Shown piece by piece: positions 1 through 64,000 of a DNA stretch of 64,000 bases. Source of the DNA: Microvirga sp. (lineage in GTDB: Bacteria > Pseudomonadota > Alphaproteobacteria > Rhizobiales > Beijerinckiaceae); contig NZ_JACXAB010000004.1 of NCBI RefSeq assembly GCF_014699075.1, positions 310,001-374,000 on the forward strand, given 5' to 3'. Each line of letters begins with the position of its first letter. Positions within the stretch are counted from its first letter, which is position 1. The notes beneath the pieces were generated by a model. It saw only the letters and a list, made by a program, of their open reading frames with translations, did not search any database and was not told where the DNA came from. A program made the position numbers and the translations under genes.

Positions 1-1151
1 GTCGAGGCCGGGTGGATCACCAGGGAGCGGGTGTCGCCGATATTGGCCAGATGCGAGAAGAGCTTGAGGTTCGACACAAGCTTCACGCCGGCCTCGTAGC
101 CGCCCTTAAGCCCGAAGGTGAACACCGCACCGGCCCCCTTGGGGCAGTATTCCTTGGCGAGGTTGTGGTAGCGGTCCGAACGCAGGCCTGGATAGCTTAC
201 CCAGGAGATCTTGCTGTGGCCCTGCAGATGCTCCGCCACGGCGAGAGCATTGTCCGAATGGCGCTGCATGCGCAGGGGCAGGGTCTCGATGCCATTCAGG
301 ATGAGGAAGGCGTTGAACGGCGAGAGCGCCGGACCGAGGTCGCGCAGGCCGAGCACGCGGCAGGCGATGGCAAAGCCGAAATTCCCGAAGGTTTCTCCCA
401 ACACCATCCCGGCATATTCCGGACGAGGCTTGGAGAGCATCGGGTAGCGGTCGTCGCCCGCGAAGTTGAACGAGCCGCCATCCACGATAACGCCACCGAC
501 GGAGTTCCCGTGGCCGCCGAGGAACTTGGTGGCCGAGTGCACGATGATGTCCGCCCCGTGCTCGAACGGGCGGATCAGGTAGGGGGACGCCATCGTGTTG
601 TCGACGATGAACGGGATGCGGTGTTTCTTGGCGATGGCCGCAATGGCCTTCAGGTCCACGATCACGCCGCCAGGATTCGCGATGGATTCCACGAAGATGG
701 CCTTGGTCTTCGGGGTGATGGCTGCCTCGAAGGAGGACGGATCGTCCGAATCGGCCCAGACCACGTTCCAGCCGAAGTTCTTGTAGGCGTGATTGAACTG
801 GTTGATCGAGCCGCCATAGAGCTTCTTGGCTGCGATGAACTCGTCGCCGGGCTGAAGCAGGGTATGGAAGGTCAGGAACTCGGCCGCATGGCCTGACGCC
901 ACCGCCAAGGCCGCTGTGCCGCCTTCAAGCGCTGCAACACGCTCCTCGAGCACCGCGCAGGTGGGGTTGCCGATGCGGGAATAGATGTTGCCGAAGGCTT
1001 GGAGCCCGAACAGCGAGGCAGCGTGATCGACGTCGTCGAAGACGAATGAGGTCGTCTGGTAGATCGGCGTCGCCCGTGCGCCGGTGGCTGCATCGGGAGC
1101 TGCTCCGGCGTGGATGGCAAGCGTGTTGAAACCTGGCAGACGGTCGGACAT
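1..1151 (-). CDS. metY: O-acetylhomoserine aminocarboxypropyltransferase (partial, C-terminus beyond window)
   Basis: PLP-dependent Cys/Met metabolism enzyme that makes homocysteine (or methionine) from O-acetylhomoserine and sulfide (or methanethiol). The N-terminus reads [20 protein letters not shown]. The Cys/Met-metabolism fold is visible, with [18 protein letters not shown] and the PLP-lysine motif [12 protein letters not shown]. About 383 codons lie in the window of a family usually near 430, so the C-terminal part is missing at base 1. The ATG at 1149-1151 is the natural start. The gene lies 95 bp downstream of the CoA-binding protein gene on the same strand, with its own promoter and operator-like dyad in the gap. 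The family call is firm; MetY rather than MetZ rests on length and overall similarity. Confidence 0.92.
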
Positions 1152-1186
1152 GGCAGCAGCCTCTTCTCAAGGACGACGTTCTGTTC

Positions 1187-1217
1187 TCTATAAAGAACGA
1201 AACGTTCTTCGGGTCAA
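1187..1217 (-). promoter_or_regulatory. Predicted metY promoter with a perfect operator-like dyad
   Basis: Read on the minus strand, TTGACC (1217-1212) and TATAGA (1192-1187) form a sigma-70-like promoter with a 19-bp spacer, 36 bp before the metY start. The spacer contains a perfect 7-bp inverted repeat (AAGAACG-AAA-CGTTCTT, 1193-1209). A protein bound there would block RNA polymerase. The arrangement is seen directly; the regulator is unknown. Confidence 0.5.
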
Positions 1218-1246
1218 GGCAGTCGGTGCAAAGCTGCCGCTACGAC

Positions 1247-1771
1247 TTACGGCCGATTGAGGCTGAGTTTCTGGAAGCCTTTGCCCGACAGAACCGGCTT
1301 TTTCGCGCTGATCATCCGCGAGTTCACGCCCTGCCAGGAGATCTCGCCGGAGAGGCGGCCGAATTCGATCTTGGGACAACGGTCCATGACCACCTGCAGG
1401 CCCTTCGCCTCGGCTTTGGCGGCAGCCTCGTCGTTGCGGACGGAGAGCTGCATCCAGAGAACCTTCGGCAACGGATCGAGCGCCAGCACCTCGTCCGTGA
1501 CGGGCCCGGCGGCCTCCGAGTTGCGAAACACCTCGACCATGTCGATCGGGACAGGCACGTCATTGAGGGAGGCGTAGACCATCTTGCCCAGAAGCTCGCT
1601 GCCGGCCAGCCCGGGATTGATCGGGATCACGTCGTAGCCTCGCTCCAGCAGGTACTTGGTGACGATCCAGCTCGGGCGCGCCGGGTTCTGTGAGGCGCCG
1701 ACCAGCGCGATGGTCTTCACGCTGTTGAGGATGCCGCGGATGTAATCGTTCGGATAATTGTCGTGATTCAT
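1247..1771 (-). CDS. CoA-binding (Rossmann) domain protein, YccU type
   Basis: A 174-residue protein, the size of a single CoA-binding domain. The N-terminal part has a Rossmann nucleotide motif (TIALVGASQNPARPS, about residues 19-33). It continues with GYDVIPINP and MVEVFRNSEAAGPV, as in the YccU/CoA_binding_2 family. No membrane segment or signal is visible. The ATG at 1769-1771 is chosen because the conserved domain begins 18 residues later; the same frame stays open further upstream but only antisense to the thioesterase gene. It is co-oriented with metY, and this pairing is, from memory, common in Hyphomicrobiales. The biochemical role of the family is not established. Confidence 0.85.
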   Translation of the reverse strand: MNHDNYPNDYIRGILNSVKTIALVGASQNPARPSWIVTKYLLERGYDVIPINPGLAGSELLGKMVYASLNDVPVPIDMVEVFRNSEAAGPVTDEVLALDPLPKVLWMQLSVRNDEAAAKAEAKGLQVVMDRCPKIEFGRLSGEISWQGVNSRMISAKKPVLSGKGFQKLSLNRP

Positions 1772-1822
1772 GAAGGGAACGTATGGGATAGGGCAGGGCA
1801 GTTCAATGAGCATCGCATAGTT

Positions 1823-2260
1823 ATGGCATCGCACCATCCCATCATGACCCGAGACGAGCTCGCGGCCTTTCTCGACCGGGAGTTCCCGCAGATCCACATG
1901 GGCGGGCAGACCTATTTCGTGGACGGGGTCGGGCCGCTCTCGGCCCGGATGCGGATGACATACCACGAGCGCCATATCCGCCCCGGAGGGACGATCTCGG
2001 GACCGGCCATGATGGCCTTGGGCGATCTCGCCCTCTACGTTGCGATTCTGGCCCATATCGGCCCGGTGGCGCTCGCCGTCACCACGAGCCTGAACTTCAA
2101 CTTCCTGAGGAAGCCCGAGCAGCGCGACCTCATCGCCGATTGTCGCCTGCTGAAGCTCGGCAAGCGGCTCGCGGTGGGCGAGGTGTCGATCTATTCCGAG
2201 GGCACCCCGGATGTGGTCTGCCATGCGACCGGAACCTATTCGATTCCGGAGCGCCGCTGA
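1823..2260 (+). CDS. PaaI-family (hotdog fold) thioesterase
   Basis: A 145-residue hotdog-fold protein predicted to hydrolyse acyl-CoA thioesters. Visible features are the segment HIRPGGTISGPAMMALGDLA, which corresponds to the helix and catalytic loop of PaaI-type thioesterases, and a C-terminal beta strand ending GTYSIPERR. The start at 1823 (MASHHP) is preferred because further extension would run into the divergent CoA-binding gene; ATG 1844 is an alternative. It is transcribed divergently from the CoA-binding protein with about 50 bp between the starts, so the two may share control. The substrate cannot be deduced. Confidence 0.8.
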   Translation: MASHHPIMTRDELAAFLDREFPQIHMGGQTYFVDGVGPLSARMRMTYHERHIRPGGTISGPAMMALGDLALYVAILAHIGPVALAVTTSLNFNFLRKPEQRDLIADCRLLKLGKRLAVGEVSIYSEGTPDVVCHATGTYSIPERR

Positions 2261-2275
2261 ACTTCAAAAGATTGC

Positions 2276-2902
2276 TCAAGCTTTCGGCGGCAGGAGCGCG
2301 TCGTCCTTCTCGCGAGCCCGGAGGGCGGCCGGGCGATTGCCGATCCGGTTCCAATAAGCCTCGAAGGCGGGCCGCTTCTCGATTGTTCCGAACATCATGC
2401 CCCAGCCGATCTGCGAGCCGACATAGACATCGGCGGCGGTGAACTGATCCCCGGCAATGTATTCGGATTGGGACACCGCGTATTCCAAGGCGTTCAGAAC
2501 ATCCTCGATGCAGCCGTAGCCGATCATGCCCTGTCGGTCGGCCGGTACCTCGAAGCCCATGGACTTGTTGCTCACTGCGGCCTCTACGGGACCAGCGGCG
2601 AAGAACATCCAGCGGTAATAGGTGCCCCGGCGGGGGTCTCCCGGAGGCGGAGCCAGCTTGGCATTGGGGAACGCATCGGCCAGATAGGCGCAGATCGCCG
2701 CCGCCTCGGTGACGACAGTTCCCTCGTGCAGGATGGCCGGCACCTTGCCCATTGGGTTGATGGATCGGTAGCCGGAGGCCTTCATTTCCGGCCCGAAGCC
2801 CAGAATCTCCGTGCGATAGGCACAGCCCGTTTCCTCCAGCATCCAGCGCACGATGCGGCCGCGCGACATGGGATTGGTGAAGAAGATCAGTGCATCAGCC
2901 AT
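2276..2902 (-). CDS. Glutathione S-transferase family protein
   Basis: A 208-residue cytosolic GST. The thioredoxin-like N-terminal domain (about residues 1-80) contains TNPMSRGRIVRWMLEETG and NPMGKVPAI, the cis-Pro glutathione-binding loop, followed by TEAAAICAYLAD. The helical C-terminal domain ends in the N-capping-like segment GDQFTAADVYV. The ATG at 2902 has a good ribosome binding site (AAGGGG about 8 nt upstream on the minus strand). It converges with the thioesterase gene. The long AT-rich upstream region holds a tandem operator-like repeat that probably controls it. Substrate unknown; it could serve in detoxification. Confidence 0.9.
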   Translation of the reverse strand: MADALIFFTNPMSRGRIVRWMLEETGCAYRTEILGFGPEMKASGYRSINPMGKVPAILHEGTVVTEAAAICAYLADAFPNAKLAPPPGDPRRGTYYRWMFFAAGPVEAAVSNKSMGFEVPADRQGMIGYGCIEDVLNALEYAVSQSEYIAGDQFTAADVYVGSQIGWGMMFGTIEKRPAFEAYWNRIGNRPAALRAREKDDALLPPKA

Positions 2903-2988
2903 GGAGTGCCCCTTATTATTTCTATGAGCTGATTGTGCCTCAGACTTAAGGCCAAGCATAGCCTCCGCCAAATTAAGGTCGCCGATGT

Positions 2989-3026
2989 GTGGTGTTATGA
3001 TACCTTATATGTGGTGTTTTAATACC
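2989..3026 (-). promoter_or_regulatory. Tandem imperfect-dyad operator upstream of the GST gene
   Basis: Two copies of a 16-bp sequence (GTGGTGTTATGATACC at 2989-3004 and GTGGTGTTTTAATACC at 3011-3026) differ at two positions and repeat at a 22-bp period, about two helical turns. Each has a weak dyad of the form GGTRT-N4-AYACC. They lie about 90-125 bp before the GST start in an AT-rich gap. This suggests cooperative binding of a transcription factor. Confidence 0.45.
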
Positions 3027-3088
3027 ATGTGGAACTAAGCATATGTTTCTGATTAGTTTTTTGATGAGCAGACGGTGCATGTTTCCCG

Positions 3089-3117
3089 TTGACTTGCGTG
3101 CCTGAAAACACTAAACA
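3089..3117 (+). promoter_or_regulatory. Predicted rplM-rpsI promoter
   Basis: TTGACT (3089-3094) and TAAACA (3112-3117) with a 17-bp spacer form a good sigma-70-type promoter about 80 bp before rplM. Transcription would start near 3124 and give a roughly 75-nt 5' leader. Confidence 0.55.
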
Positions 3118-3128
3118 GCCCTCACTCG

Positions 3129-3180
3129 CCGCCGCACCTCGCGGCGGTTTGTCGTTTTCAGAACCTGAGCCATTTGGCTC
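3129..3180 (+). promoter_or_regulatory. Structured 5' leader of rplM (two hairpins)
   Basis: Hairpin 1 pairs CCGCCGC (3129-3135) with GCGGCGG (3141-3147) over a 5-nt loop and is followed by TTTGTCGTTTTC. Hairpin 2 pairs GAGCC (3167-3171) with GGCTC (3176-3180) over ATTT and ends just before the purine-rich ribosome binding region and the ATG at 3198. Autoregulatory leaders are common for ribosomal protein operons, so this may be an L13 or S9 feedback site or a partial terminator. Function is inferred. Confidence 0.4.
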
Positions 3181-3197
3181 CAACGGGATACAGCGCA

Positions 3198-3662
3198 ATG
3201 AAGACTACGACTTCGCTGAAGCCCGCCGATGTCGAAAAGAAGTGGGTTGTGATCGACGCGAAGGGCCTCGTTGTAGGCCGTCTCGCTTCGGTCGTTGCCA
3301 TGCGCCTGCGTGGCAAGCACAAGGCGAGCTATACGCCCCACGTCGACTGCGGCGACAATGTTATCGTCATCAACGCCGACAAGGTGGTGTTCACCGGCCG
3401 CAAGCGCGAGCAGAAGGTGTACTACCACCACACCGGTTATCCGGGCGGCATCAAGGAGCGCACCGCGAAGTTCATTCTCGACGGCCGCTTCCCTGAGCGC
3501 GTGGTCGAGAAGGCTGTGGAGCGCATGCTCCCCCGCGGCCCGCTCTTCCGTCAGATCATGGGCAACCTGCGCGTCTACAAGGGCGCTGAGCATCCGCATA
3601 CGGCTCAGCAGCCGGAGACGCTGGATGTTGGCGCCCTCAACAGCAAGAACGTGAGAGCATAA
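3198..3662 (+). CDS. rplM: 50S ribosomal protein L13
   Basis: A 154-residue ribosomal protein of the large subunit, slightly longer than the 142-residue E. coli protein, as usual in alphaproteobacteria. Typical L13 stretches include [38 protein letters not shown] and the C-terminal [20 protein letters not shown]. The ATG at 3198 gives the usual N-terminus; an upstream in-frame ATG at 3174 lies in the hairpin leader and lacks a ribosome site. It is followed by rpsI after 2 bp, the classical L13-S9 operon. Confidence 0.98.
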
Positions 3663-3664
3663 TC

Positions 3665-4141
3665 ATGGCGACCCTCCAGTCTCTCGCCGATCTCGGCACA
3701 AATGCTGAGACCGCTGCTCCGGAAGCTCCGAAGCACGTCCAGAAGCTCGACTCGCTCGGCCGCGCCTATGCCACCGGCAAGCGCAAGGACGCGGTTGCCC
3801 GCGTGTGGATCAAGCCCGGATCCGGCAAGATCGTGATCAACGGCCGTACGGCTGAAGTTTACTTCGCCCGTCCCGTGCTGCGCATGATCCTCGCTCAGCC
3901 GCTCCAGATCGCCCAGCGCGAAGGCCAGTACGACATCACCGTCAACGTCGACGGCGGCGGTCTCTCCGGCCAGGCTGGCGCGGTCCGTCACGGCCTCGCC
4001 AAGGCGCTGACCTACTATGAGCCGGAGCTTCGCGGCCCGCTCAAGAAGGAAGGCTTCCTGACCCGCGATCCGCGCGTCGTCGAGCGTAAGAAGTACGGCA
4101 AGAAGAAGGCCCGCCGCAGCTTCCAGTTCTCGAAGCGCTAA
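3665..4141 (+). CDS. rpsI: 30S ribosomal protein S9
   Basis: A 158-residue small-subunit protein with the usual alphaproteobacterial N-terminal extension (about 30 residues), then [40 protein letters not shown] and a basic C-terminus ending in FQFSKR. The C-terminal KR tail of S9 reaches the P-site tRNA in ribosome structures. Co-transcribed with rplM (2-bp gap), and ended by the terminator at 4166-4194. Confidence 0.98.
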
Positions 4142-4165
4142 GGCTCCTTCGGCCAGACATTTCAG

Positions 4166-4194
4166 AAGGGGCGGCTCTCGGGCCGCCCTTTTTT
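4166..4194 (+). terminator. Intrinsic terminator of the rplM-rpsI operon
   Basis: A 10-bp GC-rich stem (4166-4175 with 4182-4191, one G-U pair) around a 6-nt loop, running into TTTTTT. It lies 25 bp after the rpsI stop. Confidence 0.85.
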
Positions 4195-4216
4195 CTTATC
4201 TATATGGCCGCGCTTG

Positions 4217-4245
4217 TTGACAGGACAGGGCTTCAACCTCATACA
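4217..4245 (+). promoter_or_regulatory. Predicted promoter of the arg leader / argC
   Basis: A perfect TTGACA (4217-4222), a 17-bp spacer, then CATACA (4240-4245), a weaker -10 matching TATAAT at three positions. Transcription would begin at about 4252, on the AUG of the leader peptide, making it a leaderless message. Confidence 0.6.
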
Positions 4246-4251
4246 GCTTTC

Positions 4252-4314
4252 ATGAGCCAGAGCTTTTCCATCATCCGACGCCGAATGACCGCCGCCGCGG
4301 CGCGCGTGCGATGA
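4252..4314 (+). CDS. Arginine-rich leader peptide (putative argC attenuator peptide)
   Basis: A 20-codon frame, ATG 4252 to TGA 4314. Codons 9-11 are CGA CGC CGA (Arg-Arg-Arg), codons 18 and 20 are also Arg (CGC, CGA), so five of 20 residues are arginine. No Shine-Dalgarno is seen, but the predicted transcription start coincides with the ATG, as reported for the trpL leader of rhizobia, which is translated leaderless. The Arg triplet sits in the 5' arm of a hairpin (4268-4317), and a terminator follows at 4336-4361 before argC. The peptide probably has no role beyond ribosome stalling when charged tRNA-Arg is low. The frame is seen directly; function is inferred. Confidence 0.6.
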   Translation: MSQSFSIIRRRMTAAAARVR

Positions 4315-4317
4315 TGG
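4268..4317 (+). promoter_or_regulatory. Arg leader hairpin and antiterminator segment (candidate attenuator)
   Basis: CCATCATC (4268-4275) pairs perfectly with GATGATGG (4310-4317). Past a 2x2 internal loop, ACGC (4278-4281) pairs with GCGT (4304-4307). Within the 3' half, CGCGGC (4296-4301) can instead pair with GCCGCG (4338-4343), the 5' arm of the terminator, with GCG 4308-4310 to CGC 4333-4335 as an extension. A ribosome stalled on the Arg codons 4276-4284 would open the first hairpin and release 4296-4310 for antitermination. Confidence 0.55.
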
Positions 4318-4335
4318 CTGTCCGAGCCTGACCGC

Positions 4336-4361
4336 AAGCCGCGCCGATGCGCGGCTTTTTT
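4336..4361 (+). terminator. Leader terminator upstream of argC
   Basis: A 9-bp stem AAGCCGCGC (4336-4344) with GCGCGGCTT (4349-4357), tetraloop CGAT, followed by a T tract to 4361. No full-length gene lies between this and the preceding rpsI terminator, so its natural role is premature termination of the argC transcript. The product would be an RNA of about 110 nt. Confidence 0.75.
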
Positions 4362-4434
4362 GTTTTCCAAGAACCATATCGGGACTAACGGCTTTGCCTA
4401 GGGACGGGCGGCCACAGGTGAAAACGGATCGACC

Positions 4435-5403
4435 ATGACGACCATGACTCAAAGCTCAACGGAACTCAGCCAGCGGACCAAGACCGTCTTCATCGACGGG
4501 GAGGCGGGCACCACCGGCCTCGGGATCCGCGATCGTCTCCAGAGCGTGCCCGGCGTCAAGATCCGCAGCATCGATCCCGAGCGGCGCAAGGATCCGGCGG
4601 CCAAGCGTGAGATCCTGGCCGAGGTCGATCTTGTTGTGCTGTGCCTGCACGACGATGCAGCCCGGGAGACCGTGAGCCTCGTGGACGGCCTGAGCGGCCA
4701 GAAGCCTCGGATTCTCGACGCCAGCACGGCCCATCGGGTGAGCCCCGGCTGGGTGTACGGCTTTGCCGAGCTCGATTTCGCTCAGCGGAAAGCGGTTGCC
4801 AATGCCGACCGGGTTGCCAATCCGGGCTGCTATCCCACAGGCGCCATCGCGCTCATCCGGCCTCTGGTGGATGCTGGCCTCGTCCCGACCGATTATCCGA
4901 TCAGCGTGAATGCGGTGAGCGGCTACAGCGGGGGCGGGCGCTCGATGATCGAAGCCTACGGGGCCGGCACGGCTCCGGCCTTCGAACTCTACGGCCTCGG
5001 CTTCGAGCACAAGCACGTGCCCGAACTGCAGAAGTACACCGGCCTGACCCGGCGGCCCATCTTCATCCCCTCCGTCGGTAATTTCCGCCAGGGCATGCTG
5101 GTGAGCGTGCCGCTCCACCTCGACCTGCTGCCGGGCAAGCCGAAGGCAGGCGATATCGAGGCTGCGCTCATGGAGCACTATCAGGGCGGCGGTCTTGTCA
5201 GCGTGGTGCCGACAATCCGGGACGGCAAGAAAGTCGAGCGCCTCGAGCCCGAGGCCCTGAACGACACCGACCGGCTGGAACTCTTCGTCTTCCAGCACGA
5301 GAGCTACAACCACGCGCTCCTGGTCGCGCGCCTCGACAACCTCGGCAAGGGCGCCTCTGGTGCGGCGGTGCAGAACATTCAGCTCATGCTGGGGCTGATT
5401 TGA
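4435..5403 (+). CDS. argC: N-acetyl-gamma-glutamyl-phosphate reductase (type 2)
   Basis: Third step of arginine biosynthesis: NADPH-dependent reduction of N-acetylglutamyl phosphate to the semialdehyde. 322 residues, matching the short type 2 ArgC class. The N-terminal NADP fold starts [14 protein letters not shown] (about residues 18-31). The catalytic Cys132 lies in [10 protein letters not shown], and [13 protein letters not shown] and EHKHVPEL carry substrate-site residues. Start at 4435 or 4444; the ribosome site is weak in either case. Its position after rplM-rpsI is, from memory, conserved in this order. The upstream leader (4217-4361) suggests control by arginine supply. Confidence 0.95.
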
Positions 5404-5424
5404 AGAGCAGTGCCGCTCCGATTG

Positions 5425-5508
5425 TCATCACTGGCCTTGTGCCGGTGATCTCGATCCAAGCGGCGATGAGGCTTATAAAAATGAGATGGCCGGGACAAGC
5501 CCGGCCAT
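5425..5508. repeat. REP-like palindromes between argC and the FAH gene
   Basis: Two adjacent palindromes: an imperfect one, ATCACTGGC...GCCGGTGAT (about 5427-5450), and a perfect 9-bp stem ATGGCCGGG / CCCGGCCAT (5486-5494 with 5500-5508) around ACAAG. The second core recurs inverted at 14289-14311. The elements lie between two convergent genes and may act as bidirectional transcription ends. Confidence 0.7.
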
Positions 5509-5532
5509 GACGGTGAAGCAGGTTTCGAAGCG

Positions 5533-6417
5533 TTAGTGCCCCTTCCAGCTCTTGCTGGTGTCCACCGCATTCCCTTCGAATGCGACGACGCGCTGGCGCT
5601 GCTCGCCAAGCCCCTCGATCCCAAGCGAAACCACGTCGCCGGCCTTCAAGAAGCGCTGCGGCTTCATCCCCATACCCACGCCGGGCGGGGTGCCGGTGGT
5701 GATCACGTCGCCGGGCTCCAGGATCATGAAGTGCGAGACGTAAGACACGATTTGCGCCACGTTGAAGATCATGGTCTTGGTCGAGCCGTTCTGCACGCGC
5801 TCGCCGTTCACGTCGAGCCACATGGAGAGGTTCTGCGGGTCGGGGATCTCGTCCTTTGTAACGAGCCAGGGACCGAGGGGACCGAAGGTCGGGCAGCCCT
5901 TGCCCTTGGTCCAGGTGCCGCCGCGCTCGATCTGGAATTCACGCTCGGAGACATCGTTGCAGACGCAGTAGCCGGCAACGAACTCCAGCGCCTCGTTGGC
6001 GCCGATATAGGACGCCCGCTCGCCGATCACGATGGCCAGCTCCACCTCCCAGTCGGTCTTCTGCGATCCCCGAGGGATGATGACGTCGTCATTGGGGCCG
6101 ACGATGCAGGAGGGCGCCTTGTTGAACACGATGGGCTCTGCCGGAATGGCTGCGCCCGTCTCAGCCGCATGGTCAGCATAGTTCAACCCGATGGCGATGA
6201 AATTGCGCACTTGCCCCACGCAGGCGCCCAGGCGCTGGCCCGAGGGAGCGACCGGAAGGCTGGAAAGGTCTGCCTGACGGATCCGGTTCAAGGCCTCTGT
6301 CGACAAGGTGCCTCCGGTGATGTCGGGAACAAGGCCCGACAAGTCACGAACCTGCCCTTGGGCATCGACCAATCCGGGCTTCTCCCGGCCCGCTTCCCCA
6401 AATCTCACCAGCTTCAT
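5533..6417 (-). CDS. Fumarylacetoacetate hydrolase family protein
   Basis: 294 residues with an N-terminal cap region (1-70) and an FAH domain (about 75-290). Visible family signatures are IGLNYADHAAETG, the metal-binding DWEVELAIVIG, GYCVCNDVSERE and the GDVITTGTPPGVGMGM loop near the C-terminus. The ATG at 6417 is preceded by GAGAGGAG at 6-8 nt on the minus strand. Relatives include acylpyruvate hydrolases, oxaloacetate decarboxylases and ureidoglycolate lyases; nothing nearby fixes the substrate. It is likely a Mg2+-dependent hydrolase or decarboxylase of a 2,4-dioxo acid. Monocistronic. Confidence 0.88.
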   Translation of the reverse strand: MKLVRFGEAGREKPGLVDAQGQVRDLSGLVPDITGGTLSTEALNRIRQADLSSLPVAPSGQRLGACVGQVRNFIAIGLNYADHAAETGAAIPAEPIVFNKAPSCIVGPNDDVIIPRGSQKTDWEVELAIVIGERASYIGANEALEFVAGYCVCNDVSEREFQIERGGTWTKGKGCPTFGPLGPWLVTKDEIPDPQNLSMWLDVNGERVQNGSTKTMIFNVAQIVSYVSHFMILEPGDVITTGTPPGVGMGMKPQRFLKAGDVVSLGIEGLGEQRQRVVAFEGNAVDTSKSWKGH

Positions 6418-6799
6418 TGAACACTCCTCTCGTTGCGGCATGTGCATAATTGGCGTGAACGCGCTCCGCAACAATGCATGTTCTGAGTGCAAATATGTTG
6501 CTGTTTTGCCACGAGCCCATACAAAGTGCGTGATTCCCTTATTCCCACAGGTGTTAGAAAGTAGCCGTCGATTAGCGGCTAATACACTCGTTTAGATGTG
6601 AACGATTGTTCCATACTTTCAACTGTTGTAGATTAATACAAGTAAATCTCAGTATTCTTTATCAAGTATACATGGAGTTTATGACTTATTAACGGGCTCG
6701 CCTCACTTCATAAACAGATTGCGGCAAAATTTGAGCATTGGCAGATTGGGCTCAAGGCGGGATTCGCCCGCACAAGAAGCAAATGGGTAGGAAAACTCC
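6418..6799. other. AT-rich intergenic region before the outer membrane protein gene
   Basis: 382 bp without a credible gene, clearly richer in A/T than its surroundings. It carries the promoters of the divergent FAH and FadL-type genes; I could not fix one. A partial dyad TAGCCG...CGGCTA lies at 6562-6581 and a small hairpin GCGGG-ATTCG-CCCGC at 6757-6771, about 30 bp before the ATG at 6800. Confidence 0.5.
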
Positions 6800-8086
6800 A
6801 TGGGTCGTCTCTCTCGTTCTTTGTCGCTGGCTGCAGTCTCGCTGGCAGCTCTCGTCGCCGCTCAGGGTGGCGCTCATGCCGGTGCCTTCGGCATCCGCGA
6901 GCAGAGCGCTACAGCTCAGGGCCTTTCCTTCGCTGGCGCAGCGTCCGGCTCCGGCTATCTCTCGTCCATGTTCTGGAACCCGGCCGTCATCACGATGATG
7001 CCGGGCTGGAACACCGAGGCGAGCCTGTCCCTCATCGTTCCGCGCGTCGATATCAACCCGCTTCCGTCCGTCCCGACCTTCGCGTTCGGCGGCTCCGGCG
7101 ATATCGGTCAGGACGCCATCGTTCCGGCGAGCTACAACTCCTACCAGATCAACGACATGCTCTGGGTCGGCTTGTCCACCACTTCGCCCTACGGGCTTGT
7201 GACCGATCCGCGGGACAACTGGGCCGGCCAGGTCTACTCGCGCTCGTCCAAGGTGTTCTCCTTGAACGTCAACCCGGTCCTCGGCATCAAGGTGAACAAC
7301 TGGCTGTCCGTCGCGGCCGGTCCGTCCCTCCAGTATTTCGACATCCGCCTCAAGCGGGCCGCTGCCGTCACCCCGGGCGCTCCGAGCGTCATCCTCGACG
7401 GTGACGATGTCGGCTTCGGCTTTACGGCCGGTGTGACCCTCACGCCGTTCGCAGGCACCTCGATCGGCATCGGTTACCGCTCGCGGATCGATCACGAGCT
7501 CGAGGGAACGGTCACGTCCCCGGCAGGCAGCATTCCGATCAGCTCCGATCTGACGACCCCGGATCAGCTCACCATCGGCATCTCCCAGGCCATCACGCCG
7601 GCCCTGACCGTGCACGCCGGCTTCGAGTGGACGAACTGGAGCGTGCTCGAGACGCCTCTCGTCACCGGTCCGGGCGGCGTGGTCGTCACCGACCTTCCGC
7701 TCAACTATGACGACGGCTACTTCTACTCCCTCGGCTTCGACTACAAGCTGAACAACCAGCTGACCCTTCGCGCCGGTGTGGCCTACGAGGAGTCGCCGAT
7801 CGATACGGAGATCCGCTCCACCCGCCTGCCTGACAACGACCGCATCTGGGCATCGGTCGGTGCCAGCTACCAGTGGAACGACAAGCTGACCTTCGATGTC
7901 GCCTACACGCACATCTTCGCCAAGGAGACGGATATCCGCATCCTTCCGGGTCACCAGGATTACGAAGGGCTGCCCTTCGTGGCCGATGTGGACGCAAGCG
8001 TCGACATCGTGTCGGTCGGTCTGCGCTATCGCTGGGACAATCCGGCCGTTGCCATCCCGGCTGCTCCGATCGTCCGCAAGTACTGA
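6800..8086 (+). CDS. OmpP1/FadL/TodX-family outer membrane transport protein
   Basis: 428 residues. A signal peptide (about 1-27, cleavage after GGAHA) precedes AFGIREQSATAQGLSFAGAA, the N-terminal hatch segment typical of FadL-type channels, and the FWNPA box. The rest shows alternating beta strands ending YRW...VRKY, an aromatic-ended final strand suited to outer membrane insertion. The family takes up long-chain fatty acids or hydrophobic compounds. The phaC gene lies convergent just downstream, which loosely fits storage of imported carbon, but the link is speculative. The transcript ends at the strong terminator at 8108-8140. Confidence 0.88.
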   Translation: MGRLSRSLSLAAVSLAALVAAQGGAHAGAFGIREQSATAQGLSFAGAASGSGYLSSMFWNPAVITMMPGWNTEASLSLIVPRVDINPLPSVPTFAFGGSGDIGQDAIVPASYNSYQINDMLWVGLSTTSPYGLVTDPRDNWAGQVYSRSSKVFSLNVNPVLGIKVNNWLSVAAGPSLQYFDIRLKRAAAVTPGAPSVILDGDDVGFGFTAGVTLTPFAGTSIGIGYRSRIDHELEGTVTSPAGSIPISSDLTTPDQLTIGISQAITPALTVHAGFEWTNWSVLETPLVTGPGGVVVTDLPLNYDDGYFYSLGFDYKLNNQLTLRAGVAYEESPIDTEIRSTRLPDNDRIWASVGASYQWNDKLTFDVAYTHIFAKETDIRILPGHQDYEGLPFVADVDASVDIVSVGLRYRWDNPAVAIPAAPIVRKY

Positions 8087-8107
8087 GTTCTGCAACACGC
8101 AGACAGA

Positions 8108-8140
8108 AGAAAGGCCGGCGTTCCGCCGGCCTTTCTTTTT
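8108..8140 (+). terminator. Strong intrinsic terminator
   Basis: A perfect 12-bp stem (8108-8119 with 8125-8136), loop GTTCC, then TTTTT. It lies between the convergent outer membrane protein and phaC genes. On the minus strand the tail is less T-rich but could still stop phaC transcripts. Confidence 0.9.
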
Positions 8141-8162
8141 GATGCCGCTAGAAAGCTGAAGT

Positions 8163-9968
8163 TCAGGACTTCGCCAGGACGTAGGTCCCCGGCGCATCGC
8201 ACAGAGGCTCCAGCTTGCCGCCCCCGGGCTCACGCGCCGGCACCATCTTGGGGCCTTGAGCCTTGATCCATTCGAACCAATAGGGCCACCAGGAGCCGGG
8301 CGTCTCGGCCGCCTGATTCATCCAGTCCTCCAACTCGCCCTCCACCGGGCCGCCGGTCCAGAACTGGTACTTCGGCTTTCCGGGCGGATTGACCACGCCG
8401 GCAATGTGCCCCGATCCGGCGAGCACGTAATCGACCGGTCCACCGAAAGCCTTCGAACCGACGAACACCGAGCGGGCAGGGGCGATGTGGTCTTCCTTGG
8501 TGGCGAGGTTGAAGATCGGCACCTTCACCTTCTTCAGATCAAGCTTCACCCCTGCAAGCTCCATCTCACCTTTAGCAAGCTTGTTCTCCAGGTAGCAGTT
8601 GCGCAGATAGAAGGCATGATTGGCTGCCGGCATCCGGGTCGAGTCAGCGTTCCAGTAGAGCAGGTCGAACGGGAGCGGCGCCTTGCCCTTCATGTAGACG
8701 TTGACCACGTAGGGCCAGATAAGATCGGTCGGCCGCAGCATGTTGAAAGCGTTGGCCATGCGCGCGCCTTCGAGATACCCGCGCTTCTTCATGGAGGCCT
8801 CAAGGCTCTGGACCTCCTGCTCTCCGGCGAACACTTTCAGATCGCCCGCATGGGTGAAGTCCACCTGGGCGGTAAAGAGCGTTGCGCTGTCGATGCGCTT
8901 GTCCCGCTTGGCGGCCATGTAGGCCAGCGTCGTGGCGAGCAGCGTGCCGCCGACGCAGTAGCCGATCGCCGTCACCTTCTTTTCGCCTGTCGCCTGCTCG
9001 ATCGCTTCCAGCGCCGCGAAGATGCCGTCGCGCATGTAATGCTCGAAGCCTTTTTCCGCATGCTGCTCGGCCGGGTTCACCCACGAGATGCAGAAGACGG
9101 TCAGGCCCTGAGCCACAGCCCAGCGGATGAAGCTCTTCTCCGGGTTCAGATCGAGAATGTAGTACTTGTTGATCCAGGGCGGCACGATCAGCAGGGGCCG
9201 CTTCAGCACCTTCTCGGTGGCCGGCGCGTACTGGATCAGCTCGATCAGTTCGTTGCGGAAGATCACCTTGCCGGGGGTGTTGGCGATGTTGGCCCCGATC
9301 CTGAAATTGCTCGGGTCCGACTGGCGGATCTTCAGCTCACCTTGGCCTGCTTCGATGTCCTCCGCCAGCATGGTGATGCCGCGCACCAGATTGGCGCCGT
9401 TCTCGCGCATGGTCTCGCGGATCAGTTCAGGGTTCGTCAGCAGGAAATTGGAGGGAGAGAGCGCGCTGGACAGTTGCTTGAGGTAGAACTGCGCCTTGTG
9501 GCGCGTGCGCTCGTCGAGGCCGTCTGCATTCTCCACGAGCTCCTCCGCCCAACGGGAGGAGATTAGGTAGGCCTGCTTCAGGAAGTCGAAGATCGGATTT
9601 TCGGACCATTCGGGATCCTTGAAGCGGTTGTCCTTGGGCTCGGGCTCGGCGACCGGCTCCGTTGGCTCGCCTTGGGCGCGCTTCAGAGTTGAGGCCCACA
9701 GGCTCATGAACTGGGTGCCGAGGCGGGTCTGAGCCTCCAGGCTCCTATGCGGGTCGGTCATCCACGCTTCGGCCACCCGGGTCAGGGATTTGATCGCCTC
9801 CGACGTGTCGCCCGGCGGCTCCGACAGGGTTTTGCCTTCCTGGACTGGCTTGAGGTAGGCGGCGGCCGCCTTGCCGGCGCCCTCGATGAACCGCGCGACG
9901 TTATGGGAGAGTTCCTCGAAGTCCGGAGTGGGGCCTTGGGTCTTCTCTTCACCATATGGCTTGTCCAT
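8163..9968 (-). CDS. phaC: Class I poly(3-hydroxyalkanoate) synthase
   Basis: Polymerises (R)-3-hydroxyacyl-CoA into PHA storage granules. From the ATG at 9968 the protein has 601 residues, the usual class I length. The catalytic triad is visible: Cys338 in the lipase-like box GYCVGG, Asp493 in TKEDHIAP and His521 in GSGHIAG. The conserved tryptophan-rich end ([11 protein letters not shown]) is present. Starts further upstream are open (10022, 10037), but only 9968 has a good ribosome site (GAGGGAG, about 8 nt away). Typical phaA, phaB, phaR or phasin genes are not next to it. Confidence 0.95.
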
Positions 9969-10080
9969 AAGGCGATCTCCCTCTATCGCAGCAACATTGC
10001 CCTCAGGCTGCACTTCCGACATCTTAGCGTTCGACACGCTGGGTTTGCCAGAGTCATGTTGCCATCCTTAGGTATCAGAA

Positions 10081-10500
10081 ATGCGTACGAAGCTCTTTTC
10101 GATCCCTCACGCTCCAGCGTTTGCACTGGTTCTGCTCGCAGCCTCTGGCGTGGCCGGCTGCAACAGCAATCCCGTGCGGGACGTGGCTACCTCGCTGGGA
10201 GCCGGTCCTCAATTGGCGCCGACGCCCGATTTCGTGGCGCGCTCAAGGCCGGCTAATCTCGACTACATGCCGATCGGCACACCCGTCCCGGAGCGTCCGA
10301 CACCGGCTCGCACGGCGGCCGAGATCAAGGCAGCTGAAGCCGAGCTCGATGCTCTGCGCAACCGGAACGAGGCTGCGGGCGCTGCCGCGGCGGAACTGGG
10401 CAAGACGCCGCCGCCTGAGCCTGTCAGGCTGCCTGCAAACTCCTCTGCCAACACGTCGCAGCAAACGCGCCAGAAGGCGAATTCCAACAGAAGGCCTTAG
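10081..10500 (+). CDS. Small putative lipoprotein
   Basis: 139 residues with a signal peptide and a lipobox-like GVAGC at about residues 23-27, so probably lipid-anchored. The remainder is rich in Pro and Ala, contains a short helical stretch (AAEIKAAEAELDALRNRNEA) that may form a coiled coil, and ends in a Gln/Asn/Arg-rich tail. No enzymatic motif. It starts divergently from phaC and runs toward the aminotransferase 42 bp downstream, possibly as one transcript. Function unknown. Confidence 0.75.
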   Translation: MRTKLFSIPHAPAFALVLLAASGVAGCNSNPVRDVATSLGAGPQLAPTPDFVARSRPANLDYMPIGTPVPERPTPARTAAEIKAAEAELDALRNRNEAAGAAAAELGKTPPPEPVRLPANSSANTSQQTRQKANSNRRP

Positions 10501-10542
10501 TGCCTATACGGAATGATGTGATTCCGCTCGGAGACGAGAACC

Positions 10543-11763
10543 ATGTCTGATTTCTACCGGATTAAGCGCCTTCCGCCTTACGTCTTCGAGCAGGTCAACC
10601 GGATCAAGGCCGCGGCCCGCGCCAACGGGGCCGACATTATAGATCTCGGCATGGGCAATCCGGACCTCCAAGCACCGCAGCATGTGATCGACAAGCTCGT
10701 CGAGACCGTGGGCAAGCCCCGCACCGACCGCTATTCGGCCTCCAAGGGTATCGGCGGCCTGCGCCGCGCCCAGGCCGGCTATTACGAGCGCCGTTTCGGC
10801 GTGAAGCTCAACCCGGACACCCAGGTGGTCGCGACCCTCGGCTCCAAGGAGGGCTTCGCCAACATGGCTCAGGCGATCACGGAGCCGGGCGACGTGATTC
10901 TGGTGCCGAATCCGAGCTATCCGATCCACGCCTTCGGCTTCCTGATGGCGGGCGGCGTCATCCGGTCGGTTCCAGCCGAGCCGACCCCGGACTTCTTCGT
11001 CGCCGCCGAGCGGGCCGTGGCGCACTCGATCCCGAAGCCTGTAGCGCTCGTGGTCTGCTATCCGTCGAACCCGACCGCCTATGTGGCCTCCCTGGATTTC
11101 TACCGGGACCTTGTGGCCTTCGCGAAGAGGCACGAGCTGATCCTGCTGTCGGATCTCGCCTATTCGGAAGTCTACTTCGACGAATCGAACCCGCCGCCCT
11201 CGATTCTCCAGGTGCCCGGCGCCATGGATGTGGCCGTGGAGTTCACCTCCATGTCCAAGACCTTCTCGATGGCCGGCTGGCGCATCGGCTTCGCGGTGGG
11301 CAACGAGCGTCTCCTGGCGGCACTCGCCCGGGTGAAGTCCTATCTCGATTACGGCGCCTTCACGCCGGTACAGGTGGCGGCCACCGCCGCGCTGAACGGC
11401 CCGGACGACTGCATCCGCGAAATGCGTGCCACCTATAAGCGCCGCCGCGACGTGATGGTCGATTCCTTCGCCAAGGCCGGCTGGGACGTGCCCGTGCCCA
11501 CCGCGTCCATGTTCGCCTGGGTGCAGATCCCGGAGAAATTCCGCTCCTTGGGCAGCCTGGAGTTCTCCAAGCTCCTGGTGGAGAAGGCCGATGTGGCGGT
11601 GGCGCCCGGAATCGGCTTCGGCGAGCACGGTGACGATTACGTGCGCATCGCCCTCGTGGAGAACGAGCAGCGCATCCGCCAGGCCGCCCGCAACATCCGC
11701 AAATTCTTCGACAGCGCCGACCAGACCCTCCACAACGTGGTGCCGATGGTCCGGCGGGTCTGA
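10543..11763 (+). CDS. PLP-dependent class I/II aminotransferase (AlaC / LL-DAP aminotransferase-like)
   Basis: 406 residues, fold type I aminotransferase. The PLP Schiff-base lysine is Lys239 in SMSKTFSMAGWRIGF; NPSYPIHAFGF and VCYPSNPTA are the substrate and cofactor loops, and the Arg in DDYVRIALVE would bind the substrate carboxylate. Close relatives are annotated as glutamate-pyruvate aminotransferase AlaC or as LL-diaminopimelate aminotransferase. It lies just before hom, which suggests a role in aspartate-family amino acid synthesis, but alanine or methionine-related transamination fits as well. A ribosome site (GGAGACGAGAACC) precedes the ATG. Confidence 0.9.
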   Translation: MSDFYRIKRLPPYVFEQVNRIKAAARANGADIIDLGMGNPDLQAPQHVIDKLVETVGKPRTDRYSASKGIGGLRRAQAGYYERRFGVKLNPDTQVVATLGSKEGFANMAQAITEPGDVILVPNPSYPIHAFGFLMAGGVIRSVPAEPTPDFFVAAERAVAHSIPKPVALVVCYPSNPTAYVASLDFYRDLVAFAKRHELILLSDLAYSEVYFDESNPPPSILQVPGAMDVAVEFTSMSKTFSMAGWRIGFAVGNERLLAALARVKSYLDYGAFTPVQVAATAALNGPDDCIREMRATYKRRRDVMVDSFAKAGWDVPVPTASMFAWVQIPEKFRSLGSLEFSKLLVEKADVAVAPGIGFGEHGDDYVRIALVENEQRIRQAARNIRKFFDSADQTLHNVVPMVRRV

Positions 11764-11797
11764 TCCTTCCGGCAGGAATCTATGCCGACGTCTGTGA

Positions 11798-11832
11798 CCG
11801 GGGTTCCGGTCCGCATGGACATGGAACCCCGG
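11798..11832 (+). repeat. Long inverted repeat between the aminotransferase and hom
   Basis: CCGGGGTTCC (11798-11807) pairs with GGAACCCCGG (11823-11832), with a smaller GTCC-GCAT-GGAC hairpin nested in the loop (11809-11820). No T tract follows, so a simple terminator is unlikely. It may be a REP-like element or an mRNA structure limiting read-through or translation of hom. Confidence 0.6.
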
Positions 11833-11874
11833 CGGTCGTAAAAGCAGCCCAAGATTTTCAAGGAGCTGCTGTTC

Positions 11875-13197
11875 GTGACACGTCCCCTTCGGGTCGGTAT
11901 TGCCGGCCTCGGCACCGTCGGCGCATCGGTCATTCGCATCCTCGACCGCCAGAATGAGGCCATCGCCCAGCGCGGCGGAAAGCCCGTTCAGGTTGTGGCC
12001 ATTTCGGCCCGTGACAGGTCCAAGGACCGCGGCGTCGACCTCTCGCGCTTCACGTGGTTCGACAATCCGGTGGATCTTGCCGGCGCAACTGACGTGGATT
12101 GTGTCGTCGAACTCGTCGGCGGCGCGGACGGGGCGGCCCTGGAGACGGTGCGCACGGCGCTTTCCCATAGCAAGCATGTGGTGACGGCCAACAAGGCTCT
12201 GCTCGCCAAGCACGGTCTCAAGCTTGCAAAGCTGGCGGAAGAGAAGGGCGTGTCGCTCGCCTTCGAGGCGTCCGTCGCCGGTGGCATTCCGATCATCAAG
12301 ACTCTGCGTGAGGCCATGCCGGCCAACCGGATCTCGCGGCTCTACGGCATCCTCAACGGCACCTGCAACTACATCCTCTCACGGATGGAGTTGGAGGGTC
12401 TGACCTTCCAGGAATGCCTGAAGGACGCCCAGCGCCTCGGCTATGCGGAGGCCGATCCGACCTTCGATGTCGAGGGCTTCGACACGGCCCACAAGCTCGC
12501 GATCCTCACCAGCCTCGCCTTCGGCACGCAGATCGACGCGGAAGCGATCTATGTGGAAGGCATCTCCTCCATTGCGCCGCTCGACCTCGCCATGGCGAAG
12601 GAGCTGGGCTTCCGCATCAAGCTGTTAGGGGTTGCCGAGCGCACGAAGACCGGGATCGAACAGCGCGTCCACCCGACCATGGTGCCCCGCACGTCCTCCA
12701 TTGCCCAAGTGATGGGCGTGACGAACGCCGTCACCATCGACGCCGACGCGGTTCGCGAGCTCACCCTGATCGGACCGGGGGCAGGGGGTGATGCCACCGC
12801 GTCCGCCGTCGTGGCGGACATTGCCGATGTGGCAACCGGCAAGGTGCAGCCGCTCTTCGGCGCACCCATCGACCAGCTGGAAAAGGCGCCCCGGGCGCCC
12901 ATGCAGCGCCACGAGGGCGGCTACTATATCCGCCTGACCGTCCATGACCGCCCAGGCGTCGCCGCCGGCGTGGCAACACGGATGGCCGAAGCCGACATCT
13001 CCCTAGAGAGCATTCTCCAGAAGCGCTCGGAAGTCGCCGCGAACAAGGATCCGCATGGGCGCTCCGGCGCCCCGGTTCCACTGGTGCTCATCACCTATGC
13101 GGCCACCGAGGCTTCAATCCGCTCAGCCCTTCAAAAAATTACGGGGGATGGTCTTATTGCCGAGCCGCCCCAAGTCATTCGCATCGAACGCGAGTAA
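11875..13197 (+). CDS. hom: Homoserine dehydrogenase
   Basis: 440 residues; reduces aspartate semialdehyde to homoserine, the branch point to threonine and methionine. The NAD(P) motif GIAGLGTVGASV is at residues 8-19. Catalytic-domain segments include TANKALLAKHG, NGTCNYILSRM and EADPTFDVEG, and a C-terminal ACT domain (from about 350, YIRLTVHDRPGVAAGVA) suggests feedback control by threonine. The start is GTG 11875, with AAGGAG 9-10 nt upstream. metY, a methionine-branch gene, lies about 10 kb away. Confidence 0.97.
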   Translation: MTRPLRVGIAGLGTVGASVIRILDRQNEAIAQRGGKPVQVVAISARDRSKDRGVDLSRFTWFDNPVDLAGATDVDCVVELVGGADGAALETVRTALSHSKHVVTANKALLAKHGLKLAKLAEEKGVSLAFEASVAGGIPIIKTLREAMPANRISRLYGILNGTCNYILSRMELEGLTFQECLKDAQRLGYAEADPTFDVEGFDTAHKLAILTSLAFGTQIDAEAIYVEGISSIAPLDLAMAKELGFRIKLLGVAERTKTGIEQRVHPTMVPRTSSIAQVMGVTNAVTIDADAVRELTLIGPGAGGDATASAVVADIADVATGKVQPLFGAPIDQLEKAPRAPMQRHEGGYYIRLTVHDRPGVAAGVATRMAEADISLESILQKRSEVAANKDPHGRSGAPVPLVLITYAATEASIRSALQKITGDGLIAEPPQVIRIERE

Positions 13198-13253
13198 CCG
13201 GAATCCGGGCCCTATGGCCCGCTCACGACCACAATAAGGGAGACGACACGTCC

Positions 13254-14252
13254 ATGTCGCAAGGCATTACCGTCCAACCGGGCCAAATCATCGAGCGCAT
13301 TCTGACCCTGGAACTCGTCCGCGTGACCGAGCGCGCGGCGGTGGCGTCCGCCAGGCTGCGCGGCCGCGGCAACGAGAAGGCTGCCGACCAGGCGGCCGTG
13401 GATGCCATGCGCCGTGAGCTGAACAAGCTGCCCATCGACGGCACGGTGGTGATCGGCGAGGGCGAGCGTGACGAGGCCCCGATGCTCTTCATCGGCGAGC
13501 GCGTCGGCAACAAGCAGGGCCCGAAGGTCGACATCGCTGTCGACCCGCTCGAAGGCACGACGCTTTGCGCCAAGGATATGCCGGGCTCCATCGCCGTCAT
13601 GGCGATGGCGGAGGCCGGAACCCTGCTGGCCGCTCCCGACGTCTACATGCACAAGATCGCCATCGGCACCGGCTACCCGACCGGCACCGTCGACCTCGAC
13701 GCCAGCCCCGAGGAGAACCTGAACAACCTCGCCAGGGCGAAGGGCGTGAAGGTGAACGAGCTCACCGCCCTCGTGCTCGACCGTCCGCGCCACGCGGACC
13801 TTATCGCGGCCATTCGCAAGACGGGCGCCGGCATCCGGTTGATCTCCGACGGCGACGTGGCCGGCGTGATCTTCACCACGAAACCGGAAGAGACTGGCAT
13901 CGACATCTATCTTGGCATCGGCGCCGCCCCCGAGGGCGTGCTGGCGGCAGGGGCGCTCCGCTGCATCGGCGGGCAGATGCAGGCCCGGCTGATCCTCGAC
14001 ACCGAGGAGAAGCGCTCCCGCGCTCTGCAGATGGGCGTGACGGATCCGAACCGGAAATACGACATGACGGACCTCGCCCGCGGCGACGTGATCGTGGCCG
14101 CCACAGGCGTGACCGACGGTGCGCTGATCAAGGGCGTTCATTTCGGCAGGGACGTGATCACCACGGAAACCGTCGTCTACCGCTCCGCCACCGGCACCGT
14201 CCGCCGCATCTACGGCGAGCACCGGGAGCTGTCGAAGTTCCACCTGGATTGA
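13254..14252 (+). CDS. glpX: Class II fructose-1,6-bisphosphatase (GlpX type)
   Basis: 332 residues. It dephosphorylates fructose-1,6-bisphosphate in gluconeogenesis and, in autotrophs, the Calvin cycle (where GlpX enzymes may also act on sedoheptulose bisphosphate). Metal and substrate motifs are visible: VVIGEGERDEAPML, DPLEGTTL, GTGYPTGTVDLDA and the later LISDGDVAG. It follows hom by about 55 bp with a ribosome site (AAGGGAGA), so the two may be co-transcribed; this hom-glpX order is, from memory, frequent in Hyphomicrobiales. REP-like palindromes follow it. Confidence 0.96.
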   Translation: MSQGITVQPGQIIERILTLELVRVTERAAVASARLRGRGNEKAADQAAVDAMRRELNKLPIDGTVVIGEGERDEAPMLFIGERVGNKQGPKVDIAVDPLEGTTLCAKDMPGSIAVMAMAEAGTLLAAPDVYMHKIAIGTGYPTGTVDLDASPEENLNNLARAKGVKVNELTALVLDRPRHADLIAAIRKTGAGIRLISDGDVAGVIFTTKPEETGIDIYLGIGAAPEGVLAAGALRCIGGQMQARLILDTEEKRSRALQMGVTDPNRKYDMTDLARGDVIVAATGVTDGALIKGVHFGRDVITTETVVYRSATGTVRRIYGEHRELSKFHLD

Positions 14253-14288
14253 GTTGCTCCAGGTACAGACCACAATCCATACTGCGTC

Positions 14289-14362
14289 ATGGCCGGGCTT
14301 GTCCCGGCCATCCACGTTCTGAGGACGCTTAAGACGTGAATCCCCGGAACAAGTCCGGGGAT
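14289..14362. repeat. REP-like palindrome pair after glpX
   Basis: ATGGCCGGG / CCCGGCCAT (14289-14297 with 14303-14311, loop CTTGT) is the reverse complement of the element at 5486-5508, including its loop. A second palindrome, ATCCCCGG / CCGGGGAT (14340-14347 with 14355-14362), sits 28 bp further on and ends 27 bp before the GNAT start. Such pairs are common between genes in this group and produce spurious peptide translations. Confidence 0.75.
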
Positions 14363-14389
14363 GACGATGGTATATGCCGGGAGAACCAA

Positions 14390-14833
14390 ATGCTTCACAT
14401 CCGCCCCTTCCGTCCCGACGACCGTGCCGCTTGGGAACCCCTATGGCAGGGCTATCTGACCTTCTACAACGCCTCTCTGGCCGCAGAGGTGACCGAGGAG
14501 ACGTGGCGGCGGCTCAACGATCCGGCTGAGCCCATGAATGGCCTTGTGGCCGAACGCGACGGCAGGGTCGTCGGCATCGTGCATTACATCTATCACCGCT
14601 CCACCTGGACGACGGGCGACTACTGTTATCTGCAGGATCTGTTCACGGCGGAAGAAGCCCGCGGGCAGGGTGCCGGCCGTGCCCTGATCGAGGCCGTCTA
14701 TGAGCAGGCGAAAACAGATGGCGCAAGCCGCGTCTACTGGCTGACACACGAGTCCAACACGGCAGCCCAGGCGCTTTACGAGAAGGTCGCCTCCCGCAGC
14801 GGCTTCATTCAGTATCGGCACATGCTGGGCTGA
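14390..14833 (+). CDS. GNAT family N-acetyltransferase
   Basis: 147 residues, a single GNAT domain. The acetyl-CoA loop is in DLFTAEEARGQGAGRALIEA (about residues 82-101, the R/Q-x-x-G-x-A/G motif), followed by VYWLTHESNTAAQALYEKVA as in motif B. The ATG 14390 is preceded by CCGGGAG; the upstream frame runs through the REP element and is not credible. The substrate may be an amine, an amino acid or a protein N-terminus; context gives no hint. Confidence 0.88.
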   Translation: MLHIRPFRPDDRAAWEPLWQGYLTFYNASLAAEVTEETWRRLNDPAEPMNGLVAERDGRVVGIVHYIYHRSTWTTGDYCYLQDLFTAEEARGQGAGRALIEAVYEQAKTDGASRVYWLTHESNTAAQALYEKVASRSGFIQYRHMLG

Positions 14834-14913
14834 CGCTTTCACGGTTCGAGCGCCCAGGGAGTGACGATGTGGCGAAGGTGCTTTGACCACAATTCGCGGG
14901 TAAGAGTCCCGTC

Positions 14914-16725
14914 GTGACCGAATCATCTCCTCTTCACCTGCCCAAACCTTTCCTGGGCGTCGCCAATTCCGCCCTCGGGCGCACCTGGGTCGAGCGCTGC
15001 GATGCCGCCCAGAGCACGATTGCGCTTGCCATCGCCCAGACCCATGGCCTGCCCGATGTTCTCGCCCGTGTGCTCGCCGGCCGGGGTGTCGGCATTCATG
15101 ATACGGACGGTTTCCTCAATCCGCGCCTGCGGGACCTCATGCCGGACCCGCACAAGCTCACCGACATGGAGGCGGCCGCCTCGCGTCTCGCCGATGCAGT
15201 GACCCGCAATGAGACGGTGGCGATCTTCGGCGATTATGACGTCGACGGCGCCTGCAGCGCAGCGCTGCTGGCCGAATATCTGCGCGCCTGCGGGGTGGAA
15301 TACGCGATCCACATTCCCGACCGGATCACGGAGGGCTATGGCCCGAACGTGGACGCAATCCGGGCCTTGAAGGAGCAGGGTGCCGACATCCTAGTGACGG
15401 TCGATTGCGGCACGGCCAGCATCGAGCCCCTGGCCGAAGCCCGCCGACTGAGCCTTGATCCGCTTGTTCTCGACCACCACCAGGCCCCCGAGCAGTTGCC
15501 GGAGGCGCTCGCCATCGTAAACCCGAACCGGCAGGACGACCTGTCGGGCCTCGGCCACCTCTGCGCCGCGGGCGTAGTCTTTCTCACCCTCGTCGCCCTC
15601 AACCGCACGCTGCGCTCGCGTGGGTTCTTCAATGGCCGCCCCGAGCCCGACCTGATGGGCAGCCTCGACCTCGTGGCCCTCGCCACGGTGGCGGACGTGG
15701 TGCCGCTGCTGGGCCTGAACCGCGCCTTCGTGCGCCAGGGACTCGCTATCATGAGAAGCCGCCGCCGGGTGGGCCTGGCGGCGCTTTTCGATACGGCGGG
15801 TCTCACAGGAGCGCCGGAAAGCTGGCATCTCGGCTATCTTGTCGGACCACGCATCAATGCCGGCGGGCGGATCGGTGATGCCGCTTTGGGCTCAAGGCTC
15901 CTCCTGACCGAAGACCCGGTCCAGGCCGGCAGGCTGGCTGCGGAGTTGGACCGGCTCAACCGGGACCGGCAGGCCATCGAGGTGGTGGCCGTCGCCGAGG
16001 CTGAGGCTCAAGCCATGATGGCCCTGGAACGCATGCCGGACTTGCCGGTTCTCGTGACCGCCTCTGCCGAGTGGCATCCCGGCGTCGTCGGTCTGATCTC
16101 CGCCCGCACCAAGGAGCGATTCCGCCGCCCAGCCTTTGCCTTCACCCTGAATCAGGACGGGACGGCGACCGGCTCCGGCCGCTCCGTCCCCGGTGTCGAT
16201 CTGGGCTACGCCGTGCGGGCAGCCGTGGATGTCGGGCTTGCCATCAAGGGCGGCGGACACACCATGGCGGCCGGCGTGACCATCCAGGCAATCGACCTCC
16301 AGCGCTTCCTCGATTTCGTCACCGAGAGGCTCTCCGAACCCGTGAGCGCCATGCGGCTGCGGGACAGTTTCGCCGTCGATGCGACCCTGACCGCCGGTGG
16401 CGCCCAGCCTGCCGTGGTGACGGCGCTCGAAAGGGCAGGTCCGTTCGGCCAAGGCCAGCCCGAGCCCATGTTCGTCTTCCCACAGCATCGGGTGATTGAG
16501 GCGCGCGAGGTCGGCAGCGGCGGGCATCTGCGCGTGAAGCTTCGCGGCGGCGACGGCAGCTTCATCGGCGGAATCGCCTTCCGCGCCGCAGGTCAGCCGC
16601 TGGGCAATGTCCTGTCACAGGCCATCGGCAACCCGCTTCATGTGGCGGGCACGCTCTCCATCGACCGATGGGGCGGAGGGGAAAAAGCCGAGCTTCGCAT
16701 CGCGGATGCCGCACGGCCCGAATAA
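14914..16725 (+). CDS. recJ: Single-stranded-DNA-specific 5'-3' exonuclease RecJ
   Basis: 603 residues. DHH-superfamily nuclease for recombination and mismatch or base-excision repair. Motif I is FGDYDVDGACSA (residues 105-116); VTVDCGT and LDHHQAPEQ are motifs II and III; KGGGHTMAAGVT marks the DHHA1 domain; and the C-terminal OB-fold region ends near DRWGGGEKAELRIADAA. The start is GTG 14914. It follows the GNAT gene by 80 bp. The full length matches the family. Confidence 0.97.
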   Translation: MTESSPLHLPKPFLGVANSALGRTWVERCDAAQSTIALAIAQTHGLPDVLARVLAGRGVGIHDTDGFLNPRLRDLMPDPHKLTDMEAAASRLADAVTRNETVAIFGDYDVDGACSAALLAEYLRACGVEYAIHIPDRITEGYGPNVDAIRALKEQGADILVTVDCGTASIEPLAEARRLSLDPLVLDHHQAPEQLPEALAIVNPNRQDDLSGLGHLCAAGVVFLTLVALNRTLRSRGFFNGRPEPDLMGSLDLVALATVADVVPLLGLNRAFVRQGLAIMRSRRRVGLAALFDTAGLTGAPESWHLGYLVGPRINAGGRIGDAALGSRLLLTEDPVQAGRLAAELDRLNRDRQAIEVVAVAEAEAQAMMALERMPDLPVLVTASAEWHPGVVGLISARTKERFRRPAFAFTLNQDGTATGSGRSVPGVDLGYAVRAAVDVGLAIKGGGHTMAAGVTIQAIDLQRFLDFVTERLSEPVSAMRLRDSFAVDATLTAGGAQPAVVTALERAGPFGQGQPEPMFVFPQHRVIEAREVGSGGHLRVKLRGGDGSFIGGIAFRAAGQPLGNVLSQAIGNPLHVAGTLSIDRWGGGEKAELRIADAARPE

Positions 16726-16803
16726 TTGAATTCGGGTGCTTGCGATGCATCACGAACCCATCTATAGGTTCGCCCACTTCGGCGGCATCACCCCGAATGA
16801 CCC

Positions 16804-16878
16804 GCGCCCTTCGTCTATCGGTTAGGACGCCAGCCTTTCACGCTGGAGAGAGGGGTTCGACTCCCCTAGGGCGCGCCA
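16804..16878 (+). tRNA. tRNA-Glu (TTC)
   Basis: 75 nt including an encoded CCA. Acceptor stem GCGCCCT/AGGGCGC, D-arm GTCTATCGGTTAGGAC, anticodon stem CCAGC/GCTGG with loop CTTTCAC (anticodon TTC), and T-arm GGGGTTCGACTCCCC. All arms pair correctly. It stands alone between recJ and the convergent coxE. Confidence 0.97.
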
Positions 16879-17007
16879 CACTATCTTCATCTCGAAAAAT
16901 CAATGTTCTAAATGAATTGAAGGCGTTCTTGCGCCTGAATTGTCATCAGGCGCAGCCCCCAGAAGGGTGGTTCTGCTGTCGCAGGTTCGAGGCTTGCTGC
17001 GCATGGC

Positions 17008-18224
17008 TCATGATGCCCGCAGCCACTGGCGCGGATTGCTTCGCTCGGTCGGCTCGCCAGACAAAGCACGGCACAGCTCCTGCATCGATGCGAGAGAGTG
17101 AATCGGGCGGAACTCGTCCACATGGGGCAGCATCGCCCGGATGCCGGTCGCACGGGCCTCGAACGCGTCGAAGCGCAGGAGCGGGTTCAGCCAGATCAGG
17201 CGGCGACACGAGCGCTTGAGCCGGTCCATCTCGAAGGTCAGTTCCCTGGTCACCTCCCGCTCAAGCCCGTCCGTGAACAGCAGCACAATCGCGCCCTGGC
17301 CGAGCACACGACGTGACCAATGGCGATTGAAGTCGTGGAGCGCATGGGCGATCCGGGTTCCGCCCTCCCAATCCTGCACGCGCTTCGACGCGCGGGCGAG
17401 CGCCTCGTCCGGGTCGCGGCTCGTCAGCTCACGGCTGATGTTGGTCAGGCGCGTGGCGAAGACGAAGGAGTGAACCTTTCGCCTCTTCTCCGCGATGGCA
17501 TGCAGGAAATGCAGGAAGAGCCGCGAGTACTCCGCCATGGAGCCTGAGATGTCCATGAGCGCCACCACCGGCGCATGGCGGACCGCAGGAGAGCGGTAGG
17601 CCAGATCAATGGCAGCCCCGCCGCCGCGCAGGGAGCGCCGGAATGTCTTTCGCGGATCGATCCGGCGGCCGCGTGGATCCGACAGGAAGCGGCGCGTGGT
17701 CACTTCGTCATCCGGCAGGGACATCTCGGCGATCAAGCGCTTGGTGACAGTGATCTCGGCCGCCGACATCTGGGCGAAATCCTTCGCCTTCAGAACCTCG
17801 CGGTCGGACACGGTGAGGCGTGCGAAGAACTCGGTCTTCTCAACCGGCTCCGGCTTCTCCTGCCGTGGTGTAGTCAAGGCCTCAGCCACGCGCAGGGCGC
17901 CGGCCTGGGGCTTCTTCTCCTCCTTGGCGCCCCCAGGAGCGATGGGTGACATTTGTGCAATGAGCTTCTCGATGAGCGCGCGCCGCCGCCAAAAGATTCG
18001 GAAAGCCTGATCGAACAGAATGCTGTGCTCGTGCCGCTTCACGAAGACGGCATGGAGCGTCCAGTAGAAGTCTTCGCGCATGCCGATCCGCGCCGCCTCG
18101 ACTGCCGCGATGGCATCCAGAACCGCTCCAGGCCCGACCGGCAGACCTGCGGCGCGCAGGGCACGGGCGAAATACGCTATGTTGTCCGCAAGACGACCCT
18201 CACCCTGGTCGGCGGTCTTCTTCG

Positions 18225-18228
<4 letters not shown>
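17008..18228 (-). CDS. coxE: VWA domain protein, CoxE-like
   Basis: 406 residues. The C-terminal half is a von Willebrand A domain with a complete MIDAS start, ALMDISGSMAEYS (DxSxS), then GGTRIAHAL and FTDGLEREVT. The N-terminal half is the helical CoxE region. In Oligotropha, CoxE works with the AAA+ ATPase CoxD to mature the Mo-Cu site of CO dehydrogenase; here it most likely assists the adjacent CoxL-like enzyme. The GTG at 18228 overlaps the coxD stop by 4 nt (GTGA), showing translational coupling. It is the last gene of the minus-strand cox operon. Confidence 0.9.
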
Positions 18229-19139
<911 letters not shown>

Positions 19140-19216
19140 GGGCTGTGCTTCTCCCTGAGGGCAAGATGCCCGAGCTCAGCCCGGGCATCAGGTCAACATC
19201 GTTCAGGTGTGGCCGT

Positions 19217-20023
19217 TCAGCCCCGCGAGGTGGCGGCCTGCACGGCGCGCCGTGCCATGACGCCGACGAGATGAGCACGATAGGCGGCATCGGCATGCAT
19301 GTCGCTGTTCATCTCGCTCTCCGCAACGGTGACGCCGTTGAGGGCTTCAGCCGCGAAGTTCCCATTCAGTGCCTGTTCCATATCGGCGGCTCGGAACACG
19401 CCGTTCGAGCCGGCCCCCGTCACAGCAACGCGGACACCGTCCGCATGCTTGGCTACGAACACGCCGACAAGGGCATAGCGCGAGGCCGGGTTGCGGAACT
19501 TGACGTAGGCGGCCTGCGATGGGGCCTTGAACGACACCTGCGTGATGATCTCGCCTTCCTCCAGAGCCGTGGTGAAGATGCCCTGGAAGAAGTCGTCCGC
19601 GGCGATCTTGCGCTGGTTGGTGATGATCGTCACGTTGAGCGCAAGACACGCGGCCGGATAATCCGCCGACGGGTCATTGTTGGCGATGGAACCGCCGATG
19701 GTGCCGCGATTGCGCACATGCGGATCCCCGATGAGCTCGGCCATCTCGGCCAAAGCCGGGATCGCCTCCTTCAACTCGGCCGAGTTCGCGACCTCCGCAT
19801 GTTTCATCATGGCCCCGATGGTGATCGTGTCGCCTGATCGCTCGATGCCGCGAAGCTCCGCGATCTGGCTGAGATCGATCAGGTTGGCCGGGCCCGCGAG
19901 CCGCAGCTTCATGGTCGGAAGCAGCGTGTGCCCGCCGGCGAGGAACTTGATGTCCTCGGCTGTGCCGGCGAGGCCGGCAGCCTCCTTGACGCTCGTGGGG
20001 CGGTGATATTCGAAAGCGTACAT
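19217..20023 (-). CDS. coxM: CO dehydrogenase / xanthine dehydrogenase family FAD-binding subunit (CoxM-like)
   Basis: 268 residues, the medium subunit of a molybdenum hydroxylase, which passes electrons from the 2Fe-2S centres to FAD. Both FAD motifs are present: LAGGHTLLP (about residues 30-38) and GTIGGSIANNDPSADYP (about 110-126). A CO-dehydrogenase flavoprotein C-terminal domain covers about residues 170-265. It starts 12 bp after the coxL stop (20036), with AGGGAGG as the ribosome site. The length is slightly under the usual 285. Confidence 0.94.
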   Translation of the reverse strand: MYAFEYHRPTSVKEAAGLAGTAEDIKFLAGGHTLLPTMKLRLAGPANLIDLSQIAELRGIERSGDTITIGAMMKHAEVANSAELKEAIPALAEMAELIGDPHVRNRGTIGGSIANNDPSADYPAACLALNVTIITNQRKIAADDFFQGIFTTALEEGEIITQVSFKAPSQAAYVKFRNPASRYALVGVFVAKHADGVRVAVTGAGSNGVFRAADMEQALNGNFAAEALNGVTVAESEMNSDMHADAAYRAHLVGVMARRAVQAATSRG

Positions 20024-20035
20024 TCCCGTCCTCCC

Positions 20036-22399
20036 TTATTCCGCCGCCATGGGCATGCGTGCTTTTTGAGCCGCCCGCCACACTGCCTGAGGTGTCGCCG
20101 GCATGGCGATGTCCTCGTGTCCCAGCGCATCGGTGATGGCGTTGATGACCGCCGGCGGAGCCGCGATGGCTCCCGCCTCGCCGCAGCCCTTGATTCCGAG
20201 CGGGTTCGAAGGGCAGGGGGTTACCGTCATGCCGACCTGGAAGGACGGCAGGTCGATGGCGCGCGGCATACAGTAATCGTTGAAGCTCGCCGTGATGAGC
20301 TGGCCACTTTCGTCATAGAAGGCACCCTCAAGGAGCGCCTGGCCGACACCCTGCGCGATGCCGCCATGGACCTGGCCTTCGACGATCATCGGGTTGATGA
20401 TCACCCCGAAATCGTCCACTGCCGTCCAGCGCTCGATCTTGGTTACGCCGGTATCGGGGTCGATCTCCACTTCGCAGATGTGCACGCCGGCCGGGAAGGT
20501 GAAGTTGGTGGGATCGTAGAACGCTCCCTCCTTCAGGCCGGGCTCCAGATCCTGGCCGGAGAACTTGTGGGCGATATAGGCCTGGAGGGCGATCTCGCCG
20601 AAGGCCATGGAACGGTCAGTGCCGGCGACGCCGAACTGGCCGTCCTTGAACTCGATGTCGCCCTCGGACGCTTCGAGCACGTGGGCCGCCACCTTCTTGC
20701 CCTTGGCGATTACCTTGTCGATCGCCTTGGCGATGGCCGACATGCCCACCGCGCCGGAGCGCGAGCCATACGTGCCCATGCCGAACTGCACCTTGTCGGT
20801 GTCGCCGTGGACGATGCTGACCTGATCTATGGAGATGCCGAGCCGGTCCGACACGAGTTGGGCGAAGGTGGTCTCGTGACCCTGGCCGTGGCTGTGCGAG
20901 CCGGTCAGCACCTCGACGGAGCCGGTCGGGTTGACGCGCACTTCGGCCGATTCCCAAAGACCGACGCCCGCACCGAGGGAGCCGACCGCCTGCGAGGGAG
21001 CGATGCCGCAGGCCTCGATATAGCTCGAGAAGCCGATGCCCCGCAGCTTGCCGCGGCGGGCGCTTTCCTGCTTGCGGCTATCGAAGTTCTTGTAGTCGGC
21101 AATCTCCAGCGCCTTGTCGAGGGAGGCGGCATAGTCGCCCGTGTCATAGGTCATGATGACCGGGGTCACATGCGGGAATTGCGTGATGTAGTTCTTGCGG
21201 CGGAACTCAGCCGGGTTCTGGCCCAGTTCCCGCGCCGTCTTCTCCACGAGACGCTCGACCACGAAGGTAGCCTCGGGCCGCCCCGCTCCGCGATAGGCGT
21301 CGACCGGTGCGGTGTTCGTGTAGACCCCATCGACCTCGCAGTAGATCGCCGGGATGTCGTACTGGCCCGACAGGAGCGGGGCGTACAGATAGGTCGGCAC
21401 GGACGAGGAGAAGGTGGAGAGATAGGCGCCGAGATTAGCCGTGGTGTGAACCCTGAGGGCAATGATCTTACCGGTCTCGTCGGTGGCCATCTCAGCATGG
21501 GTGACGTGGTCGCGGCCATGGGCGTCGGACAGGAAGGCTTCCGAGCGATCCGAAGTCCACTTCACCGGGCGCTTGACCTTCTTCGCCGCCCAGACGCAGA
21601 CCGTCTCCTCCGCATAGATGAAGATCTTGGATCCGAATCCTCCGCCCACATCCGGCGCAATGACGCGCAGCTTGTGCTCAGGCGCCACGCCGATGAAGGC
21701 CGAAAGGACGAGCCGGGCCACGTGCGGGTTCTGGCTCGTGGTGTAGAGGGTGTAGTTGTCGGTTCCGAAGTCGTATTCGCCAACGGCCGCGCGGGGCTCG
21801 ATGGGGTTCGGCACCAGACGGTTGTTGACGAGATCGATCTTGGTGACGTGCTTGGCCCGTGCGAAGGCTGCCTCCGTCTCGTCCTTGTTGCCGAGGTGCC
21901 AGTTGAACACCGTGTTGTCGGGCGAGACGTCGTGCACTTGGACCTGTGCCTTTGTCGCCTGAGCCGTGTCGACCACGGCCGGGAGAACATCGTAATCGAC
22001 CACGATGGCTTCCGCCGCATCCTTCGCCTGGGCAAGCGTCTCGGCGATCACCACCGCCACGTGGTCGCCCACGTAGCGCACCTTGCCCTGGGCCAACGCT
22101 GGGTGCGGGCCGGCCTTCATAGGAGAACCATCCTTGGAATGGATCATCCAGCCGCAGATGAGGCCGCCGATCTTGTCGGCTGCGAGGTCGTCGCCTGTGA
22201 AGACCGCGATCACGCCCGGCATGATCATGGCCAGTCCCGTATCGATGGAACGGATCGCTGCGTGAGCGTGAGGCGAGCGGAGGAAATAGGCGTGGGCTTG
22301 GCCAGGTCTGTTGAAGTCGTCCACGTAGCGTCCCTGGCCGGTGACGAAACGCTGATCCTCTTTCCGGCGGACGGGTGCGCCGATCCCTGTTGCGGTCAT
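20036..22399 (-). CDS. coxL: Molybdopterin-binding large subunit, form II CoxL-like
   Basis: 787 residues, the catalytic subunit of a molybdenum hydroxylase. The active-site loop reads [10 protein letters not shown], diagnostic of form II CoxL, rather than the AYXCSFR of true form I CO dehydrogenases. The catalytic glutamate is in [13 protein letters not shown] near the C-terminus, and DVGGGFGSK and [11 protein letters not shown] line the cofactor. Form II enzymes have uncertain substrates: CO oxidation has been claimed at low rates, but other aldehydes or heterocycles are likely. The cofactor should be the cytosine dinucleotide form, consistent with the MobA-like gene at 26419. Confidence 0.95.
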
Positions 22400-22541
22400 G
22401 AAATCCTCCCTGGTCTTCGTTCGCCCTCACCGGGAAGCGAAGCGGACATCGCGAAGAAGGCTTTGAAGTTAATGTTGCCTGCTTCGATGCTCGCCTGCAG
22501 CTTGTGCCTGTTCGGGCCGTGCCGTGGTCGAGCGTCTCGCC

Positions 22542-23036
<495 letters not shown>

Positions 23037-23212
23037 GCGTGGCTTCCTCCTCAAACGCCGGAAGTCAGGCCAACCTTCAGGTGGTCTCAGACACCGGCAG
23101 GTATTGTTGTTGGACGACCGCACGAATGCGATCCATCGAAGCCGAGTGTGGCCCGCCCCGGTGGAGCGGTCAAGCATTGGAATGGTTCAAAGGTCGGTGA
23201 CTGAAAATCCGG

Positions 23213-23674
23213 TCAGGCGGCGGTTTCGGCAGGCGAGAGGATCTTGGCGAAGTTCGCGAAGAACTCGTCGGCATATTTCTTGGCGACGCCGTTGATGAGG
23301 CGCCCGCCGAGCTGGGCGATCTTGCCGCCTATATTGGCCTCGACATCATAGATCAGCCTGGTGCCGCCCTCCATGTCTTCGAGCCGAACCTTCGCTCCGC
23401 CCTTGGCCCAGCCGGCAACGCCGCCCTGTCCCTCGCCGCTGATGGTGTAGCCGTTGGGCGGATCAAGATCGGTGAGGTTCACCCCACCCTTGAAGGTTGC
23501 CTTCACCGGTCCGACGGATACCTTTGCAACCGCCTGAAACTCGGTGTCACTGACCTTCTCCAGTTCCTGGCATCCAGGAATCGCTGCCTTCAGGACTTCC
23601 GGATTGTTGAGAGCCGCCCACACCGTCGCCCGGTCGGCCGGAAGTGCCACCTCGCCCTGCATCGTCATTGCCAT
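23213..23674 (-). CDS. coxG: CoxG-like SRPBCC protein
   Basis: 153 residues; the CO dehydrogenase subunit G family with an SRPBCC (START-like) fold. Visible: GEVALPADRATVWAALNNPE (residues 6-25), AAIPGCQ and GGRLINGVAKKYADEFFANF at the C-terminus. In carboxidotrophs CoxG helps recruit or tether the enzyme to the membrane, and a mycobacterial homologue has been implicated in delivering menaquinone; here the role is inferred. The ATG 23674 follows GGAGGAGAACGCAGC, so the start is well supported. First gene of the cox set proper. Confidence 0.9.
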   Translation of the reverse strand: MAMTMQGEVALPADRATVWAALNNPEVLKAAIPGCQELEKVSDTEFQAVAKVSVGPVKATFKGGVNLTDLDPPNGYTISGEGQGGVAGWAKGGAKVRLEDMEGGTRLIYDVEANIGGKIAQLGGRLINGVAKKYADEFFANFAKILSPAETAA

Positions 23675-23776
23675 GCTGCGTTCTCCTCCTGTCAACAGCC
23701 CGACAGCAGAGTAAGGGCAAATCAGGCGGCGCGTCACCTGCCAAGCATTGCTGCAATGCACGCTGACTCGCAGTGC

Positions 23777-24220
23777 TCAATTATCCGAGGATGTGACAGC
23801 CTGAGCTCGGGCAAGCGCATCGACGACAGCGTCGAAGGTGAGGAGAATAGAGGCGTGCCGGGCTTTCAGGTCTCGGGCCGGCTCCAGGAACGCCAAGTCG
23901 GCCCACTTGCCGGAGGGCGGATTGCCGCCAGCCTTCAGCATGCGATTCATGATCTCGCGGAGCGCCCGAAGCTCGTCGGCGGTCGAGCCGACCACATGCC
24001 GTCCCATGACAGACGAGGAGGCTTGACCCAGGGCACAGGCCTTCACGTCATGGGCGAAGGCGCTGACCACATCGCCGTCGAGTTTCAGATGAACCGTGAC
24101 CGTCGACCCGCATAGTTTCGAATGAGCCTTCGCGCTCGCATGCGCGTCCGGCATTGTTCCCTGAAGCGGAATGTCGGCCGCAAGCTCCAGGATGCGGCGG
24201 CTATAGATATCGTTCAGCAT
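23777..24220 (-). CDS. Iron-sulfur cluster assembly scaffold (NifU/IscU N-terminal-like) protein
   Basis: 147 residues resembling the IscU/NifU N-terminal fold: LNDIYSRRILELAADIP at the start, CGSTVTVHLKLDGD around Cys37, and CALGQASSSVMGRHVVG around Cys62. The third canonical cysteine (near 105 in IscU) is not evident; LEPARDLKARHASILL occupies that place. Similar proteins in alphaproteobacteria are annotated as iron-sulfur assembly scaffold proteins, often near folE or hisI, and may not build clusters. Here it precedes coxG by 102 bp on the same strand, so it may assist cluster insertion into CoxS. Confidence 0.75.
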   Translation of the reverse strand: MLNDIYSRRILELAADIPLQGTMPDAHASAKAHSKLCGSTVTVHLKLDGDVVSAFAHDVKACALGQASSSVMGRHVVGSTADELRALREIMNRMLKAGGNPPSGKWADLAFLEPARDLKARHASILLTFDAVVDALARAQAVTSSDN

Positions 24221-24384
24221 CCTGCGGGCGATCCATCCGACGAGGTGCTTGTCCCGGAGGAATCAGACGCCGCAACGCCGTGCCTGTCAATGCCACGGCA
24301 TGTAACCGGTCCCATGCCTGTTGCCGTTCGAGGGCTGGTGGTGGCAGTATCGATCGGCGAACTTCTCCTTTGCCGGGAAATTTC

Positions 24385-24708
24385 ATGCTTTCGACCGACA
24401 CGGATATCCTGAAGACGGCAGAATCCTGGAGGCGCGAGGGCAGGGGCGTCGCCATTGCGACGGTGGTCGAGACCTGGGGGTCGGCGCCCCGACCCGTGGG
24501 GAGCCATCTGGTGATCGACCAGGACACGAACTTCCTCGGCTCCGTATCCGGCGGATGCGTCGAAGGCGCGGTGATCACGGAGGCACTGGACGTGATCACT
24601 GACGGAAAGCCGCGCATGATCGAGTTCGGCGTGGCCGACGAAACCGCCTGGCAGGTCGGGCTCTCCTGCGGCGGGCGCATCAGGGTCTATGTCGAGCGGG
24701 TGGATTAG
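24385..24708 (+). CDS. XdhC/CoxI family protein, N-terminal-type domain
   Basis: 107 residues, only the XdhC_CoxI domain: AIATVVETWGSAPRPVGSHL (residues 22-41), GSVSGGCVEGAV and FGVADETAWQVGLSCGGRI carry the family pattern including the conserved Cys pair. XdhC proteins bind the molybdenum cofactor and promote its sulfuration and insertion. The protein is half-length and the Rossmann half is encoded by the next gene 5 bp downstream, a split arrangement. The ATG 24385 is preferred over an upstream frame extension that runs antisense to the scaffold gene. Confidence 0.88.
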   Translation: MLSTDTDILKTAESWRREGRGVAIATVVETWGSAPRPVGSHLVIDQDTNFLGSVSGGCVEGAVITEALDVITDGKPRMIEFGVADETAWQVGLSCGGRIRVYVERVD

Positions 24709-24713
24709 CCGGC

Positions 24714-25406
24714 ATGCGCCTGAGCCTTCTGTCCGATTTGAATGCAGAGAGGGCCGCCCGGCGCGCAGCCATTCTCGTAACGGACGTTGAATCGGGTGAG
24801 CAGCGTCTTGTTCGCGAGGCCGAGGTCGACGGAGACCTGCTGGCCGAGGAACTGCTGGATGCTTTGCGGCGAGGCAAGAGCGGACTTGTCGAGTGGGAGG
24901 GCCGCCAGTTCTTTCTCACCGTGCAGGCGCCGCCGGTCAGGTTAGTGGTCATCGGGGCCGTTCACATCAGCCAGGCGCTGGCGCCGATGGCCAAGGGTCT
25001 CGACCTCGATGTGACCATTATCGATCCGCGCACGGCATTCGCGACACCCGAGCGCTTCCCCGATGTGCCGGTGCTGGCAGAATGGCCCGATACGGTTTTG
25101 CCGGAGATCGGCATCGACCCTTATACAGCCATCGTGGCGCTCACCCACGATCCGAAGATCGACGATCCTGCTCTCACCGCCGCCCTGCGATCGGAGTGCT
25201 TCTACATCGGTGCGCTCGGCTCGCGCAAAACCCATGAACGTCGGGTTCAGCGCCTGACCGAGGCCGGATTTGCACAAGCGGATCTCTCTCGAATTCATGC
25301 GCCCATCGGCCTCGATATCGGGGCCGTCTCGCCTGCGGAAATAGCAGTCTCGATCCTGGCCGAGATCGTCGCCAGCTTGCGCAAGGGGCGGAGGCGCCTA
25401 GCGTGA
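24714..25406 (+). CDS. XdhC family protein, Rossmann-domain half
   Basis: 230 residues. The C-terminal half is the XdhC Rossmann domain: VRLVVIGAVHISQALAPMA (about 75-93), then IDPRTAFATPERFP, IVALTHDPKIDDPAL and FYIGALGSRKTHERR, and the terminal AEIAVSILAEIVA. Residues 1-70 resemble a second short XdhC_CoxI-like region without the cysteine pattern. It probably works with the upstream half-protein in handling molybdenum cofactor for the divergent cox enzyme. Its stop overlaps the next GTG start by 4 nt. Confidence 0.9.
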   Translation: MRLSLLSDLNAERAARRAAILVTDVESGEQRLVREAEVDGDLLAEELLDALRRGKSGLVEWEGRQFFLTVQAPPVRLVVIGAVHISQALAPMAKGLDLDVTIIDPRTAFATPERFPDVPVLAEWPDTVLPEIGIDPYTAIVALTHDPKIDDPALTAALRSECFYIGALGSRKTHERRVQRLTEAGFAQADLSRIHAPIGLDIGAVSPAEIAVSILAEIVASLRKGRRRLA

Positions 25407-26422
25407 AGTTCGGGCAGGTTCCAATCGACGAAGCAATCGGGGCTCTGGCGGCCCACAGCGTCCGGGCAGGCGACGTAGTGGTGAAGAAGGGAACCCTCGT
25501 CACGGCGGAAGTCGCAATGCACTTGAAGCAAGCCGGTGTCGAGACCCTCATCGCAGCCCGGTTCGAACCTGGCGATATTGCCGAAGACGAGGCAGCCCTC
25601 CAGTTGGCTCACGCCCTTGCGGGCAATAACGTGGCTGTCGAAGAGCCTTTTACCGGACGCTCCAATCTCCACGCCGAAACTGCGGGCGTTCTCCTCATTG
25701 ATGTGGATGCGATCCATGGCCTCAACGCCGTCAATGAGGCCATGACGGCTGCCACCCTGCCGGCCTACAAGCCTGTCGTCGCAGGCGAGATGGTTGGCAC
25801 CGTCAAGATCATTCCTTACGCCATCCCGGCGGGACTGCTGCAGAAGGGGATCGACAGGCTCGGCGAGGGTGCCCTGCGGGTTGCTCCCTACACCCGCCGC
25901 TCGGTTGGCGTCATCTCCACTGTACTTCCAGGTCTCAAGCCCAGCGTAATCGACAAAACCCTTGCCGTGCTCGCCAGACGGCTGGACCCGGCCCAGGCGC
26001 GGATCGTGCAGGATCGCCGTGTGCCCCATGAAGCCTCTACCCTGGCAGAGGAACTGGCTCTCCAGGCGAGCGCCGACACGGACCTCATCGTCATCTTCGG
26101 GGCCTCGGCCATCGCCGACAGGCGAGACGTCATTCCCTCGGCCATCGAGATGGCTGGCGGGCGGGTGGAGCATTTCGGCATGCCGGTCGATCCGGGAAAC
26201 CTGCTTCTTGTGGGCTCCATCGCCGGCAAACCCGTCATCGGCGCCCCTGGTTGCGCCCGATCGCCAAAGGAGAACGGATTCGACTGGATCCTGCACCGCC
26301 TTCTGGCGAACGTGCCCGTGACCCGGGCCGACATCATGTCGCTCGGGGTCGGGGGGCTTCTCATGGAGATCGTCTCCCGGCCGCAGCCCCGCCAGGGTGG
26401 CGAGAGCGAGGGTGAGGAATGA
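25403..26422 (+). CDS. Molybdopterin-binding (MoCF-biosynthesis domain) protein
   Basis: 339 residues from a GTG coupled to the XdhC stop. The C-terminal half is a MoaB/MogA-type MoCF domain: LIVIFGASAIADRRDVIPSA (about 233-252), MAGGRVEHFGMPVDPGN, and IGAPGCARSPKENGFDW, which correspond to the MPT-binding loops. The N-terminal half contains a MoeA-like stretch (EEPFTGRSNLHAETAGV) but no full MoeA architecture. It is likely to act in cofactor maturation or transfer for the CoxL-like enzyme. An ATGA overlap couples it to the next gene. Confidence 0.85.
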   Translation: MKFGQVPIDEAIGALAAHSVRAGDVVVKKGTLVTAEVAMHLKQAGVETLIAARFEPGDIAEDEAALQLAHALAGNNVAVEEPFTGRSNLHAETAGVLLIDVDAIHGLNAVNEAMTAATLPAYKPVVAGEMVGTVKIIPYAIPAGLLQKGIDRLGEGALRVAPYTRRSVGVISTVLPGLKPSVIDKTLAVLARRLDPAQARIVQDRRVPHEASTLAEELALQASADTDLIVIFGASAIADRRDVIPSAIEMAGGRVEHFGMPVDPGNLLLVGSIAGKPVIGAPGCARSPKENGFDWILHRLLANVPVTRADIMSLGVGGLLMEIVSRPQPRQGGESEGEE

Positions 26423-27006
26423 GCGATGTGGCGGCCATTCTCCTTGCGGCCGGGCGCGGCACCCGGTTCGGCGCGGAGCCGAAGCTGCTGGCTCAAGTTG
26501 GCGGCAAGGCGCTGGTGCGTCATGCGGCGGAGGCTGCCGTCGATTCCACCGCCAGCCCTGTCATCGTGGTGACGGGTCATCGCGCCGACGCCGTTCGGGC
26601 AGAGCTGCAGGGGCTCGCGGTTAGGGTCGTTCACAATCCTTTGTTCGCGGATGGCCTGTCGACGTCGCTGAAGGCCGGATTCGCTGCATTGCCGCCGGAG
26701 GCGCGAGCCGCTCTTGTCCTCCTGGGAGACATGCCGCTCGTGACCACCGACCTCATCGACGCTCTCGTGGCCGGCTGGCATGAGAGAAGAGAGCCGGTTG
26801 CCCTGGTGCCGACGCTGGATGGCCGGCGCGGCAATCCCGTCGTGATCTCGCGTGCTCTTCAGGCTGCAATCGAAAGCCTTTCCGGCGACGTCGGCGCAGG
26901 CCCCATCCTTCGCGGAAGGTCGGACGTTGTGGAATGGCCGACATCGGACAGAGCCGTTGTCCAAGACATCGACACCAAAGAAGAATTCGGCAAGCTCCGG
27001 CTTTAG
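26419..27006 (+). CDS. MobA-like nucleotidyltransferase (MocA-type, MPT cytidylyltransferase)
   Basis: 195 residues. The N-terminal nucleotide loop AILLAAGRGTRFGAEPKLLA (residues 5-24) is of the LAAGxxxRxGxxK type, followed by LGDMPLV (metal-binding Asp) and RRGNPVVISRAL. MocA enzymes attach CMP to Mo-molybdopterin, making the cytosine dinucleotide cofactor used by CO dehydrogenase and xanthine dehydrogenase family enzymes. Last gene of the four-gene maturation operon, overlapping its neighbour by 4 nt. The specificity for CTP is inferred from context. Confidence 0.88.
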   Translation: MSDVAAILLAAGRGTRFGAEPKLLAQVGGKALVRHAAEAAVDSTASPVIVVTGHRADAVRAELQGLAVRVVHNPLFADGLSTSLKAGFAALPPEARAALVLLGDMPLVTTDLIDALVAGWHERREPVALVPTLDGRRGNPVVISRALQAAIESLSGDVGAGPILRGRSDVVEWPTSDRAVVQDIDTKEEFGKLRL

Positions 27007-27035
27007 AGGGTCAGGCCAAGCGGATGGCACATCCG

Positions 27036-27338
27036 TCAGACCGGATTGCCTTTGACCTTGGTCACCATCTCCCAATTGTCCCCGGCAGCGATCATGCAGG
27101 CTTTCCCGTCCGGCATAGTCATGATCATCGTCCAGGAGCCGTTCGAGGAAGCGAAAACCTCTAGAATCTGTCCGGGCTGGGACAGGCCCATGCCCACGGG
27201 ATCTTCCTTGTATTGACTGGCCAGCAGCTTGACGAGCTGTTCGCGGGGACCGCAGGCCGATTGAGCACTGGCTGGAGATGCGGCGATCGCCGTCAGAGCG
27301 GCCAACGCCGCGAGCGGGGCAAGGGAAGAACGGACCAT
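27036..27338 (-). CDS. Small secreted hypothetical protein
   Basis: 100 residues with a clear signal peptide (about 1-25, ending ASPASAQ) and two cysteines in the mature part (ACGPREQLVKLLAS and KACMIAAGDNW) that could form a disulfide. The mature domain is about 75 residues, with PDGKACMIAAGDNWEMV near the end. I recognise it as a recurring small periplasmic protein of Hyphomicrobiales but know no function. It converges with the MocA-like gene. Confidence 0.75.
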   Translation of the reverse strand: MVRSSLAPLAALAALTAIAASPASAQSACGPREQLVKLLASQYKEDPVGMGLSQPGQILEVFASSNGSWTMIMTMPDGKACMIAAGDNWEMVTKVKGNPV

Positions 27339-27531
27339 GGTATCTGCCTATACGGTTGACCCGCACTGCCCTTGGCGTGCGGATAAACGCGCTATCTGGA
27401 AAAAAGCTCCACGGTTCGGATCCCAGCTGTTGTGCGAGATAGGAATGTGTATAGGAGACGTAAGGCGCCCGGTTGAACCTGGCGTCGACAAAGGCGTTTC
27501 TCCCGCCACACATCAGAATGAAGCTGGAACC

Positions 27532-27756
27532 ATGCCCCGCTATTTCTTCAACATCCGGGACGGATACGACCTCGATGAGGATGAGGAGGGCGTCGAGCTG
27601 CCCGATCTCGACGCGGCCAAGGCTGAAGCTCTGGCGACTGTCGAAGAGCTTCGCGACGAGCTGGCCGATGCCGGCAATATCGAGCTTGAGATCACCGACG
27701 AGACGGGGAGGCGCCTCCTGACCGTTCCGTTCTTTCGCGGTGGGCGGCGCCGATAA
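27532..27756 (+). CDS. DUF6894-type small protein
   Basis: 74 residues beginning MPRYFFNIRDG, the typical start of a widespread alphaproteobacterial family of small proteins, then an acidic stretch DLDEDEEGVELPDLDAAKAE and a predicted helix, ending with VPFFRGGRRR. Function unknown. The ATG 27532 is chosen because the family begins with MPRYFF; the longer upstream frame is not conserved-looking. No partner gene is evident. Confidence 0.8.
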   Translation: MPRYFFNIRDGYDLDEDEEGVELPDLDAAKAEALATVEELRDELADAGNIELEITDETGRRLLTVPFFRGGRRR

Positions 27757-27758
27757 GC

Positions 27759-27785
27759 AAAAGGCCCGGCGCGACTGGCCGGGCC
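27759..27785 (-). terminator. Intrinsic terminator for the small secreted protein gene at 27811
   Basis: An 8-bp stem GGCCCGGC (27763-27770) with GCCGGGCC (27778-27785). On the minus strand it is followed by TTTTGC, giving a terminator for the gene ending at 27811. It may also help end the convergent gene at 27756. Confidence 0.7.
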
Positions 27786-27810
27786 CGGCTGGAAAGAGCG
27801 CGAGAGCGGT

Positions 27811-28068
27811 TTAGCACTCGACCTTCTTCTTGGTCGTCGTATCGCCGAACTCGTCGGTCTTCTGCTTGGTCTCGGAGGTGCAGCCGACGCTGCCGGTCGT
27901 GGAGGTCGTCACCGACGTGGAAGACGTCGTGCTCGGCTCCGAGGAGCGCTCAATGGTCGTCTTGCTGCCCAGGAGGCCCTCTTCCTTCTTGATGGTCGTG
28001 GTCGTGTCCTGAGCGAATGCAGCGGTGGTCAGAAGCGAAGCTGCGAAGATCAAAGCCGTCTTTTTCAT
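27811..28068 (-). CDS. Small secreted Thr/Ser-rich protein
   Basis: 85 residues: a signal peptide (MKKTALIFAASLLTTAAFAQ) and a low-complexity mature part dominated by Thr, Ser and Lys, with two cysteines (VGCTSE and the final C). It is very hydrophilic, probably extended. No enzyme motif. The ATG 28068 directly precedes a perfect signal sequence, so the start is secure. Function unknown; its own terminator indicates a separate transcript. Confidence 0.78.
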   Translation of the reverse strand: MKKTALIFAASLLTTAAFAQDTTTTIKKEEGLLGSKTTIERSSEPSTTSSTSVTTSTTGSVGCTSETKQKTDEFGDTTTKKKVEC

Positions 28069-28163
28069 CGTCAAACTCCAACAAAGGGGCATCTCTTCCT
28101 GAGAACGGCTTACGCCCTCAGGGGTTCCTGCCACGATGTTTCGGACTGACGGTCTCTAAAAGG

Positions 28164-28790
28164 TCAAGCGACGTTGAGACCCCGCCAGGCAGTTGCGAAA
28201 TCGCGAGCATTCCGGCGGATTTCCTCGACTGACATGGCCGGTGTGAAGAGAGCCGAGCCGAGCCCGAACCCGTTGGCTCCGGCGTCCACATAGGGCCTCA
28301 TGTTGTCCGGCTTGATGCCGCCGACCGGCACAACGAGGGCGTCCTTCGGCAGTACAGCCCGCCAGGCTTTCACGACAGCCGGCGGGATGGCCTCTGCGGG
28401 AAAGATCTTGATGGCGTCGGCTCCGGCCTTGAGCGCCGCGAAAGCCTCGGTGGGTGTTGCCACGCCGGGGGTGCAGATAAGATCCTGCTCCTTGGCCCGC
28501 CTGATGACGTCGAGATCCGCATGAGGCATGACGATCAGCCGGCCACCCACGTCGCGGATCCCGTTCACCTGCTCAGGGTCGAGGACCGTGCCGGCGCCGA
28601 CGAGGACGTTGCGTGGCATGGTCTTGGCGAGGATCTCGATGCTGCGAAATGGCTCCGGAGAATTGAGCGGAACTTCGATGATGCGAAAACCTGCCTCAAC
28701 CAGAGCGTGACCGACGGCCTCGGCGTTTTCGGGTTTCAGGCCCCGGAGGATCGCAATGAGCGGGAGCTCAGCCAGGTAATCGCGCAGCAC
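28164..28790 (-). CDS. dgoA: 2-dehydro-3-deoxy-6-phosphogalactonate (KDPGal) aldolase
   Basis: 208 residues, a class I KDPG/KDPGal aldolase that splits the 6-phospho sugar acid into pyruvate and glyceraldehyde-3-phosphate. Motifs: LIAILRGLKPENA (residues 11-23), IEVPLNSPEPF, VGAGTVLDPEQV and the Schiff-base lysine in ADAIKIFPAEA. The sequence ILRGLKPENAEAVG and LNSPEP favour DgoA over Eda. Other De Ley-Doudoroff genes (dgoK, dgoD) are not in the window, so pathway assignment rests on similarity. Confidence 0.9.
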   Translation of the reverse strand: MLRDYLAELPLIAILRGLKPENAEAVGHALVEAGFRIIEVPLNSPEPFRSIEILAKTMPRNVLVGAGTVLDPEQVNGIRDVGGRLIVMPHADLDVIRRAKEQDLICTPGVATPTEAFAALKAGADAIKIFPAEAIPPAVVKAWRAVLPKDALVVPVGGIKPDNMRPYVDAGANGFGLGSALFTPAMSVEEIRRNARDFATAWRGLNVA

Positions 28791-28882
28791 AATTCGCCTC
28801 CGGTAGATGCGGGCGGGTTATAGGACACCGGCTGCCCGCCGGCTGCTACTAGTTGGACCGATGCAGGCCCGGTTTCAACCTT

Positions 28883-29158
28883 TCAGGGGCTTGGCGCGAG
28901 AAATCTCGTCATGTAGGCGACTGCGCTGCCAAGCGTGTCCCGCCCATCGGTGCTGTGCTCGATAAACCAGTCTTCAAGGGCGATGCCGGGATAGATTTGC
29001 TCGACCCCTGCGAAGAACTGCATGAGCTTAAGGGAGTCGAAGGCGAGTGTGCGCGTCAGCGAGACATCTATGGCGATAGAGGTCGTCTTATTCCCGTCGA
29101 GCGATTGGCAGAGCGCGATGACATGCTGGGCGACATCTGCCTTCAATGGAAAGGTCAC
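28883..29158 (-). CDS. Orphan acyl carrier protein
   Basis: 91 residues, a small helical protein with the phosphopantetheine site in RTLAFDSLKLMQFFAGVEQ (Ser42 of the D-S-L motif). Size and the motif followed by a hydrophobic helix fit ACP. No ketosynthase, transferase or ligase gene is adjacent, so its partner is unknown; the nearest polyketide genes lie 30 kb away and are type III, which normally need no ACP. It could be a carrier for a lipid or membrane modification. Confidence 0.75.
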   Translation of the reverse strand: MTFPLKADVAQHVIALCQSLDGNKTTSIAIDVSLTRTLAFDSLKLMQFFAGVEQIYPGIALEDWFIEHSTDGRDTLGSAVAYMTRFLAPSP

Positions 29159-29310
29159 TGGAGTGGTCCTGGGTAGCTAACGTAAGGGAATAAAACGATA
29201 GATACTTTATCCTGTTTCAAAATTCCATGACAAGCTCAAGCTTGCAACGAAAGTCTAAGATCCTCTCTACAGCTCAATCAATCAGCGAGAGCCGCCATAC
29301 GGGAGGCGTC

Positions 29311-30303
29311 CTACGAGGGTGGGCTCTGGCGCAGGCATTGCTGCGCGGCGCGTGAAATCCGCGTCTGGTCCTCGGCCGTCGTTGTGTCGTTGAGCACCTT
29401 CTGCCAGAGGTCGCTCTGGCGGAGTGTTTCAACGGTGCAGGAGCAGAGAGCCCGGCACGTCTGGGGCTGTGCATTCTGCAGGCAGCTGGCCTCGCACTGG
29501 ACCATGAAGGGCTGTGCCTCGGCCATACGATTGGGGCCGATGAGCTGCAGCACGCCATAGAGTGCGGTCAGCAGGATGATCTGGTGGGTCAGGTAGATCG
29601 GCAGGCTTTTGCGCCCCGCCCAGATCAGAAGTTTCGAGAGCCGGCTCCTGGAACGCCAGCTGGCCAGGGTCATGACCGCCTGCCGTGACAGCATGAGCCG
29701 GCCGGCAGCCACTCCGGTCAGCACGAAGCCGAACCACGGAAAGATCGGCACGTAATCGTTGGTGACCGGATCGGTCGATCCGAGGCCGAGCCAGTCGAAC
29801 CATGCGGCGTCGAGGGCGGGGCTCGTGAGAAGATACGGCGCCACGAGGCACAGGGCCGCGGCGGCAAGTGTTATGGCAGGGTGCAGCCTCAGGAATGGCA
29901 GGGCCAGCACGCCCGAGACCGCGATGCAGTGAAGGATGCCGAAGAAGATATAGCTGTCCGGAAAAGCAAAGTACGTGGCCACCGTCACTGCGAGCGCAGC
30001 ACCACCCACCTTCGTGAGACGTTTCAGAAAAGCGAGACCGTTGACGCCCTTTGCGTGAGCGAGGACGAGGCCAAGTCCCGAGAGCAGCAGAAAGGAGCCC
30101 GCAATGCCGCGCGCGAACCAGCGCCAGGCCGGAACCTGCAAGATGTTGGTCTCGATAAGCTGCAGGAAGCTCAGGTCCCAGCTGAAGTGATAGACGATCA
30201 TCGCCAGAATCGCGAGGCCACGGGCAACGTCGACGGCGTCCCACCGTTGACCCGCAATCGCTTGAGGCGGGAAAGAACCGGCCTTCACATCCGAGTGTCT
30301 CAT
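29311..30303 (-). CDS. Heparan-alpha-glucosaminide N-acetyltransferase-like (DUF1624) membrane protein
   Basis: 330 residues, polytopic. The family start WDAVDVARGLAILAMIVYHF carries the membrane acyltransferase signature. About seven to eight membrane segments follow, with FGILHCIAVSG and FPWFGFVLTGVAAGR typical of the HGSNAT_cat region, and the last loop GRKSLPIYLTHQ. A C-terminal extension of about 65 residues has six cysteines (CEASCLQNAQPQTCRALCSC), probably extracytoplasmic and disulfide-linked; this is unusual. The start 30303 is chosen for the Shine-Dalgarno and domain position; 30351 is also open. Substrate unknown. Confidence 0.8.
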   Translation of the reverse strand: MRHSDVKAGSFPPQAIAGQRWDAVDVARGLAILAMIVYHFSWDLSFLQLIETNILQVPAWRWFARGIAGSFLLLSGLGLVLAHAKGVNGLAFLKRLTKVGGAALAVTVATYFAFPDSYIFFGILHCIAVSGVLALPFLRLHPAITLAAAALCLVAPYLLTSPALDAAWFDWLGLGSTDPVTNDYVPIFPWFGFVLTGVAAGRLMLSRQAVMTLASWRSRSRLSKLLIWAGRKSLPIYLTHQIILLTALYGVLQLIGPNRMAEAQPFMVQCEASCLQNAQPQTCRALCSCTVETLRQSDLWQKVLNDTTTAEDQTRISRAAQQCLRQSPPS

Positions 30304-30349
30304 GGGCAGGGGCGTTCCTTCCTGGTCGTCCGGTCTTATATGAGCAGAC

Positions 30350-31105
30350 ATGACCGAAAGCCTTAAGTCTTCTATCGCCACATTGCGGGACATGATTCAA
30401 GGTGCACGGATCGTGGCAGGCTTCACGGGGGCTGGGATCTCGACCGAGAGCGGCATTCCGGACTTCCGGTCACCGGGCAGTCCCTGGATGCGCAACAAGC
30501 CGATTTCGTTCGAGCTCTTTCTTCAGGATCCGGAGGCCCGTCGGGTGGCATGGCGGCGCAAGTTCACCATGGATGACCTTTATAGCGGGGCACGCCCGAG
30601 CGCCGGTCATATCGGATTTGCGTCGCTGGTCGCCTCCGGGCGTATGCCTGCGGTCATCACCCAGAACATCGACGGGTTCCATCAGGAGTCTGGCTTGAGG
30701 GAGGATCAGGTCATCGAGCTGCATGGCAACGGCACCTACGCCAAGTGCCTGTCCTGCGGCGGCCGCCATGAACTCGCCTATGTCCGCTATCATTTCGAGC
30801 GGAACAGCGATCCGCCGGAATGCATGGTCTGCGGAGGCATTCTCAAATCGGCGACTATCTCGTTCGGGCAGGCCATGCCGGAGGAACCCATGCGGCGGGC
30901 GCAGACGCTCACGGCGGCTTGCGACCTCTTCCTGGTGGCCGGCTCATCGCTGGTGGTCTTTCCCGCGGCTGCATTTCCGGCCTTCGCAAAGGAGAACGGC
31001 GCGCGCCTTGTTATCCTCAATCGGGAGCCGACACCCCTCGATCAGGCCGCCGATCTGGTGATCCATGCGGAAATCGGCGAAGTCTTCTCAGAATTTATCG
31101 CGTAA
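30350..31105 (+). CDS. cobB: Sir2-family NAD-dependent protein deacylase
   Basis: 251 residues, a bacterial sirtuin removing acyl groups from lysine with NAD. NAD loop GAGISTESGIPDFRSPGSP (residues 25-43), catalytic TQNIDGFHQESG (His in LHGNG), and zinc site cysteines CLSCGG and CMVCGG. The active-site Tyr/Arg pair of desuccinylases is not seen, so deacetylation is more likely. Its ATG lies back to back with the possible upstream start of the DUF1624 gene (30350 and 30351), so the two cannot use both longest starts without overlapping promoters. Confidence 0.92.
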   Translation: MTESLKSSIATLRDMIQGARIVAGFTGAGISTESGIPDFRSPGSPWMRNKPISFELFLQDPEARRVAWRRKFTMDDLYSGARPSAGHIGFASLVASGRMPAVITQNIDGFHQESGLREDQVIELHGNGTYAKCLSCGGRHELAYVRYHFERNSDPPECMVCGGILKSATISFGQAMPEEPMRRAQTLTAACDLFLVAGSSLVVFPAAAFPAFAKENGARLVILNREPTPLDQAADLVIHAEIGEVFSEFIA

Positions 31106-31232
31106 CTTCAAGAACATGCAGCGTGCCGAAAATTTCATCGGCCGTTGAGGCGTCTTTCTGGCTTCCCCTGATTCAGGACGATGTTATCCTCTTTTTAAGA
31201 ATCGGGTTCATGATTCGAGTTTGGGTTATTTC

Positions 31233-31853
31233 ATGACTGGCGATTACGGCTCCAATTCTTTCAGTCTCCGAGAGGAGAATCCTTCCTTAGACCATGGGCG
31301 CCGCGAGGTTTCTCAGCCGGGCTCGGAGGAGGGCGCTCTCGACCTCGTTCAGGTCAGCGGCCGTATCAAGTGGTTCGATGTGGCCAAGGGTTTCGGCTTC
31401 ATCATTCCCGATAACGGCATGCCGGATGTTCTGCTTCATGTGACCTGCCTGCGCCGCGATGGCTACCAGGCCGCCAATGAAGGAGCCAGGATCGTCGTCG
31501 AGGCGGTTCAGCGCCCGCGCGGCCTTCAGGCGTTCCGCATCCTGTCCCTCGACGAGTCGACGGCGCTTCACCCGTCCGAGCTTCCGCTGCCGCGCACCCA
31601 TGTCCAGGTGGTGCCGACGAGCGGTCTGGAGCCTGCGGTCGTGAAGTGGTTCAACCGCCTACGCGGCTTCGGCTTCCTCACCCAGGGCGAGGGCAAGCCG
31701 GATATCTTCGTCCACATGGAGACCCTGCGCCGCTACGGCATTGCCGAGCTCAAGCCCGGCGAGCAGGTCTTCGTGCGGTTCGGAGACGGCTCGAAGGGGC
31801 TGATGGCTGCCGAGGTCCGTCTGGCCGAGATGGCCCTGCCGCATTCCCATTGA
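31233..31853 (+). CDS. Protein with two cold-shock domains
   Basis: 206 residues. Domain 1 (about 40-105) has SGRIKWFDVAKGFGFIIPD with RNP-1-like KGFGFI; domain 2 (about 135-200) has VVKWFNRLRGFGFLTQGEG. The RNP-2-like VLLHVT and IFVHME follow, as in CspA but with double architecture, common in Hyphomicrobiales. Predicted to bind single-stranded RNA or DNA. The ATG 31233 has only a weak ribosome site. Its stop overlaps the start of the DUF192 gene (TGATG), so the two are translationally coupled, a pairing that I recall as conserved. Confidence 0.9.
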   Translation: MTGDYGSNSFSLREENPSLDHGRREVSQPGSEEGALDLVQVSGRIKWFDVAKGFGFIIPDNGMPDVLLHVTCLRRDGYQAANEGARIVVEAVQRPRGLQAFRILSLDESTALHPSELPLPRTHVQVVPTSGLEPAVVKWFNRLRGFGFLTQGEGKPDIFVHMETLRRYGIAELKPGEQVFVRFGDGSKGLMAAEVRLAEMALPHSH

Positions 31854-32320
31854 TGAGACCATCCGTGCTGCAGCGGTTCCGGCCGGCTCTTCCGGCTCTT
31901 GGCTTTGTCGCGGCTTTCGCCGGGGCCGCATACGCGCAGGCTCTTGAGACCCTGTCGATTGCCACTCAGGGCGGACAAAAGCAGTCCTTCCGCGTCGAGG
32001 TGGCCCGCAACGATGCGGACCGGGCGCAGGGGCTGATGTTCCGGCGCTCCATGCCGGCGGACCAGGGCATGCTGTTCGACTTCGGGCGCGTCGAACCGGT
32101 GTCCATGTGGATGCAGAACACCTACCTGTCCCTCGACATGCTGTTCATCAGGCCCGATGGGACCATCGCCCGCATCGCCGCGAACACCGAGCCCCTGTCG
32201 ACCCGCACTATCCCGTCCGGCGAGCCGGTTCTCGCCGTTCTTGAACTGAACGCCGGCATGGCAGGCAAGTTAGGCATCAAGCCAGGCGACCGGGTGGAGC
32301 ACCCCATCTTCAAGCGTTGA
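31853..32320 (+). CDS. DUF192 secreted protein
   Basis: 155 residues with a signal peptide (about 1-29, ending AYAQA) and a DUF192 domain: FRVEVARNDADRAQGLMFRR, MLFDFGRVEPVSMWMQNTY, IAANTEPLSTRTIPS and a C-terminal KPGDRVEHPIFKR. The family is widespread and exported; no function is proven. It is coupled to the cold-shock gene by TGATG overlap, although the cold-shock protein is cytoplasmic, so the coupling is presumably for dosage. Confidence 0.9.
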   Translation: MRPSVLQRFRPALPALGFVAAFAGAAYAQALETLSIATQGGQKQSFRVEVARNDADRAQGLMFRRSMPADQGMLFDFGRVEPVSMWMQNTYLSLDMLFIRPDGTIARIAANTEPLSTRTIPSGEPVLAVLELNAGMAGKLGIKPGDRVEHPIFKR

Positions 32321-32352
32321 GACCGTTGCAGGCAGGGGTGTTCGGCAGGCAT

Positions 32353-32826
32353 ATGAGAGTGGCCGCTGGCTTGGCCGGCCTGCTGCTGACGGATGCCGCG
32401 TCCGCCCAGGTCGGCCCTCATGCGGTGATCAATGTCTCCCAGAGCCTTCTGCGCGTCTATAATGCAAGGGACGCCGCGGCGCTTCACGAGCTTCTGGCAC
32501 CATCGCTGCAGGCAAGATACTCAATCGAGGATTTGCAGCTGACCCTGGCGCGTTGCCATGGCCTGACCCATGAGGTCGAGCGTTTCAGTCTGCCTTCCTG
32601 GGGTGCTCGCCGGTACGGCTTCTTTGGGGTCTATGCGGAAAACTCGGTTCTCGAAATGGTGCTCGAGATCGATGAGGACGAAAAGATCATCCATTGGGTG
32701 ATCACCGGCGATGTAACAGCCAAGGACCAGCAATGCGTGCTGAGCGGCACGCCGAGCCCTTTGCCACGGGGAGGGTTTGGGCATCCCGTCGAGCCGTCTC
32801 AAATGCTGGTGCAGTCACTTGTCTGA
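32353..32826 (+). CDS. Small exported hypothetical protein
   Basis: 157 residues with a short signal peptide (MRVAAGLAGLLLTDAASAQ). The mature part looks like a SnoaL/DUF3887-type fold: SLLRVYNARDAAALHELLAPS, then alternating strands and a single-strand end VITGDVTAKDQQCVLSG. No catalytic motif. Starts 33 bp after DUF192, probably same transcript. The frame remains open further upstream from a TTG at 32317, but ATG 32353 gives a clean signal peptide. Confidence 0.65.
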   Translation: MRVAAGLAGLLLTDAASAQVGPHAVINVSQSLLRVYNARDAAALHELLAPSLQARYSIEDLQLTLARCHGLTHEVERFSLPSWGARRYGFFGVYAENSVLEMVLEIDEDEKIIHWVITGDVTAKDQQCVLSGTPSPLPRGGFGHPVEPSQMLVQSLV

Positions 32827-32884
32827 GACATTCGCCCTTGTTCCGCGTTGGCAGGGGGTGAGCTCGAGGAAGCCGGAGAGTCCC

Positions 32885-32986
32885 ATGGATCGCCGAGACC
32901 GCAACAACGCCCTGACCGTCGCCGGCTTCGCCATGGGCGTTGTCGCCCTTGGCGCGCTGATTACGATCATGCTGGCGTTCGGATAG
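32885..32986 (+). CDS. Very small membrane protein (33 residues)
   Basis: The peptide has a charged N-terminus (MDRRDRNNAL) followed by one hydrophobic helix (AGFAMGVVALGALITIMLAF) and stops. GGAGAG lies about 5 nt before the ATG. It is too short for usual gene callers but has the structure of a bona fide single-pass small membrane protein, and the reading frame is in genome-like codon use. It probably forms part of the preceding transcript. Function unknown. Confidence 0.5.
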   Translation: MDRRDRNNALTVAGFAMGVVALGALITIMLAFG

Positions 32987-33451
32987 TCCCCCGCAAAAGA
33001 AAGCGCCCATGCTAGATGGACGCTTAAGTGTCCGGCCCGTAGGGGCAAAGAAGGCCGGTTCTTCAATATCTGCCGCACGAACATGTCATCAATGCGGCAG
33101 ATCGGGAAATCCAAAGCTGTTGCAAGGATTTGATGAGATATTGTATCTCGTATTAAAGTTCATCTATGAACGAAATCAGGTTGATCAAACGTAAACATTG
33201 TCCTAGGAGGGAATTTCCCGTAGGGGCAATACGGGCCGGGAGGGTCGCGGACACTGTCGATGAATGGCAGGGCGCGGCCCTTTTTCCTATGGCGCTGATT
33301 GAATACTTTCTTGCCATTAGGAATGTGCTTGCTTTTTCAGAGCATCTCGAGAGGCGTCCCTGGTGTTGACTGACAAGGTCACCCGACGAGGAACTGGAGG
33401 GCTTGCACAGGGGTTCTCAAATCGATAGAGAAACCAAGCTGTTGAAGATAT
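32987..33451. other. Non-coding stretch before tRNA-Pro with repeats and hairpins
   Basis: 465 bp without a credible gene. CCCGTAGGGGCAA occurs twice (33036-33048 and 33217-33229), each followed by a related GGCCGG; local hairpins form at 33032-33058 (CCGGCC/GGCCGG) and 33217-33235 (CCCGTA/TACGGG). GGGCCG (33233-33238) can pair with CGGCCC (33275-33280) followed by TTTTT, a possible terminator of a small RNA. Confidence 0.4.
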
Positions 33452-33528
33452 CGGGGTGTAGCGCAGTCTGGTAGCGCATCTGCTTTGGGAGCAGAGGGTC
33501 GCGGGTTCAAATCCTGCCGCCCCGACCA
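33452..33528 (+). tRNA. tRNA-Pro (TGG)
   Basis: 77 nt including encoded CCA. Acceptor CGGGGTG/CGCCCCG, anticodon stem TCTGC/GCAGA with loop TTTGGGA (anticodon TGG), and T-loop GGTTCAAATCC. All arms pair. Confidence 0.97.
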
Positions 33529-33565
33529 TCATCACCGCATGAGTCTTGGAGAGAGTCCAAAACCG

Positions 33566-33871
33566 ATGCCTGCACGGATTTACAAGCCTGCCAAATCTGC
33601 AACCCAGTCCGGGATGGCCCGGACGAAGCAGTGGCTTCTCGTCTTCGAGCAGGACAAGCCCCGCGAGATCGAGCCCCTCATGGGCTGGACCAGCTCGGGC
33701 GACACCCGCCAGCAGATCCGCCTGTGGTTCGATTCGAAGGAAGAAGCCATGGCCTATGCGGAGCGGGAAGGCATCGCCTACCGGGTCGAGGAGCCGCACG
33801 AGATCAAGCGGCGGACGATCTCCTACTCCGACAATTTCAAGTTCAACCGCGTCGGCCCCTGGACCCACTGA
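33566..33871 (+). CDS. ETC complex I subunit, NDUFS4-like (NADH dehydrogenase 18 kDa accessory subunit)
   Basis: 101 residues: MPARIYKPAKSATQSGMART start, a WLLVFEQ strand, PLMGWTSSGDTRQQIRLWF and the C-terminal signature SYSDNFKFNRVGPWTH, typical of the NDUFS4/AQDQ family found in mitochondria and alphaproteobacteria. In complex I this accessory subunit stabilises the NADH-module interface. It lies between two tRNA genes (38 and 22 bp away) and away from the nuo operon, as is often the case in this order. Confidence 0.92.
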   Translation: MPARIYKPAKSATQSGMARTKQWLLVFEQDKPREIEPLMGWTSSGDTRQQIRLWFDSKEEAMAYAEREGIAYRVEEPHEIKRRTISYSDNFKFNRVGPWTH

Positions 33872-33892
33872 GGTCGAGGCTAGCCACCAGAC

Positions 33893-33969
33893 GGCTCCGT
33901 AGCTCAGCTGGATAGAGCAGCCGCCTTCTAAGCGGCAGGTCGTAGGTTCGAGCCCTACCGGAGTCGCCA
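33893..33969 (+). tRNA. tRNA-Arg (TCT)
   Basis: 77 nt including CCA. Acceptor GGCTCCG/CGGAGTC (one G-U pair), anticodon stem GCCGC/GCGGC, loop CTTCTAA (anticodon TCT), T-arm GTAGGTTCGAGCCCTAC. Reads AGA codons. All arms pair. Confidence 0.97.
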
Positions 33970-33980
33970 TTCACCAATAG

Positions 33981-34784
33981 GTGAGGCAGCCGTGCGGCGG
34001 CTGCATTCAGAACTTCAGCCCGGAACGGCAGGGACGATCAAGCGTTTGGCCTCGGCTAATCGAGAAGCCCGCGTCCTTGCCACCTGCATCACACAACCGC
34101 CATTTCATTTGGCTCGCCGTCGCATCCGTGCTCGGCTTTGTCGTCCTGATTGCCGCCTGGTTCCTGCTGCCTATGGATCAGTGGCTGCATGACTTCAGCC
34201 AATGGGCGCAAGGCCTTGGCACAACAGGCGTTGTGATCGTCAGCATTGCCTATGTGATCTGCACGGTGCTGCTTGTGCCGGGCGTCGCACTAACCCTCGC
34301 GGTCGCTGTCGCCTATGGCTGGTGGGCGCTGGCGATCTGCTTCTTCGGCGGCATGACGGCAGCCCTCATCTCCTTCCTGATCAGCCGCTATCTTGCCCGG
34401 GAACGGGTGAAACGCTTCCTCGACCGACATCCGACGATGAAGGCCGTTGATGCGGTTGCTCACGAGGAGTCGTTCAAGACCATCGTGTTGGCCCGCCTGA
34501 CACCGGTCACGCCCTTTGCCGTCGAGAACTATGCTTTCGGTGTCACAGGCGTTCGCCTCGGCTCGTTCCTCTTGGCAACGGCTATCGGCATCGTGCCTGG
34601 GACGATTCAGAATGTATGGATCGGCGTGATCGGACGCACCGCAGCCGAAGGGGGCGCGGGTGTGATGAACTGGATTCTGCTGGGCGTGGGGCTCGTGGCA
34701 ACAATCGTCCTCACCGTCTGGATGACCCGTCAGGCGAAGATCCGCATGAAGCAGCAGGCCGAGCCCGCGCTCCAGGGCTCATAA
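33981..34784 (+). CDS. TVP38/TMEM64 (SNARE-associated, VTT domain) membrane protein
   Basis: 267 residues if the GTG at 33981 is used; the true start may be later, because the first 35 residues do not resemble the family and no ATG is available before the first helix (HFIWLAVASVLGFVVLIAAWF). Family features: VPGVALTLAVAVAYGWWAL, FFGGMTAALISFLISRYLARE and LTPVTPFAVENYAFGVTGV. DedA/VTT relatives are membrane proteins linked to lipid scrambling or proton-dependent transport. Function here unknown; alone, facing the convergent GntR gene with no gap. Confidence 0.85.
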   Translation: MRQPCGGCIQNFSPERQGRSSVWPRLIEKPASLPPASHNRHFIWLAVASVLGFVVLIAAWFLLPMDQWLHDFSQWAQGLGTTGVVIVSIAYVICTVLLVPGVALTLAVAVAYGWWALAICFFGGMTAALISFLISRYLARERVKRFLDRHPTMKAVDAVAHEESFKTIVLARLTPVTPFAVENYAFGVTGVRLGSFLLATAIGIVPGTIQNVWIGVIGRTAAEGGAGVMNWILLGVGLVATIVLTVWMTRQAKIRMKQQAEPALQGS

Positions 34785-35513
34785 TCAGACCGAGACCGCG
34801 GCCCTGCCGTCCTTCTGATGCTCGTGAATGTACTTCAGGAGCGACGTCCCCGCGCCTTCGATATGGGTCTTCAGGAGGTTGCAGGCTGCCTCGATCTGGC
34901 CCCCGGCGCAGAGGCGGAGCAGTTCGTCGTGTTCGGCTTCGGCTCGTGCCCGGCCATCGGTCAGGGCGAGCTGTAGGCGGGTGTGCCGGTCGCATTCCTG
35001 CAAAAGGTTCGCCACGATGGCGAGTGAGCGGGGCTGACCTGCATGTTGGTAGAGGACCATGTGGAACTCCCGATTCAGCTCGCCCCAGCGGCTCACCTGC
35101 ATGGCGTGAAGCTCCGAGCTGTATTCCTGCAGGATGTCTCTCAGCCGCTGGTAATCCTCTTCTGTCAGGTGCCGAGCCGAGGCCTTGAGAAGCCGCGGCT
35201 CGAGGAGTGCCCTGAGATCGAACAACTCCTCGACCTCCGCCGGCGAGAGCGCCGACACGATGGCGCCCCGATGGGGGTGAATCTTGACGAGTCCCTCAGC
35301 TTCAAGCTGCATCAGCGCCTCGCGGACGGGAATACGGCTGACACCGAACTCCACGGCCAGAGCCTCCTGACGCAGCTGAAAGCCAGCCTGGAACTCACCG
35401 TCCACGATACGCCGGCGCAGTTCCCCGGCCACGGAGGCGGAAATCGTCCGGTACTGGAAGGTCTTCTGAACGGGCTTCGGCAATGGTGCAGCTGGGTTCG
35501 TCATCAAACTCAT
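34785..35513 (-). CDS. GntR-family (FCD) transcription regulator of the hydroxyproline cluster
   Basis: 242 residues. N-terminal winged helix: RRRIVDGEFQAGFQLRQEAL and FGVSRIPVREALMQLEAEGLV (about residues 33-80), including the conserved SRIPVREAL recognition helix. The C-terminal FCD domain (about 95-225) has metal-ligand His/Asp positions such as NREFHMVLYQHAG. It is divergent from the deaminase-epimerase-dehydrogenase set with an 89-bp shared gap. Probably a repressor released by a hydroxyproline intermediate. Confidence 0.9.
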   Translation of the reverse strand: MSLMTNPAAPLPKPVQKTFQYRTISASVAGELRRRIVDGEFQAGFQLRQEALAVEFGVSRIPVREALMQLEAEGLVKIHPHRGAIVSALSPAEVEELFDLRALLEPRLLKASARHLTEEDYQRLRDILQEYSSELHAMQVSRWGELNREFHMVLYQHAGQPRSLAIVANLLQECDRHTRLQLALTDGRARAEAEHDELLRLCAGGQIEAACNLLKTHIEGAGTSLLKYIHEHQKDGRAAVSV

Positions 35514-35535
35514 GGGTCAGGAGGGCACGGCTCGC

Positions 35536-35566
35536 TTGACAGCAGAGATTTTATACAATCTACAAT
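35536..35566 (+). promoter_or_regulatory. Predicted promoter and operator for the hydroxyproline genes
   Basis: A perfect TTGACA (35536-35541), then TACAAT (35561-35566) as -10 with a 19-bp spacer. TACAAT occurs twice (35554-35559 and 35561-35566) with a 7-nt period within TATACAATCTACAATACG. This overlaps the -10 and is a plausible GntR-type operator. Confidence 0.5.
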
Positions 35567-35602
35567 ACGGAACTTCAATCCACCACCGGGAGCAGGGTCA
35601 CA

Positions 35603-36532
35603 ATGGCGAACAAGATCGGATGGGAAGGCGTCTTTCCAGCAGTCACCACCCAGTTCAAGCCGAATTACGATCTTGATCTGGATGCGACGGCCAAAGTGCT
35701 GGACGGCCTGATCCGGGATGGCGTTTCCGGCCTCGTCGTCTGCGGCACCGTCGGCGAAAACACGTCGCTCAGCCGCTCCGAGAAGGTTGCCGTCATGGAG
35801 ACCGCCAAGAGCGTGTCCCGAGGCCGGGTGCCGGTGATCGCCGGCATCGCCGAGTTCACCACGCAGTTCGCCTCAGAGGTGGCCAAGGAGGCCGCGCGCG
35901 TCGGGGTCGATGGCGTGATGGTCATGCCGGCCCTGGTCTATTCCTCGAAGCCGCATGAGACGGCCGCCCATTTCCGCGGCGTCGCCAAGGCCACCGACCT
36001 GCCGGTAATGGTCTACAACAACCCACCGATCTACAAGAACGACGTAACGCCCGATATCCTGGCCTCGCTGGCCGATTGCGAGACCGTCGTCTGCTTCAAG
36101 GATTCATCCGGCGACACGCGACGTTTCATCGACACCAAGAACATGGTCGGCGACCGCTTCGTCCTGTTCGCAGGCTTGGACGATGTGGTGGTCGAGAGCG
36201 TAATGCTCGGCGCCGAGGGCTGGATCTCAGGCATGTCGAATGCCTTCCCGCAAGAGGGCGAGACGCTGTTCCGTCTGGCCAAGGCTGGCCGCTATGAGGA
36301 GGCGAGGGCGCTCTACGAGTGGTTCATGCCGCTTCTGCATCTCGATGCCCGCCCTGATCTCGTCCAGTGCATCAAGCTGTGCGAAGAGATCATGGGCCGT
36401 GGCTCCGCGCTCACCCGTCCGCCGCGTCTGCCCCTCGAAGGAGCGGACCGCGCTCATGTTGAGGCTGTCATGGACAAGGCTCTCAAGAATCGTCCGAAGC
36501 TGCCGGACGTGGGCCTGAGGTCCGCGGCCTGA
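35603..36532 (+). CDS. DapA/DHDPS-family lyase, probable 1-pyrroline-4-hydroxy-2-carboxylate deaminase
   Basis: 309 residues, TIM barrel aldolase family. The Schiff-base lysine is Lys166 in VVCFKDSSGDTRR; Tyr138 lies in VMVYNNPPIY, and VCGTVGENTSLS corresponds to the GTTGE loop. True DapA would not be in this setting; with an epimerase and a D-amino acid dehydrogenase downstream the expected role is deamination of pyrroline-4-hydroxy-2-carboxylate to alpha-ketoglutarate semialdehyde. First gene of the set, with ribosome site GGAGCAGGG. The terminator at 36541 ends or tunes the transcript. Confidence 0.85.
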   Translation: MANKIGWEGVFPAVTTQFKPNYDLDLDATAKVLDGLIRDGVSGLVVCGTVGENTSLSRSEKVAVMETAKSVSRGRVPVIAGIAEFTTQFASEVAKEAARVGVDGVMVMPALVYSSKPHETAAHFRGVAKATDLPVMVYNNPPIYKNDVTPDILASLADCETVVCFKDSSGDTRRFIDTKNMVGDRFVLFAGLDDVVVESVMLGAEGWISGMSNAFPQEGETLFRLAKAGRYEEARALYEWFMPLLHLDARPDLVQCIKLCEEIMGRGSALTRPPRLPLEGADRAHVEAVMDKALKNRPKLPDVGLRSAA

Positions 36533-36540
36533 CAAATCGA

Positions 36541-36566
36541 GGCGGTGCGTGACCGCACCGCCTTTC
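36541..36566 (+). terminator. Hairpin after the DapA-like gene
   Basis: A 9-bp stem GGCGGTGCG (36541-36549) with CGCACCGCC (36554-36562), tetraloop TGAC, followed by TTTC. The short T tract suggests partial termination, lowering expression of the downstream genes. Confidence 0.6.
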
Positions 36567-36604
36567 ATCTGCGATAAGACCTCTTGTGAACAGCGAGTGA
36601 GGCC

Positions 36605-37621
36605 ATGGCGCGCCATACCTTCTTCTGCATCGACGGCCACACCTGCGGCAACCCGGTACGCGTGGTGGGCGGCGGCAGCATCCCCCAGCTAAAGGGGGAC
36701 ACGATGTTCGAGCGCCGCCAGCACTTCTTAGCGGAATATGATTGGATCCGGACCGGGCTGATGTTCGAGCCGCGCGGGCACGACATGATGTCGGGCTCCA
36801 TCCTCTATCCGCCGACCCGGCCGGATTGCGACGTGGGCATCCTGTTCATCGAAACCTCGGGCTGCCTGCCCATGTGCGGCCATGGCACCATCGGGACGGT
36901 GACCATCGCGCTCGAGAATGGTCTCATCCACCCGAAAACCCCGGGCCTGCTTCGGCTCGACACGCCGGCCGGCGTGGTCGAAGCGCGTTACGAGCAAAAC
37001 GGTCCCTTCGTCGAGCGCGTGCGTATCACCAACATCCCGTCGTTCCTTTATGGCACCGGCTACGAGGTCGAGGTCGAAGGGCTTGGACACCTCATGGTGG
37101 ATGTCGCCTATGGCGGCAACTTCTATGCCATCGTGGAGCCGCAGCGGCTTTATACGGATGTTGCGGACGTCAATCCGTCCGACATCCTGCGCTGGAGCCC
37201 GAAGCTGCGCGAGGCGTTCAATGCGCGCTACCAGATCGCCCATCCCGAGAATCCGGCCATCGACCGGCTGACGCATGTGCTCTGGACAGGAAAAGCCCAG
37301 AATCCGGGCAGCACAGCGCGCAACGCGGTGTTCTATGGCGACAAGGCCATCGACCGCTCGCCCTGCGGCACGGGCACCTCCGCCCGCATGGCGCATCTTG
37401 CGGCCCGCGGCGCCTTGAACGAGGGGGATGCGTTCGTCCATGAGAGCATCATCGGCTCCACCTTCACGGGGCGCATCGAGGGGCGCACCAAGGTGGGTGA
37501 TCGCGATGCGATCATCCCGTCGATCGAAGGCTGGGCCCGCGTGACCGGGTTCAACACCATCTTCATCGACGACCGGGATCCCTTCGCCAACGGCTTCCAG
37601 GTCGTCGACCAGAACCGCTAG
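36605..37621 (+). CDS. Proline racemase family protein, probable 4-hydroxyproline 2-epimerase
   Basis: 338 residues. Both catalytic cysteines are present: Cys91 in LPMCGHGTIG and Cys254 in RSPCGTGTSARM. Two cysteines mean racemase/epimerase; trans-3-hydroxyproline dehydratases replace the first. Predicted to convert trans-4-hydroxy-L-proline to cis-4-hydroxy-D-proline, feeding the dehydrogenase downstream. The start 36605 has GAGTGAGG a few nt upstream. It matches the set in Sinorhizobium known as hypRE, but the identity is by context. Confidence 0.9.
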   Translation: MARHTFFCIDGHTCGNPVRVVGGGSIPQLKGDTMFERRQHFLAEYDWIRTGLMFEPRGHDMMSGSILYPPTRPDCDVGILFIETSGCLPMCGHGTIGTVTIALENGLIHPKTPGLLRLDTPAGVVEARYEQNGPFVERVRITNIPSFLYGTGYEVEVEGLGHLMVDVAYGGNFYAIVEPQRLYTDVADVNPSDILRWSPKLREAFNARYQIAHPENPAIDRLTHVLWTGKAQNPGSTARNAVFYGDKAIDRSPCGTGTSARMAHLAARGALNEGDAFVHESIIGSTFTGRIEGRTKVGDRDAIIPSIEGWARVTGFNTIFIDDRDPFANGFQVVDQNR

Positions 37622-37648
37622 GCCTTAGGCCTGTTCTAGGAAAGTAAC

Positions 37649-38884
37649 ATGCGGGTTGCGATCATCGGAGCCGGCGTTGTGGGGCTTGCCACGGCGCACG
37701 CCTTGCTCGACAGGGGCCATGAGGTCGTTCTGATCGAGCCCGGCGCAAAGCAGGGGCGTCCGACGGACGGGAACGCCGGCTGGATCGCCCATACCGACAT
37801 CATGCCGCTCGCCTCGCCGAAGGCGTGGCGGAACCTGCCGCGCTGGCTCATGGACCCGCTCGGGCCGCTGACCATCCGGCCGGGCTACCTGCCGCATCTG
37901 GCACCCTGGCTGGCACGCTTCCTGCTGGCCTCGTCGCCCTCACGCATCAAATCGAGCATCGGGGCGATCCGCTCGATCAATGCGGAGTCGCTGCCGGCCT
38001 GGAAGAGCCTTCTGTCGTCTCTCGCTCTGAACGGGCATCTCAGAGAAAACGGCATCCTCTCCGTGTGGAGGCACCAGGGCGACTTCAATCGATCGCAGGA
38101 CATCATCGAACGTCAGCGCAGTTTCGGGATCGAGGCGGAAGCGCTGAGCCCCGCGGCGCTCGCAGAGCTTGAGCCCGCGCTTCGCAACGTAGAAGCCGCC
38201 GTGCTGTATCCCGACGCCTGCCATGTGTCCGATCCGGCTGTTCTGGCTGCTGACCTTCTGCGACTGGCTCTGGAGCGCGGCGCGGTTCCTGTGGCGGCGC
38301 ACGCTTCAAGAATCGAGCTGCAAAACAGGGACGTGCGCGTTCATACGGATGGGGGAGGTCCGGCCGTGACCGCCGACCAGGTAGTGGTCTCGGCCGGCAT
38401 CTGGTCTCGCGCATTGGCGGCTCAACTCGGCGACCGGATTCCGCTCGATACGGAGCGAGGCTACAACGCGACCTATGCGAAGGGCACGTTCGGGATCGGC
38501 CGGCCAATCATGTTCGAGGGCGAGGGCTTCGTCACGACGCCACTCAATACGGGCGACCGGGTTGGTGGCGCGGTCGAGTTCGCCGGACTTGAGGCTGCGC
38601 CCAACCACAGTCGAACCGACGCCATGGTGCAGCGCCTGACGCGATTCCTGCCACATCTGCAATCCCAACCGGCCGCAAAGCGATGGATGGGCTTCCGGCC
38701 CTCGATTCCGGACTCCCTGCCGGTAATCGGGCCTGCCGGACGGGACCGGCGCGTGATCTACGCCTTCGGTCACGGGCATTACGGTCTTACCCAGGCAGCC
38801 ATCACGGCCCAGATGGTGGCGAGCATGCTTGAGGGGCGATCCGGCCCGGTCGACGGGAGCCCCTTCTCTGCGCGGCGCTTCTGA
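37649..38884 (+). CDS. FAD-dependent D-amino acid dehydrogenase (probable cis-4-hydroxy-D-proline dehydrogenase)
   Basis: 411 residues of the DAO/DadA family. N-terminal dinucleotide motif VAIIGAGVVGLATAHALLDR (residues 3-22) and the C-terminal FGHGHYGLTQAAITA. It oxidises D-amino acids to imino acids with electron transfer to the membrane; in this cluster the expected substrate is cis-4-hydroxy-D-proline, giving the pyrroline product used by the DapA-like protein. No alpha-ketoglutarate semialdehyde dehydrogenase gene is near, so the last step must be elsewhere. 27 bp after the epimerase. Confidence 0.88.
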   Translation: MRVAIIGAGVVGLATAHALLDRGHEVVLIEPGAKQGRPTDGNAGWIAHTDIMPLASPKAWRNLPRWLMDPLGPLTIRPGYLPHLAPWLARFLLASSPSRIKSSIGAIRSINAESLPAWKSLLSSLALNGHLRENGILSVWRHQGDFNRSQDIIERQRSFGIEAEALSPAALAELEPALRNVEAAVLYPDACHVSDPAVLAADLLRLALERGAVPVAAHASRIELQNRDVRVHTDGGGPAVTADQVVVSAGIWSRALAAQLGDRIPLDTERGYNATYAKGTFGIGRPIMFEGEGFVTTPLNTGDRVGGAVEFAGLEAAPNHSRTDAMVQRLTRFLPHLQSQPAAKRWMGFRPSIPDSLPVIGPAGRDRRVIYAFGHGHYGLTQAAITAQMVASMLEGRSGPVDGSPFSARRF

Positions 38885-38995
38885 TCCGGCTGCCTCGTTC
38901 ACGAAAACTGACGGTGGATGCGGGACGGGCTGAAAGGTCTTTCCCTGCATGAGGAAGGCCGCGCATAATTGCGTGTCACTCCTGCCGGGAATCCC

Positions 38996-39745
38996 ATGGC
39001 CTCATCGAACCTATTCGCAAGTCTTGAGCGGCCCTCGCGAGCCGCCGTCATCGGCGCTTCCGGAGGAATCGGAACGGCCGCCACGGAACTGCTCGCGGGA
39101 GAGGGGTTCGAGACTGTTCATGCCCTTGCACGAAAGGAACGCGACAACGAGTCCGTGGGGGTAAGCTCCGGCGTCATCGACATCGAACACGAGTTTAGCA
39201 TCGCTGCGGCAGCCGATGGACTCCGGTACGGTGCCCCTTTGCGCCTTGTCGTTGTGGCAACCGGATTGCTCCATGCCGCGGATCATCAGCCGGAGAAAAC
39301 CTATCGCAGTCTCGATCCGGAACTCCTGGCCCGGAGCTTTCGTGTCAATGCTATCGGCCCCGCGCTTGTCGCCAAGCACATGGTCCCTCTGTTGCCGAAA
39401 AATGGAAAGAGCATCTTCGCTGTGATCTCGGCTCGTGTCGGCAGCATCGAGGACAATCGGCTCGGTGGGTGGTACGGCTACCGCGCCTCGAAGGCTGCTC
39501 TCAACCAGTTCATGCGGACCCTGGCGGTCGAAGTCAGACGCCAGAAGCCCGACGCCATCTGTGTCGCGCTTCATCCTGGAACCGTCGACACGGCCCTGAG
39601 CCATCCCTTCCAAAGCGGGGTTGAAAGCGGGAAGCTGTTCACACCGGCCTATTCAGCCCAGCGGCTGCTCATGGTGCTGGATGGCCTCACTGCTACGGAC
39701 AGCGGCGGGTTCTTCGCCTGGGATGGTCAACGCATCCCGTTCTGA
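38996..39745 (+). CDS. Short-chain dehydrogenase (C-factor-like SDR)
   Basis: 249 residues. Rossmann motif AAVIGASGGIGTAATELLAG (about 16-35); catalytic WYGYRASKAALNQFMRT with Tyr and Lys of YxxxK; the Ser in FAVISARVGSI. The C-terminal PGTVDTALSHPF lies near the substrate site. Resembles C-factor/CsgA-type SDRs of unknown substrate. The start 38996 is taken because the upstream frame contains no family sequence. 111 bp after the dehydrogenase gene. Confidence 0.88.
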   Translation: MASSNLFASLERPSRAAVIGASGGIGTAATELLAGEGFETVHALARKERDNESVGVSSGVIDIEHEFSIAAAADGLRYGAPLRLVVVATGLLHAADHQPEKTYRSLDPELLARSFRVNAIGPALVAKHMVPLLPKNGKSIFAVISARVGSIEDNRLGGWYGYRASKAALNQFMRTLAVEVRRQKPDAICVALHPGTVDTALSHPFQSGVESGKLFTPAYSAQRLLMVLDGLTATDSGGFFAWDGQRIPF

Positions 39746-39840
39746 GGTTTGCGTCGGATCAGACCTGAAGCTGTGGCAGATTGCCCGCGAAGGATCCTGC
39801 GTTCCCGATCGGCGTTCACTCCGCTGAAGGAGATGCCGCT

Positions 39841-40938
39841 TTGAACGCCGAATTGGCTCTGGACGAGAGGAGGGAGGCTGCGCCCAAGATCTGGCGACCC
39901 AGGCGCGTGCTCGTCACGCCGGCGGCGCTGGAATGGGAGCACGGCCGCGCCATTCTTGAACGGGCGTCGTCGCTGGGATCGGAAATCGTCGAGCTGAAAA
40001 GCAACCGGCTCACGGGCCTGACCGGCGAGAATGAGCGGCAGAGCTATGTGAATGCCAAGACGACGCTCGCCGTTGTCGTGGCGCCTCCCGGCAAGCTTCG
40101 CCTGCAGCCCATACCGCCGAGCGCGGACTGGCGGGTCGATCTGGCAGAAGGCTGCCCGGCTCATTGCCAGTACTGTTACCTCGCAGGCTCCCTGTCGGGC
40201 CCTCCAGTCACGAGGGTTTACGCCAACATGCCCGACATCCTCGGCAGCCTAGAAGACTATGCAGGCAAGGGCGCCGTCACCTCCAGGTCAGCGGACCGGA
40301 TGCATGAGGGCACCACGTTCGAGGCGTCCTGCTATACTGACCCGCTGGGGATTGAGCACCTCACCGGATCGCTGGCGGCGACGATCGCGCATTTCGGATC
40401 GTGGGAGGCTCCTGTGCAGCTCCGCTTCACCACCAAGTATGACGCGGTCCAGCCTCTGCTCGCGGTCTCGCATAACCGACGCACCCGGATCCGCTTTTCC
40501 GTCAACGCGAAGCCGGCGGCTCGCTTCGAGGGCGGCACCGCATCGGTCGCGGCGCGGCTGAACGCCATGCGATCGGCGGCCCTGGCCGGCTACAGGGTCG
40601 GCCTGACGATTGCGCCGATCATGCCTGTCGAGAACTGGCGCGAGGCCTATGGCACTTTGCTCGAGGATGCCGCTGCCGCAATGCGGGACGTGCCCGATCT
40701 CGACCTGTCGGTGGAACTCATCACCCACCGTTTCACGCCAGGGTCCAAGACCGTCCTGAACGGGTGGTATCCGGGTTCGGACCTGGACATGGACGAGCAG
40801 ACACGGGCGCGGAAGACAACCAAGTTCAACTCGGTCAAATTTGTCTACACATCCGATCTCATGAAGCAGATGCGAGGCTTCTTTGAGCATGCGGTCAGAG
40901 ACCATCTTCCGTCTGCTCGGATTCTCTACTGGACCTGA
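39841..40938 (+). CDS. SPL-family radical SAM protein (spore photoproduct lyase-like)
   Basis: 365 residues from a TTG start. The [4Fe-4S]/SAM cysteines are Cys105, Cys109 and Cys112 in GCPAHCQYCYLAG (CxxxCxxC), and a later FEASCYTDPLGIEHLTGS is the SPL-like segment. Spore photoproduct lyase repairs UV thymine lesions in Bacillus; the non-spore-formers have this homologue, of unproven function. Start evidence: AAGGAG (39827-39832) lies 8 nt before TTG 39841, whereas ATG 39833 opens only a 4-codon frame. The earlier in-frame TTG 39781 lacks a site. Confidence 0.85.
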   Translation: MNAELALDERREAAPKIWRPRRVLVTPAALEWEHGRAILERASSLGSEIVELKSNRLTGLTGENERQSYVNAKTTLAVVVAPPGKLRLQPIPPSADWRVDLAEGCPAHCQYCYLAGSLSGPPVTRVYANMPDILGSLEDYAGKGAVTSRSADRMHEGTTFEASCYTDPLGIEHLTGSLAATIAHFGSWEAPVQLRFTTKYDAVQPLLAVSHNRRTRIRFSVNAKPAARFEGGTASVAARLNAMRSAALAGYRVGLTIAPIMPVENWREAYGTLLEDAAAAMRDVPDLDLSVELITHRFTPGSKTVLNGWYPGSDLDMDEQTRARKTTKFNSVKFVYTSDLMKQMRGFFEHAVRDHLPSARILYWT

Positions 40939-41070
40939 AGGCCATCACCAGAACAAATTGACACGACCTTGATCGGCAACAGGGAAAGACCCGAATGCTC
41001 CGCTGCGATGCGCAGGACACCTCCGACAGGAACGGAGGCTTACCTGCTCAGCTTGATCGTTCGACTCTAG

Positions 41071-41241
41071 ATGATCGCGGCCGGCTTCGTGACGGGCTGG
41101 TTCGTCGCCAAGGATGCGCCGATCTTCGGCGTCGCGCAGGTGATGATGACTCTCGTCCTGGTCGCGCTCATCGTTGCCGTCGTGGCATTGCGGCCGCAAG
41201 GTTGGACGACGGCCCTCACTCGCTTTCATAGACCTCGATGA
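41071..41241 (+). CDS. Small membrane protein (56 residues), possibly N-terminally truncated
   Basis: Starts at ATG 41071, which directly follows an in-frame TAG; the peptide begins MIAAGFVTGWFVAKDAPIFG and carries a second hydrophobic stretch (about 24-40). No ribosome site precedes the ATG. Similar small proteins of Hyphomicrobiales, as I recall, begin earlier, with a hydrophobic segment like LLSLIV before the MIAAGF; here that segment is present upstream but ends in the stop codon. So a nonsense mutation is possible. Function unknown. Confidence 0.4.
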   Translation: MIAAGFVTGWFVAKDAPIFGVAQVMMTLVLVALIVAVVALRPQGWTTALTRFHRPR

Positions 41242-41275
41242 AGGAGACGGTGGAGTGCGGCGGTCCAAAGTTTAT

Positions 41276-41473
41276 CTAGTGCTGAACTCCGAGCGGCCAG
41301 GGTGCGAACAGGTTTGGGCGTCTCCACAAAACGAAGTGGTCCTGCACGGCGAGCTGAAGGCCGGCGTCCTTTTCCAAAAGGGCGATCTGCGCTTCGATCA
41401 TCTTGAGTTGCCGCTCAAGCTTTGCAGCGCGACGGGCTTTCGACTCAGACGGCTTTCTTTTCCTGCTCTTCAT
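41276..41473 (-). CDS. Small basic coiled-coil hypothetical protein
   Basis: 65 residues. Lys/Arg-rich start (MKSRKRKPSESKARRAAKLE) then a helix suited to a short coiled coil (ERQLKMIEAQIALLEKDAG). GAGG lies about 6 nt before the ATG on the minus strand. Not recognised as a family. The frame extends upstream but the 5' part has atypical content. It may be a real small protein or an accidental frame. Confidence 0.4.
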   Translation of the reverse strand: MKSRKRKPSESKARRAAKLERQLKMIEAQIALLEKDAGLQLAVQDHFVLWRRPNLFAPWPLGVQH

Positions 41474-41667
41474 CTGGCACCTCATGGTCCGAAAAGCAGC
41501 CTTGACTCTCCCTGCTGAGGAAGACGACGGCCGAGTTTCGGAGAGCCATGCTTGTGCCCCCTTGCAAATCGTTCGTTGTGTTGTTGATTCGAATCCTACC
41601 TGAGGGTCCGCACCTCGTCTGTCAGGAACCCGACATATCAAACGCAAACGTAAACATGGATTAACCT

Positions 41668-42504
41668 TTGAAACCTGGATCGGCACCGAAGGTTGAGAGA
41701 CTGGAACGGCTCTTGAACCCAGGTCGCATCGTGGCAATCACCGCATCCCGACGTTATCATCCATGGCCGGGCTACGTGCTCGGCTTTGCCCTCGGCGGCT
41801 TCTTCGATGGAATTCTGCTCCACCAGATCCTGCAATGGCATCATCTCCTGAGTGCCATCAATGGCGACGACATCCGGTTTCAGGTCGCTGTCGACGGGTA
41901 TTTCCATGCCCTCATGTACGTTATCGCAGCCGTAGGGCTTTGGATGCTGTGGGCCTCCCGGCGCAACGCCGTTGGGATTTCTGGTCGTCTGCTGTTCGCC
42001 GGAATTCTGATCGGCTTCGGTGCCTGGCACATGGTCGATGCCGCTCTCTCGCATTGGCTGCTCGGGATCCACCGTATCCGGATGGACAGCAGCAGCCCGC
42101 TCTTCTGGGATCTTCTCTGGCTAGGTCTCTTCGGCCTCGTACCGGTGATCCTGGGGTGGATCATGGGCGGGCCAAGGGACGATGAAGCTGCCACTGGCCG
42201 CTCCTCCGCTGCAACCCGCGCATTGGTGACCGTTCTGGTTTTGAGCGGAGGAGCTTTCGGTATCTGGCCCCTGAAGAGCAGCGAGTTCACCACGGTGCTG
42301 TTCGCCCCAGGCACCGGACAGGACCGCGTCGTCAGATCGCTCGCAGCAGTCGATGCGCAACTGGTCTGGACAGATAGCAGCGGCGAGCTTGCGGTGGTCA
42401 GGCTGGCTGATGGGCGGTCAGGCTGGCGACTGTTCAAGCATGGTGCGATCCTCGTGACCGGAGCCGGACTGCCCGCAGGCTGCTTCAACAATCTGCGCAC
42501 CTGA
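41668..42504 (+). CDS. DUF2243 membrane protein
   Basis: 278 residues. The DUF2243 signature is visible: GFALGGFFDGILLHQILQWH, with four hydrophobic helices (about 35-175), the second containing DGYFHALMYVIAAVGLWMLW and the third GAWHMVDAALSHWLL. The C-terminal part (about 180-278) is a less conserved soluble region. The start may be TTG 41668; a GTG at 41730 is a less likely alternative. The family is often near copper or cytochrome oxidase genes but nothing here supports that. Function unknown. Confidence 0.82.
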   Translation: MKPGSAPKVERLERLLNPGRIVAITASRRYHPWPGYVLGFALGGFFDGILLHQILQWHHLLSAINGDDIRFQVAVDGYFHALMYVIAAVGLWMLWASRRNAVGISGRLLFAGILIGFGAWHMVDAALSHWLLGIHRIRMDSSSPLFWDLLWLGLFGLVPVILGWIMGGPRDDEAATGRSSAATRALVTVLVLSGGAFGIWPLKSSEFTTVLFAPGTGQDRVVRSLAAVDAQLVWTDSSGELAVVRLADGRSGWRLFKHGAILVTGAGLPAGCFNNLRT

Positions 42505-42519
42505 CTGTTCTGCCGGGTT

Positions 42520-42894
42520 TCAGCGCCTGCGCAGCCGCTCGATGGCATCCTTGTGCGCAGCAGGGTCAACATCGTACTCGGCTGCGAGGCGTTCGATCTC
42601 GGCGCGCCTGTCCTCGGTGCTCAGCTTGGGGCTGAGGCTCGCGACCGCGGCCAGAAACGACGCGCCGGCGAAAACCGGGTCGCGGCGTCGGGCGGTTTGG
42701 TCCCGCTCCTTCTTCAACTCCGCCTGACGCTGCTTGTAGGTCTCCAGGGGACCGAATGCCCGCAGGGCCCGATTGCGCAGGGCAGGCGCCGGAAGCTCGT
42801 GTTCCTGGGCGATGTCCTGCAACGCGCCTTCCGGATCCTCTCCTGCGAGCAGCGCTTCCGCGAGTTCTTCCAACGCCGAAACGAACGGATCCAT
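42520..42894 (-). CDS. Hypothetical protein, helical
   Basis: 124 residues, all-alpha and highly charged: an N-terminal acidic helical part (ALEELAEALLAGEDPEGALQ), a Lys/Arg-rich middle (YKQRQAELKKERDQTARRRD) and a C-terminal helix ending RLRRR. No signal or membrane segment and no recognised domain. Converges with the DUF2243 gene. The codon use fits the genome, so I take it as real. Function unknown. Confidence 0.6.
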   Translation of the reverse strand: MDPFVSALEELAEALLAGEDPEGALQDIAQEHELPAPALRNRALRAFGPLETYKQRQAELKKERDQTARRRDPVFAGASFLAAVASLSPKLSTEDRRAEIERLAAEYDVDPAAHKDAIERLRRR

Positions 42895-43038
42895 GCTGGC
42901 CCCCTTCTAAGTGATTTGACCTTCAACGGATGGTGAACGGTTCGGTTCACGACCGGGATGTTGCCGCAGGCCTCAGTTGACCAATAATCCTGTTGTCGAT
43001 TGTCTTCCGCCCCTCAAGCCCATCTGGGCGAAATCCAC

Positions 43039-45087
43039 ATGAAGGTCGAACAGATGCAGGAACGTACCGATCCCTATCTCTGGCTGGAAGATGTGGAGGG
43101 TCAGGAAGCTCTGACCTGGGTGCGAACCCATAATGAGGCGACCAAGGCGGCCCTGTGCGATCAGGCTTTCGAGGCCGACAAGAAGACGATCTACGAGATC
43201 TCGACCCGTCCGGACAACATCCCGTTCATCACCCGGCGGCGGGGTCAGCTCTACAACTTCTGGCAGGACGCTTCCCATGTGCGCGGCCTGTGGCGACGCA
43301 CCACCATGGAGGATTACCGGCAGCCCGAGCCAACCTGGGAGACCGTTCTCGACATCGACGCGCTTGCGGGCCTGGAGGGGGAGGATTGGGTCTGGAAAGG
43401 CTGCGGCACGCTTCAGCCGGAACAACGCTACGGCTTGGTAAGCCTGTCCCGGGGCGGCGCCGACGCCGTGGTGATCCGCGAGTTCGATCTCGTCGAGAAA
43501 CGATTTGTCGAGAACGGCTTTGCCCTCCAGGAGGCCAAGGGCGGAACAGCTTGGCTCGATGCGGATACGCTCCTCGTCTCGACCACCCTCGGGGCAAACG
43601 CCGCCACTGCTTCCGGCTATCCGCGGACCGTGCGCCTGTGGCGCCGCGGCTCGGATTTCATGCAGGCGCCTGTGCTCTTCGAGGGCGAGGGCAGCGACAT
43701 CTACATCTCGGCCTCGGTGGATCGCGAGCCCGGGTTCGAGCGCACCTTTTACCGACGGCAGATCACCTTCGAGGAGGGGCTCAGCTACCTCGCAAGGGAG
43801 AATGGCGAGCCCCTGCTGATCGACCTGCCGCTCGACGCCCGCTTCGGTGTGGAGAAGGACTGGCTCGTCGTGAAGCTGAAAAGCGATTGGCCCCTGCCGG
43901 AGCGCACCTATCCGGCCGACTCACTGCTGGCCATCAGCTTCTCGCGATTCCTTGAGGGAGACCGCCGGTTCGAGGTGCTGTTCGAGCCCGGGCCGCGGCG
44001 GGTTCTCTCCGGGTTCTGGTGGACGAAGTCCCGGCTGGTGCTCACGGTTCTCGACAATCTCGCCAGCCAGATCTGGCTCGGCACGCCAGGTTCTCCCTGG
44101 AGCCTGGAGCAATTGGAGGGGCTGCCGGATACGGCTTCCGTCCATGCCATGTCCCTGGACGCCAGCCAGTTGGAGCGAACCGACGAGCTTCTCCTGACGA
44201 TCTCCAGCTTCGTCGAGCCGACGAAGCTCGCGCTGGTGACGGAGGACAAGCGGATTGAGGTGCTCAAGGAAGCGCCCGCCGCCTTCGACGCCTCCGGCCT
44301 GGAGGTGACGCGCCATGAGGCCGTCTCGGTGGATGGGGAGCGGATCCCGTATTATCAGATCGGACCGAAAGGCCAGAACGGACCACGCCCGACAGTGCTC
44401 TACGGCTATGGCGGCTTCTCTGTCTCGATGACACCGGGCTACCTCGGCGGCATCGGCAAGACGTGGCTGGAGCGGGGGAATGTCTGGGTAGTGGCCAATA
44501 TCCGCGGCGGCGGCGAGTTCGGTGCAGCCTGGCACAAAGCCGGCATGCGCGAAGGCAAGCGCCTGTCCCACGACGATTTCGCCGCCATCGCCCAGGACCT
44601 CGCCATACGGGGTGTGACCACACCGAAGCAGCTGGCGGCCTATGGCGGCTCAAACGGCGGCCTCCTCGTGGGCAATATGCTCACCCGGTACCCTGAGCGC
44701 TTCGGGGCCATCTGGTGCACCGTGCCGCTCCTCGACATGCACCGCTATACGCGCCTGCTGGCCGGGCCCAGCTGGGTGGCAGAATACGGCGATCCGGGCA
44801 AGCCTGAGGATTGGGCCTACATGGCAGGCTTTTCAGCCTACCAGAACCTGGAGGAGGGCCGTGCCTATCCTCCGGTGCTGCTGGTGACATCCCGACGGGA
44901 TGATCGCGTCCATCCGGGCCACGCCCGCAAAATGGCGTCCAAGCTTGAGGCCATGAAACAGCCGGTCTTCTTCTACGAGCCCGACGATGGCGGCCATGGC
45001 GCCGCCAACAAGGAGCAGGCGGCTTTTCTCTCGGCGCTGGGTTTGTCTTTCCTGCGAAGGACGTTGAACGGCACAGGACTCGCGTGA
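43039..45087 (+). CDS. Prolyl oligopeptidase family serine peptidase (S9)
   Basis: 682 residues, cytosolic-looking with no signal peptide. N-terminal beta-propeller begins TDPYLWLEDVEGQEAL, the usual S9A start. The catalytic alpha/beta-hydrolase domain holds AAYGGSNGGLLVGNM (nucleophile Ser in GGSNGG), SRRDDRVHPGHARKM (Asp) and DDGGHGAANKE (His). It cleaves after Pro in short peptides, possibly a dipeptidyl-type. The start 43039 is favoured over a TTG at 43000. Alone, 5' of the SUV3-type helicase by about 320 bp. Confidence 0.93.
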   Translation: MKVEQMQERTDPYLWLEDVEGQEALTWVRTHNEATKAALCDQAFEADKKTIYEISTRPDNIPFITRRRGQLYNFWQDASHVRGLWRRTTMEDYRQPEPTWETVLDIDALAGLEGEDWVWKGCGTLQPEQRYGLVSLSRGGADAVVIREFDLVEKRFVENGFALQEAKGGTAWLDADTLLVSTTLGANAATASGYPRTVRLWRRGSDFMQAPVLFEGEGSDIYISASVDREPGFERTFYRRQITFEEGLSYLARENGEPLLIDLPLDARFGVEKDWLVVKLKSDWPLPERTYPADSLLAISFSRFLEGDRRFEVLFEPGPRRVLSGFWWTKSRLVLTVLDNLASQIWLGTPGSPWSLEQLEGLPDTASVHAMSLDASQLERTDELLLTISSFVEPTKLALVTEDKRIEVLKEAPAAFDASGLEVTRHEAVSVDGERIPYYQIGPKGQNGPRPTVLYGYGGFSVSMTPGYLGGIGKTWLERGNVWVVANIRGGGEFGAAWHKAGMREGKRLSHDDFAAIAQDLAIRGVTTPKQLAAYGGSNGGLLVGNMLTRYPERFGAIWCTVPLLDMHRYTRLLAGPSWVAEYGDPGKPEDWAYMAGFSAYQNLEEGRAYPPVLLVTSRRDDRVHPGHARKMASKLEAMKQPVFFYEPDDGGHGAANKEQAAFLSALGLSFLRRTLNGTGLA

Positions 45088-45404
45088 GCTGGCGCAGGCC
45101 TGTTAATCAGGGGATAAATCTTTGCGGGGGGCGTCTCCCCATAGCTAGGGGCTCCCTTGATATTGCACTCTGCCGTGATCACATAGGAACAGAGGAAAAG
45201 CGCGGCACCTCAACATCTTAACCCCGCAATCCCGCTCCGGAGGAATGTCCGGAGCAGCGGGGTCATCATCGCTTCACAGCGACACTCGAAAACATCTGCA
45301 GCCCTTTGGTGTTTACCCCGGCACGCGGCGCAAGCTGCGATGACAGGCTGTCCCATGAAAGAGGCAGGAGCCGCGTTGGCGCGTTCCGCCTTTCGGAAAT
45401 CTGA
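45088..45404. other. Intergenic region with a long hairpin
   Basis: 317 bp without a credible gene. A stable hairpin spans 45222-45262: CCCCGC with GCGGGG outside, GCTCCGG (45234-45240) with CCGGAGC (45249-45255) inside, interrupted by a small internal loop. No T tract follows on either strand. It may be an RNA element in the 5' region of the helicase transcript. Confidence 0.4.
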
Positions 45405-47834
45405 ATGTCCAAGAAATCGAAGAACCTTGTCAGCCTCAACCACCTGCCGGGCATCCTGCTCGCCAGCCAAGCCGAATGCGAGCGATGGATCGAGGCCGGG
45501 CTGATTCCGGTGGCGGAGCACCGGACCGTGCAGCGGCGCGGACGCAGCATAGAGGAGCCGTTGTTCGATCCGGATGTCGTCGGGCCGCTTGCCGCTCAGG
45601 TTCCGGCCTGGCGCGGGCAGGGCGACGAGAGTGGATCCGCGCAGCGTTCTCATGGTCGCCGAAAGGACAGCGACCAGTCGCCGGACGATGCAGTTCATCG
45701 GCGGCGCCAGAGCATCCTTGCGCCTGTTCGCAGGAACACCGGCATCTATGTCGCCGAGGACATCCGCCGGATCGAGAGCGGCCGCTGGAAGCCCGAGCGC
45801 GTATTCGCCGGCTATCGGGCGGTGTTCAGCCAGCCGATGCAGGTTATGCCCGACAGCGAGCCCATCGAGATCGCCATCGAGTTCGCCTTCGCCGAGCCTG
45901 TCGAAGTCGCGGCCGTGGCACTGGCACCGGCCCGCGTGGAACGCACCGAGCTTGCTGCGGCATCCGAGGCTCTCGAGGCTAGGCTGATCGAGCTGCGGGA
46001 TGCCACGTTCGAGGCTTGCGAGCAGGAGCTCGCCGGCTGGCGTGACGAGCTCGAAACCTATCTCGACGCGTTTGAGGATGCCGACGAGCGGCAGGCCATT
46101 CTTGGCGGCATTCGTGCCGCTCTCGATAAGCTCGACCGGGTTCATGCGTCCGACAAGGGCGGTCCTGCCGGTGCGGCGCGCAAGCTGCGCCAGAAGCTGG
46201 ACGATTACCGCTCGAAGGCGGCTGCCCGGAGGCTCCGGCACCTGCGCGAGGCGCAGATCCGAGAGGCTTCCGGCTACGAGCGCTATGCGGCGATCTTCCC
46301 GGTCGCCCGCTCCCTCAATCGCCGCTTCCTGTTCTTGGCCGGGCCGACCAACTCAGGCAAAACCTATGAGGCGCTGAAGCTCGCTCGCGAGGCGGAGACC
46401 GCCGAAATCCTTTCGCCCCTGCGCCTCCTGGCGCTCGAGCACTTCGAGCGTATGAGCGAAGAGGGCCTACCCGCCGGCATGGTAACGGGCGAGGAGCGGG
46501 TGCTGCCGGAAGGCGCGACGCATATCGCCCGAACCATTGAGACGCTCGATCTGCATCGCGTTGTTGATGTGTGCGTGATCGACGAAGTGCAGATGCTGGG
46601 AGACCCGAGCCGCGGCTGGGCCTGGACACAGGCAATGATTGGAGCCCCCGCGAAACTCGTTGTGCTGACGGGTGCGCCGGAGGCGATCCCTCTCGTCGAG
46701 CACCTGCTCGCCATGACCGGCGAACCCCTGGAGGTGAAGATCCTCAAGCGCAAGGGCAGGCTGCGCGTGGAGGGTGTGCCGGCCAATCTCAACAAGCTTA
46801 TGCGAGGCGATGCCGTCGTGGCCTTCACCCGCCGCGATGTACACGACCTGCGCACGCGCCTCGTGCAGTCCGGGCGCACGGTGGCGACCGTCTATGGTGC
46901 GCTCGGTCCCGAGGTTCGCCGGGCCGAGGCCGCACGCTTCCGCAATGGCGAGGCCGAAATTCTGGTGGCAACCGATGCCATCGGCATGGGATTGAATATC
47001 GGGCCGCTTCGGCGTGTTGTTTTCTCCACCTTGCGCAAGTTCGACGGCGTCCGCGACCGCCAGCTCACCGCCATGGAGATCAAGCAGATCGCCGGCCGGG
47101 CAGGGCGCTTCGGCCACCACGACGAGGGCCTCGTGACGGCTCTACCCGATGTCGGCGGCTACGCCCAGGTGGAGAAGATCATCGGCAACGCGCTGACGGG
47201 CGATGCCGGCAAGCTGCGGGGCAAGGCCTATGTGCGCCCGAACCAGGAGACGGTGCTCTCGGCGAGCGAGGTGCTGCAGACCGACCGTCTAGGCCACGTG
47301 CTCCGGCATCTTTACGACACCCTCGTGGCCGGTCATCCGGATCTGCGCATGGCCGACATGGATGAGATGATCGAGCTGGCAACGCTTCTCGACACGGTCG
47401 ATATGCCGATCCTCCACCGGTTGTCCTATTCCATGGCACCGGTCGATGGACGCGAGCAATTGGCCGTGGAACTGCTCGTCGACTGGGCTCGGCAGCATGC
47501 CCGCGACGGGCGTGTGCAGGCGCCTGATTTCGGCGTCAACACGGATCTCCTCAAGCTGGAGGCCCGGGTGAAGATCGCCACCTCCTGGCTTTGGCTCGCC
47601 CAACGCTATCCGAATGTCTTCCAGGATGTGGAGGCAGTCGTCGATCTGCGCGCCAGCCTCAACGCCAAGATCGAGGAGAAGCTTGTGTCGACTTCCGTTT
47701 CGCAGCGCCGGAAGCCCGAGGACAAGGCGCGACGGGACAGAGGCAAAGCTCCGCAGAAGCAAAGAAAGAACCGGCGGCGGCGGTCTGACGCCGATGCTGG
47801 TGAGATGGAGCAATACCGCGCCAAGAGGCGCTAG
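45405..47834 (+). CDS. SUV3-type superfamily 2 ATP-dependent helicase
   Basis: 809 residues. Motor domain: LAGPTNSGKTYEA (Walker A, residues 312-324), VIDEVQMLGD (Walker B, DEVQ type as in mitochondrial SUV3), VLTGAPEAI (motif III), ATDAIGMGLNIGPL (V) and EIKQIAGRAGRFG (VI), ending in a SUV3-like C-terminal region and a basic tail (KPQKQRKNRRRRSDAD-like). The N-terminal 300 residues are unlike eukaryotic SUV3: a hydrophilic linker at about 60-112 and a helical region (180-290). SUV3 unwinds RNA for degradation in mitochondria; the bacterial role is unproven. It converges with the M20 gene, overlapping by 4 bp. Confidence 0.9.
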   Translation: MSKKSKNLVSLNHLPGILLASQAECERWIEAGLIPVAEHRTVQRRGRSIEEPLFDPDVVGPLAAQVPAWRGQGDESGSAQRSHGRRKDSDQSPDDAVHRRRQSILAPVRRNTGIYVAEDIRRIESGRWKPERVFAGYRAVFSQPMQVMPDSEPIEIAIEFAFAEPVEVAAVALAPARVERTELAAASEALEARLIELRDATFEACEQELAGWRDELETYLDAFEDADERQAILGGIRAALDKLDRVHASDKGGPAGAARKLRQKLDDYRSKAAARRLRHLREAQIREASGYERYAAIFPVARSLNRRFLFLAGPTNSGKTYEALKLAREAETAEILSPLRLLALEHFERMSEEGLPAGMVTGEERVLPEGATHIARTIETLDLHRVVDVCVIDEVQMLGDPSRGWAWTQAMIGAPAKLVVLTGAPEAIPLVEHLLAMTGEPLEVKILKRKGRLRVEGVPANLNKLMRGDAVVAFTRRDVHDLRTRLVQSGRTVATVYGALGPEVRRAEAARFRNGEAEILVATDAIGMGLNIGPLRRVVFSTLRKFDGVRDRQLTAMEIKQIAGRAGRFGHHDEGLVTALPDVGGYAQVEKIIGNALTGDAGKLRGKAYVRPNQETVLSASEVLQTDRLGHVLRHLYDTLVAGHPDLRMADMDEMIELATLLDTVDMPILHRLSYSMAPVDGREQLAVELLVDWARQHARDGRVQAPDFGVNTDLLKLEARVKIATSWLWLAQRYPNVFQDVEAVVDLRASLNAKIEEKLVSTSVSQRRKPEDKARRDRGKAPQKQRKNRRRRSDADAGEMEQYRAKRR

Positions 47835-49000
47835 GCCGCAAGCTCCTGCTCGATGAGGGCTGCCCAGAAGGCAACGCCGGTTGGGATAGCCTCGTCGTTG
47901 AAGTCATAGGCCGTGTTGTGGTGGAGCGCTCCGTCGACGGCGGGGCCGTTCCCAAGCCACACATAGGCGCCGGGAGAAGCCTCGCTGAAGAAAGCAAAGT
48001 CATCGCCCGCGGTAGAGGGCTCGAAGTTCGTTACGACGTTTGAGCCGCAGACGGCTTGCGCTGCCCTCAAGGCTCGGGCCGTGGCATCGGCATGGTTGAT
48101 CACGGGCGGGATGCGCCTGCGGAATTCATACGAAACATCGATGCCGAACATCGCGGCAGTGCCCCTGGCGAGGCGCCCGATCTCAGCTTCGAGTTGGTTG
48201 CGCACCTCGGCGGAATAGGCTCGCGCCGTGCCGCCGATCTCGACCAGATCAGGAATGACGTTCAGCGCTCGTGGATCACCGGCCTGGACTGAGCAGGCAC
48301 TCACCACCGCAGGCTGCAACGGATTGACGACGCGCCCAACGATGGTCTGCAAAGCAGCAAGGAAGTGGCCGCTCGCCGTGATCGGATCCTTGCCGAGATG
48401 AGGCTTTGCCCCATGGGTGCCGATGCCCTTGAAGGTCACGAACCAGCTGTCCGATGATGCAAGCTGCGGGCCAGCGGTGACGGCCATCTCGTTCACCGCT
48501 AGTCCTGGCATGTTGTGCAGGCCATAAACCGCGTCGCAGGGAAAGAGGCGGAAGAGTCCATCCTCCACCATCTTCTTCGCGCCGCCCCGGCCTTCCTCTG
48601 CTGGCTGGAAGATGAAATGCACAGTGCCGGAAAAGTTGCGGGTGCTGGCGAGGTAACGGGCCGCTCCGAGGAGGAGCGTCGTGTGCCCGTCATGGCCGCA
48701 GGCGTGCATCTTGCCGGGAAACTTCGATTTGTATGGACGCTCCACCTGCTCGGGCATTGCCAGTGCGTCCATATCGGCACGAAGGCCGATGCTACGCGTG
48801 CCGTTGCCGACCTGCAGGGTGCCAATGACACCTGTCTTGCCGAGCCCCCGATGCACTTGAAGGCCCGCGTCTTCCAGCAGGGAGGCGACAATCCCGCTCG
48901 TCCGCTCCTCTTCGAAACCCAGTTCCGGATGGGCATGAAGATCCTGGCGGAGGCTCCGCAGGAATGGTAGGTCCGCCTGGATGAGGTCCTGAAGGAGCAT
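47831..49000 (-). CDS. M20 family amidohydrolase (hippurate hydrolase-like)
   Basis: 389 residues. Motifs of the AmhX/IAA-amino-acid hydrolase type: RQDLHAHPELGFEE (residues 18-31), GLRADMDALAM, MHACGHDGHTT (metal His and Cys) and FQPAEEGRGGAKKM (catalytic Glu). Dimerisation domain about 190-300. Releases acyl or amino acid groups from N-acyl compounds; the substrate is unknown. The ATG 49000 is used because family sequence starts there; the frame runs further upstream antisense to the phosphoribosyltransferase gene. Confidence 0.9.
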   Translation of the reverse strand: MLLQDLIQADLPFLRSLRQDLHAHPELGFEEERTSGIVASLLEDAGLQVHRGLGKTGVIGTLQVGNGTRSIGLRADMDALAMPEQVERPYKSKFPGKMHACGHDGHTTLLLGAARYLASTRNFSGTVHFIFQPAEEGRGGAKKMVEDGLFRLFPCDAVYGLHNMPGLAVNEMAVTAGPQLASSDSWFVTFKGIGTHGAKPHLGKDPITASGHFLAALQTIVGRVVNPLQPAVVSACSVQAGDPRALNVIPDLVEIGGTARAYSAEVRNQLEAEIGRLARGTAAMFGIDVSYEFRRRIPPVINHADATARALRAAQAVCGSNVVTNFEPSTAGDDFAFFSEASPGAYVWLGNGPAVDGALHHNTAYDFNDEAIPTGVAFWAALIEQELAA

Positions 49001-49099
49001 CGTGGTGTCGTCCTGGATATGCGGGCTCGAATCGATCGATAACCCGGCAGAGGACAGCCCACAATCATCCTTCGCGCGTCGAAGAGACAGGAACGAGCG

Positions 49100-49789
49100 A
49101 TGCAGCCCCACGATTTCTGGCAGGAGATCCACCCGCCATCGACCTTCGACCGGCAGGCGGCTGGGGAGCATCGCGGCTTCTATCCAGCCGAATTCGATGA
49201 TGGACGTAAGCTGCGACTGCCAATCCGGGAGCTGGCGGATGGTGAGCATGCTCTGGCATCGCTCATTATCAACCAAGCCGGCTTTGCCGTGGAGGACGCG
49301 CTGTGCGCCAGCCTCGCCGAGAAGGTCCGCTCGTTCGCTCCAGAGGTGGTGGTCGGGCTTCCGACCTTAGGACTCACCCTGGCGAGCGGCACGGCCAAGA
49401 AGCTGGGGCACAGCCGCTATGTTCCCCTCGGGACCTCGCGCAAGTTCTGGTACCGGGAGGATCTTTCGGTTCCCATGACCTCGATTACCAGCCCGGACAA
49501 GCCCAAGCGGCTCTATTTCGATCCGCGCATGCTGCCCTTGCTCGAGAACAGGCGGGTTCTCCTGGTGGATGATGTGATCAGCAGTGGACGATCAATAGCC
49601 GCCGCACTGGAGCTCCTCGCCTCATGTGGAGTCAGACCTGTCGCCATCGGCGCAGCGATGCTTCAGACGGATGCTTGGCGGGAAAAGCTCGCAGCCATCG
49701 ACCCGCAATGGCTAGAGCGGGTCGTCGGCGTGCTGCGGACACCGCGCCTGATGCGTACAGCTGCTGGCGGATGGACGCCTGCCTTCTGA
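49100..49789 (+). CDS. Phosphoribosyltransferase family protein
   Basis: 229 residues with the PRPP-binding motif VLLVDDVISSGRSIAAAL (about residues 152-169) and the pyrophosphate loop VVGLPTLGLTLASGTAKKLG. Purine-type PRTases and the pyrimidine regulators share this fold; the base specificity hood is not evident. It precedes a purine or nucleoside gene set by 150 bp, which suggests a salvage role, e.g. converting imported bases to nucleotides. The N-terminal part (1-60) is not recognised. Confidence 0.82.
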   Translation: MQPHDFWQEIHPPSTFDRQAAGEHRGFYPAEFDDGRKLRLPIRELADGEHALASLIINQAGFAVEDALCASLAEKVRSFAPEVVVGLPTLGLTLASGTAKKLGHSRYVPLGTSRKFWYREDLSVPMTSITSPDKPKRLYFDPRMLPLLENRRVLLVDDVISSGRSIAAALELLASCGVRPVAIGAAMLQTDAWREKLAAIDPQWLERVVGVLRTPRLMRTAAGGWTPAF

Positions 49790-49942
49790 TTTGCGAGCTT
49801 TTTGAGCAGATTGGCTGTAACGTGAGCAATACCCGTGAGGGGAAGGGCTTTTCCATGGCCATGGTTGTGTTAATGCCTAGGGCACCTTGACCGGGTGACG
49901 ACCTCGTCGGCAGCGAAACATTGAAACTTCGGAGATCCTGAG

Positions 49943-50983
49943 ATGGTAAGGCGTTGGTACAAACCGCTTGTAAGCACGGCCTTTCTTCTGGCAGCTCTGT
50001 CCTCAGCGCCGGCCATGGCTCAGAATAAGACCCTGACGATCTCCTGGTGGGGCTTCAATGGCGACAAGCTGGAGGAGATCGTCCTGAAGCCGTTCCGCGC
50101 CCAATGCGGCTGTGATCTGGTCTTCGAGACCGGCAACAATGCTGACCGCCTCAACAAGATCAAGATCCGCGGCGGAAGCGGCGTTGACGTGGTCTATCTC
50201 ACCGACAGCTTCTCCCAGCTCGGCATTCAGGAAGGCCTGTTCCAGCCGGTCGACCGCTCCAAGCTCCCCAACCTCAACGGCATCTACGAACTAGCCCGGG
50301 CTCCTCAGGGCCAGTTCGGCCCGGCCTACACCATCGGCCGCGTCGGCATCATCTACGACAGCGCCAAGGTGAGCACACCGATCACCTCCTGGAACGACCT
50401 GTGGCGGGAAGACCTGAAGCGTCGTGTGTCTCTGCCAGGCATCACCACCACAGCCGGTCCGATGACCGTTCTGGTTGCTGCCAGCAAGGCAGGCGTCGAT
50501 CCCTACAAGGACGAGAAGGCGGCTTTCAAGGCAATCGAGCAGCTGAAGCCCAACGTGGTGAAGAACTACAACACCGGCTCCGAGTTGGTGAACCTCTTCT
50601 CGACCGGCGAGATTTCCGTCGCCATGGCGCAGGATTTCACCCTGGCTCAGATCCAGGCGGCCGTGCCGACGGTCCGCTGGGCAGAGCTGAAGGAGGGGGA
50701 CTATGCGACCCTCAACACGGTGAACATCGCCAAGGGCGCGGCGAACCCCGAACTTGCCCACCAGTTCATCAATTTCATCCTCGACCCCAAGATTCAGCAG
50801 ATTCTGGCCGAGCGCGGAGTGGACGCTCCCGTTGCAACCGCCGTGCAGCTGAAGCCGGAAGAGGCAGCCCGCTGGACCTATGGGCAGAAGATGATCTCGT
50901 CCCTCAAGCGCCTTGATTACGAAAAGCTCAATGCGGCGAAGAACGACTGGATCGATGCCTGGAGCGAGGTCTTCGGGAAGTAA
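49943..50983 (+). CDS. ABC transporter substrate-binding protein (PotD-type, extracellular solute-binding family 1/8)
   Basis: 346 residues with a signal peptide (about 1-26, cut before QNKTLT). SBP fold: LTISWWGFNGDKLEEIVLKP, YLTDSFSQLGIQEGLF, and ATLNTVNIAKGAANPELAHQ, as in the spermidine/putrescine-type SBPs. First gene of a four-gene ABC operon whose permeases and ATPase resemble PotBCA. The operon ends in an amidohydrolase, and the neighbours degrade purines, so a purine base, nucleoside or other N-heterocycle is more likely than polyamines. Confidence 0.9.
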   Translation: MVRRWYKPLVSTAFLLAALSSAPAMAQNKTLTISWWGFNGDKLEEIVLKPFRAQCGCDLVFETGNNADRLNKIKIRGGSGVDVVYLTDSFSQLGIQEGLFQPVDRSKLPNLNGIYELARAPQGQFGPAYTIGRVGIIYDSAKVSTPITSWNDLWREDLKRRVSLPGITTTAGPMTVLVAASKAGVDPYKDEKAAFKAIEQLKPNVVKNYNTGSELVNLFSTGEISVAMAQDFTLAQIQAAVPTVRWAELKEGDYATLNTVNIAKGAANPELAHQFINFILDPKIQQILAERGVDAPVATAVQLKPEEAARWTYGQKMISSLKRLDYEKLNAAKNDWIDAWSEVFGK

Positions 50984-50993
50984 TCCAGCGATC

Positions 50994-51842
50994 ATGACCT
51001 CAAGACGTTTCTGGCGCCGCAACGGCGCAACCGGGTGGGCGCTCTCCGCGCCCGCCACGCTCGCCATCATTGGCTTCCTGCTCATTCCCATCGGAGCCGT
51101 GATCGCCGGCACCTTCATGGATCCTCGCGGGGTCTTTGCCCCCTACATTTCCTATTTCAATAGCGGATTCCGCACGACTGTCCTGTTCCGGACGCTCCAG
51201 ATCGCAGCCATCACCACGATCATCTCGCTGATCTTCGGCTTCATGACCGCCTATGTGGTCTCCCGCGCACCGGGAAAGCTGAAGAGCCTGCTCATCGTTG
51301 CAGCCGTGTTCCCGCTTCTGACCGGTGTCGTGGTTCGCGCCTTCGCCTGGCTCATCATCCTGGGCCGTAACGGCATTCTGAACCAGACCCTGCTGGGGCT
51401 CGGCATCGTCAACGAGCCGCTTGAGATGCTCTACACGCAGGGGGCCGTCATCATCGGCATGGTCTATCTCTTCGTACCGCTGATGGTGCTCTCGCTCGTC
51501 GGTGTGCTTGAGAACATCCCCAAGGATGTGCTGCAGGCCTCCTCGTCGCTCGGAGCTTCACCGCTTGCCACCTTCTGGCAGGTGCTGCTGCCCCTCGCGG
51601 TCCCTGGCCTGATCGTGGGCGCCGTACTCGTCTTCACCGGCAGCTTCACGGCCTATGCCACGCCGCAGCTGCTCGGCGGCGAGCGCCAGACGGTACTCGC
51701 CACGCTGCTTCACCAGCGTGCCATGGTGTCCTTCGATTGGGTCGGGGCCTCGACCATTGCGGCCATCATGACGGTGATCACCATCACCATCGTCCTCGCG
51801 ATGAGCAACATCGCCCGCCGTATCAATCCCATGGCCACATGA
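50994..51842 (+). CDS. ABC transporter permease (PotB type)
   Basis: 282 residues, about six membrane segments; the first (GWALSAPATLAIIGFLLIPI) and the EAA loop segment QASSSLGASPLATFWQVLLP (about 179-198) identify a binding-protein-dependent permease. It lies 10 bp after the SBP stop and overlaps the next permease. Pairs with the permease encoded next. Confidence 0.92.
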   Translation: MTSRRFWRRNGATGWALSAPATLAIIGFLLIPIGAVIAGTFMDPRGVFAPYISYFNSGFRTTVLFRTLQIAAITTIISLIFGFMTAYVVSRAPGKLKSLLIVAAVFPLLTGVVVRAFAWLIILGRNGILNQTLLGLGIVNEPLEMLYTQGAVIIGMVYLFVPLMVLSLVGVLENIPKDVLQASSSLGASPLATFWQVLLPLAVPGLIVGAVLVFTGSFTAYATPQLLGGERQTVLATLLHQRAMVSFDWVGASTIAAIMTVITITIVLAMSNIARRINPMAT

Positions 51843-52630
51843 TGTCCGACAGACCTCATCCCATCCTGATCGGCGTCGCGGCGCTGGTCTATCTGTTCCT
51901 CATGCTGCCGCTGGTCATCGTGGTCGGCGCGGCGCTCAGCGACACCACCTATCTCACCTTTCCGCCGCAGGGGCTGTCCCTGCGCTGGTTTGAGAATATC
52001 TTCGAGATCAGCGCTTTCCGGCGGACCATCGTGACGAGCCTGCAGATTGCCTTTATGGGGACGCTTCTCGCGCTCCTGATCGGCATCCCGGCCGCGTATG
52101 CCCTTAACCGCTTCCGGGTCGAACTCCCGAAATGGCTAGGGACATTGTTCGTGCTGCCGATCCTCGTACCGGAGATCGTCTTCGGCTTTGCGCTGCTGAA
52201 GTCGCTGACCGTCGGCACGGGAGTGCCGATCTTCGCAGCTCTTCTCATCGGACACACGCTCCTCGTCCTCCCTTACGTAGTCCGCGTGATCAGCGCGAGC
52301 CTTGCGTCCTTCGATTTCTCCATCGAGGAGGCGGCGATCAGCCTGGGGAGTGCGCCGATCAAGACCTTCTTCACCATCGTGCTGCCGAACGTGAGGGCAG
52401 GGGTGATCGCCGCCTTCATTCTCGCCTTCATCACCTCGCTCAACGACGTATCGGTGTCGCTCTTCCTGACAGGTCCGGGGATCAGCACCCTGCCGATTCA
52501 GATCCTCGCGCACGTCGAGCAATTCTTCGACCCGACGGTCGCGTCAGTCTCCGTGCTTCTGATGTTCCTCACCGTGGCCGTGATGGCTGTGGTGGAGCGA
52601 ACTCTCGGTCTCACCTTTCTTGCGAAGTAG
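51839..52630 (+). CDS. ABC transporter permease (PotC type)
   Basis: 263 residues, six membrane segments; EAA loop EEAAISLGSAPIKTFFTIVL. The ATG at 51839 (or the next at 51842) overlaps the stop of the PotB-type gene (ATGA-type), showing translational coupling. Followed by the ATPase gene after 6 bp. Confidence 0.92.
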   Translation: MMSDRPHPILIGVAALVYLFLMLPLVIVVGAALSDTTYLTFPPQGLSLRWFENIFEISAFRRTIVTSLQIAFMGTLLALLIGIPAAYALNRFRVELPKWLGTLFVLPILVPEIVFGFALLKSLTVGTGVPIFAALLIGHTLLVLPYVVRVISASLASFDFSIEEAAISLGSAPIKTFFTIVLPNVRAGVIAAFILAFITSLNDVSVSLFLTGPGISTLPIQILAHVEQFFDPTVASVSVLLMFLTVAVMAVVERTLGLTFLAK

Positions 52631-52636
52631 TTTTCC

Positions 52637-53704
52637 GTGACACAGCCCCTCGATCTCCACGCCATCTCCGCCCATTACGGAACGACCAAGGTCCTCGAGG
52701 ACCTCTCACTCTCGGTGCAGGCCGGTGAACTCGTCTCGCTTCTCGGGGCCAGCGGCTGCGGCAAGACCACGACCCTGCGCCTGATTGCGGGCTTCCTCTC
52801 GCCGACCACCGGCTTGATCCAGCTTGGAGGCCGCGACCTCACGCGCCTGCCGCCCCACAAGCGGGATATCGGTCTCGTCTTCCAGAACTATGCCCTGTTT
52901 CCGCATCTCTCCGTGCTCGACAACGTTGCCTTCGGGCTCAAGCAGCGCGGCATCGGATCGACGGAGCGCCGCAAACGGGCCATGGCCATGCTGGAGCGTG
53001 TGGGCCTTGCAGCTTTGGCGGATCGTGCGCCCGGTGCGCTCTCGGGTGGGCAGAAGCAGCGCGTGGCCTTGGCGCGAGCCCTCGTAATCGAGCCGCCGCT
53101 GCTGATGTTCGACGAGCCTCTCTCGAACCTCGATGCCAAGCTCCGGGTCGATATGCGGGTGGAGATCCGCCAGCTGCAGCGGTCCAACGGCACCACCTCG
53201 GTCTATGTCACCCATGATCAGGAGGAGGCCTTCTCGATCTCCGACCGTGTCGCCATCATGAATGCCGGGCGCCTCATGCAGTTCGACCGGCCGGAAGTTC
53301 TCTATCGGCGCCCCGCCAACACCTTCGTGGCCCGCTTCGTCGGGTTCGAGAACATCATCCCGTTCAAGGTGGTGGCGCGTGATGGTGATGTAGCCACCGC
53401 CGAGACAGCCGGAATGACCCTGCGGCTGTCGCAAGCCTCCTATGGTGCTATCCCCGACAGCTTCCTGCTGGCGACCAGACCCGATGGCCTGGTGGTATCC
53501 ACCGATCCCGCAGCCGAGGGCCTTCCGGCCCAGCTGGGCCTGCGGACCTATCTCGGCCGCGCCTATCAGTACCAGTGCGTGACTGAGGCTGGCCATCTCG
53601 TCGCCAATGGCAGCCTCACGACACCTCTGGAGGCCCGAGCCAGCGTAAAGCTCGTTCCGATGCCGGAGCAATGCACTATCCTTTCCGCCGACGGAGCCCA
53701 GTGA
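52637..53704 (+). CDS. ABC transporter ATP-binding protein (PotA type)
   Basis: 355 residues from a GTG. Walker A LGASGCGKTTTLRL, Q-loop VFQNYALFPH, signature LSGGQKQRVALARAL, Walker B LLMFDEPLSNLD and the H-loop YVTHDQEEAF. C-terminal TOBE-type domain (about 240-350), as in PotA/FbpC. The stop overlaps the start of the amidohydrolase gene (TGATG). Confidence 0.94.
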   Translation: MTQPLDLHAISAHYGTTKVLEDLSLSVQAGELVSLLGASGCGKTTTLRLIAGFLSPTTGLIQLGGRDLTRLPPHKRDIGLVFQNYALFPHLSVLDNVAFGLKQRGIGSTERRKRAMAMLERVGLAALADRAPGALSGGQKQRVALARALVIEPPLLMFDEPLSNLDAKLRVDMRVEIRQLQRSNGTTSVYVTHDQEEAFSISDRVAIMNAGRLMQFDRPEVLYRRPANTFVARFVGFENIIPFKVVARDGDVATAETAGMTLRLSQASYGAIPDSFLLATRPDGLVVSTDPAAEGLPAQLGLRTYLGRAYQYQCVTEAGHLVANGSLTTPLEARASVKLVPMPEQCTILSADGAQ

Positions 53705-55029
53705 TGGCATCGGTCCTCATCAGGAACGCCTGCCTGCTCCCCATCGACGAGACCATGAGCGTCATGGAAGGCGGGTGGATCCATATCGAGGGCAGCACGA
53801 TCCGGGCGCTTGGCGCCGGCGAGCCGCCGCAGGTAGACGGTGCGGAGGTCATCGATGCAGAAGGCGACGTGATCATGCCCGGCATGGTCAACCCCCATGC
53901 TCATCTGGCCATGACACTGTTCCGCGGTCTCGGCGAGGACGTGGACGACAGGCTGTTCCGCTATGTGCTGCCGATGGAGCGCAAGTTCGTCACGCCCGAG
54001 ATGGTGCGGGTGGGCACGCTCCTCGGTGCACTCGAATCCATCGAGGCAGGCGTCACCACCATCGCCGACATGTACTACTACGAGACGGAGGTCGGGCGGG
54101 CTCTCGATCAGGCTGGCTTGCGCGGCGTCGTGGGGCAGACGCTGGCGACCTTCGACCCGCCGGATCATAAGACGGTTGATGAGGGCTTCGCGCTGGTCGA
54201 GGAGCTCGTCTCCGAGTTTTCCGGACATGACCGGGTCATTGCCTCCATCGCGCCTCACGCACCTTACTCGACCGATATCGAGGTGATGACCCGCGTTGCC
54301 CGGTGGGCTGAAGCTCATCCCGAGGTGCCGGTGCAGCTCCATCTCGCTGAGATGGACAGCGAGATGGAATGGTGCCGCAAGAACCATGGGTTGCGGCCGG
54401 TCGCTGTCGTTGAAAAGGCGGGGCTGTTGCTCCCGGGCCTGATCGCCGCTCATTGCCTGCACATCGACCCGTTCGAAATCGAACGTTTGGCCAAAGCGGA
54501 TGTGCGCGTCGCCCACAACGCCCGGTCCAACGCCAAGGCCGGGCGCGGGATTGCTCCCATTGAGGCCATGCGGGCAGCAGGCATCAAGGTGGGCATCGCC
54601 ACCGACGGACCGATGAGCGGCAATACGCTGGACCTGTTCAGCCAGTTCGGGCCGGTCTCCATGTTCCAGAAGCTGCTGGGTCACAGCCGCAAGCCCATGC
54701 CGGCCGCGCAGGTGATCCGCATGGCAACGCTGGAAGGCGCGCAGGTGCTCGGCCTCGACAGCCGGATCGGCTCGCTCGAACCCGGCAAGCAGGCCGACCT
54801 CATCCGCATCGACCTGTCCGCGCCCCGGCTGCAGCCCGTCTACGACATTTACGCGACCCTCGTGTTCTCCGCGATGCCCGTGGACGTGCAGGACGTGATG
54901 GTCGGCGGCCGCTGGATCATGCGCGGCCGCAACGTTGAAAGCCTGGAGCGCAAGAAGATCCTGCGGGACGCGGGGCAGATTGCAACGGAGTTCAAGGCCG
55001 AGATGGCCCGGATCGACGCCGCCGGTTGA
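53704..55029 (+). CDS. Amidohydrolase, SAH/MTA/chlorohydrolase-type deaminase (TRZ/ATZ family)
   Basis: 441 residues of the amidohydrolase superfamily. Metal ligands: PHAHLAMTLFRG (HxH), IAPHAPYSTDIE, AAHCLHIDPFEIE and the metal Asp in ATDGPMSGNTLDLF. These define the MtaD/AtzA-like deaminases, acting on adenosyl compounds, guanine or s-triazine-like rings. It is translationally coupled to the ABC ATPase by TGATG, so its substrate is most likely the transported compound. Converges with adenine deaminase with 3 bp between. Confidence 0.9.
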   Translation: MASVLIRNACLLPIDETMSVMEGGWIHIEGSTIRALGAGEPPQVDGAEVIDAEGDVIMPGMVNPHAHLAMTLFRGLGEDVDDRLFRYVLPMERKFVTPEMVRVGTLLGALESIEAGVTTIADMYYYETEVGRALDQAGLRGVVGQTLATFDPPDHKTVDEGFALVEELVSEFSGHDRVIASIAPHAPYSTDIEVMTRVARWAEAHPEVPVQLHLAEMDSEMEWCRKNHGLRPVAVVEKAGLLLPGLIAAHCLHIDPFEIERLAKADVRVAHNARSNAKAGRGIAPIEAMRAAGIKVGIATDGPMSGNTLDLFSQFGPVSMFQKLLGHSRKPMPAAQVIRMATLEGAQVLGLDSRIGSLEPGKQADLIRIDLSAPRLQPVYDIYATLVFSAMPVDVQDVMVGGRWIMRGRNVESLERKKILRDAGQIATEFKAEMARIDAAG

Positions 55030-55032
55030 GCC

Positions 55033-56907
55033 TCACCAGACGACCGGGTGGGTCTGCCCGGTCGCCACATTGATGAAACCTTGGGGAGCGGCCTCGCAAG
55101 GCGCGACCAGGACCCAGCGCCAGGGAGCGCAGGTGAGCGTGGCAAATTGCAGCCGCTCCGGAAAACCCGGATACCAACGCGGCGAGAAAGTCGGCTCGTA
55201 GAGCCAATCGATTGCTTCGGCTTCCGCATAGAGCTTCTGCATATCGACATCGAGCTCTTCAGCCGAGCGCTGAGTCATCAGCCCACCGATTTCGTAGCGC
55301 ACCTCCGCAAGAACCTTGCCGCCGCTGACGAGAACCCATCCGCCGCCGATCTCCGCGACACGATTGGCCACCATCGCCATGGCTTCATCGGACGAGCCCA
55401 CGATCCAAAGATTGTGCTTGTCATGCGCGACCGTGCAGCCGACCGCCGTGTCGGGCGTCTTCGGTCCGCAGCCGAGCCAGAACATGCGGGAGATCTGTCC
55501 CTTGCCCGAGAAGCGGTCCACGATGGCAAACTTGGTGACGTTCCGAGCTGGATCGCGCTGGACCTCGCCATGCGTGACGGGAAGCTCCATGGTGATGAAG
55601 TCGTCGTGCCAGTGGAAAGGGCGAAGCAAGGCAGCCTGCATTGTGCTGCGGCCGGGTTCTGCATCAATGGCGAAATCTTTGGCTTCAATCCTGCGCTTGA
55701 TGTTGACGGTCTTCGAGGCCCAATCCGGCCAGTCGATATGGGGCAGGGCGCCGAGATATTCCGTGACCTTGGAGACAGGGTGTCCATCAGCCCAGACTTC
55801 GGCGATTGAGACGGTTTCGACGTCGTCGAGCAGCACGAGATCGGCGAAGCGCCCCGGCGCGATGCTGCCGACCCAGGGTGTCAGACGCATATGGCGCGCA
55901 GGATTGATGGTCACGCACTGAACCGCGATCTCCGGCGAGAGGCCGGACTGGATGGCGAGGCGCACATTGTAGTCGGTTGCTCCCATCTTCAGCGTATCCG
56001 AGGCGCTGCGGTCATCGGTGGCAAAGGCCACCTGAGACCAGTCGGACAGGCCACGCTGGAGCAGGCCCTGGATGATCTCCGGCATGGAATGCGGCCGGAT
56101 CTCGATGAAGATGCCGTGGCGCAGCTTGTCCCACACCTCCTCGGCGGTCCAACCTTCATGATCGGATGCGAGGCCCGCCGCCGCAAAGGCGTTGATGGAG
56201 TTGAGGTCTCGCAGACCGGCGCCGTGGCCTTCAACCACGCCGCGCAGCTCGAACGTAGCCTGGATCATGCCCCAGAGCCTCTTGTGTGACGGGTTCTCAG
56301 GATTCCAGACGGCAGGCCAGTCCATGACCTCGTCGAGACCCGCTACCATCAGGCTCTGCTTCAGGAATCTCGTCTGGTCGTCGTAGTCGTAATATCCGCC
56401 ACCCCATTCATAGGCCGTGGGCGGCACCGCCGAGCCGGGAAGCAGGAAAATCTTCATCGGCGAGCCATGCCGGCGCGCCGTCAGCCAGAATTCCAGATTG
56501 TGCGGACCATCGACATTCGAGAATTCATGGCTTGCCTCGCATGTCCAGGTGTTGCCGCGCGGGAGGACCAGCGCTGCCTCGTGTTCCGGCGTGATGTGCG
56601 AACTCTCGATGTGCTTGTGCACCTCACCGAAACCCGGAACGGCAGCAAGTTTCGAGCGGTCCTCCCGCGCGAGCGTTGTTCCCGGAAACTTGCCAGCAGG
56701 TCCGGTCCAGGCAATGCGCCGACCGCGGATCGCGATCTCCTGATCATCTAGCCAGGTGCGGGTATGAACATCGAGCAGCCGTCCGACGCGCAGGAGCCTG
56801 TCCGCCGGCCGCTTGCCGAGGGCGACCAGTACGAGGTCCTGACGGATCTTCACCTCATCCGCGGCATTCACCAGAAGGTCGTCGGGAAGCGAAGCGGAAT
56901 GGGTCAC
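55033..56907 (-). CDS. ade: Adenine deaminase
   Basis: 624 residues. N-terminal amidohydrolase domain with HKH at residues 97-99 (VPGFGEVHKHIESSH, matching the usual PGF-HxHIESS), LASDHEGWTAEE and FATDDRSASDT. The C-terminal adenine-deaminase domain includes DGHPVSKV and the last 200 residues (IVGSSDEAMAMVANRVAEIG). Converts adenine to hypoxanthine. The start GTG 56907 is preferred over GTG 56961 because of AGGTG before it. Expected to act with the nucleoside hydrolase divergent from it, about 80 bp away. Confidence 0.92.
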   Translation of the reverse strand: MTHSASLPDDLLVNAADEVKIRQDLVLVALGKRPADRLLRVGRLLDVHTRTWLDDQEIAIRGRRIAWTGPAGKFPGTTLAREDRSKLAAVPGFGEVHKHIESSHITPEHEAALVLPRGNTWTCEASHEFSNVDGPHNLEFWLTARRHGSPMKIFLLPGSAVPPTAYEWGGGYYDYDDQTRFLKQSLMVAGLDEVMDWPAVWNPENPSHKRLWGMIQATFELRGVVEGHGAGLRDLNSINAFAAAGLASDHEGWTAEEVWDKLRHGIFIEIRPHSMPEIIQGLLQRGLSDWSQVAFATDDRSASDTLKMGATDYNVRLAIQSGLSPEIAVQCVTINPARHMRLTPWVGSIAPGRFADLVLLDDVETVSIAEVWADGHPVSKVTEYLGALPHIDWPDWASKTVNIKRRIEAKDFAIDAEPGRSTMQAALLRPFHWHDDFITMELPVTHGEVQRDPARNVTKFAIVDRFSGKGQISRMFWLGCGPKTPDTAVGCTVAHDKHNLWIVGSSDEAMAMVANRVAEIGGGWVLVSGGKVLAEVRYEIGGLMTQRSAEELDVDMQKLYAEAEAIDWLYEPTFSPRWYPGFPERLQFATLTCAPWRWVLVAPCEAAPQGFINVATGQTHPVVW

Positions 56908-56987
56908 GGCGCACCTGTGGCTATGGTCAAAAGCGGTCTGCTGTCGGATAAGAAACGACACGGACCTGGAAGGTTTCTACCCCGATC

Positions 56988-57932
56988 ATGACCCTCGCAA
57001 AACCCCGCCTGACCGTCATCGATACCGATCCCGGCATCGACGATGCCATCGGTATTCTCCTGGCGCTCGCTTCGCCCGGCTTCTCCATCGCCGGGATCAC
57101 GACCGTGGCGGGCAACATCGGCATCGAAACCACGATGCGGAACGCCGGCCGCCTTCTCGCATTCGCAAATCGGGAAGATATTCCGGTATTTCGAGGGGCA
57201 GCCGCGCCTCTGTCGCGGGTCGGACCGGAGCCGCTGAACCTGCATGGCGAAGACGGCATCGGCGGTGTTGCCCTGCCTGAGCCCGCGCGTCTTCCTGAGA
57301 GCCGGCATGCGGTGGAATGGCTGGCGGATTTCCTGATGGAGCAGCCGGCAGGCATGGTCGATGTGCTCGCCCTCGGGCCGCTGACCAACCTAGCTCGTCT
57401 GATCGTGGAGCGGCCCGAGGCAGCTAGGCGCATTGGCCGGATCATCGCCATGGGTGGGGCAATCCATGAACACGGCAATGTCGGGCCGCGTTCCGAGTTC
57501 AATCTGTGGGCCGATCCCGACGCAGCGGCGGTTGCCGTTGCATCAGGACTGTCCCTTGTGCTCGTTCCTCTCGACGTTACCCGACGCGTGCGCGCCACCC
57601 GCGAGTTCGTCCAGACACTGGCAGCGGACGGAAAGCCGATGGCTGTCATGGTGGGCAGCCTCATCGAATCTTATTTCGAGGCGGCAACGAACCGGGAAAG
57701 CCGTCCGCTCCACGATCCATGCGTAATGCTGTACGCCATTGCGCCTGAACTCTTCCGCATCGAGGAGCTTCGTCTGAGTGTTGACACCGGAAGTGGGGAG
57801 ATGGCTGGAGCGCTCACAATCAGCCCGGATGGAAGCCCTGTGCAGGTAGCACTCGGCGTCAACGGTTCTGAAGCGCTTGACCTTCTCGCTCAATGCCTCA
57901 CCGCCGTTTCGACAAACGCATCCATCGAATAG
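56988..57932 (+). CDS. Nucleoside hydrolase (inosine-uridine type)
   Basis: 314 residues. The calcium-binding N-terminal motif VIDTDPGIDDAIGILLAL (residues 10-27) is diagnostic. ALGPLTNLARLI (about 130), MGGAIHEHGN and NLWADPDAAA follow. It splits nucleosides to base and ribose. Divergent from adenine deaminase, so bases released could be deaminated at once. The ankyrin gene follows on the same strand after 11 bp. Specificity (purine vs pyrimidine) not determined. Confidence 0.93.
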   Translation: MTLAKPRLTVIDTDPGIDDAIGILLALASPGFSIAGITTVAGNIGIETTMRNAGRLLAFANREDIPVFRGAAAPLSRVGPEPLNLHGEDGIGGVALPEPARLPESRHAVEWLADFLMEQPAGMVDVLALGPLTNLARLIVERPEAARRIGRIIAMGGAIHEHGNVGPRSEFNLWADPDAAAVAVASGLSLVLVPLDVTRRVRATREFVQTLAADGKPMAVMVGSLIESYFEAATNRESRPLHDPCVMLYAIAPELFRIEELRLSVDTGSGEMAGALTISPDGSPVQVALGVNGSEALDLLAQCLTAVSTNASIE

Positions 57933-57943
57933 GGGAGACCGCG

Positions 57944-58468
57944 ATGACCGATGAGCCGCAGAAGCCATCTCCGGAACTCGACGAGGAGACCATCGCCTTC
58001 GCTCAACGTGTTTTCCAGCATGCGCGGGCAGGTCAGGTGCACGAGCTGGGCGACCTACTCGGCATGGGCCTGCCGCCAAACCTTCGCAACGAGAAGGGCG
58101 ACTCGCTCCTGATGCTGGCGAGCTATCACGGGCACGCCGAGGCCGTGCGGGTTCTGCTGCAGCATGGCGCCGATCCTGAACTCTCCAACGATCGTGGGCA
58201 GACGCCCCTCGCGGGGGCCGCCTTCAAAGGCGATGTGGCATCGGTGGAGTGCCTCCTCGACGGAGGTGCCGACGTGAACGGCCGGGCCGACGGCGGCAAG
58301 ACTCCGCTCATGGTGGCGGCCATGTTCAACCGGGTAGAGATCGTCGAGATGCTGCTGGCGCGGGGCGCGGATGTTCAGGCGCAAGATGCCGGCGGGCTCA
58401 CGGCCGAGGCGCTGGCGAGCGCCATGGGTGCGTCAGATACGGCGGAATTGCTGGCTCGTTCAGCCTGA
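57944..58468 (+). CDS. Ankyrin repeat protein
   Basis: 174 residues with an N-terminal helix (1-45) and about four ankyrin repeats: RNEKGDSLLMLASYHGHAEA, DRGQTPLAGAAFKGDVASVE, DGGKTPLMVAAMFNRVEIVE and AGGLTAEALASAMGASD. Bacterial ankyrin proteins of this size act in protein interaction; the partner is unknown. 11 bp after the nucleoside hydrolase with ribosome site GGGGAGACC, so the two are co-transcribed; a regulatory tie is speculative. Confidence 0.9.
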   Translation: MTDEPQKPSPELDEETIAFAQRVFQHARAGQVHELGDLLGMGLPPNLRNEKGDSLLMLASYHGHAEAVRVLLQHGADPELSNDRGQTPLAGAAFKGDVASVECLLDGGADVNGRADGGKTPLMVAAMFNRVEIVEMLLARGADVQAQDAGGLTAEALASAMGASDTAELLARSA

Positions 58469-58487
58469 TTTGAGAGATGTTTGAGAG

Positions 58488-59336
58488 CTATCCTGGTTTG
58501 TGCGCCGTCAGAACACCGTAGCGCATCGAGCCAGTCAGATAGGCCATCCAGATGCGCGGAACGCTCAGGGCGAAGACGCGGTTCTTGGCGCGAGCATTCA
58601 GCAGGTAGCGCCTGTATTGCGGATGGGTCAGGAGCTTCCTTGCAACCCGTCCCGTGCAGAGCGCCCAGGTGCGCCGGACCTTGTTGCTGAGATCTTCCAC
58701 CCCCTCCACCACGAAGCCGGCTTTGCTGGCCCATGCGCGATACTCCGCTTCGCTCCCCATGCCCGGCAGACGCCCTTCACGGCAGATCGGCTCCAGCAGG
58801 TAGCGTTCCTCCCACGGGCGTGCGTCATTTCGGGCCAGCCACGCACAGACGGCGAAGCGCCCGCCGGGACGAATGGTGCGAAAAGCCTCGTCGAAGAACC
58901 GCTGCTTGTCCGGCATGTGCTCGGAACTCTCGATAGCGATCACATGATCGAAGGTCTCATTCTCGAATGTATTCTCGAGCCAATCCTGCTGGCTGAAGTG
59001 CAGCAGAGGCGACGCGGCGCTCCGGGCCTGGGCCTGCCGAAGCTGCGCGGACGAGATTGTGACGCCCGTCACGCGGACATCATAGTGACGGGCGAGCCAT
59101 TCCGCCGTTGCGCCATAGCCGCAGCCGACATCGCAGATATGCTGGCCAGGATGAAGATTCAGCTTGCCGGCGAGACGGGCAAGAAGGGCTTCGACCGCTT
59201 GGTCCGGGGTTTCCTCGCCGCTGGCCCAGAGGCCGTGATGGACATGCTCGCCCCAGATCTCGCGGTAGAACGGGTCCAGCTCGTCGTAATGCTCCGCGAC
59301 GGCGGCGGATGTTTGAACCTCCCGCGGCACGATCAT
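58488..59336 (-). CDS. SAM-dependent methyltransferase (last gene of type III PKS operon)
   Basis: 282 residues; class I methyltransferase resembling tocopherol or cyclopropane-type enzymes: VPREVQTSAAVAEHYDELD start, SAM motif ICDVGCGYGATAEWLA (about residues 67-82), DHVIAIESSEHMPDKQRFF and RPGGRFAVCAWL. The C-terminal part is basic. ATGA overlap (59333-59336) with the upstream flavoprotein gene shows coupling. Likely O- or C-methylates the PKS product after or before oxidation. It is the last of four coupled genes. Confidence 0.88.
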   Translation of the reverse strand: MIVPREVQTSAAVAEHYDELDPFYREIWGEHVHHGLWASGEETPDQAVEALLARLAGKLNLHPGQHICDVGCGYGATAEWLARHYDVRVTGVTISSAQLRQAQARSAASPLLHFSQQDWLENTFENETFDHVIAIESSEHMPDKQRFFDEAFRTIRPGGRFAVCAWLARNDARPWEERYLLEPICREGRLPGMGSEAEYRAWASKAGFVVEGVEDLSNKVRRTWALCTGRVARKLLTHPQYRRYLLNARAKNRVFALSVPRIWMAYLTGSMRYGVLTAHKPG

Positions 59337-60487
59337 ACCAGTGCCAGGGCTCCCTGCATGGAACCCTCCCGGATTCGGGTGAAGGTCGCAACCTGCCGCA
59401 TGAGAGAGGGCCATGTGCGGCAGAGGTGAAAGAGCGCCGCCTGCCCCGGCCCGAAGCGCGCAGCCTTGTTGAGCAGGAAGGCGAGCTGAACCTGTCGCTG
59501 GATGTCAGATGCCATCTTGCGATGGTACTGGCTGCTGGTGCGGCCATGTCGAAGAAATATCCTGGCCGCAAGATAACCGCTGTGAAGCGCCATCGACATG
59601 CCCTCACCGGTGAAAGAGGGGATGACTCCCATCTGATCCCCGAGACGAAAGAGTCCCTGCGGCCCGGTCGTCTCGGGCTGATGCACGAAACCATAGGGAA
59701 CTTGAAAAATCGACAGGGGCTTGTCGAAGGCCGCGAGTGCGTCCTCCAGTCGATCTGCCAGGATGTGGCATTCGCCGGTGATCTGCTCGACAAGGCTGTC
59801 CCAGCTCTTGCCGGCCCGCTCGAAACGTTCCTGGGCTACGACTAGGCAGAGATTAGCAATGCCATCCTCGATCAGTTGCAGCCCCGCATAGCCGTCTTCG
59901 AACAGGATGACTTCAATCGCGCCGTCAAGGGAAGTTCGCTGCTCCGCCGACAGCCGGTAGTGCATCTTAAACCCGATGAGGTCGTTGATCGATCCTGAAG
60001 CCGGCCTTTTGATGCCCCTGACGCCATGCTTGCCGCTGGCCAGGAAGAGCGTTTCGGCTTGAATGCCGCCAAACGAACCCGCGTCGATCCAACTGGCTGT
60101 TTCTTCTGTGGTGACGGATCGCACGCTTACGCCCCGCATGATCCGAGCACCGTGCAATATGGCCTTTTGCAGAAGCGCCTCGTCCAGAACCTTGCGGGAG
60201 AGGCCACGGGCCAGGAAGGGCAACTTCGCTTCCGCCTGCATCCCGCGATGATACAGCCCAAGACGTGAAATGCGGCTCGCGCCCAGGTCGTCGAGATCGA
60301 TGCCGAGACCGGCAAGATAGGTTTGAGCCTCGACACTGAGGAACTCGCCGCAGACTTTATTACGCGGTTCCCGATCGCGCTCAAGGAGAAGCGCCGAGTG
60401 TCCTTCCCTGCCCAGGACGCAGGCGGCCGAGGCGCCTGCAAGTCCTCCTCCGACAATCACGATCTTCTCTGTGCGGTGCTGGTTCAT
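59333..60487 (-). CDS. FAD-dependent oxidoreductase (geranylgeranyl reductase / aromatic hydroxylase-like)
   Basis: 384 residues. Rossmann FAD motif IVIVGGGLAGASAACVLG (residues 9-26), GDQMGVIPSFTGEGMSMALH with the GD-x6-P fold, typical of the FAD_binding_3/lipid-type flavoproteins (geranylgeranyl reductase, monooxygenases). With the type III PKS and methyltransferases the expected role is hydroxylation or quinone formation on an aromatic lipid, as SrsC does in Streptomyces. 4-nt overlaps on both sides (59333-59336 and 60484-60487). Confidence 0.88.
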   Translation of the reverse strand: MNQHRTEKIVIVGGGLAGASAACVLGREGHSALLLERDREPRNKVCGEFLSVEAQTYLAGLGIDLDDLGASRISRLGLYHRGMQAEAKLPFLARGLSRKVLDEALLQKAILHGARIMRGVSVRSVTTEETASWIDAGSFGGIQAETLFLASGKHGVRGIKRPASGSINDLIGFKMHYRLSAEQRTSLDGAIEVILFEDGYAGLQLIEDGIANLCLVVAQERFERAGKSWDSLVEQITGECHILADRLEDALAAFDKPLSIFQVPYGFVHQPETTGPQGLFRLGDQMGVIPSFTGEGMSMALHSGYLAARIFLRHGRTSSQYHRKMASDIQRQVQLAFLLNKAARFGPGQAALFHLCRTWPSLMRQVATFTRIREGSMQGALALV

Positions 60488-61197
60488 TTCAGCCTGCTGA
60501 CGCAGAGGCGGAACGGAACATGCCAGCGGATTTCCGCCGCTTCGGGCGCAACACCCGCCGCATGCAGGATCTTTTTCCAATCCGCTTTCCGAAAGCTGCG
60601 GGCTATGGAGACAGGACCGTCATGCTGAACGAAGCGATGCCAGCGCGCGACGCGTGCAAGGGCGCCGAAGACGTGAAACGGCACAGGATGGCGATGAAGG
60701 TCGGCAATATACCAGCCGCGTGCCGCCACCTGTTCCATCCAGCGGATGAAGGTTGCAAGCTCCTCGTTCGACATATGATGCGTCGTCTGTGAGCTGATGA
60801 CGAAATCGACGGGCCGCTCGGGCGTGTAGTCGAAGACGTTCCCGGTCCGGAAATCGATGGAGACATCGGACGGTGTCGCAGCTTTCGCAATCGGCTCGCT
60901 CATGGGATTGAGGTCGATCCCGACCAGATCGACCAGGCGGCCCTTGCGGCGGCTCCAGTCATGGACCCTGCGCAGGAGATCGCCATAGCCGTAGCCCACA
61001 TCAAGAACCGTCGCACGCTCGTTCGGTGCCAGATTGCGAGTGGCGCGGTCGAGCCATGTGAGGACTGGGCCGTGGGTCAGAGTCAAGGCATTGACCGTGG
61101 CGAGGTCCTTGAGGCAGTCGCGGTAATCCTCGAAACTGACGGCTTCGGTGTCCATCAACTCCGTCTCATGGCTGCGCTCGGCGAAGCTCCGGCCCAT
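60484..61197 (-). CDS. SAM-dependent methyltransferase (second of the operon)
   Basis: 237 residues. SAM motif VLDVGYGYGDLLRRV (about residues 64-78), then LVGIDLNPMSEPIA and a conserved QTTHHMSNEELATFIRWMEQ. Differs from the other methyltransferase in the operon, so the two probably act at different positions. 7 bp after the PKS stop; start ATG 61197. The C-terminus overlaps the flavoprotein gene start by 4 nt. Confidence 0.87.
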   Translation of the reverse strand: MGRSFAERSHETELMDTEAVSFEDYRDCLKDLATVNALTLTHGPVLTWLDRATRNLAPNERATVLDVGYGYGDLLRRVHDWSRRKGRLVDLVGIDLNPMSEPIAKAATPSDVSIDFRTGNVFDYTPERPVDFVISSQTTHHMSNEELATFIRWMEQVAARGWYIADLHRHPVPFHVFGALARVARWHRFVQHDGPVSIARSFRKADWKKILHAAGVAPEAAEIRWHVPFRLCVSRLK

Positions 61198-61204
61198 GGC
61201 ATCC

Positions 61205-62296
61205 TTATCCTGCGATATCGAACCGGAAGGTTTCGGCGACCAGCCCAGGCCCGAAGGCCATGCCGAAGCCCTTCGAATCCGGTGGCGCCTGCTGCATCAT
61301 GCGGTCGAGCACAAACATCAGGGTGGCGGACGACATGTTGCCGAAATCCCGGAGGACACCCCGGGACCAGCGCAGGGCCTCCGGGGCAAGCTCAAGGCCT
61401 TGCTCGACCGCATCGAGAATCGTACGGCCGCCCGCATGAACGGCCCAGAGGTCGAAGTCGTCCTTGTGCTGGCCACGCAGGATGCCGCCATCGTCGTTGC
61501 GGGTCGCCTCATGCCGAAGCGCTTTTGCGATCTGCTGCGGGACCTCGCCGGACAGGCTCATCTGAAAGCCGGCATCGCCGATGCGCCACGTGATGAGATC
61601 CCCCGTGTCCGGAATGGTCGCGACGCGGAAATCCTTGAGGGCAATGCCCCGCGGCTCGGCGGACACGAGGCTCGCGGCGCATCCGTCCCCGAACAGCAGA
61701 GCCCCTAGGATCACCTCAAGGTCGGAGGTTTCCTGAAGATGAAGCGTGCAGAGTTCCAGATTGACGACCAGCACCTTCGCCGAGGGCTCCGACCGGACAA
61801 TGTGGTGCGCCAGCTTCAACGCGTTGACGGCCGCCGCACAGCCCATGAACCCGACCATGGTGCGTTCAATGGAAGGATTGAGGCCGAGGCGTTCCATCAG
61901 CTGCTGATCGAGCCCCGGAGCGGTGAAGCCCGTGCAGGATGCCACAACGAGATGGGTCAGTGAGGAGAGCTCCTCGCCCAACTCGAGGGCCTCAACTGCC
62001 TTCTCGGCAAGGTCAACGGCATGGGTCTCGAAGCGGCTCATCCGGGCCGCCGTCCCGGCAAACTGCCCCGGTTGGAAGAACCCTTCCTGATCGGCTGCGA
62101 TGTCCAGATTCTCACTGGGTGTTAGTGTTGAAAAGCGATGCTCGATGCCGGAGCGCTGCACCATCCGCCTGAACAGAAGCTTGTCCTTTCGCTCGGGCAA
62201 GAGGTTGTCGACAAAACCGATAAAGGTCTGATGAACATCATGCTCAGGCACAGCCGTGCCGATCCGGTTGATATAGGCGCCTGTCACGAAACCCAC
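61205..62296 (-). CDS. Type III polyketide synthase
   Basis: 363 residues of the chalcone-synthase fold. The catalytic triad is complete: Cys121 in VASCTGFTAPG, His287 in AVHAGGRTIL and Asn320 in DFGNMSSATLMF, plus the end motif GMAFGPGLVAE. Such enzymes extend an acyl-CoA with malonyl-CoA and cyclise to pyrones, resorcinols or acylphloroglucinols; bacterial BpsA-like homologues make alkylpyrones. The first gene of a four-gene operon. Start GTG 62296 (or GTG 62287) with GGCAGG or GGTGGG upstream. Product unknown. Confidence 0.94.
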   Translation of the reverse strand: MGFVTGAYINRIGTAVPEHDVHQTFIGFVDNLLPERKDKLLFRRMVQRSGIEHRFSTLTPSENLDIAADQEGFFQPGQFAGTAARMSRFETHAVDLAEKAVEALELGEELSSLTHLVVASCTGFTAPGLDQQLMERLGLNPSIERTMVGFMGCAAAVNALKLAHHIVRSEPSAKVLVVNLELCTLHLQETSDLEVILGALLFGDGCAASLVSAEPRGIALKDFRVATIPDTGDLITWRIGDAGFQMSLSGEVPQQIAKALRHEATRNDDGGILRGQHKDDFDLWAVHAGGRTILDAVEQGLELAPEALRWSRGVLRDFGNMSSATLMFVLDRMMQQAPPDSKGFGMAFGPGLVAETFRFDIAG

Positions 62297-62416
62297 CCTG
62301 CCTGTCTGGCCATTGGCTGAGGACCAAGCCTTATTGGTTGCCGTTCAGGGACATAGGGCACGGGGCAGGCGAGTGAACGCGGGTGCGGCAGAAGTCGCAC
62401 CTCTGTGATGACGGCT

Positions 62417-63337
62417 TCAGCGCGGCGTGGATGTCGCCGCCGGCGCCGGAGGTACGGTTTCGGGCAGCGGGGCTGCCTCCGGCCGGCCGCGCTTGAGCGT
62501 CTGCTCGCGGGCAAAGATGAACAGGCCGGCTGCCACCACGATGACGATGCCGAACAGGGCCAAAGCGTCAGGCCACTCGTCGAAGAAGAGGGCTCCGATC
62601 GCAAGAGCCCAGAGGATCTGGCTGTATTGGGCCGCCCCCAGGCGGTCGGCCGGCGCATACATGGTCGCTACAATGAACAGAGCCTGCGCGACGAAGGCCG
62701 TGGCGGCAAAGGCCAGGAGCAGGATCCACTGGTACCCTGTGGGCCACGCGAAGCCCGGGATCATCAGCACGCCGGCCAGGAGGGTTGTCGCCAGGAACAC
62801 CGTGCTGATCAGGGTGAACCGTTTCTCCGTGTGCCCGATCATGCGGCCGGTGATAACCCCTCCGGCCGCGCACAAAGCAGCCGCGAGAGCTGCAAAATGA
62901 CCAGGCAACAGTTCCTTGAAGCCGGGACGCACGATGACCAGCACACCGATGAAGGCGGCGCAGACGGCAAGACCGCGCCGCCAGCGGACGTGTTCCGTCA
63001 GGATGAAGATGGAAAGAACGGTCACCAGGCTCGGCATGAGGAACAGGAGCGCGAAGGCTTCCGCAAAGGGCAGGCTCCGGAACGCCATAACGCTGAGCGG
63101 CGTGGTGGCGGCGATCAGGAAGACCCTGAGCCCCATGAGCCAGGGCCTGTTCCAGCGCACCATGTCGAGCAAGCTGTCGCCGGTTCTCATGAAGACGGGG
63201 GAAAGGATCAGCGGGATAAGATAGCCGAAGAAGGTCACCTCGAATGGATCGAGGCCATGGCCGATCGCCTTCACGATGGCATCGCCCCAGGCGAAGACCG
63301 CGAAGGCGAGGAAGGCGAGGACGATACCTTTGACCAT
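62417..63337 (-). CDS. DMT-superfamily (EamA) transporter
   Basis: 306 residues with ten predicted membrane segments in two EamA repeats (about 1-140 and 150-285): FAVFAWGDAIVKAIG, RSLPFAEAFALLFLMPSLV, and the second-half equivalents MYAPADRLGAAQYSQILWAL. DMT proteins export or import small metabolites. It lies 120 bp upstream of the PKS gene on the same strand and could export the product or simply neighbour it. Start 63337 chosen to begin at the first helix. Confidence 0.88.
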   Translation of the reverse strand: MVKGIVLAFLAFAVFAWGDAIVKAIGHGLDPFEVTFFGYLIPLILSPVFMRTGDSLLDMVRWNRPWLMGLRVFLIAATTPLSVMAFRSLPFAEAFALLFLMPSLVTVLSIFILTEHVRWRRGLAVCAAFIGVLVIVRPGFKELLPGHFAALAAALCAAGGVITGRMIGHTEKRFTLISTVFLATTLLAGVLMIPGFAWPTGYQWILLLAFAATAFVAQALFIVATMYAPADRLGAAQYSQILWALAIGALFFDEWPDALALFGIVIVVAAGLFIFAREQTLKRGRPEAAPLPETVPPAPAATSTPR

Positions 63338-63373
63338 GTTCGGGCAATCCCGCACGCAGGAGGACAGTTAGAA

Positions 63374-63406
63374 AACGCAAAGGCGCCAGCCGATCAGGCC
63401 AGCGCC
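63374..63406 (-). terminator. Probable terminator of the gene at 63434
   Basis: Read on the minus strand: a stem GGCGC/GCGCC (63402-63406 with 63382-63386), then a 2x2 internal loop and GCC/GGC inside around GATCA, followed by TTTGCGTTTT. Imperfect, moderately strong. Confidence 0.5.
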
Positions 63407-63433
63407 ATCGGGCGGGAGAACAGGATAACAGGC

Positions 63434-63745
63434 TTATCGCGGCATGACGAGGCGAGGGCGCTTTCGTTCGACCACCACGACTTTCGGTCCCTCGTTGCGT
63501 TCCGGCATGGAGAAGGGGCCTGCCAAGCGCATGGGTCGACGGACCGGAGCCGGAACGACAGCCTTCATGACCTCGGGTCTGACCTCGTCCTCGGACATTC
63601 CCATGAGCTGCGCGGCGATCTCGATCTGGCTCTCGACATCGTCCGTCAGGCCCTGGGCAGCCGCAATCGCTTCCTCAAGGGCAGGAGGGTCAACGCGGGT
63701 CACACGGCGGTTATGAGTTTCCGAAGATTTCTTCTTGGCTAGCAT
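63434..63745 (-). CDS. Hypothetical protein
   Basis: 103 residues. Basic start (MLAKKKSSETHNRRV), a helical centre (LEEAIAAAQGLTDDVESQIEIAAQLMGMSEDEV) and a Pro/Arg-rich end (KRPRLVMPR). No signal or membrane segment. Not recognised as a named family. The codon use fits and the ribosome site GGAGAAGC precedes the ATG, so it is taken as real. Isolated transcription unit with a likely terminator downstream. Confidence 0.6.
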   Translation of the reverse strand: MLAKKKSSETHNRRVTRVDPPALEEAIAAAQGLTDDVESQIEIAAQLMGMSEDEVRPEVMKAVVPAPVRRPMRLAGPFSMPERNEGPKVVVVERKRPRLVMPR

Positions 63746-64000
63746 CGGGCTTCTCCTGGGCAGACCCTTAACTCACGACACTCAGGTTTGCGTAATGCAT
63801 GGTTGAGACGGCAGGGCTGCACTGAGCGCAAGCGAGGCTGAAATCCCCTCGATGCTCTTGAACGCCGCTGAACGGAACCGGATCCATGGCGAACCCGGGA
63901 AAATGGCCAGGAACAAAGCTTTTTCAGGAAGGGCGCTTACCGGCCGGGCGTGCAGTTTGCGTGCGCTATTGCCCTTTTCTGCCAGGGCAGACTCGACCAT

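Follow-up and report, generated by a model that had tools for sequence, protein, structure and literature searches.

Results

The argC upstream region

The window, meaning the whole 64,000-nucleotide stretch of Microvirga sp. DNA analyzed here, carries argC downstream of rpsI. The argC product is a short type N-acetyl-gamma-glutamyl-phosphate reductase (TIGR01851, 405.7 bits against a cutoff of 229.85), and the nearest among the named-collection matches listed is ArgC of Microvirga soli (93% identity). The features are as follows.

4164..4193, + strand: terminator-like site 3' of rpsI, 13 pairs with a T tail, from a pattern scan
4217..4222, + strand: -35 element TTGACA, from the sequence
4240..4245, + strand: weak -10 element CATACA, from the sequence, with a 17-nt spacer and a predicted start at 4252
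4252..4314, + strand: argC leader peptide frame MSQSFSIIRRRMTAAAARVR, ATG at 4252-4254, 20 codons plus TGA, predicted to be leaderless
4276..4284, + strand: control codons CGA CGC CGA (Arg-Arg-Arg), codons 9-11 of the frame, from the sequence
4299..4311, + strand: region 2 (5' strand of the putative antiterminator), GGCGCG and UGCGA, which overlap the final codons of the frame
4333..4345, + strand: region 3 CGCAAGCCGCGCC, candidate partner of region 2 (antiterminator) or region 4 (terminator)
4336..4361, + strand: intrinsic terminator (region 3:4), 9 bp with a 4-nt loop and a T run
4435..5403, + strand: argC

The site at 4164-4193 would isolate argC transcription from the upstream ribosomal-protein genes. 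Two further arginine codons lie in the leader frame, CGC at codon 18 and CGA at codon 20. The arms of the terminator stem (4336-4344 and 4349-4357) are followed by a T run reaching 4361, which gives a predicted terminated RNA of about 110 nt. On direct inspection of the sequence, the positions of the promoter, the ATG, the arginine codons and the terminator in the initial annotation of this locus are correct. A pattern scan of the window detected the terminator and missed the promoter, because its rule requires T as the sixth base of the -10 element, which is an A here; when leaders are sorted by promoter spacing, a CAT or CATA consensus is observed at the matching -10 distance. The 115-nt leader of the window folds more stably than its dinucleotide shuffles (z of -2.23, with 3 of 200 shuffles equal or better).

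For genome searches we used model R2, which was built from 45 leaders, extends from the promoter through the T tract and includes 11 training leaders from family f20. No second copy was found with R2 in the genome of the window, where the next match scores 27.8 bits and is limited to model positions 119-150. The other arginine genes of this genome are thus without a leader of this build.

Conservation of the leader before argC

ArgC was found in 144 of the 149 genomes of the family to which the window genome belongs. We examined 140 argC upstream regions of up to 800 bases each, gathered in sets of 30, 100 and 10 loci; contig ends shortened two of them (L102 and L110) to 497 and 262 bases. A strict rule called for a frame of 10-35 codons with its ATG 33-38 nt after TTGAC and at least three arginines plus RR or RxR. 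Such a leader was present in 42 of the 140 regions on the sense strand, and the reverse strands yielded 0 of 140; when the first 130 regions were shuffled in dinucleotide blocks, matches averaged 0.66. Leaderless frames of 10-35 amino acids of any composition occur in 43 of the regions, and an arginine-rich one is found in 42 of those 43. By itself the arginine criterion is loose, given that 231 of 461 short ATG frames in the family argC regions pass it; what is rare is its combination with the promoter and with the codon choice described below. The strict rule failed in 98 of the 140 regions, and these are real misses of the rule; at two loci (L136 and L156) shorter arginine frames were observed behind TTGAC. 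Promoter spacing, arginine cluster and terminator are kept among the leaders, and the remainder of the peptide is variable. As the sequences are related, significance values given here overstate their independence.

Among named organisms we scanned 80 loci, 40 of Microvirga (L190-L229) and 40 others. A leader was present in 37 of the Microvirga loci and in two of the others, those of Alsobacter metallidurans and Desertibaculum subflavum; five named loci are identical to counted family loci, so that the named and family sets overlap. The leader was absent from the loci of Microvirga guangxiensis (L203), M. flavescens (L223) and M. pudoricolor (L224), and none was found within 600 bases or fewer at short-ArgC loci of Acidovorax, Curvibacter and Bradyrhizobium. 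In M. guangxiensis neither the leader nor its terminator is found between rpsI and argC, perhaps as the result of a natural deletion. The comparison among relatives proposed with the initial annotation thus bears out recurrence in the family and in Microvirga, but no leader was found at six Bradyrhizobium short-ArgC loci.

Promoter placement and predicted start

The family scan employed TTGAC as a criterion, but model R1, which was built from 20 leaders without the promoter, did not. Matches to R1 were numerous at E values of 1e-6 to 1e-2, and 30 loci were inspected; R1 was later replaced by R2. In all 18 arginine leaders that R1 identified outside its training set, TTGAC lies 35-39 nt upstream of the ATG, a spacing found in 0 of 9 false matches. 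Loci L052-L057 and L059-L061 were rejected as leaders, several of them consisting of the ends of coding genes plus a terminator. From the distance between TTGAC and ATG, transcription is predicted throughout to start on the AUG or a few bases away from it, and that of the window leader is predicted to begin at the AUG at 4252. In the main texts of two published studies of transcription start sites, argC is without mention.

Codon choice in the leader frames

The codon CGA accounts for 2 of 422 arginine codons in the ArgC genes of 21 family genomes versus 54 of 120 in the leaders, and in 14 order-level genomes for 1 of 239 versus 29 of 68. Within the family argC regions CGA makes up 84 of 198 arginine codons of leaderless frames as opposed to 153 of 1007 in other short frames. 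With nested starts merged, the dicodon CGA-CGY is present in 32 of 37 leaderless frames versus 13 of 321 other short frames; for RRR the corresponding figures are 21 of 37 and 23 of 321. CGA was observed within the main arginine cluster of all 51 terminator-bearing leaders (49 by script and two RCR clusters by inspection) and within codons 1-14 of all 39 leaders from named loci, and 47 of the 51 contain an in-frame CGA-CGC or CGA-CGT dicodon. The A of the first CGA is paired in the fold of the window leader. Although 14 of 35 Microvirga-type leaders cannot form this pair, the A is invariant, indicating that codon identity, and not that pairing, seems to be selected.

Terminator, candidate antiterminator and fold

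A recognized terminator, in which a T tract follows a G+C-rich stem, is present in 51 of 58 leaders (the window and 50 others). All 20 leaders in the first alignment form it, and in some of them two pairs are changed on both sides. In leader numbering, pairs 86:105 to 93:98 are kept in all 35 Microvirga-type leaders and pair 85:106 in 28 of 35. The 9-bp terminator with a T tract that had been described for the window is accordingly present there, conserved and accompanied by both-side pair changes, and by these comparisons its assignment is well supported. Seven loci (L022, L071, L088, L089, L113, L127 and L140) have an arginine-rich leaderless frame before argC and no recognized intrinsic terminator; these are perhaps translational or Rho-dependent variants.

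The initial annotation had also placed a hairpin at 4268-4317 around the arginine codons, which is partly supported, but its pairs are unevenly kept in the 35 Microvirga-type leaders. Pair 24:59 is kept in 35 of 35. The outer 1:2 pairs 17:66 to 23:60 are kept in 28, 24, 9, 18, 31, 19 and 29 of 35, the inner pairs 27:56 to 32:50 in 21, 25, 24, 34, 30 and 30, and the inner pairs 38:49 to 41:46 in 26, 19, 33 and 6. Given this uneven retention, conservation of the outer 1:2 helix is only partly supported.

For the antiterminator, the lowest-energy duplex is longer than the proposed pairing of CGCGGC with GCCGCG and by inspection combines GGCGCG (4299-4304) with CGCGCC (4340-4345) and UGCG (4307-4310) with CGCA (4333-4336). 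Its energy in the window is -22.3 kcal/mol versus -16.0 kcal/mol for the terminator hairpin, a comparison between different routines that serves as a guide only. The shuffle mean is -18.7 kcal/mol and 10 of 100 shuffles are as low, so the window value is not exceptional. When region 2 was dinucleotide-shuffled in the set of 51 leaders, one of which was dropped as too short, the 2:3 duplex was below the shuffle-mean energy in 44 of 50 leaders, with a mean z of -1.39. The motif GCGCG of region 2 is invariant in the 35 Microvirga-type leaders.

With the ribosome placed on the second arginine codon (stalled state), mean sequestration of the 5' arm of the terminator over 51 leaders was 0.80, compared to 0.48 with the ribosome on the stop codon and 0.67 for shuffled sequences, part of the drop being expected because the stop state exposes less RNA. 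In 22 of the 51 leaders sequestration remained above 0.5 with the ribosome on the stop codon. Three leaders (L007, L017 and L019) reached 0.32-0.33 when stalled, no better than their own shuffles, and in two others (L037 and L049) sequestration was slightly lower in the stalled state than at the stop.

Covariation had been suggested as a check on both hairpins. The terminator shows both-side changes, but those in region 2:3 are weak. In family f20, region 2:3 exhibits one-sided G-C/G-U changes only, and 2 of 11 sequences are unpaired at one pair. The Microvirga-type leaders contain four cells with both-side changes, a number that 13 of 500 shuffles also attain; pair 48:105 is unpaired in 14 of 35 and pair 56:96 in 15 of 35, and at one 2:3 pair U-A is replaced by C-G in 3 of 35, with 15 unpaired there. 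Covariation did not demonstrate the antiterminator, because regions 2-4 show hardly any variation. Weak covariation is also expected if region 3 must fit two partners, which is not proof. The folding statistics thus argue for the candidate antiterminator, and covariation hardly does.

Leaders in other families and before other arginine genes

In family f20 all 12 genomes gave a match to R2, and the leaders there precede a long-type ArgC (TIGR01850, 429.6 bits against a cutoff of 233.6 at L038). In 297 genomes of the order there were 28 matches at E<=1e-6, comprising by inspection 20 arginine leaders, seven Thr/Lys-type leaders before asd (f36) and one non-leader (G276). Leaders before a short ArgC were observed in genomes G396 (L037) and G233 (L036), and genome G412 carries two leaders, one before a profile-typed ArgD (L041, MNPAAIIRRRMLPRLRPRLR) and the second before an ArgC-like gene named by inspection (L283, MPHAISHLVRRRRSHLLSRR). 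Outside the order, 4 of 385 class genomes besides the window's own score above 86 bits. Downstream of L163, L165 and L166 there are short-ArgC-like frames (by inspection), and downstream of L164 an ArgD frame that is only 226 residues long and covers positions 1-226 of a 395-position profile. A weaker match, the candidate leader L168, also precedes ArgD. The leader L170 (MKLAIASARRRTTFRWGG) precedes a GNAT protein with the N-acetylglutamate synthase family as its best NCBIfam match; its score of 90.1 is far below the cutoff of 280, making the synthase identity only a lead.

In nearly all leaders inspected, the downstream gene belongs to the arginine pathway (short ArgC, long ArgC or ArgD). The leaders before long ArgC and ArgD indicate that the signal points to arginine and not to argC as such, and the element seems able to arise before different pathway genes. 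The expectation that a short frame with clustered arginine codons would recur at argC thus holds both inside and outside the family of the window genome. An exception to the pathway context is L040, an arginine leader (MSPYAINRRRQFENPARARGR) with a terminator before a RidA-family gene (PF01042); at L169 an arginine-rich leaderless frame (MSKVIRPSLRRRRGRPFGRAAA) precedes a gene for a GNAT-like protein.

Leaders rich in other amino acids were also noticed. In family f36, predicted leaderless Thr/Lys-rich leaders (L167, L286, L287 and L290-L292; for example, MFTTTKRTTKTTTAPGARGGVRA) are followed by a G+C-rich hairpin and a T tract before the gene for aspartate-semialdehyde dehydrogenase, which is NCBIfam-typed in L167 only; L289 of this family has the same leader start fused to the frame of the asd gene. 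A leaderless Thr-rich leader (MTTRTTMTATTTTRCGGP, L174) precedes the gene for threonyl-tRNA synthetase, an aromatic-rich leader (MTLNLANYFTFFRYPAPVAAEGVRTV, L179) that for DAHP synthase, and a leader with Tyr-Tyr (MIATAHPIRTYYRPLT, L284) a prephenate dehydrogenase-like gene named by inspection.

ArgR, known RNA families and earlier descriptions

None of the 61 genomes of the order that were searched, that of the window included, gave a match to the C-terminal domain of ArgR (PF02863); the same search was positive in 8 of 14 named control genomes. On this basis an ArgR operator was rejected as an explanation of the element. A survey of proteobacterial regulons reports strong conservation of ArgR across many gammaproteobacterial groups and its absence from other classes (PMC5343134). 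A riboswitch was also rejected, since by inspection the conserved blocks coincide with the arginine codons and the strands of the switch, and nothing resembling a separate aptamer was seen. At gathering scores, Rfam matches in the window are three tRNAs only. A search of 15 related loci at E<=1 gave three sub-gathering matches, all on the minus strand and none credible, and assignment to a known RNA family was thus discarded.

No earlier description of an arginine-biosynthesis attenuator was found in the main texts of the open-access literature searched, in agreement with the initial annotation, which knew of none of this type. The main texts of PMC4117421, PMC10117765, PMC4842269, PMC9320726, PMC5082802, PMC2965389 and PMC4997734 contain none. 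For Pseudomonas aeruginosa carA, a leader peptide and possible pyrimidine-linked attenuation were reported. As far as searched, arginine was missing from the amino acids with synthesis known to be subject to leader-peptide transcription attenuation.

Discussion

The element before argC very probably acts as a ribosome-mediated transcription attenuator, by which argC expression is adjusted to the supply of charged arginine tRNA. We base this on the frame, promoter spacing, terminator, conservation, codon bias and recurrence before arginine genes, all of which can be read from the sequences. The initial annotation arrived at the same interpretation, and our tests support it; its weak points are the outer 1:2 helix and the poor covariation in the antiterminator. 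Transcription would start at the AUG, so that a ribosome begins on a leaderless message. With ample arginine, the ribosome would read CGA-CGC-CGA through to the stop codon and cover region 2, which would allow regions 3 and 4 to pair and terminate transcription, leaving the RNA of about 110 nt. Under arginine shortage, the ribosome would pause on the arginine cluster, and region 2 would remain free to take region 3; with regions 2 and 3 paired, the terminator would be blocked and argC transcribed. In the proposed model, the start site is thus a prediction, as are the ribosome pause, the RNA switch and the arginine response.

The conserved features could also reflect other functions. The terminated leader might act mainly in trans, as a small RNA or through its peptide, with cis control of argC being secondary. 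The predicted product of about 110 nt has a strongly conserved GCCGCGC arm, and trans roles are described for rnTrpL and peTrpL (PMC7298713), but pairing with regions 2 and 4 already accounts for this arm, the peptides differ widely outside the arginine cluster, which argues against a conserved peptide function, and the element stands before arginine genes in nearly all inspected leaders, with two in one genome. We consider a mainly trans-acting role improbable. A mainly translational or Rho-dependent output of arginine-codon sensing, at least in terminator-less members, would account for the 7 of 58 leaders without a recognized terminator and has a precedent in the Salmonella speF leader, which couples arginine codons to Rho and RNase G (PMC6386406). 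With a G+C-rich stem and T tract in the window and 50 other leaders, we rate such an output as a quite improbable main mode.

Arginine-rich frames are common in G+C-rich DNA, and an artefact of composition next to an ordinary intergenic terminator has to be weighed, in particular as the loose arginine rule is passed by so many short frames (231 of 461). The reverse strand (0 of 140), the shuffles, and the codon and dicodon controls (CGA-CGY in 32 of 37 versus 13 of 321 frames) lead us to reject it as highly implausible. The 35-39 nt spacing between promoter and AUG in leaders that were found without the promoter, and the recurrence before two types of argC and before argD, further contradict it. 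Transcription attenuation in response to arginine remains our preferred interpretation.

The near-fixed codon choice constitutes a natural, apparently strongly selected use of a rare codon in a control peptide. In the Salmonella his leader, CGA was reported to be read slower than CGU and CGC, any arginine codon except AGG paired with CGA gave the highest de-attenuation, and the same inosine tRNAs read CGA, CGC and CGU (PMC4046918). These three codons are presumably read by the same inosine tRNAs in Microvirga, too. For Salmonella speF, the frequent arginine codons CGC CGC were reported to be as effective as rare ones for arginine control (PMC6386406), and CGA thus need not matter for sensing. 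CGA, which is nearly absent from ArgC genes, probably makes the ribosome pause more sensitive. It is conceivable, although we would lean against it, that arginine synthesis in ArgR-less alphaproteobacteria is run by leaderless attenuators before argC, argD and perhaps the acetylglutamate synthase gene, with the near-obligatory CGA-CGY serving as a gauge of inosine tRNA-Arg charging or editing and not simply of total arginine. The attenuator proposed here offers a concrete answer to how bacteria without detected ArgR could control arginine synthesis.

Amino-acid attenuators of proteobacteria include his, thr, phe, leu, ilv and trp, and the argC element resembles them in combining a leader peptide that contains control codons with mutually exclusive hairpins. 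Arginine is reportedly missing from a 2004 survey of proteobacterial attenuators. Repression by ArgR concerns the same pathway and signal, but is exerted by a DNA-binding repressor. T-boxes act through direct binding of tRNA and have no leader peptide. The arginine T-box of Firmicutes resembles the attenuator proposed here in its control at the RNA level by tRNA-Arg charging. A 2005 paper on Actinobacteria mentions attenuators for histidine, threonine and phenylalanine in other species, but T-boxes for tyrosine and arginine (PMC1262725). In Salmonella, two consecutive arginine codons in orf34 upstream of speF sense arginine by ribosome pausing (PMC6386406). Unlike the window leader, orf34 is described as serving putrescine synthesis, with a Shine-Dalgarno start, transcription from 516 nt upstream, and action through Rho, a ribosome-binding site and RNase G with no intrinsic terminator (PMC6386406). 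Transcription of the trpL leader of Sinorhizobium meliloti starts directly on the AUG of a short frame, as is predicted here, and the two leaders share consecutive codons for the end product, a terminator before a biosynthetic gene and a small terminated RNA, which is likewise a prediction here (PMC7298713, PMC10117765). They differ in the amino acid, arginine with CGA-CGY here and tryptophan there, and in the gene that follows, argC or argD here and trpE there. Compared to known leader-peptide attenuators, the candidate attenuator before argC would thus be new in responding to arginine, in its predicted leaderless start and in its nearly fixed pair of rare codons.
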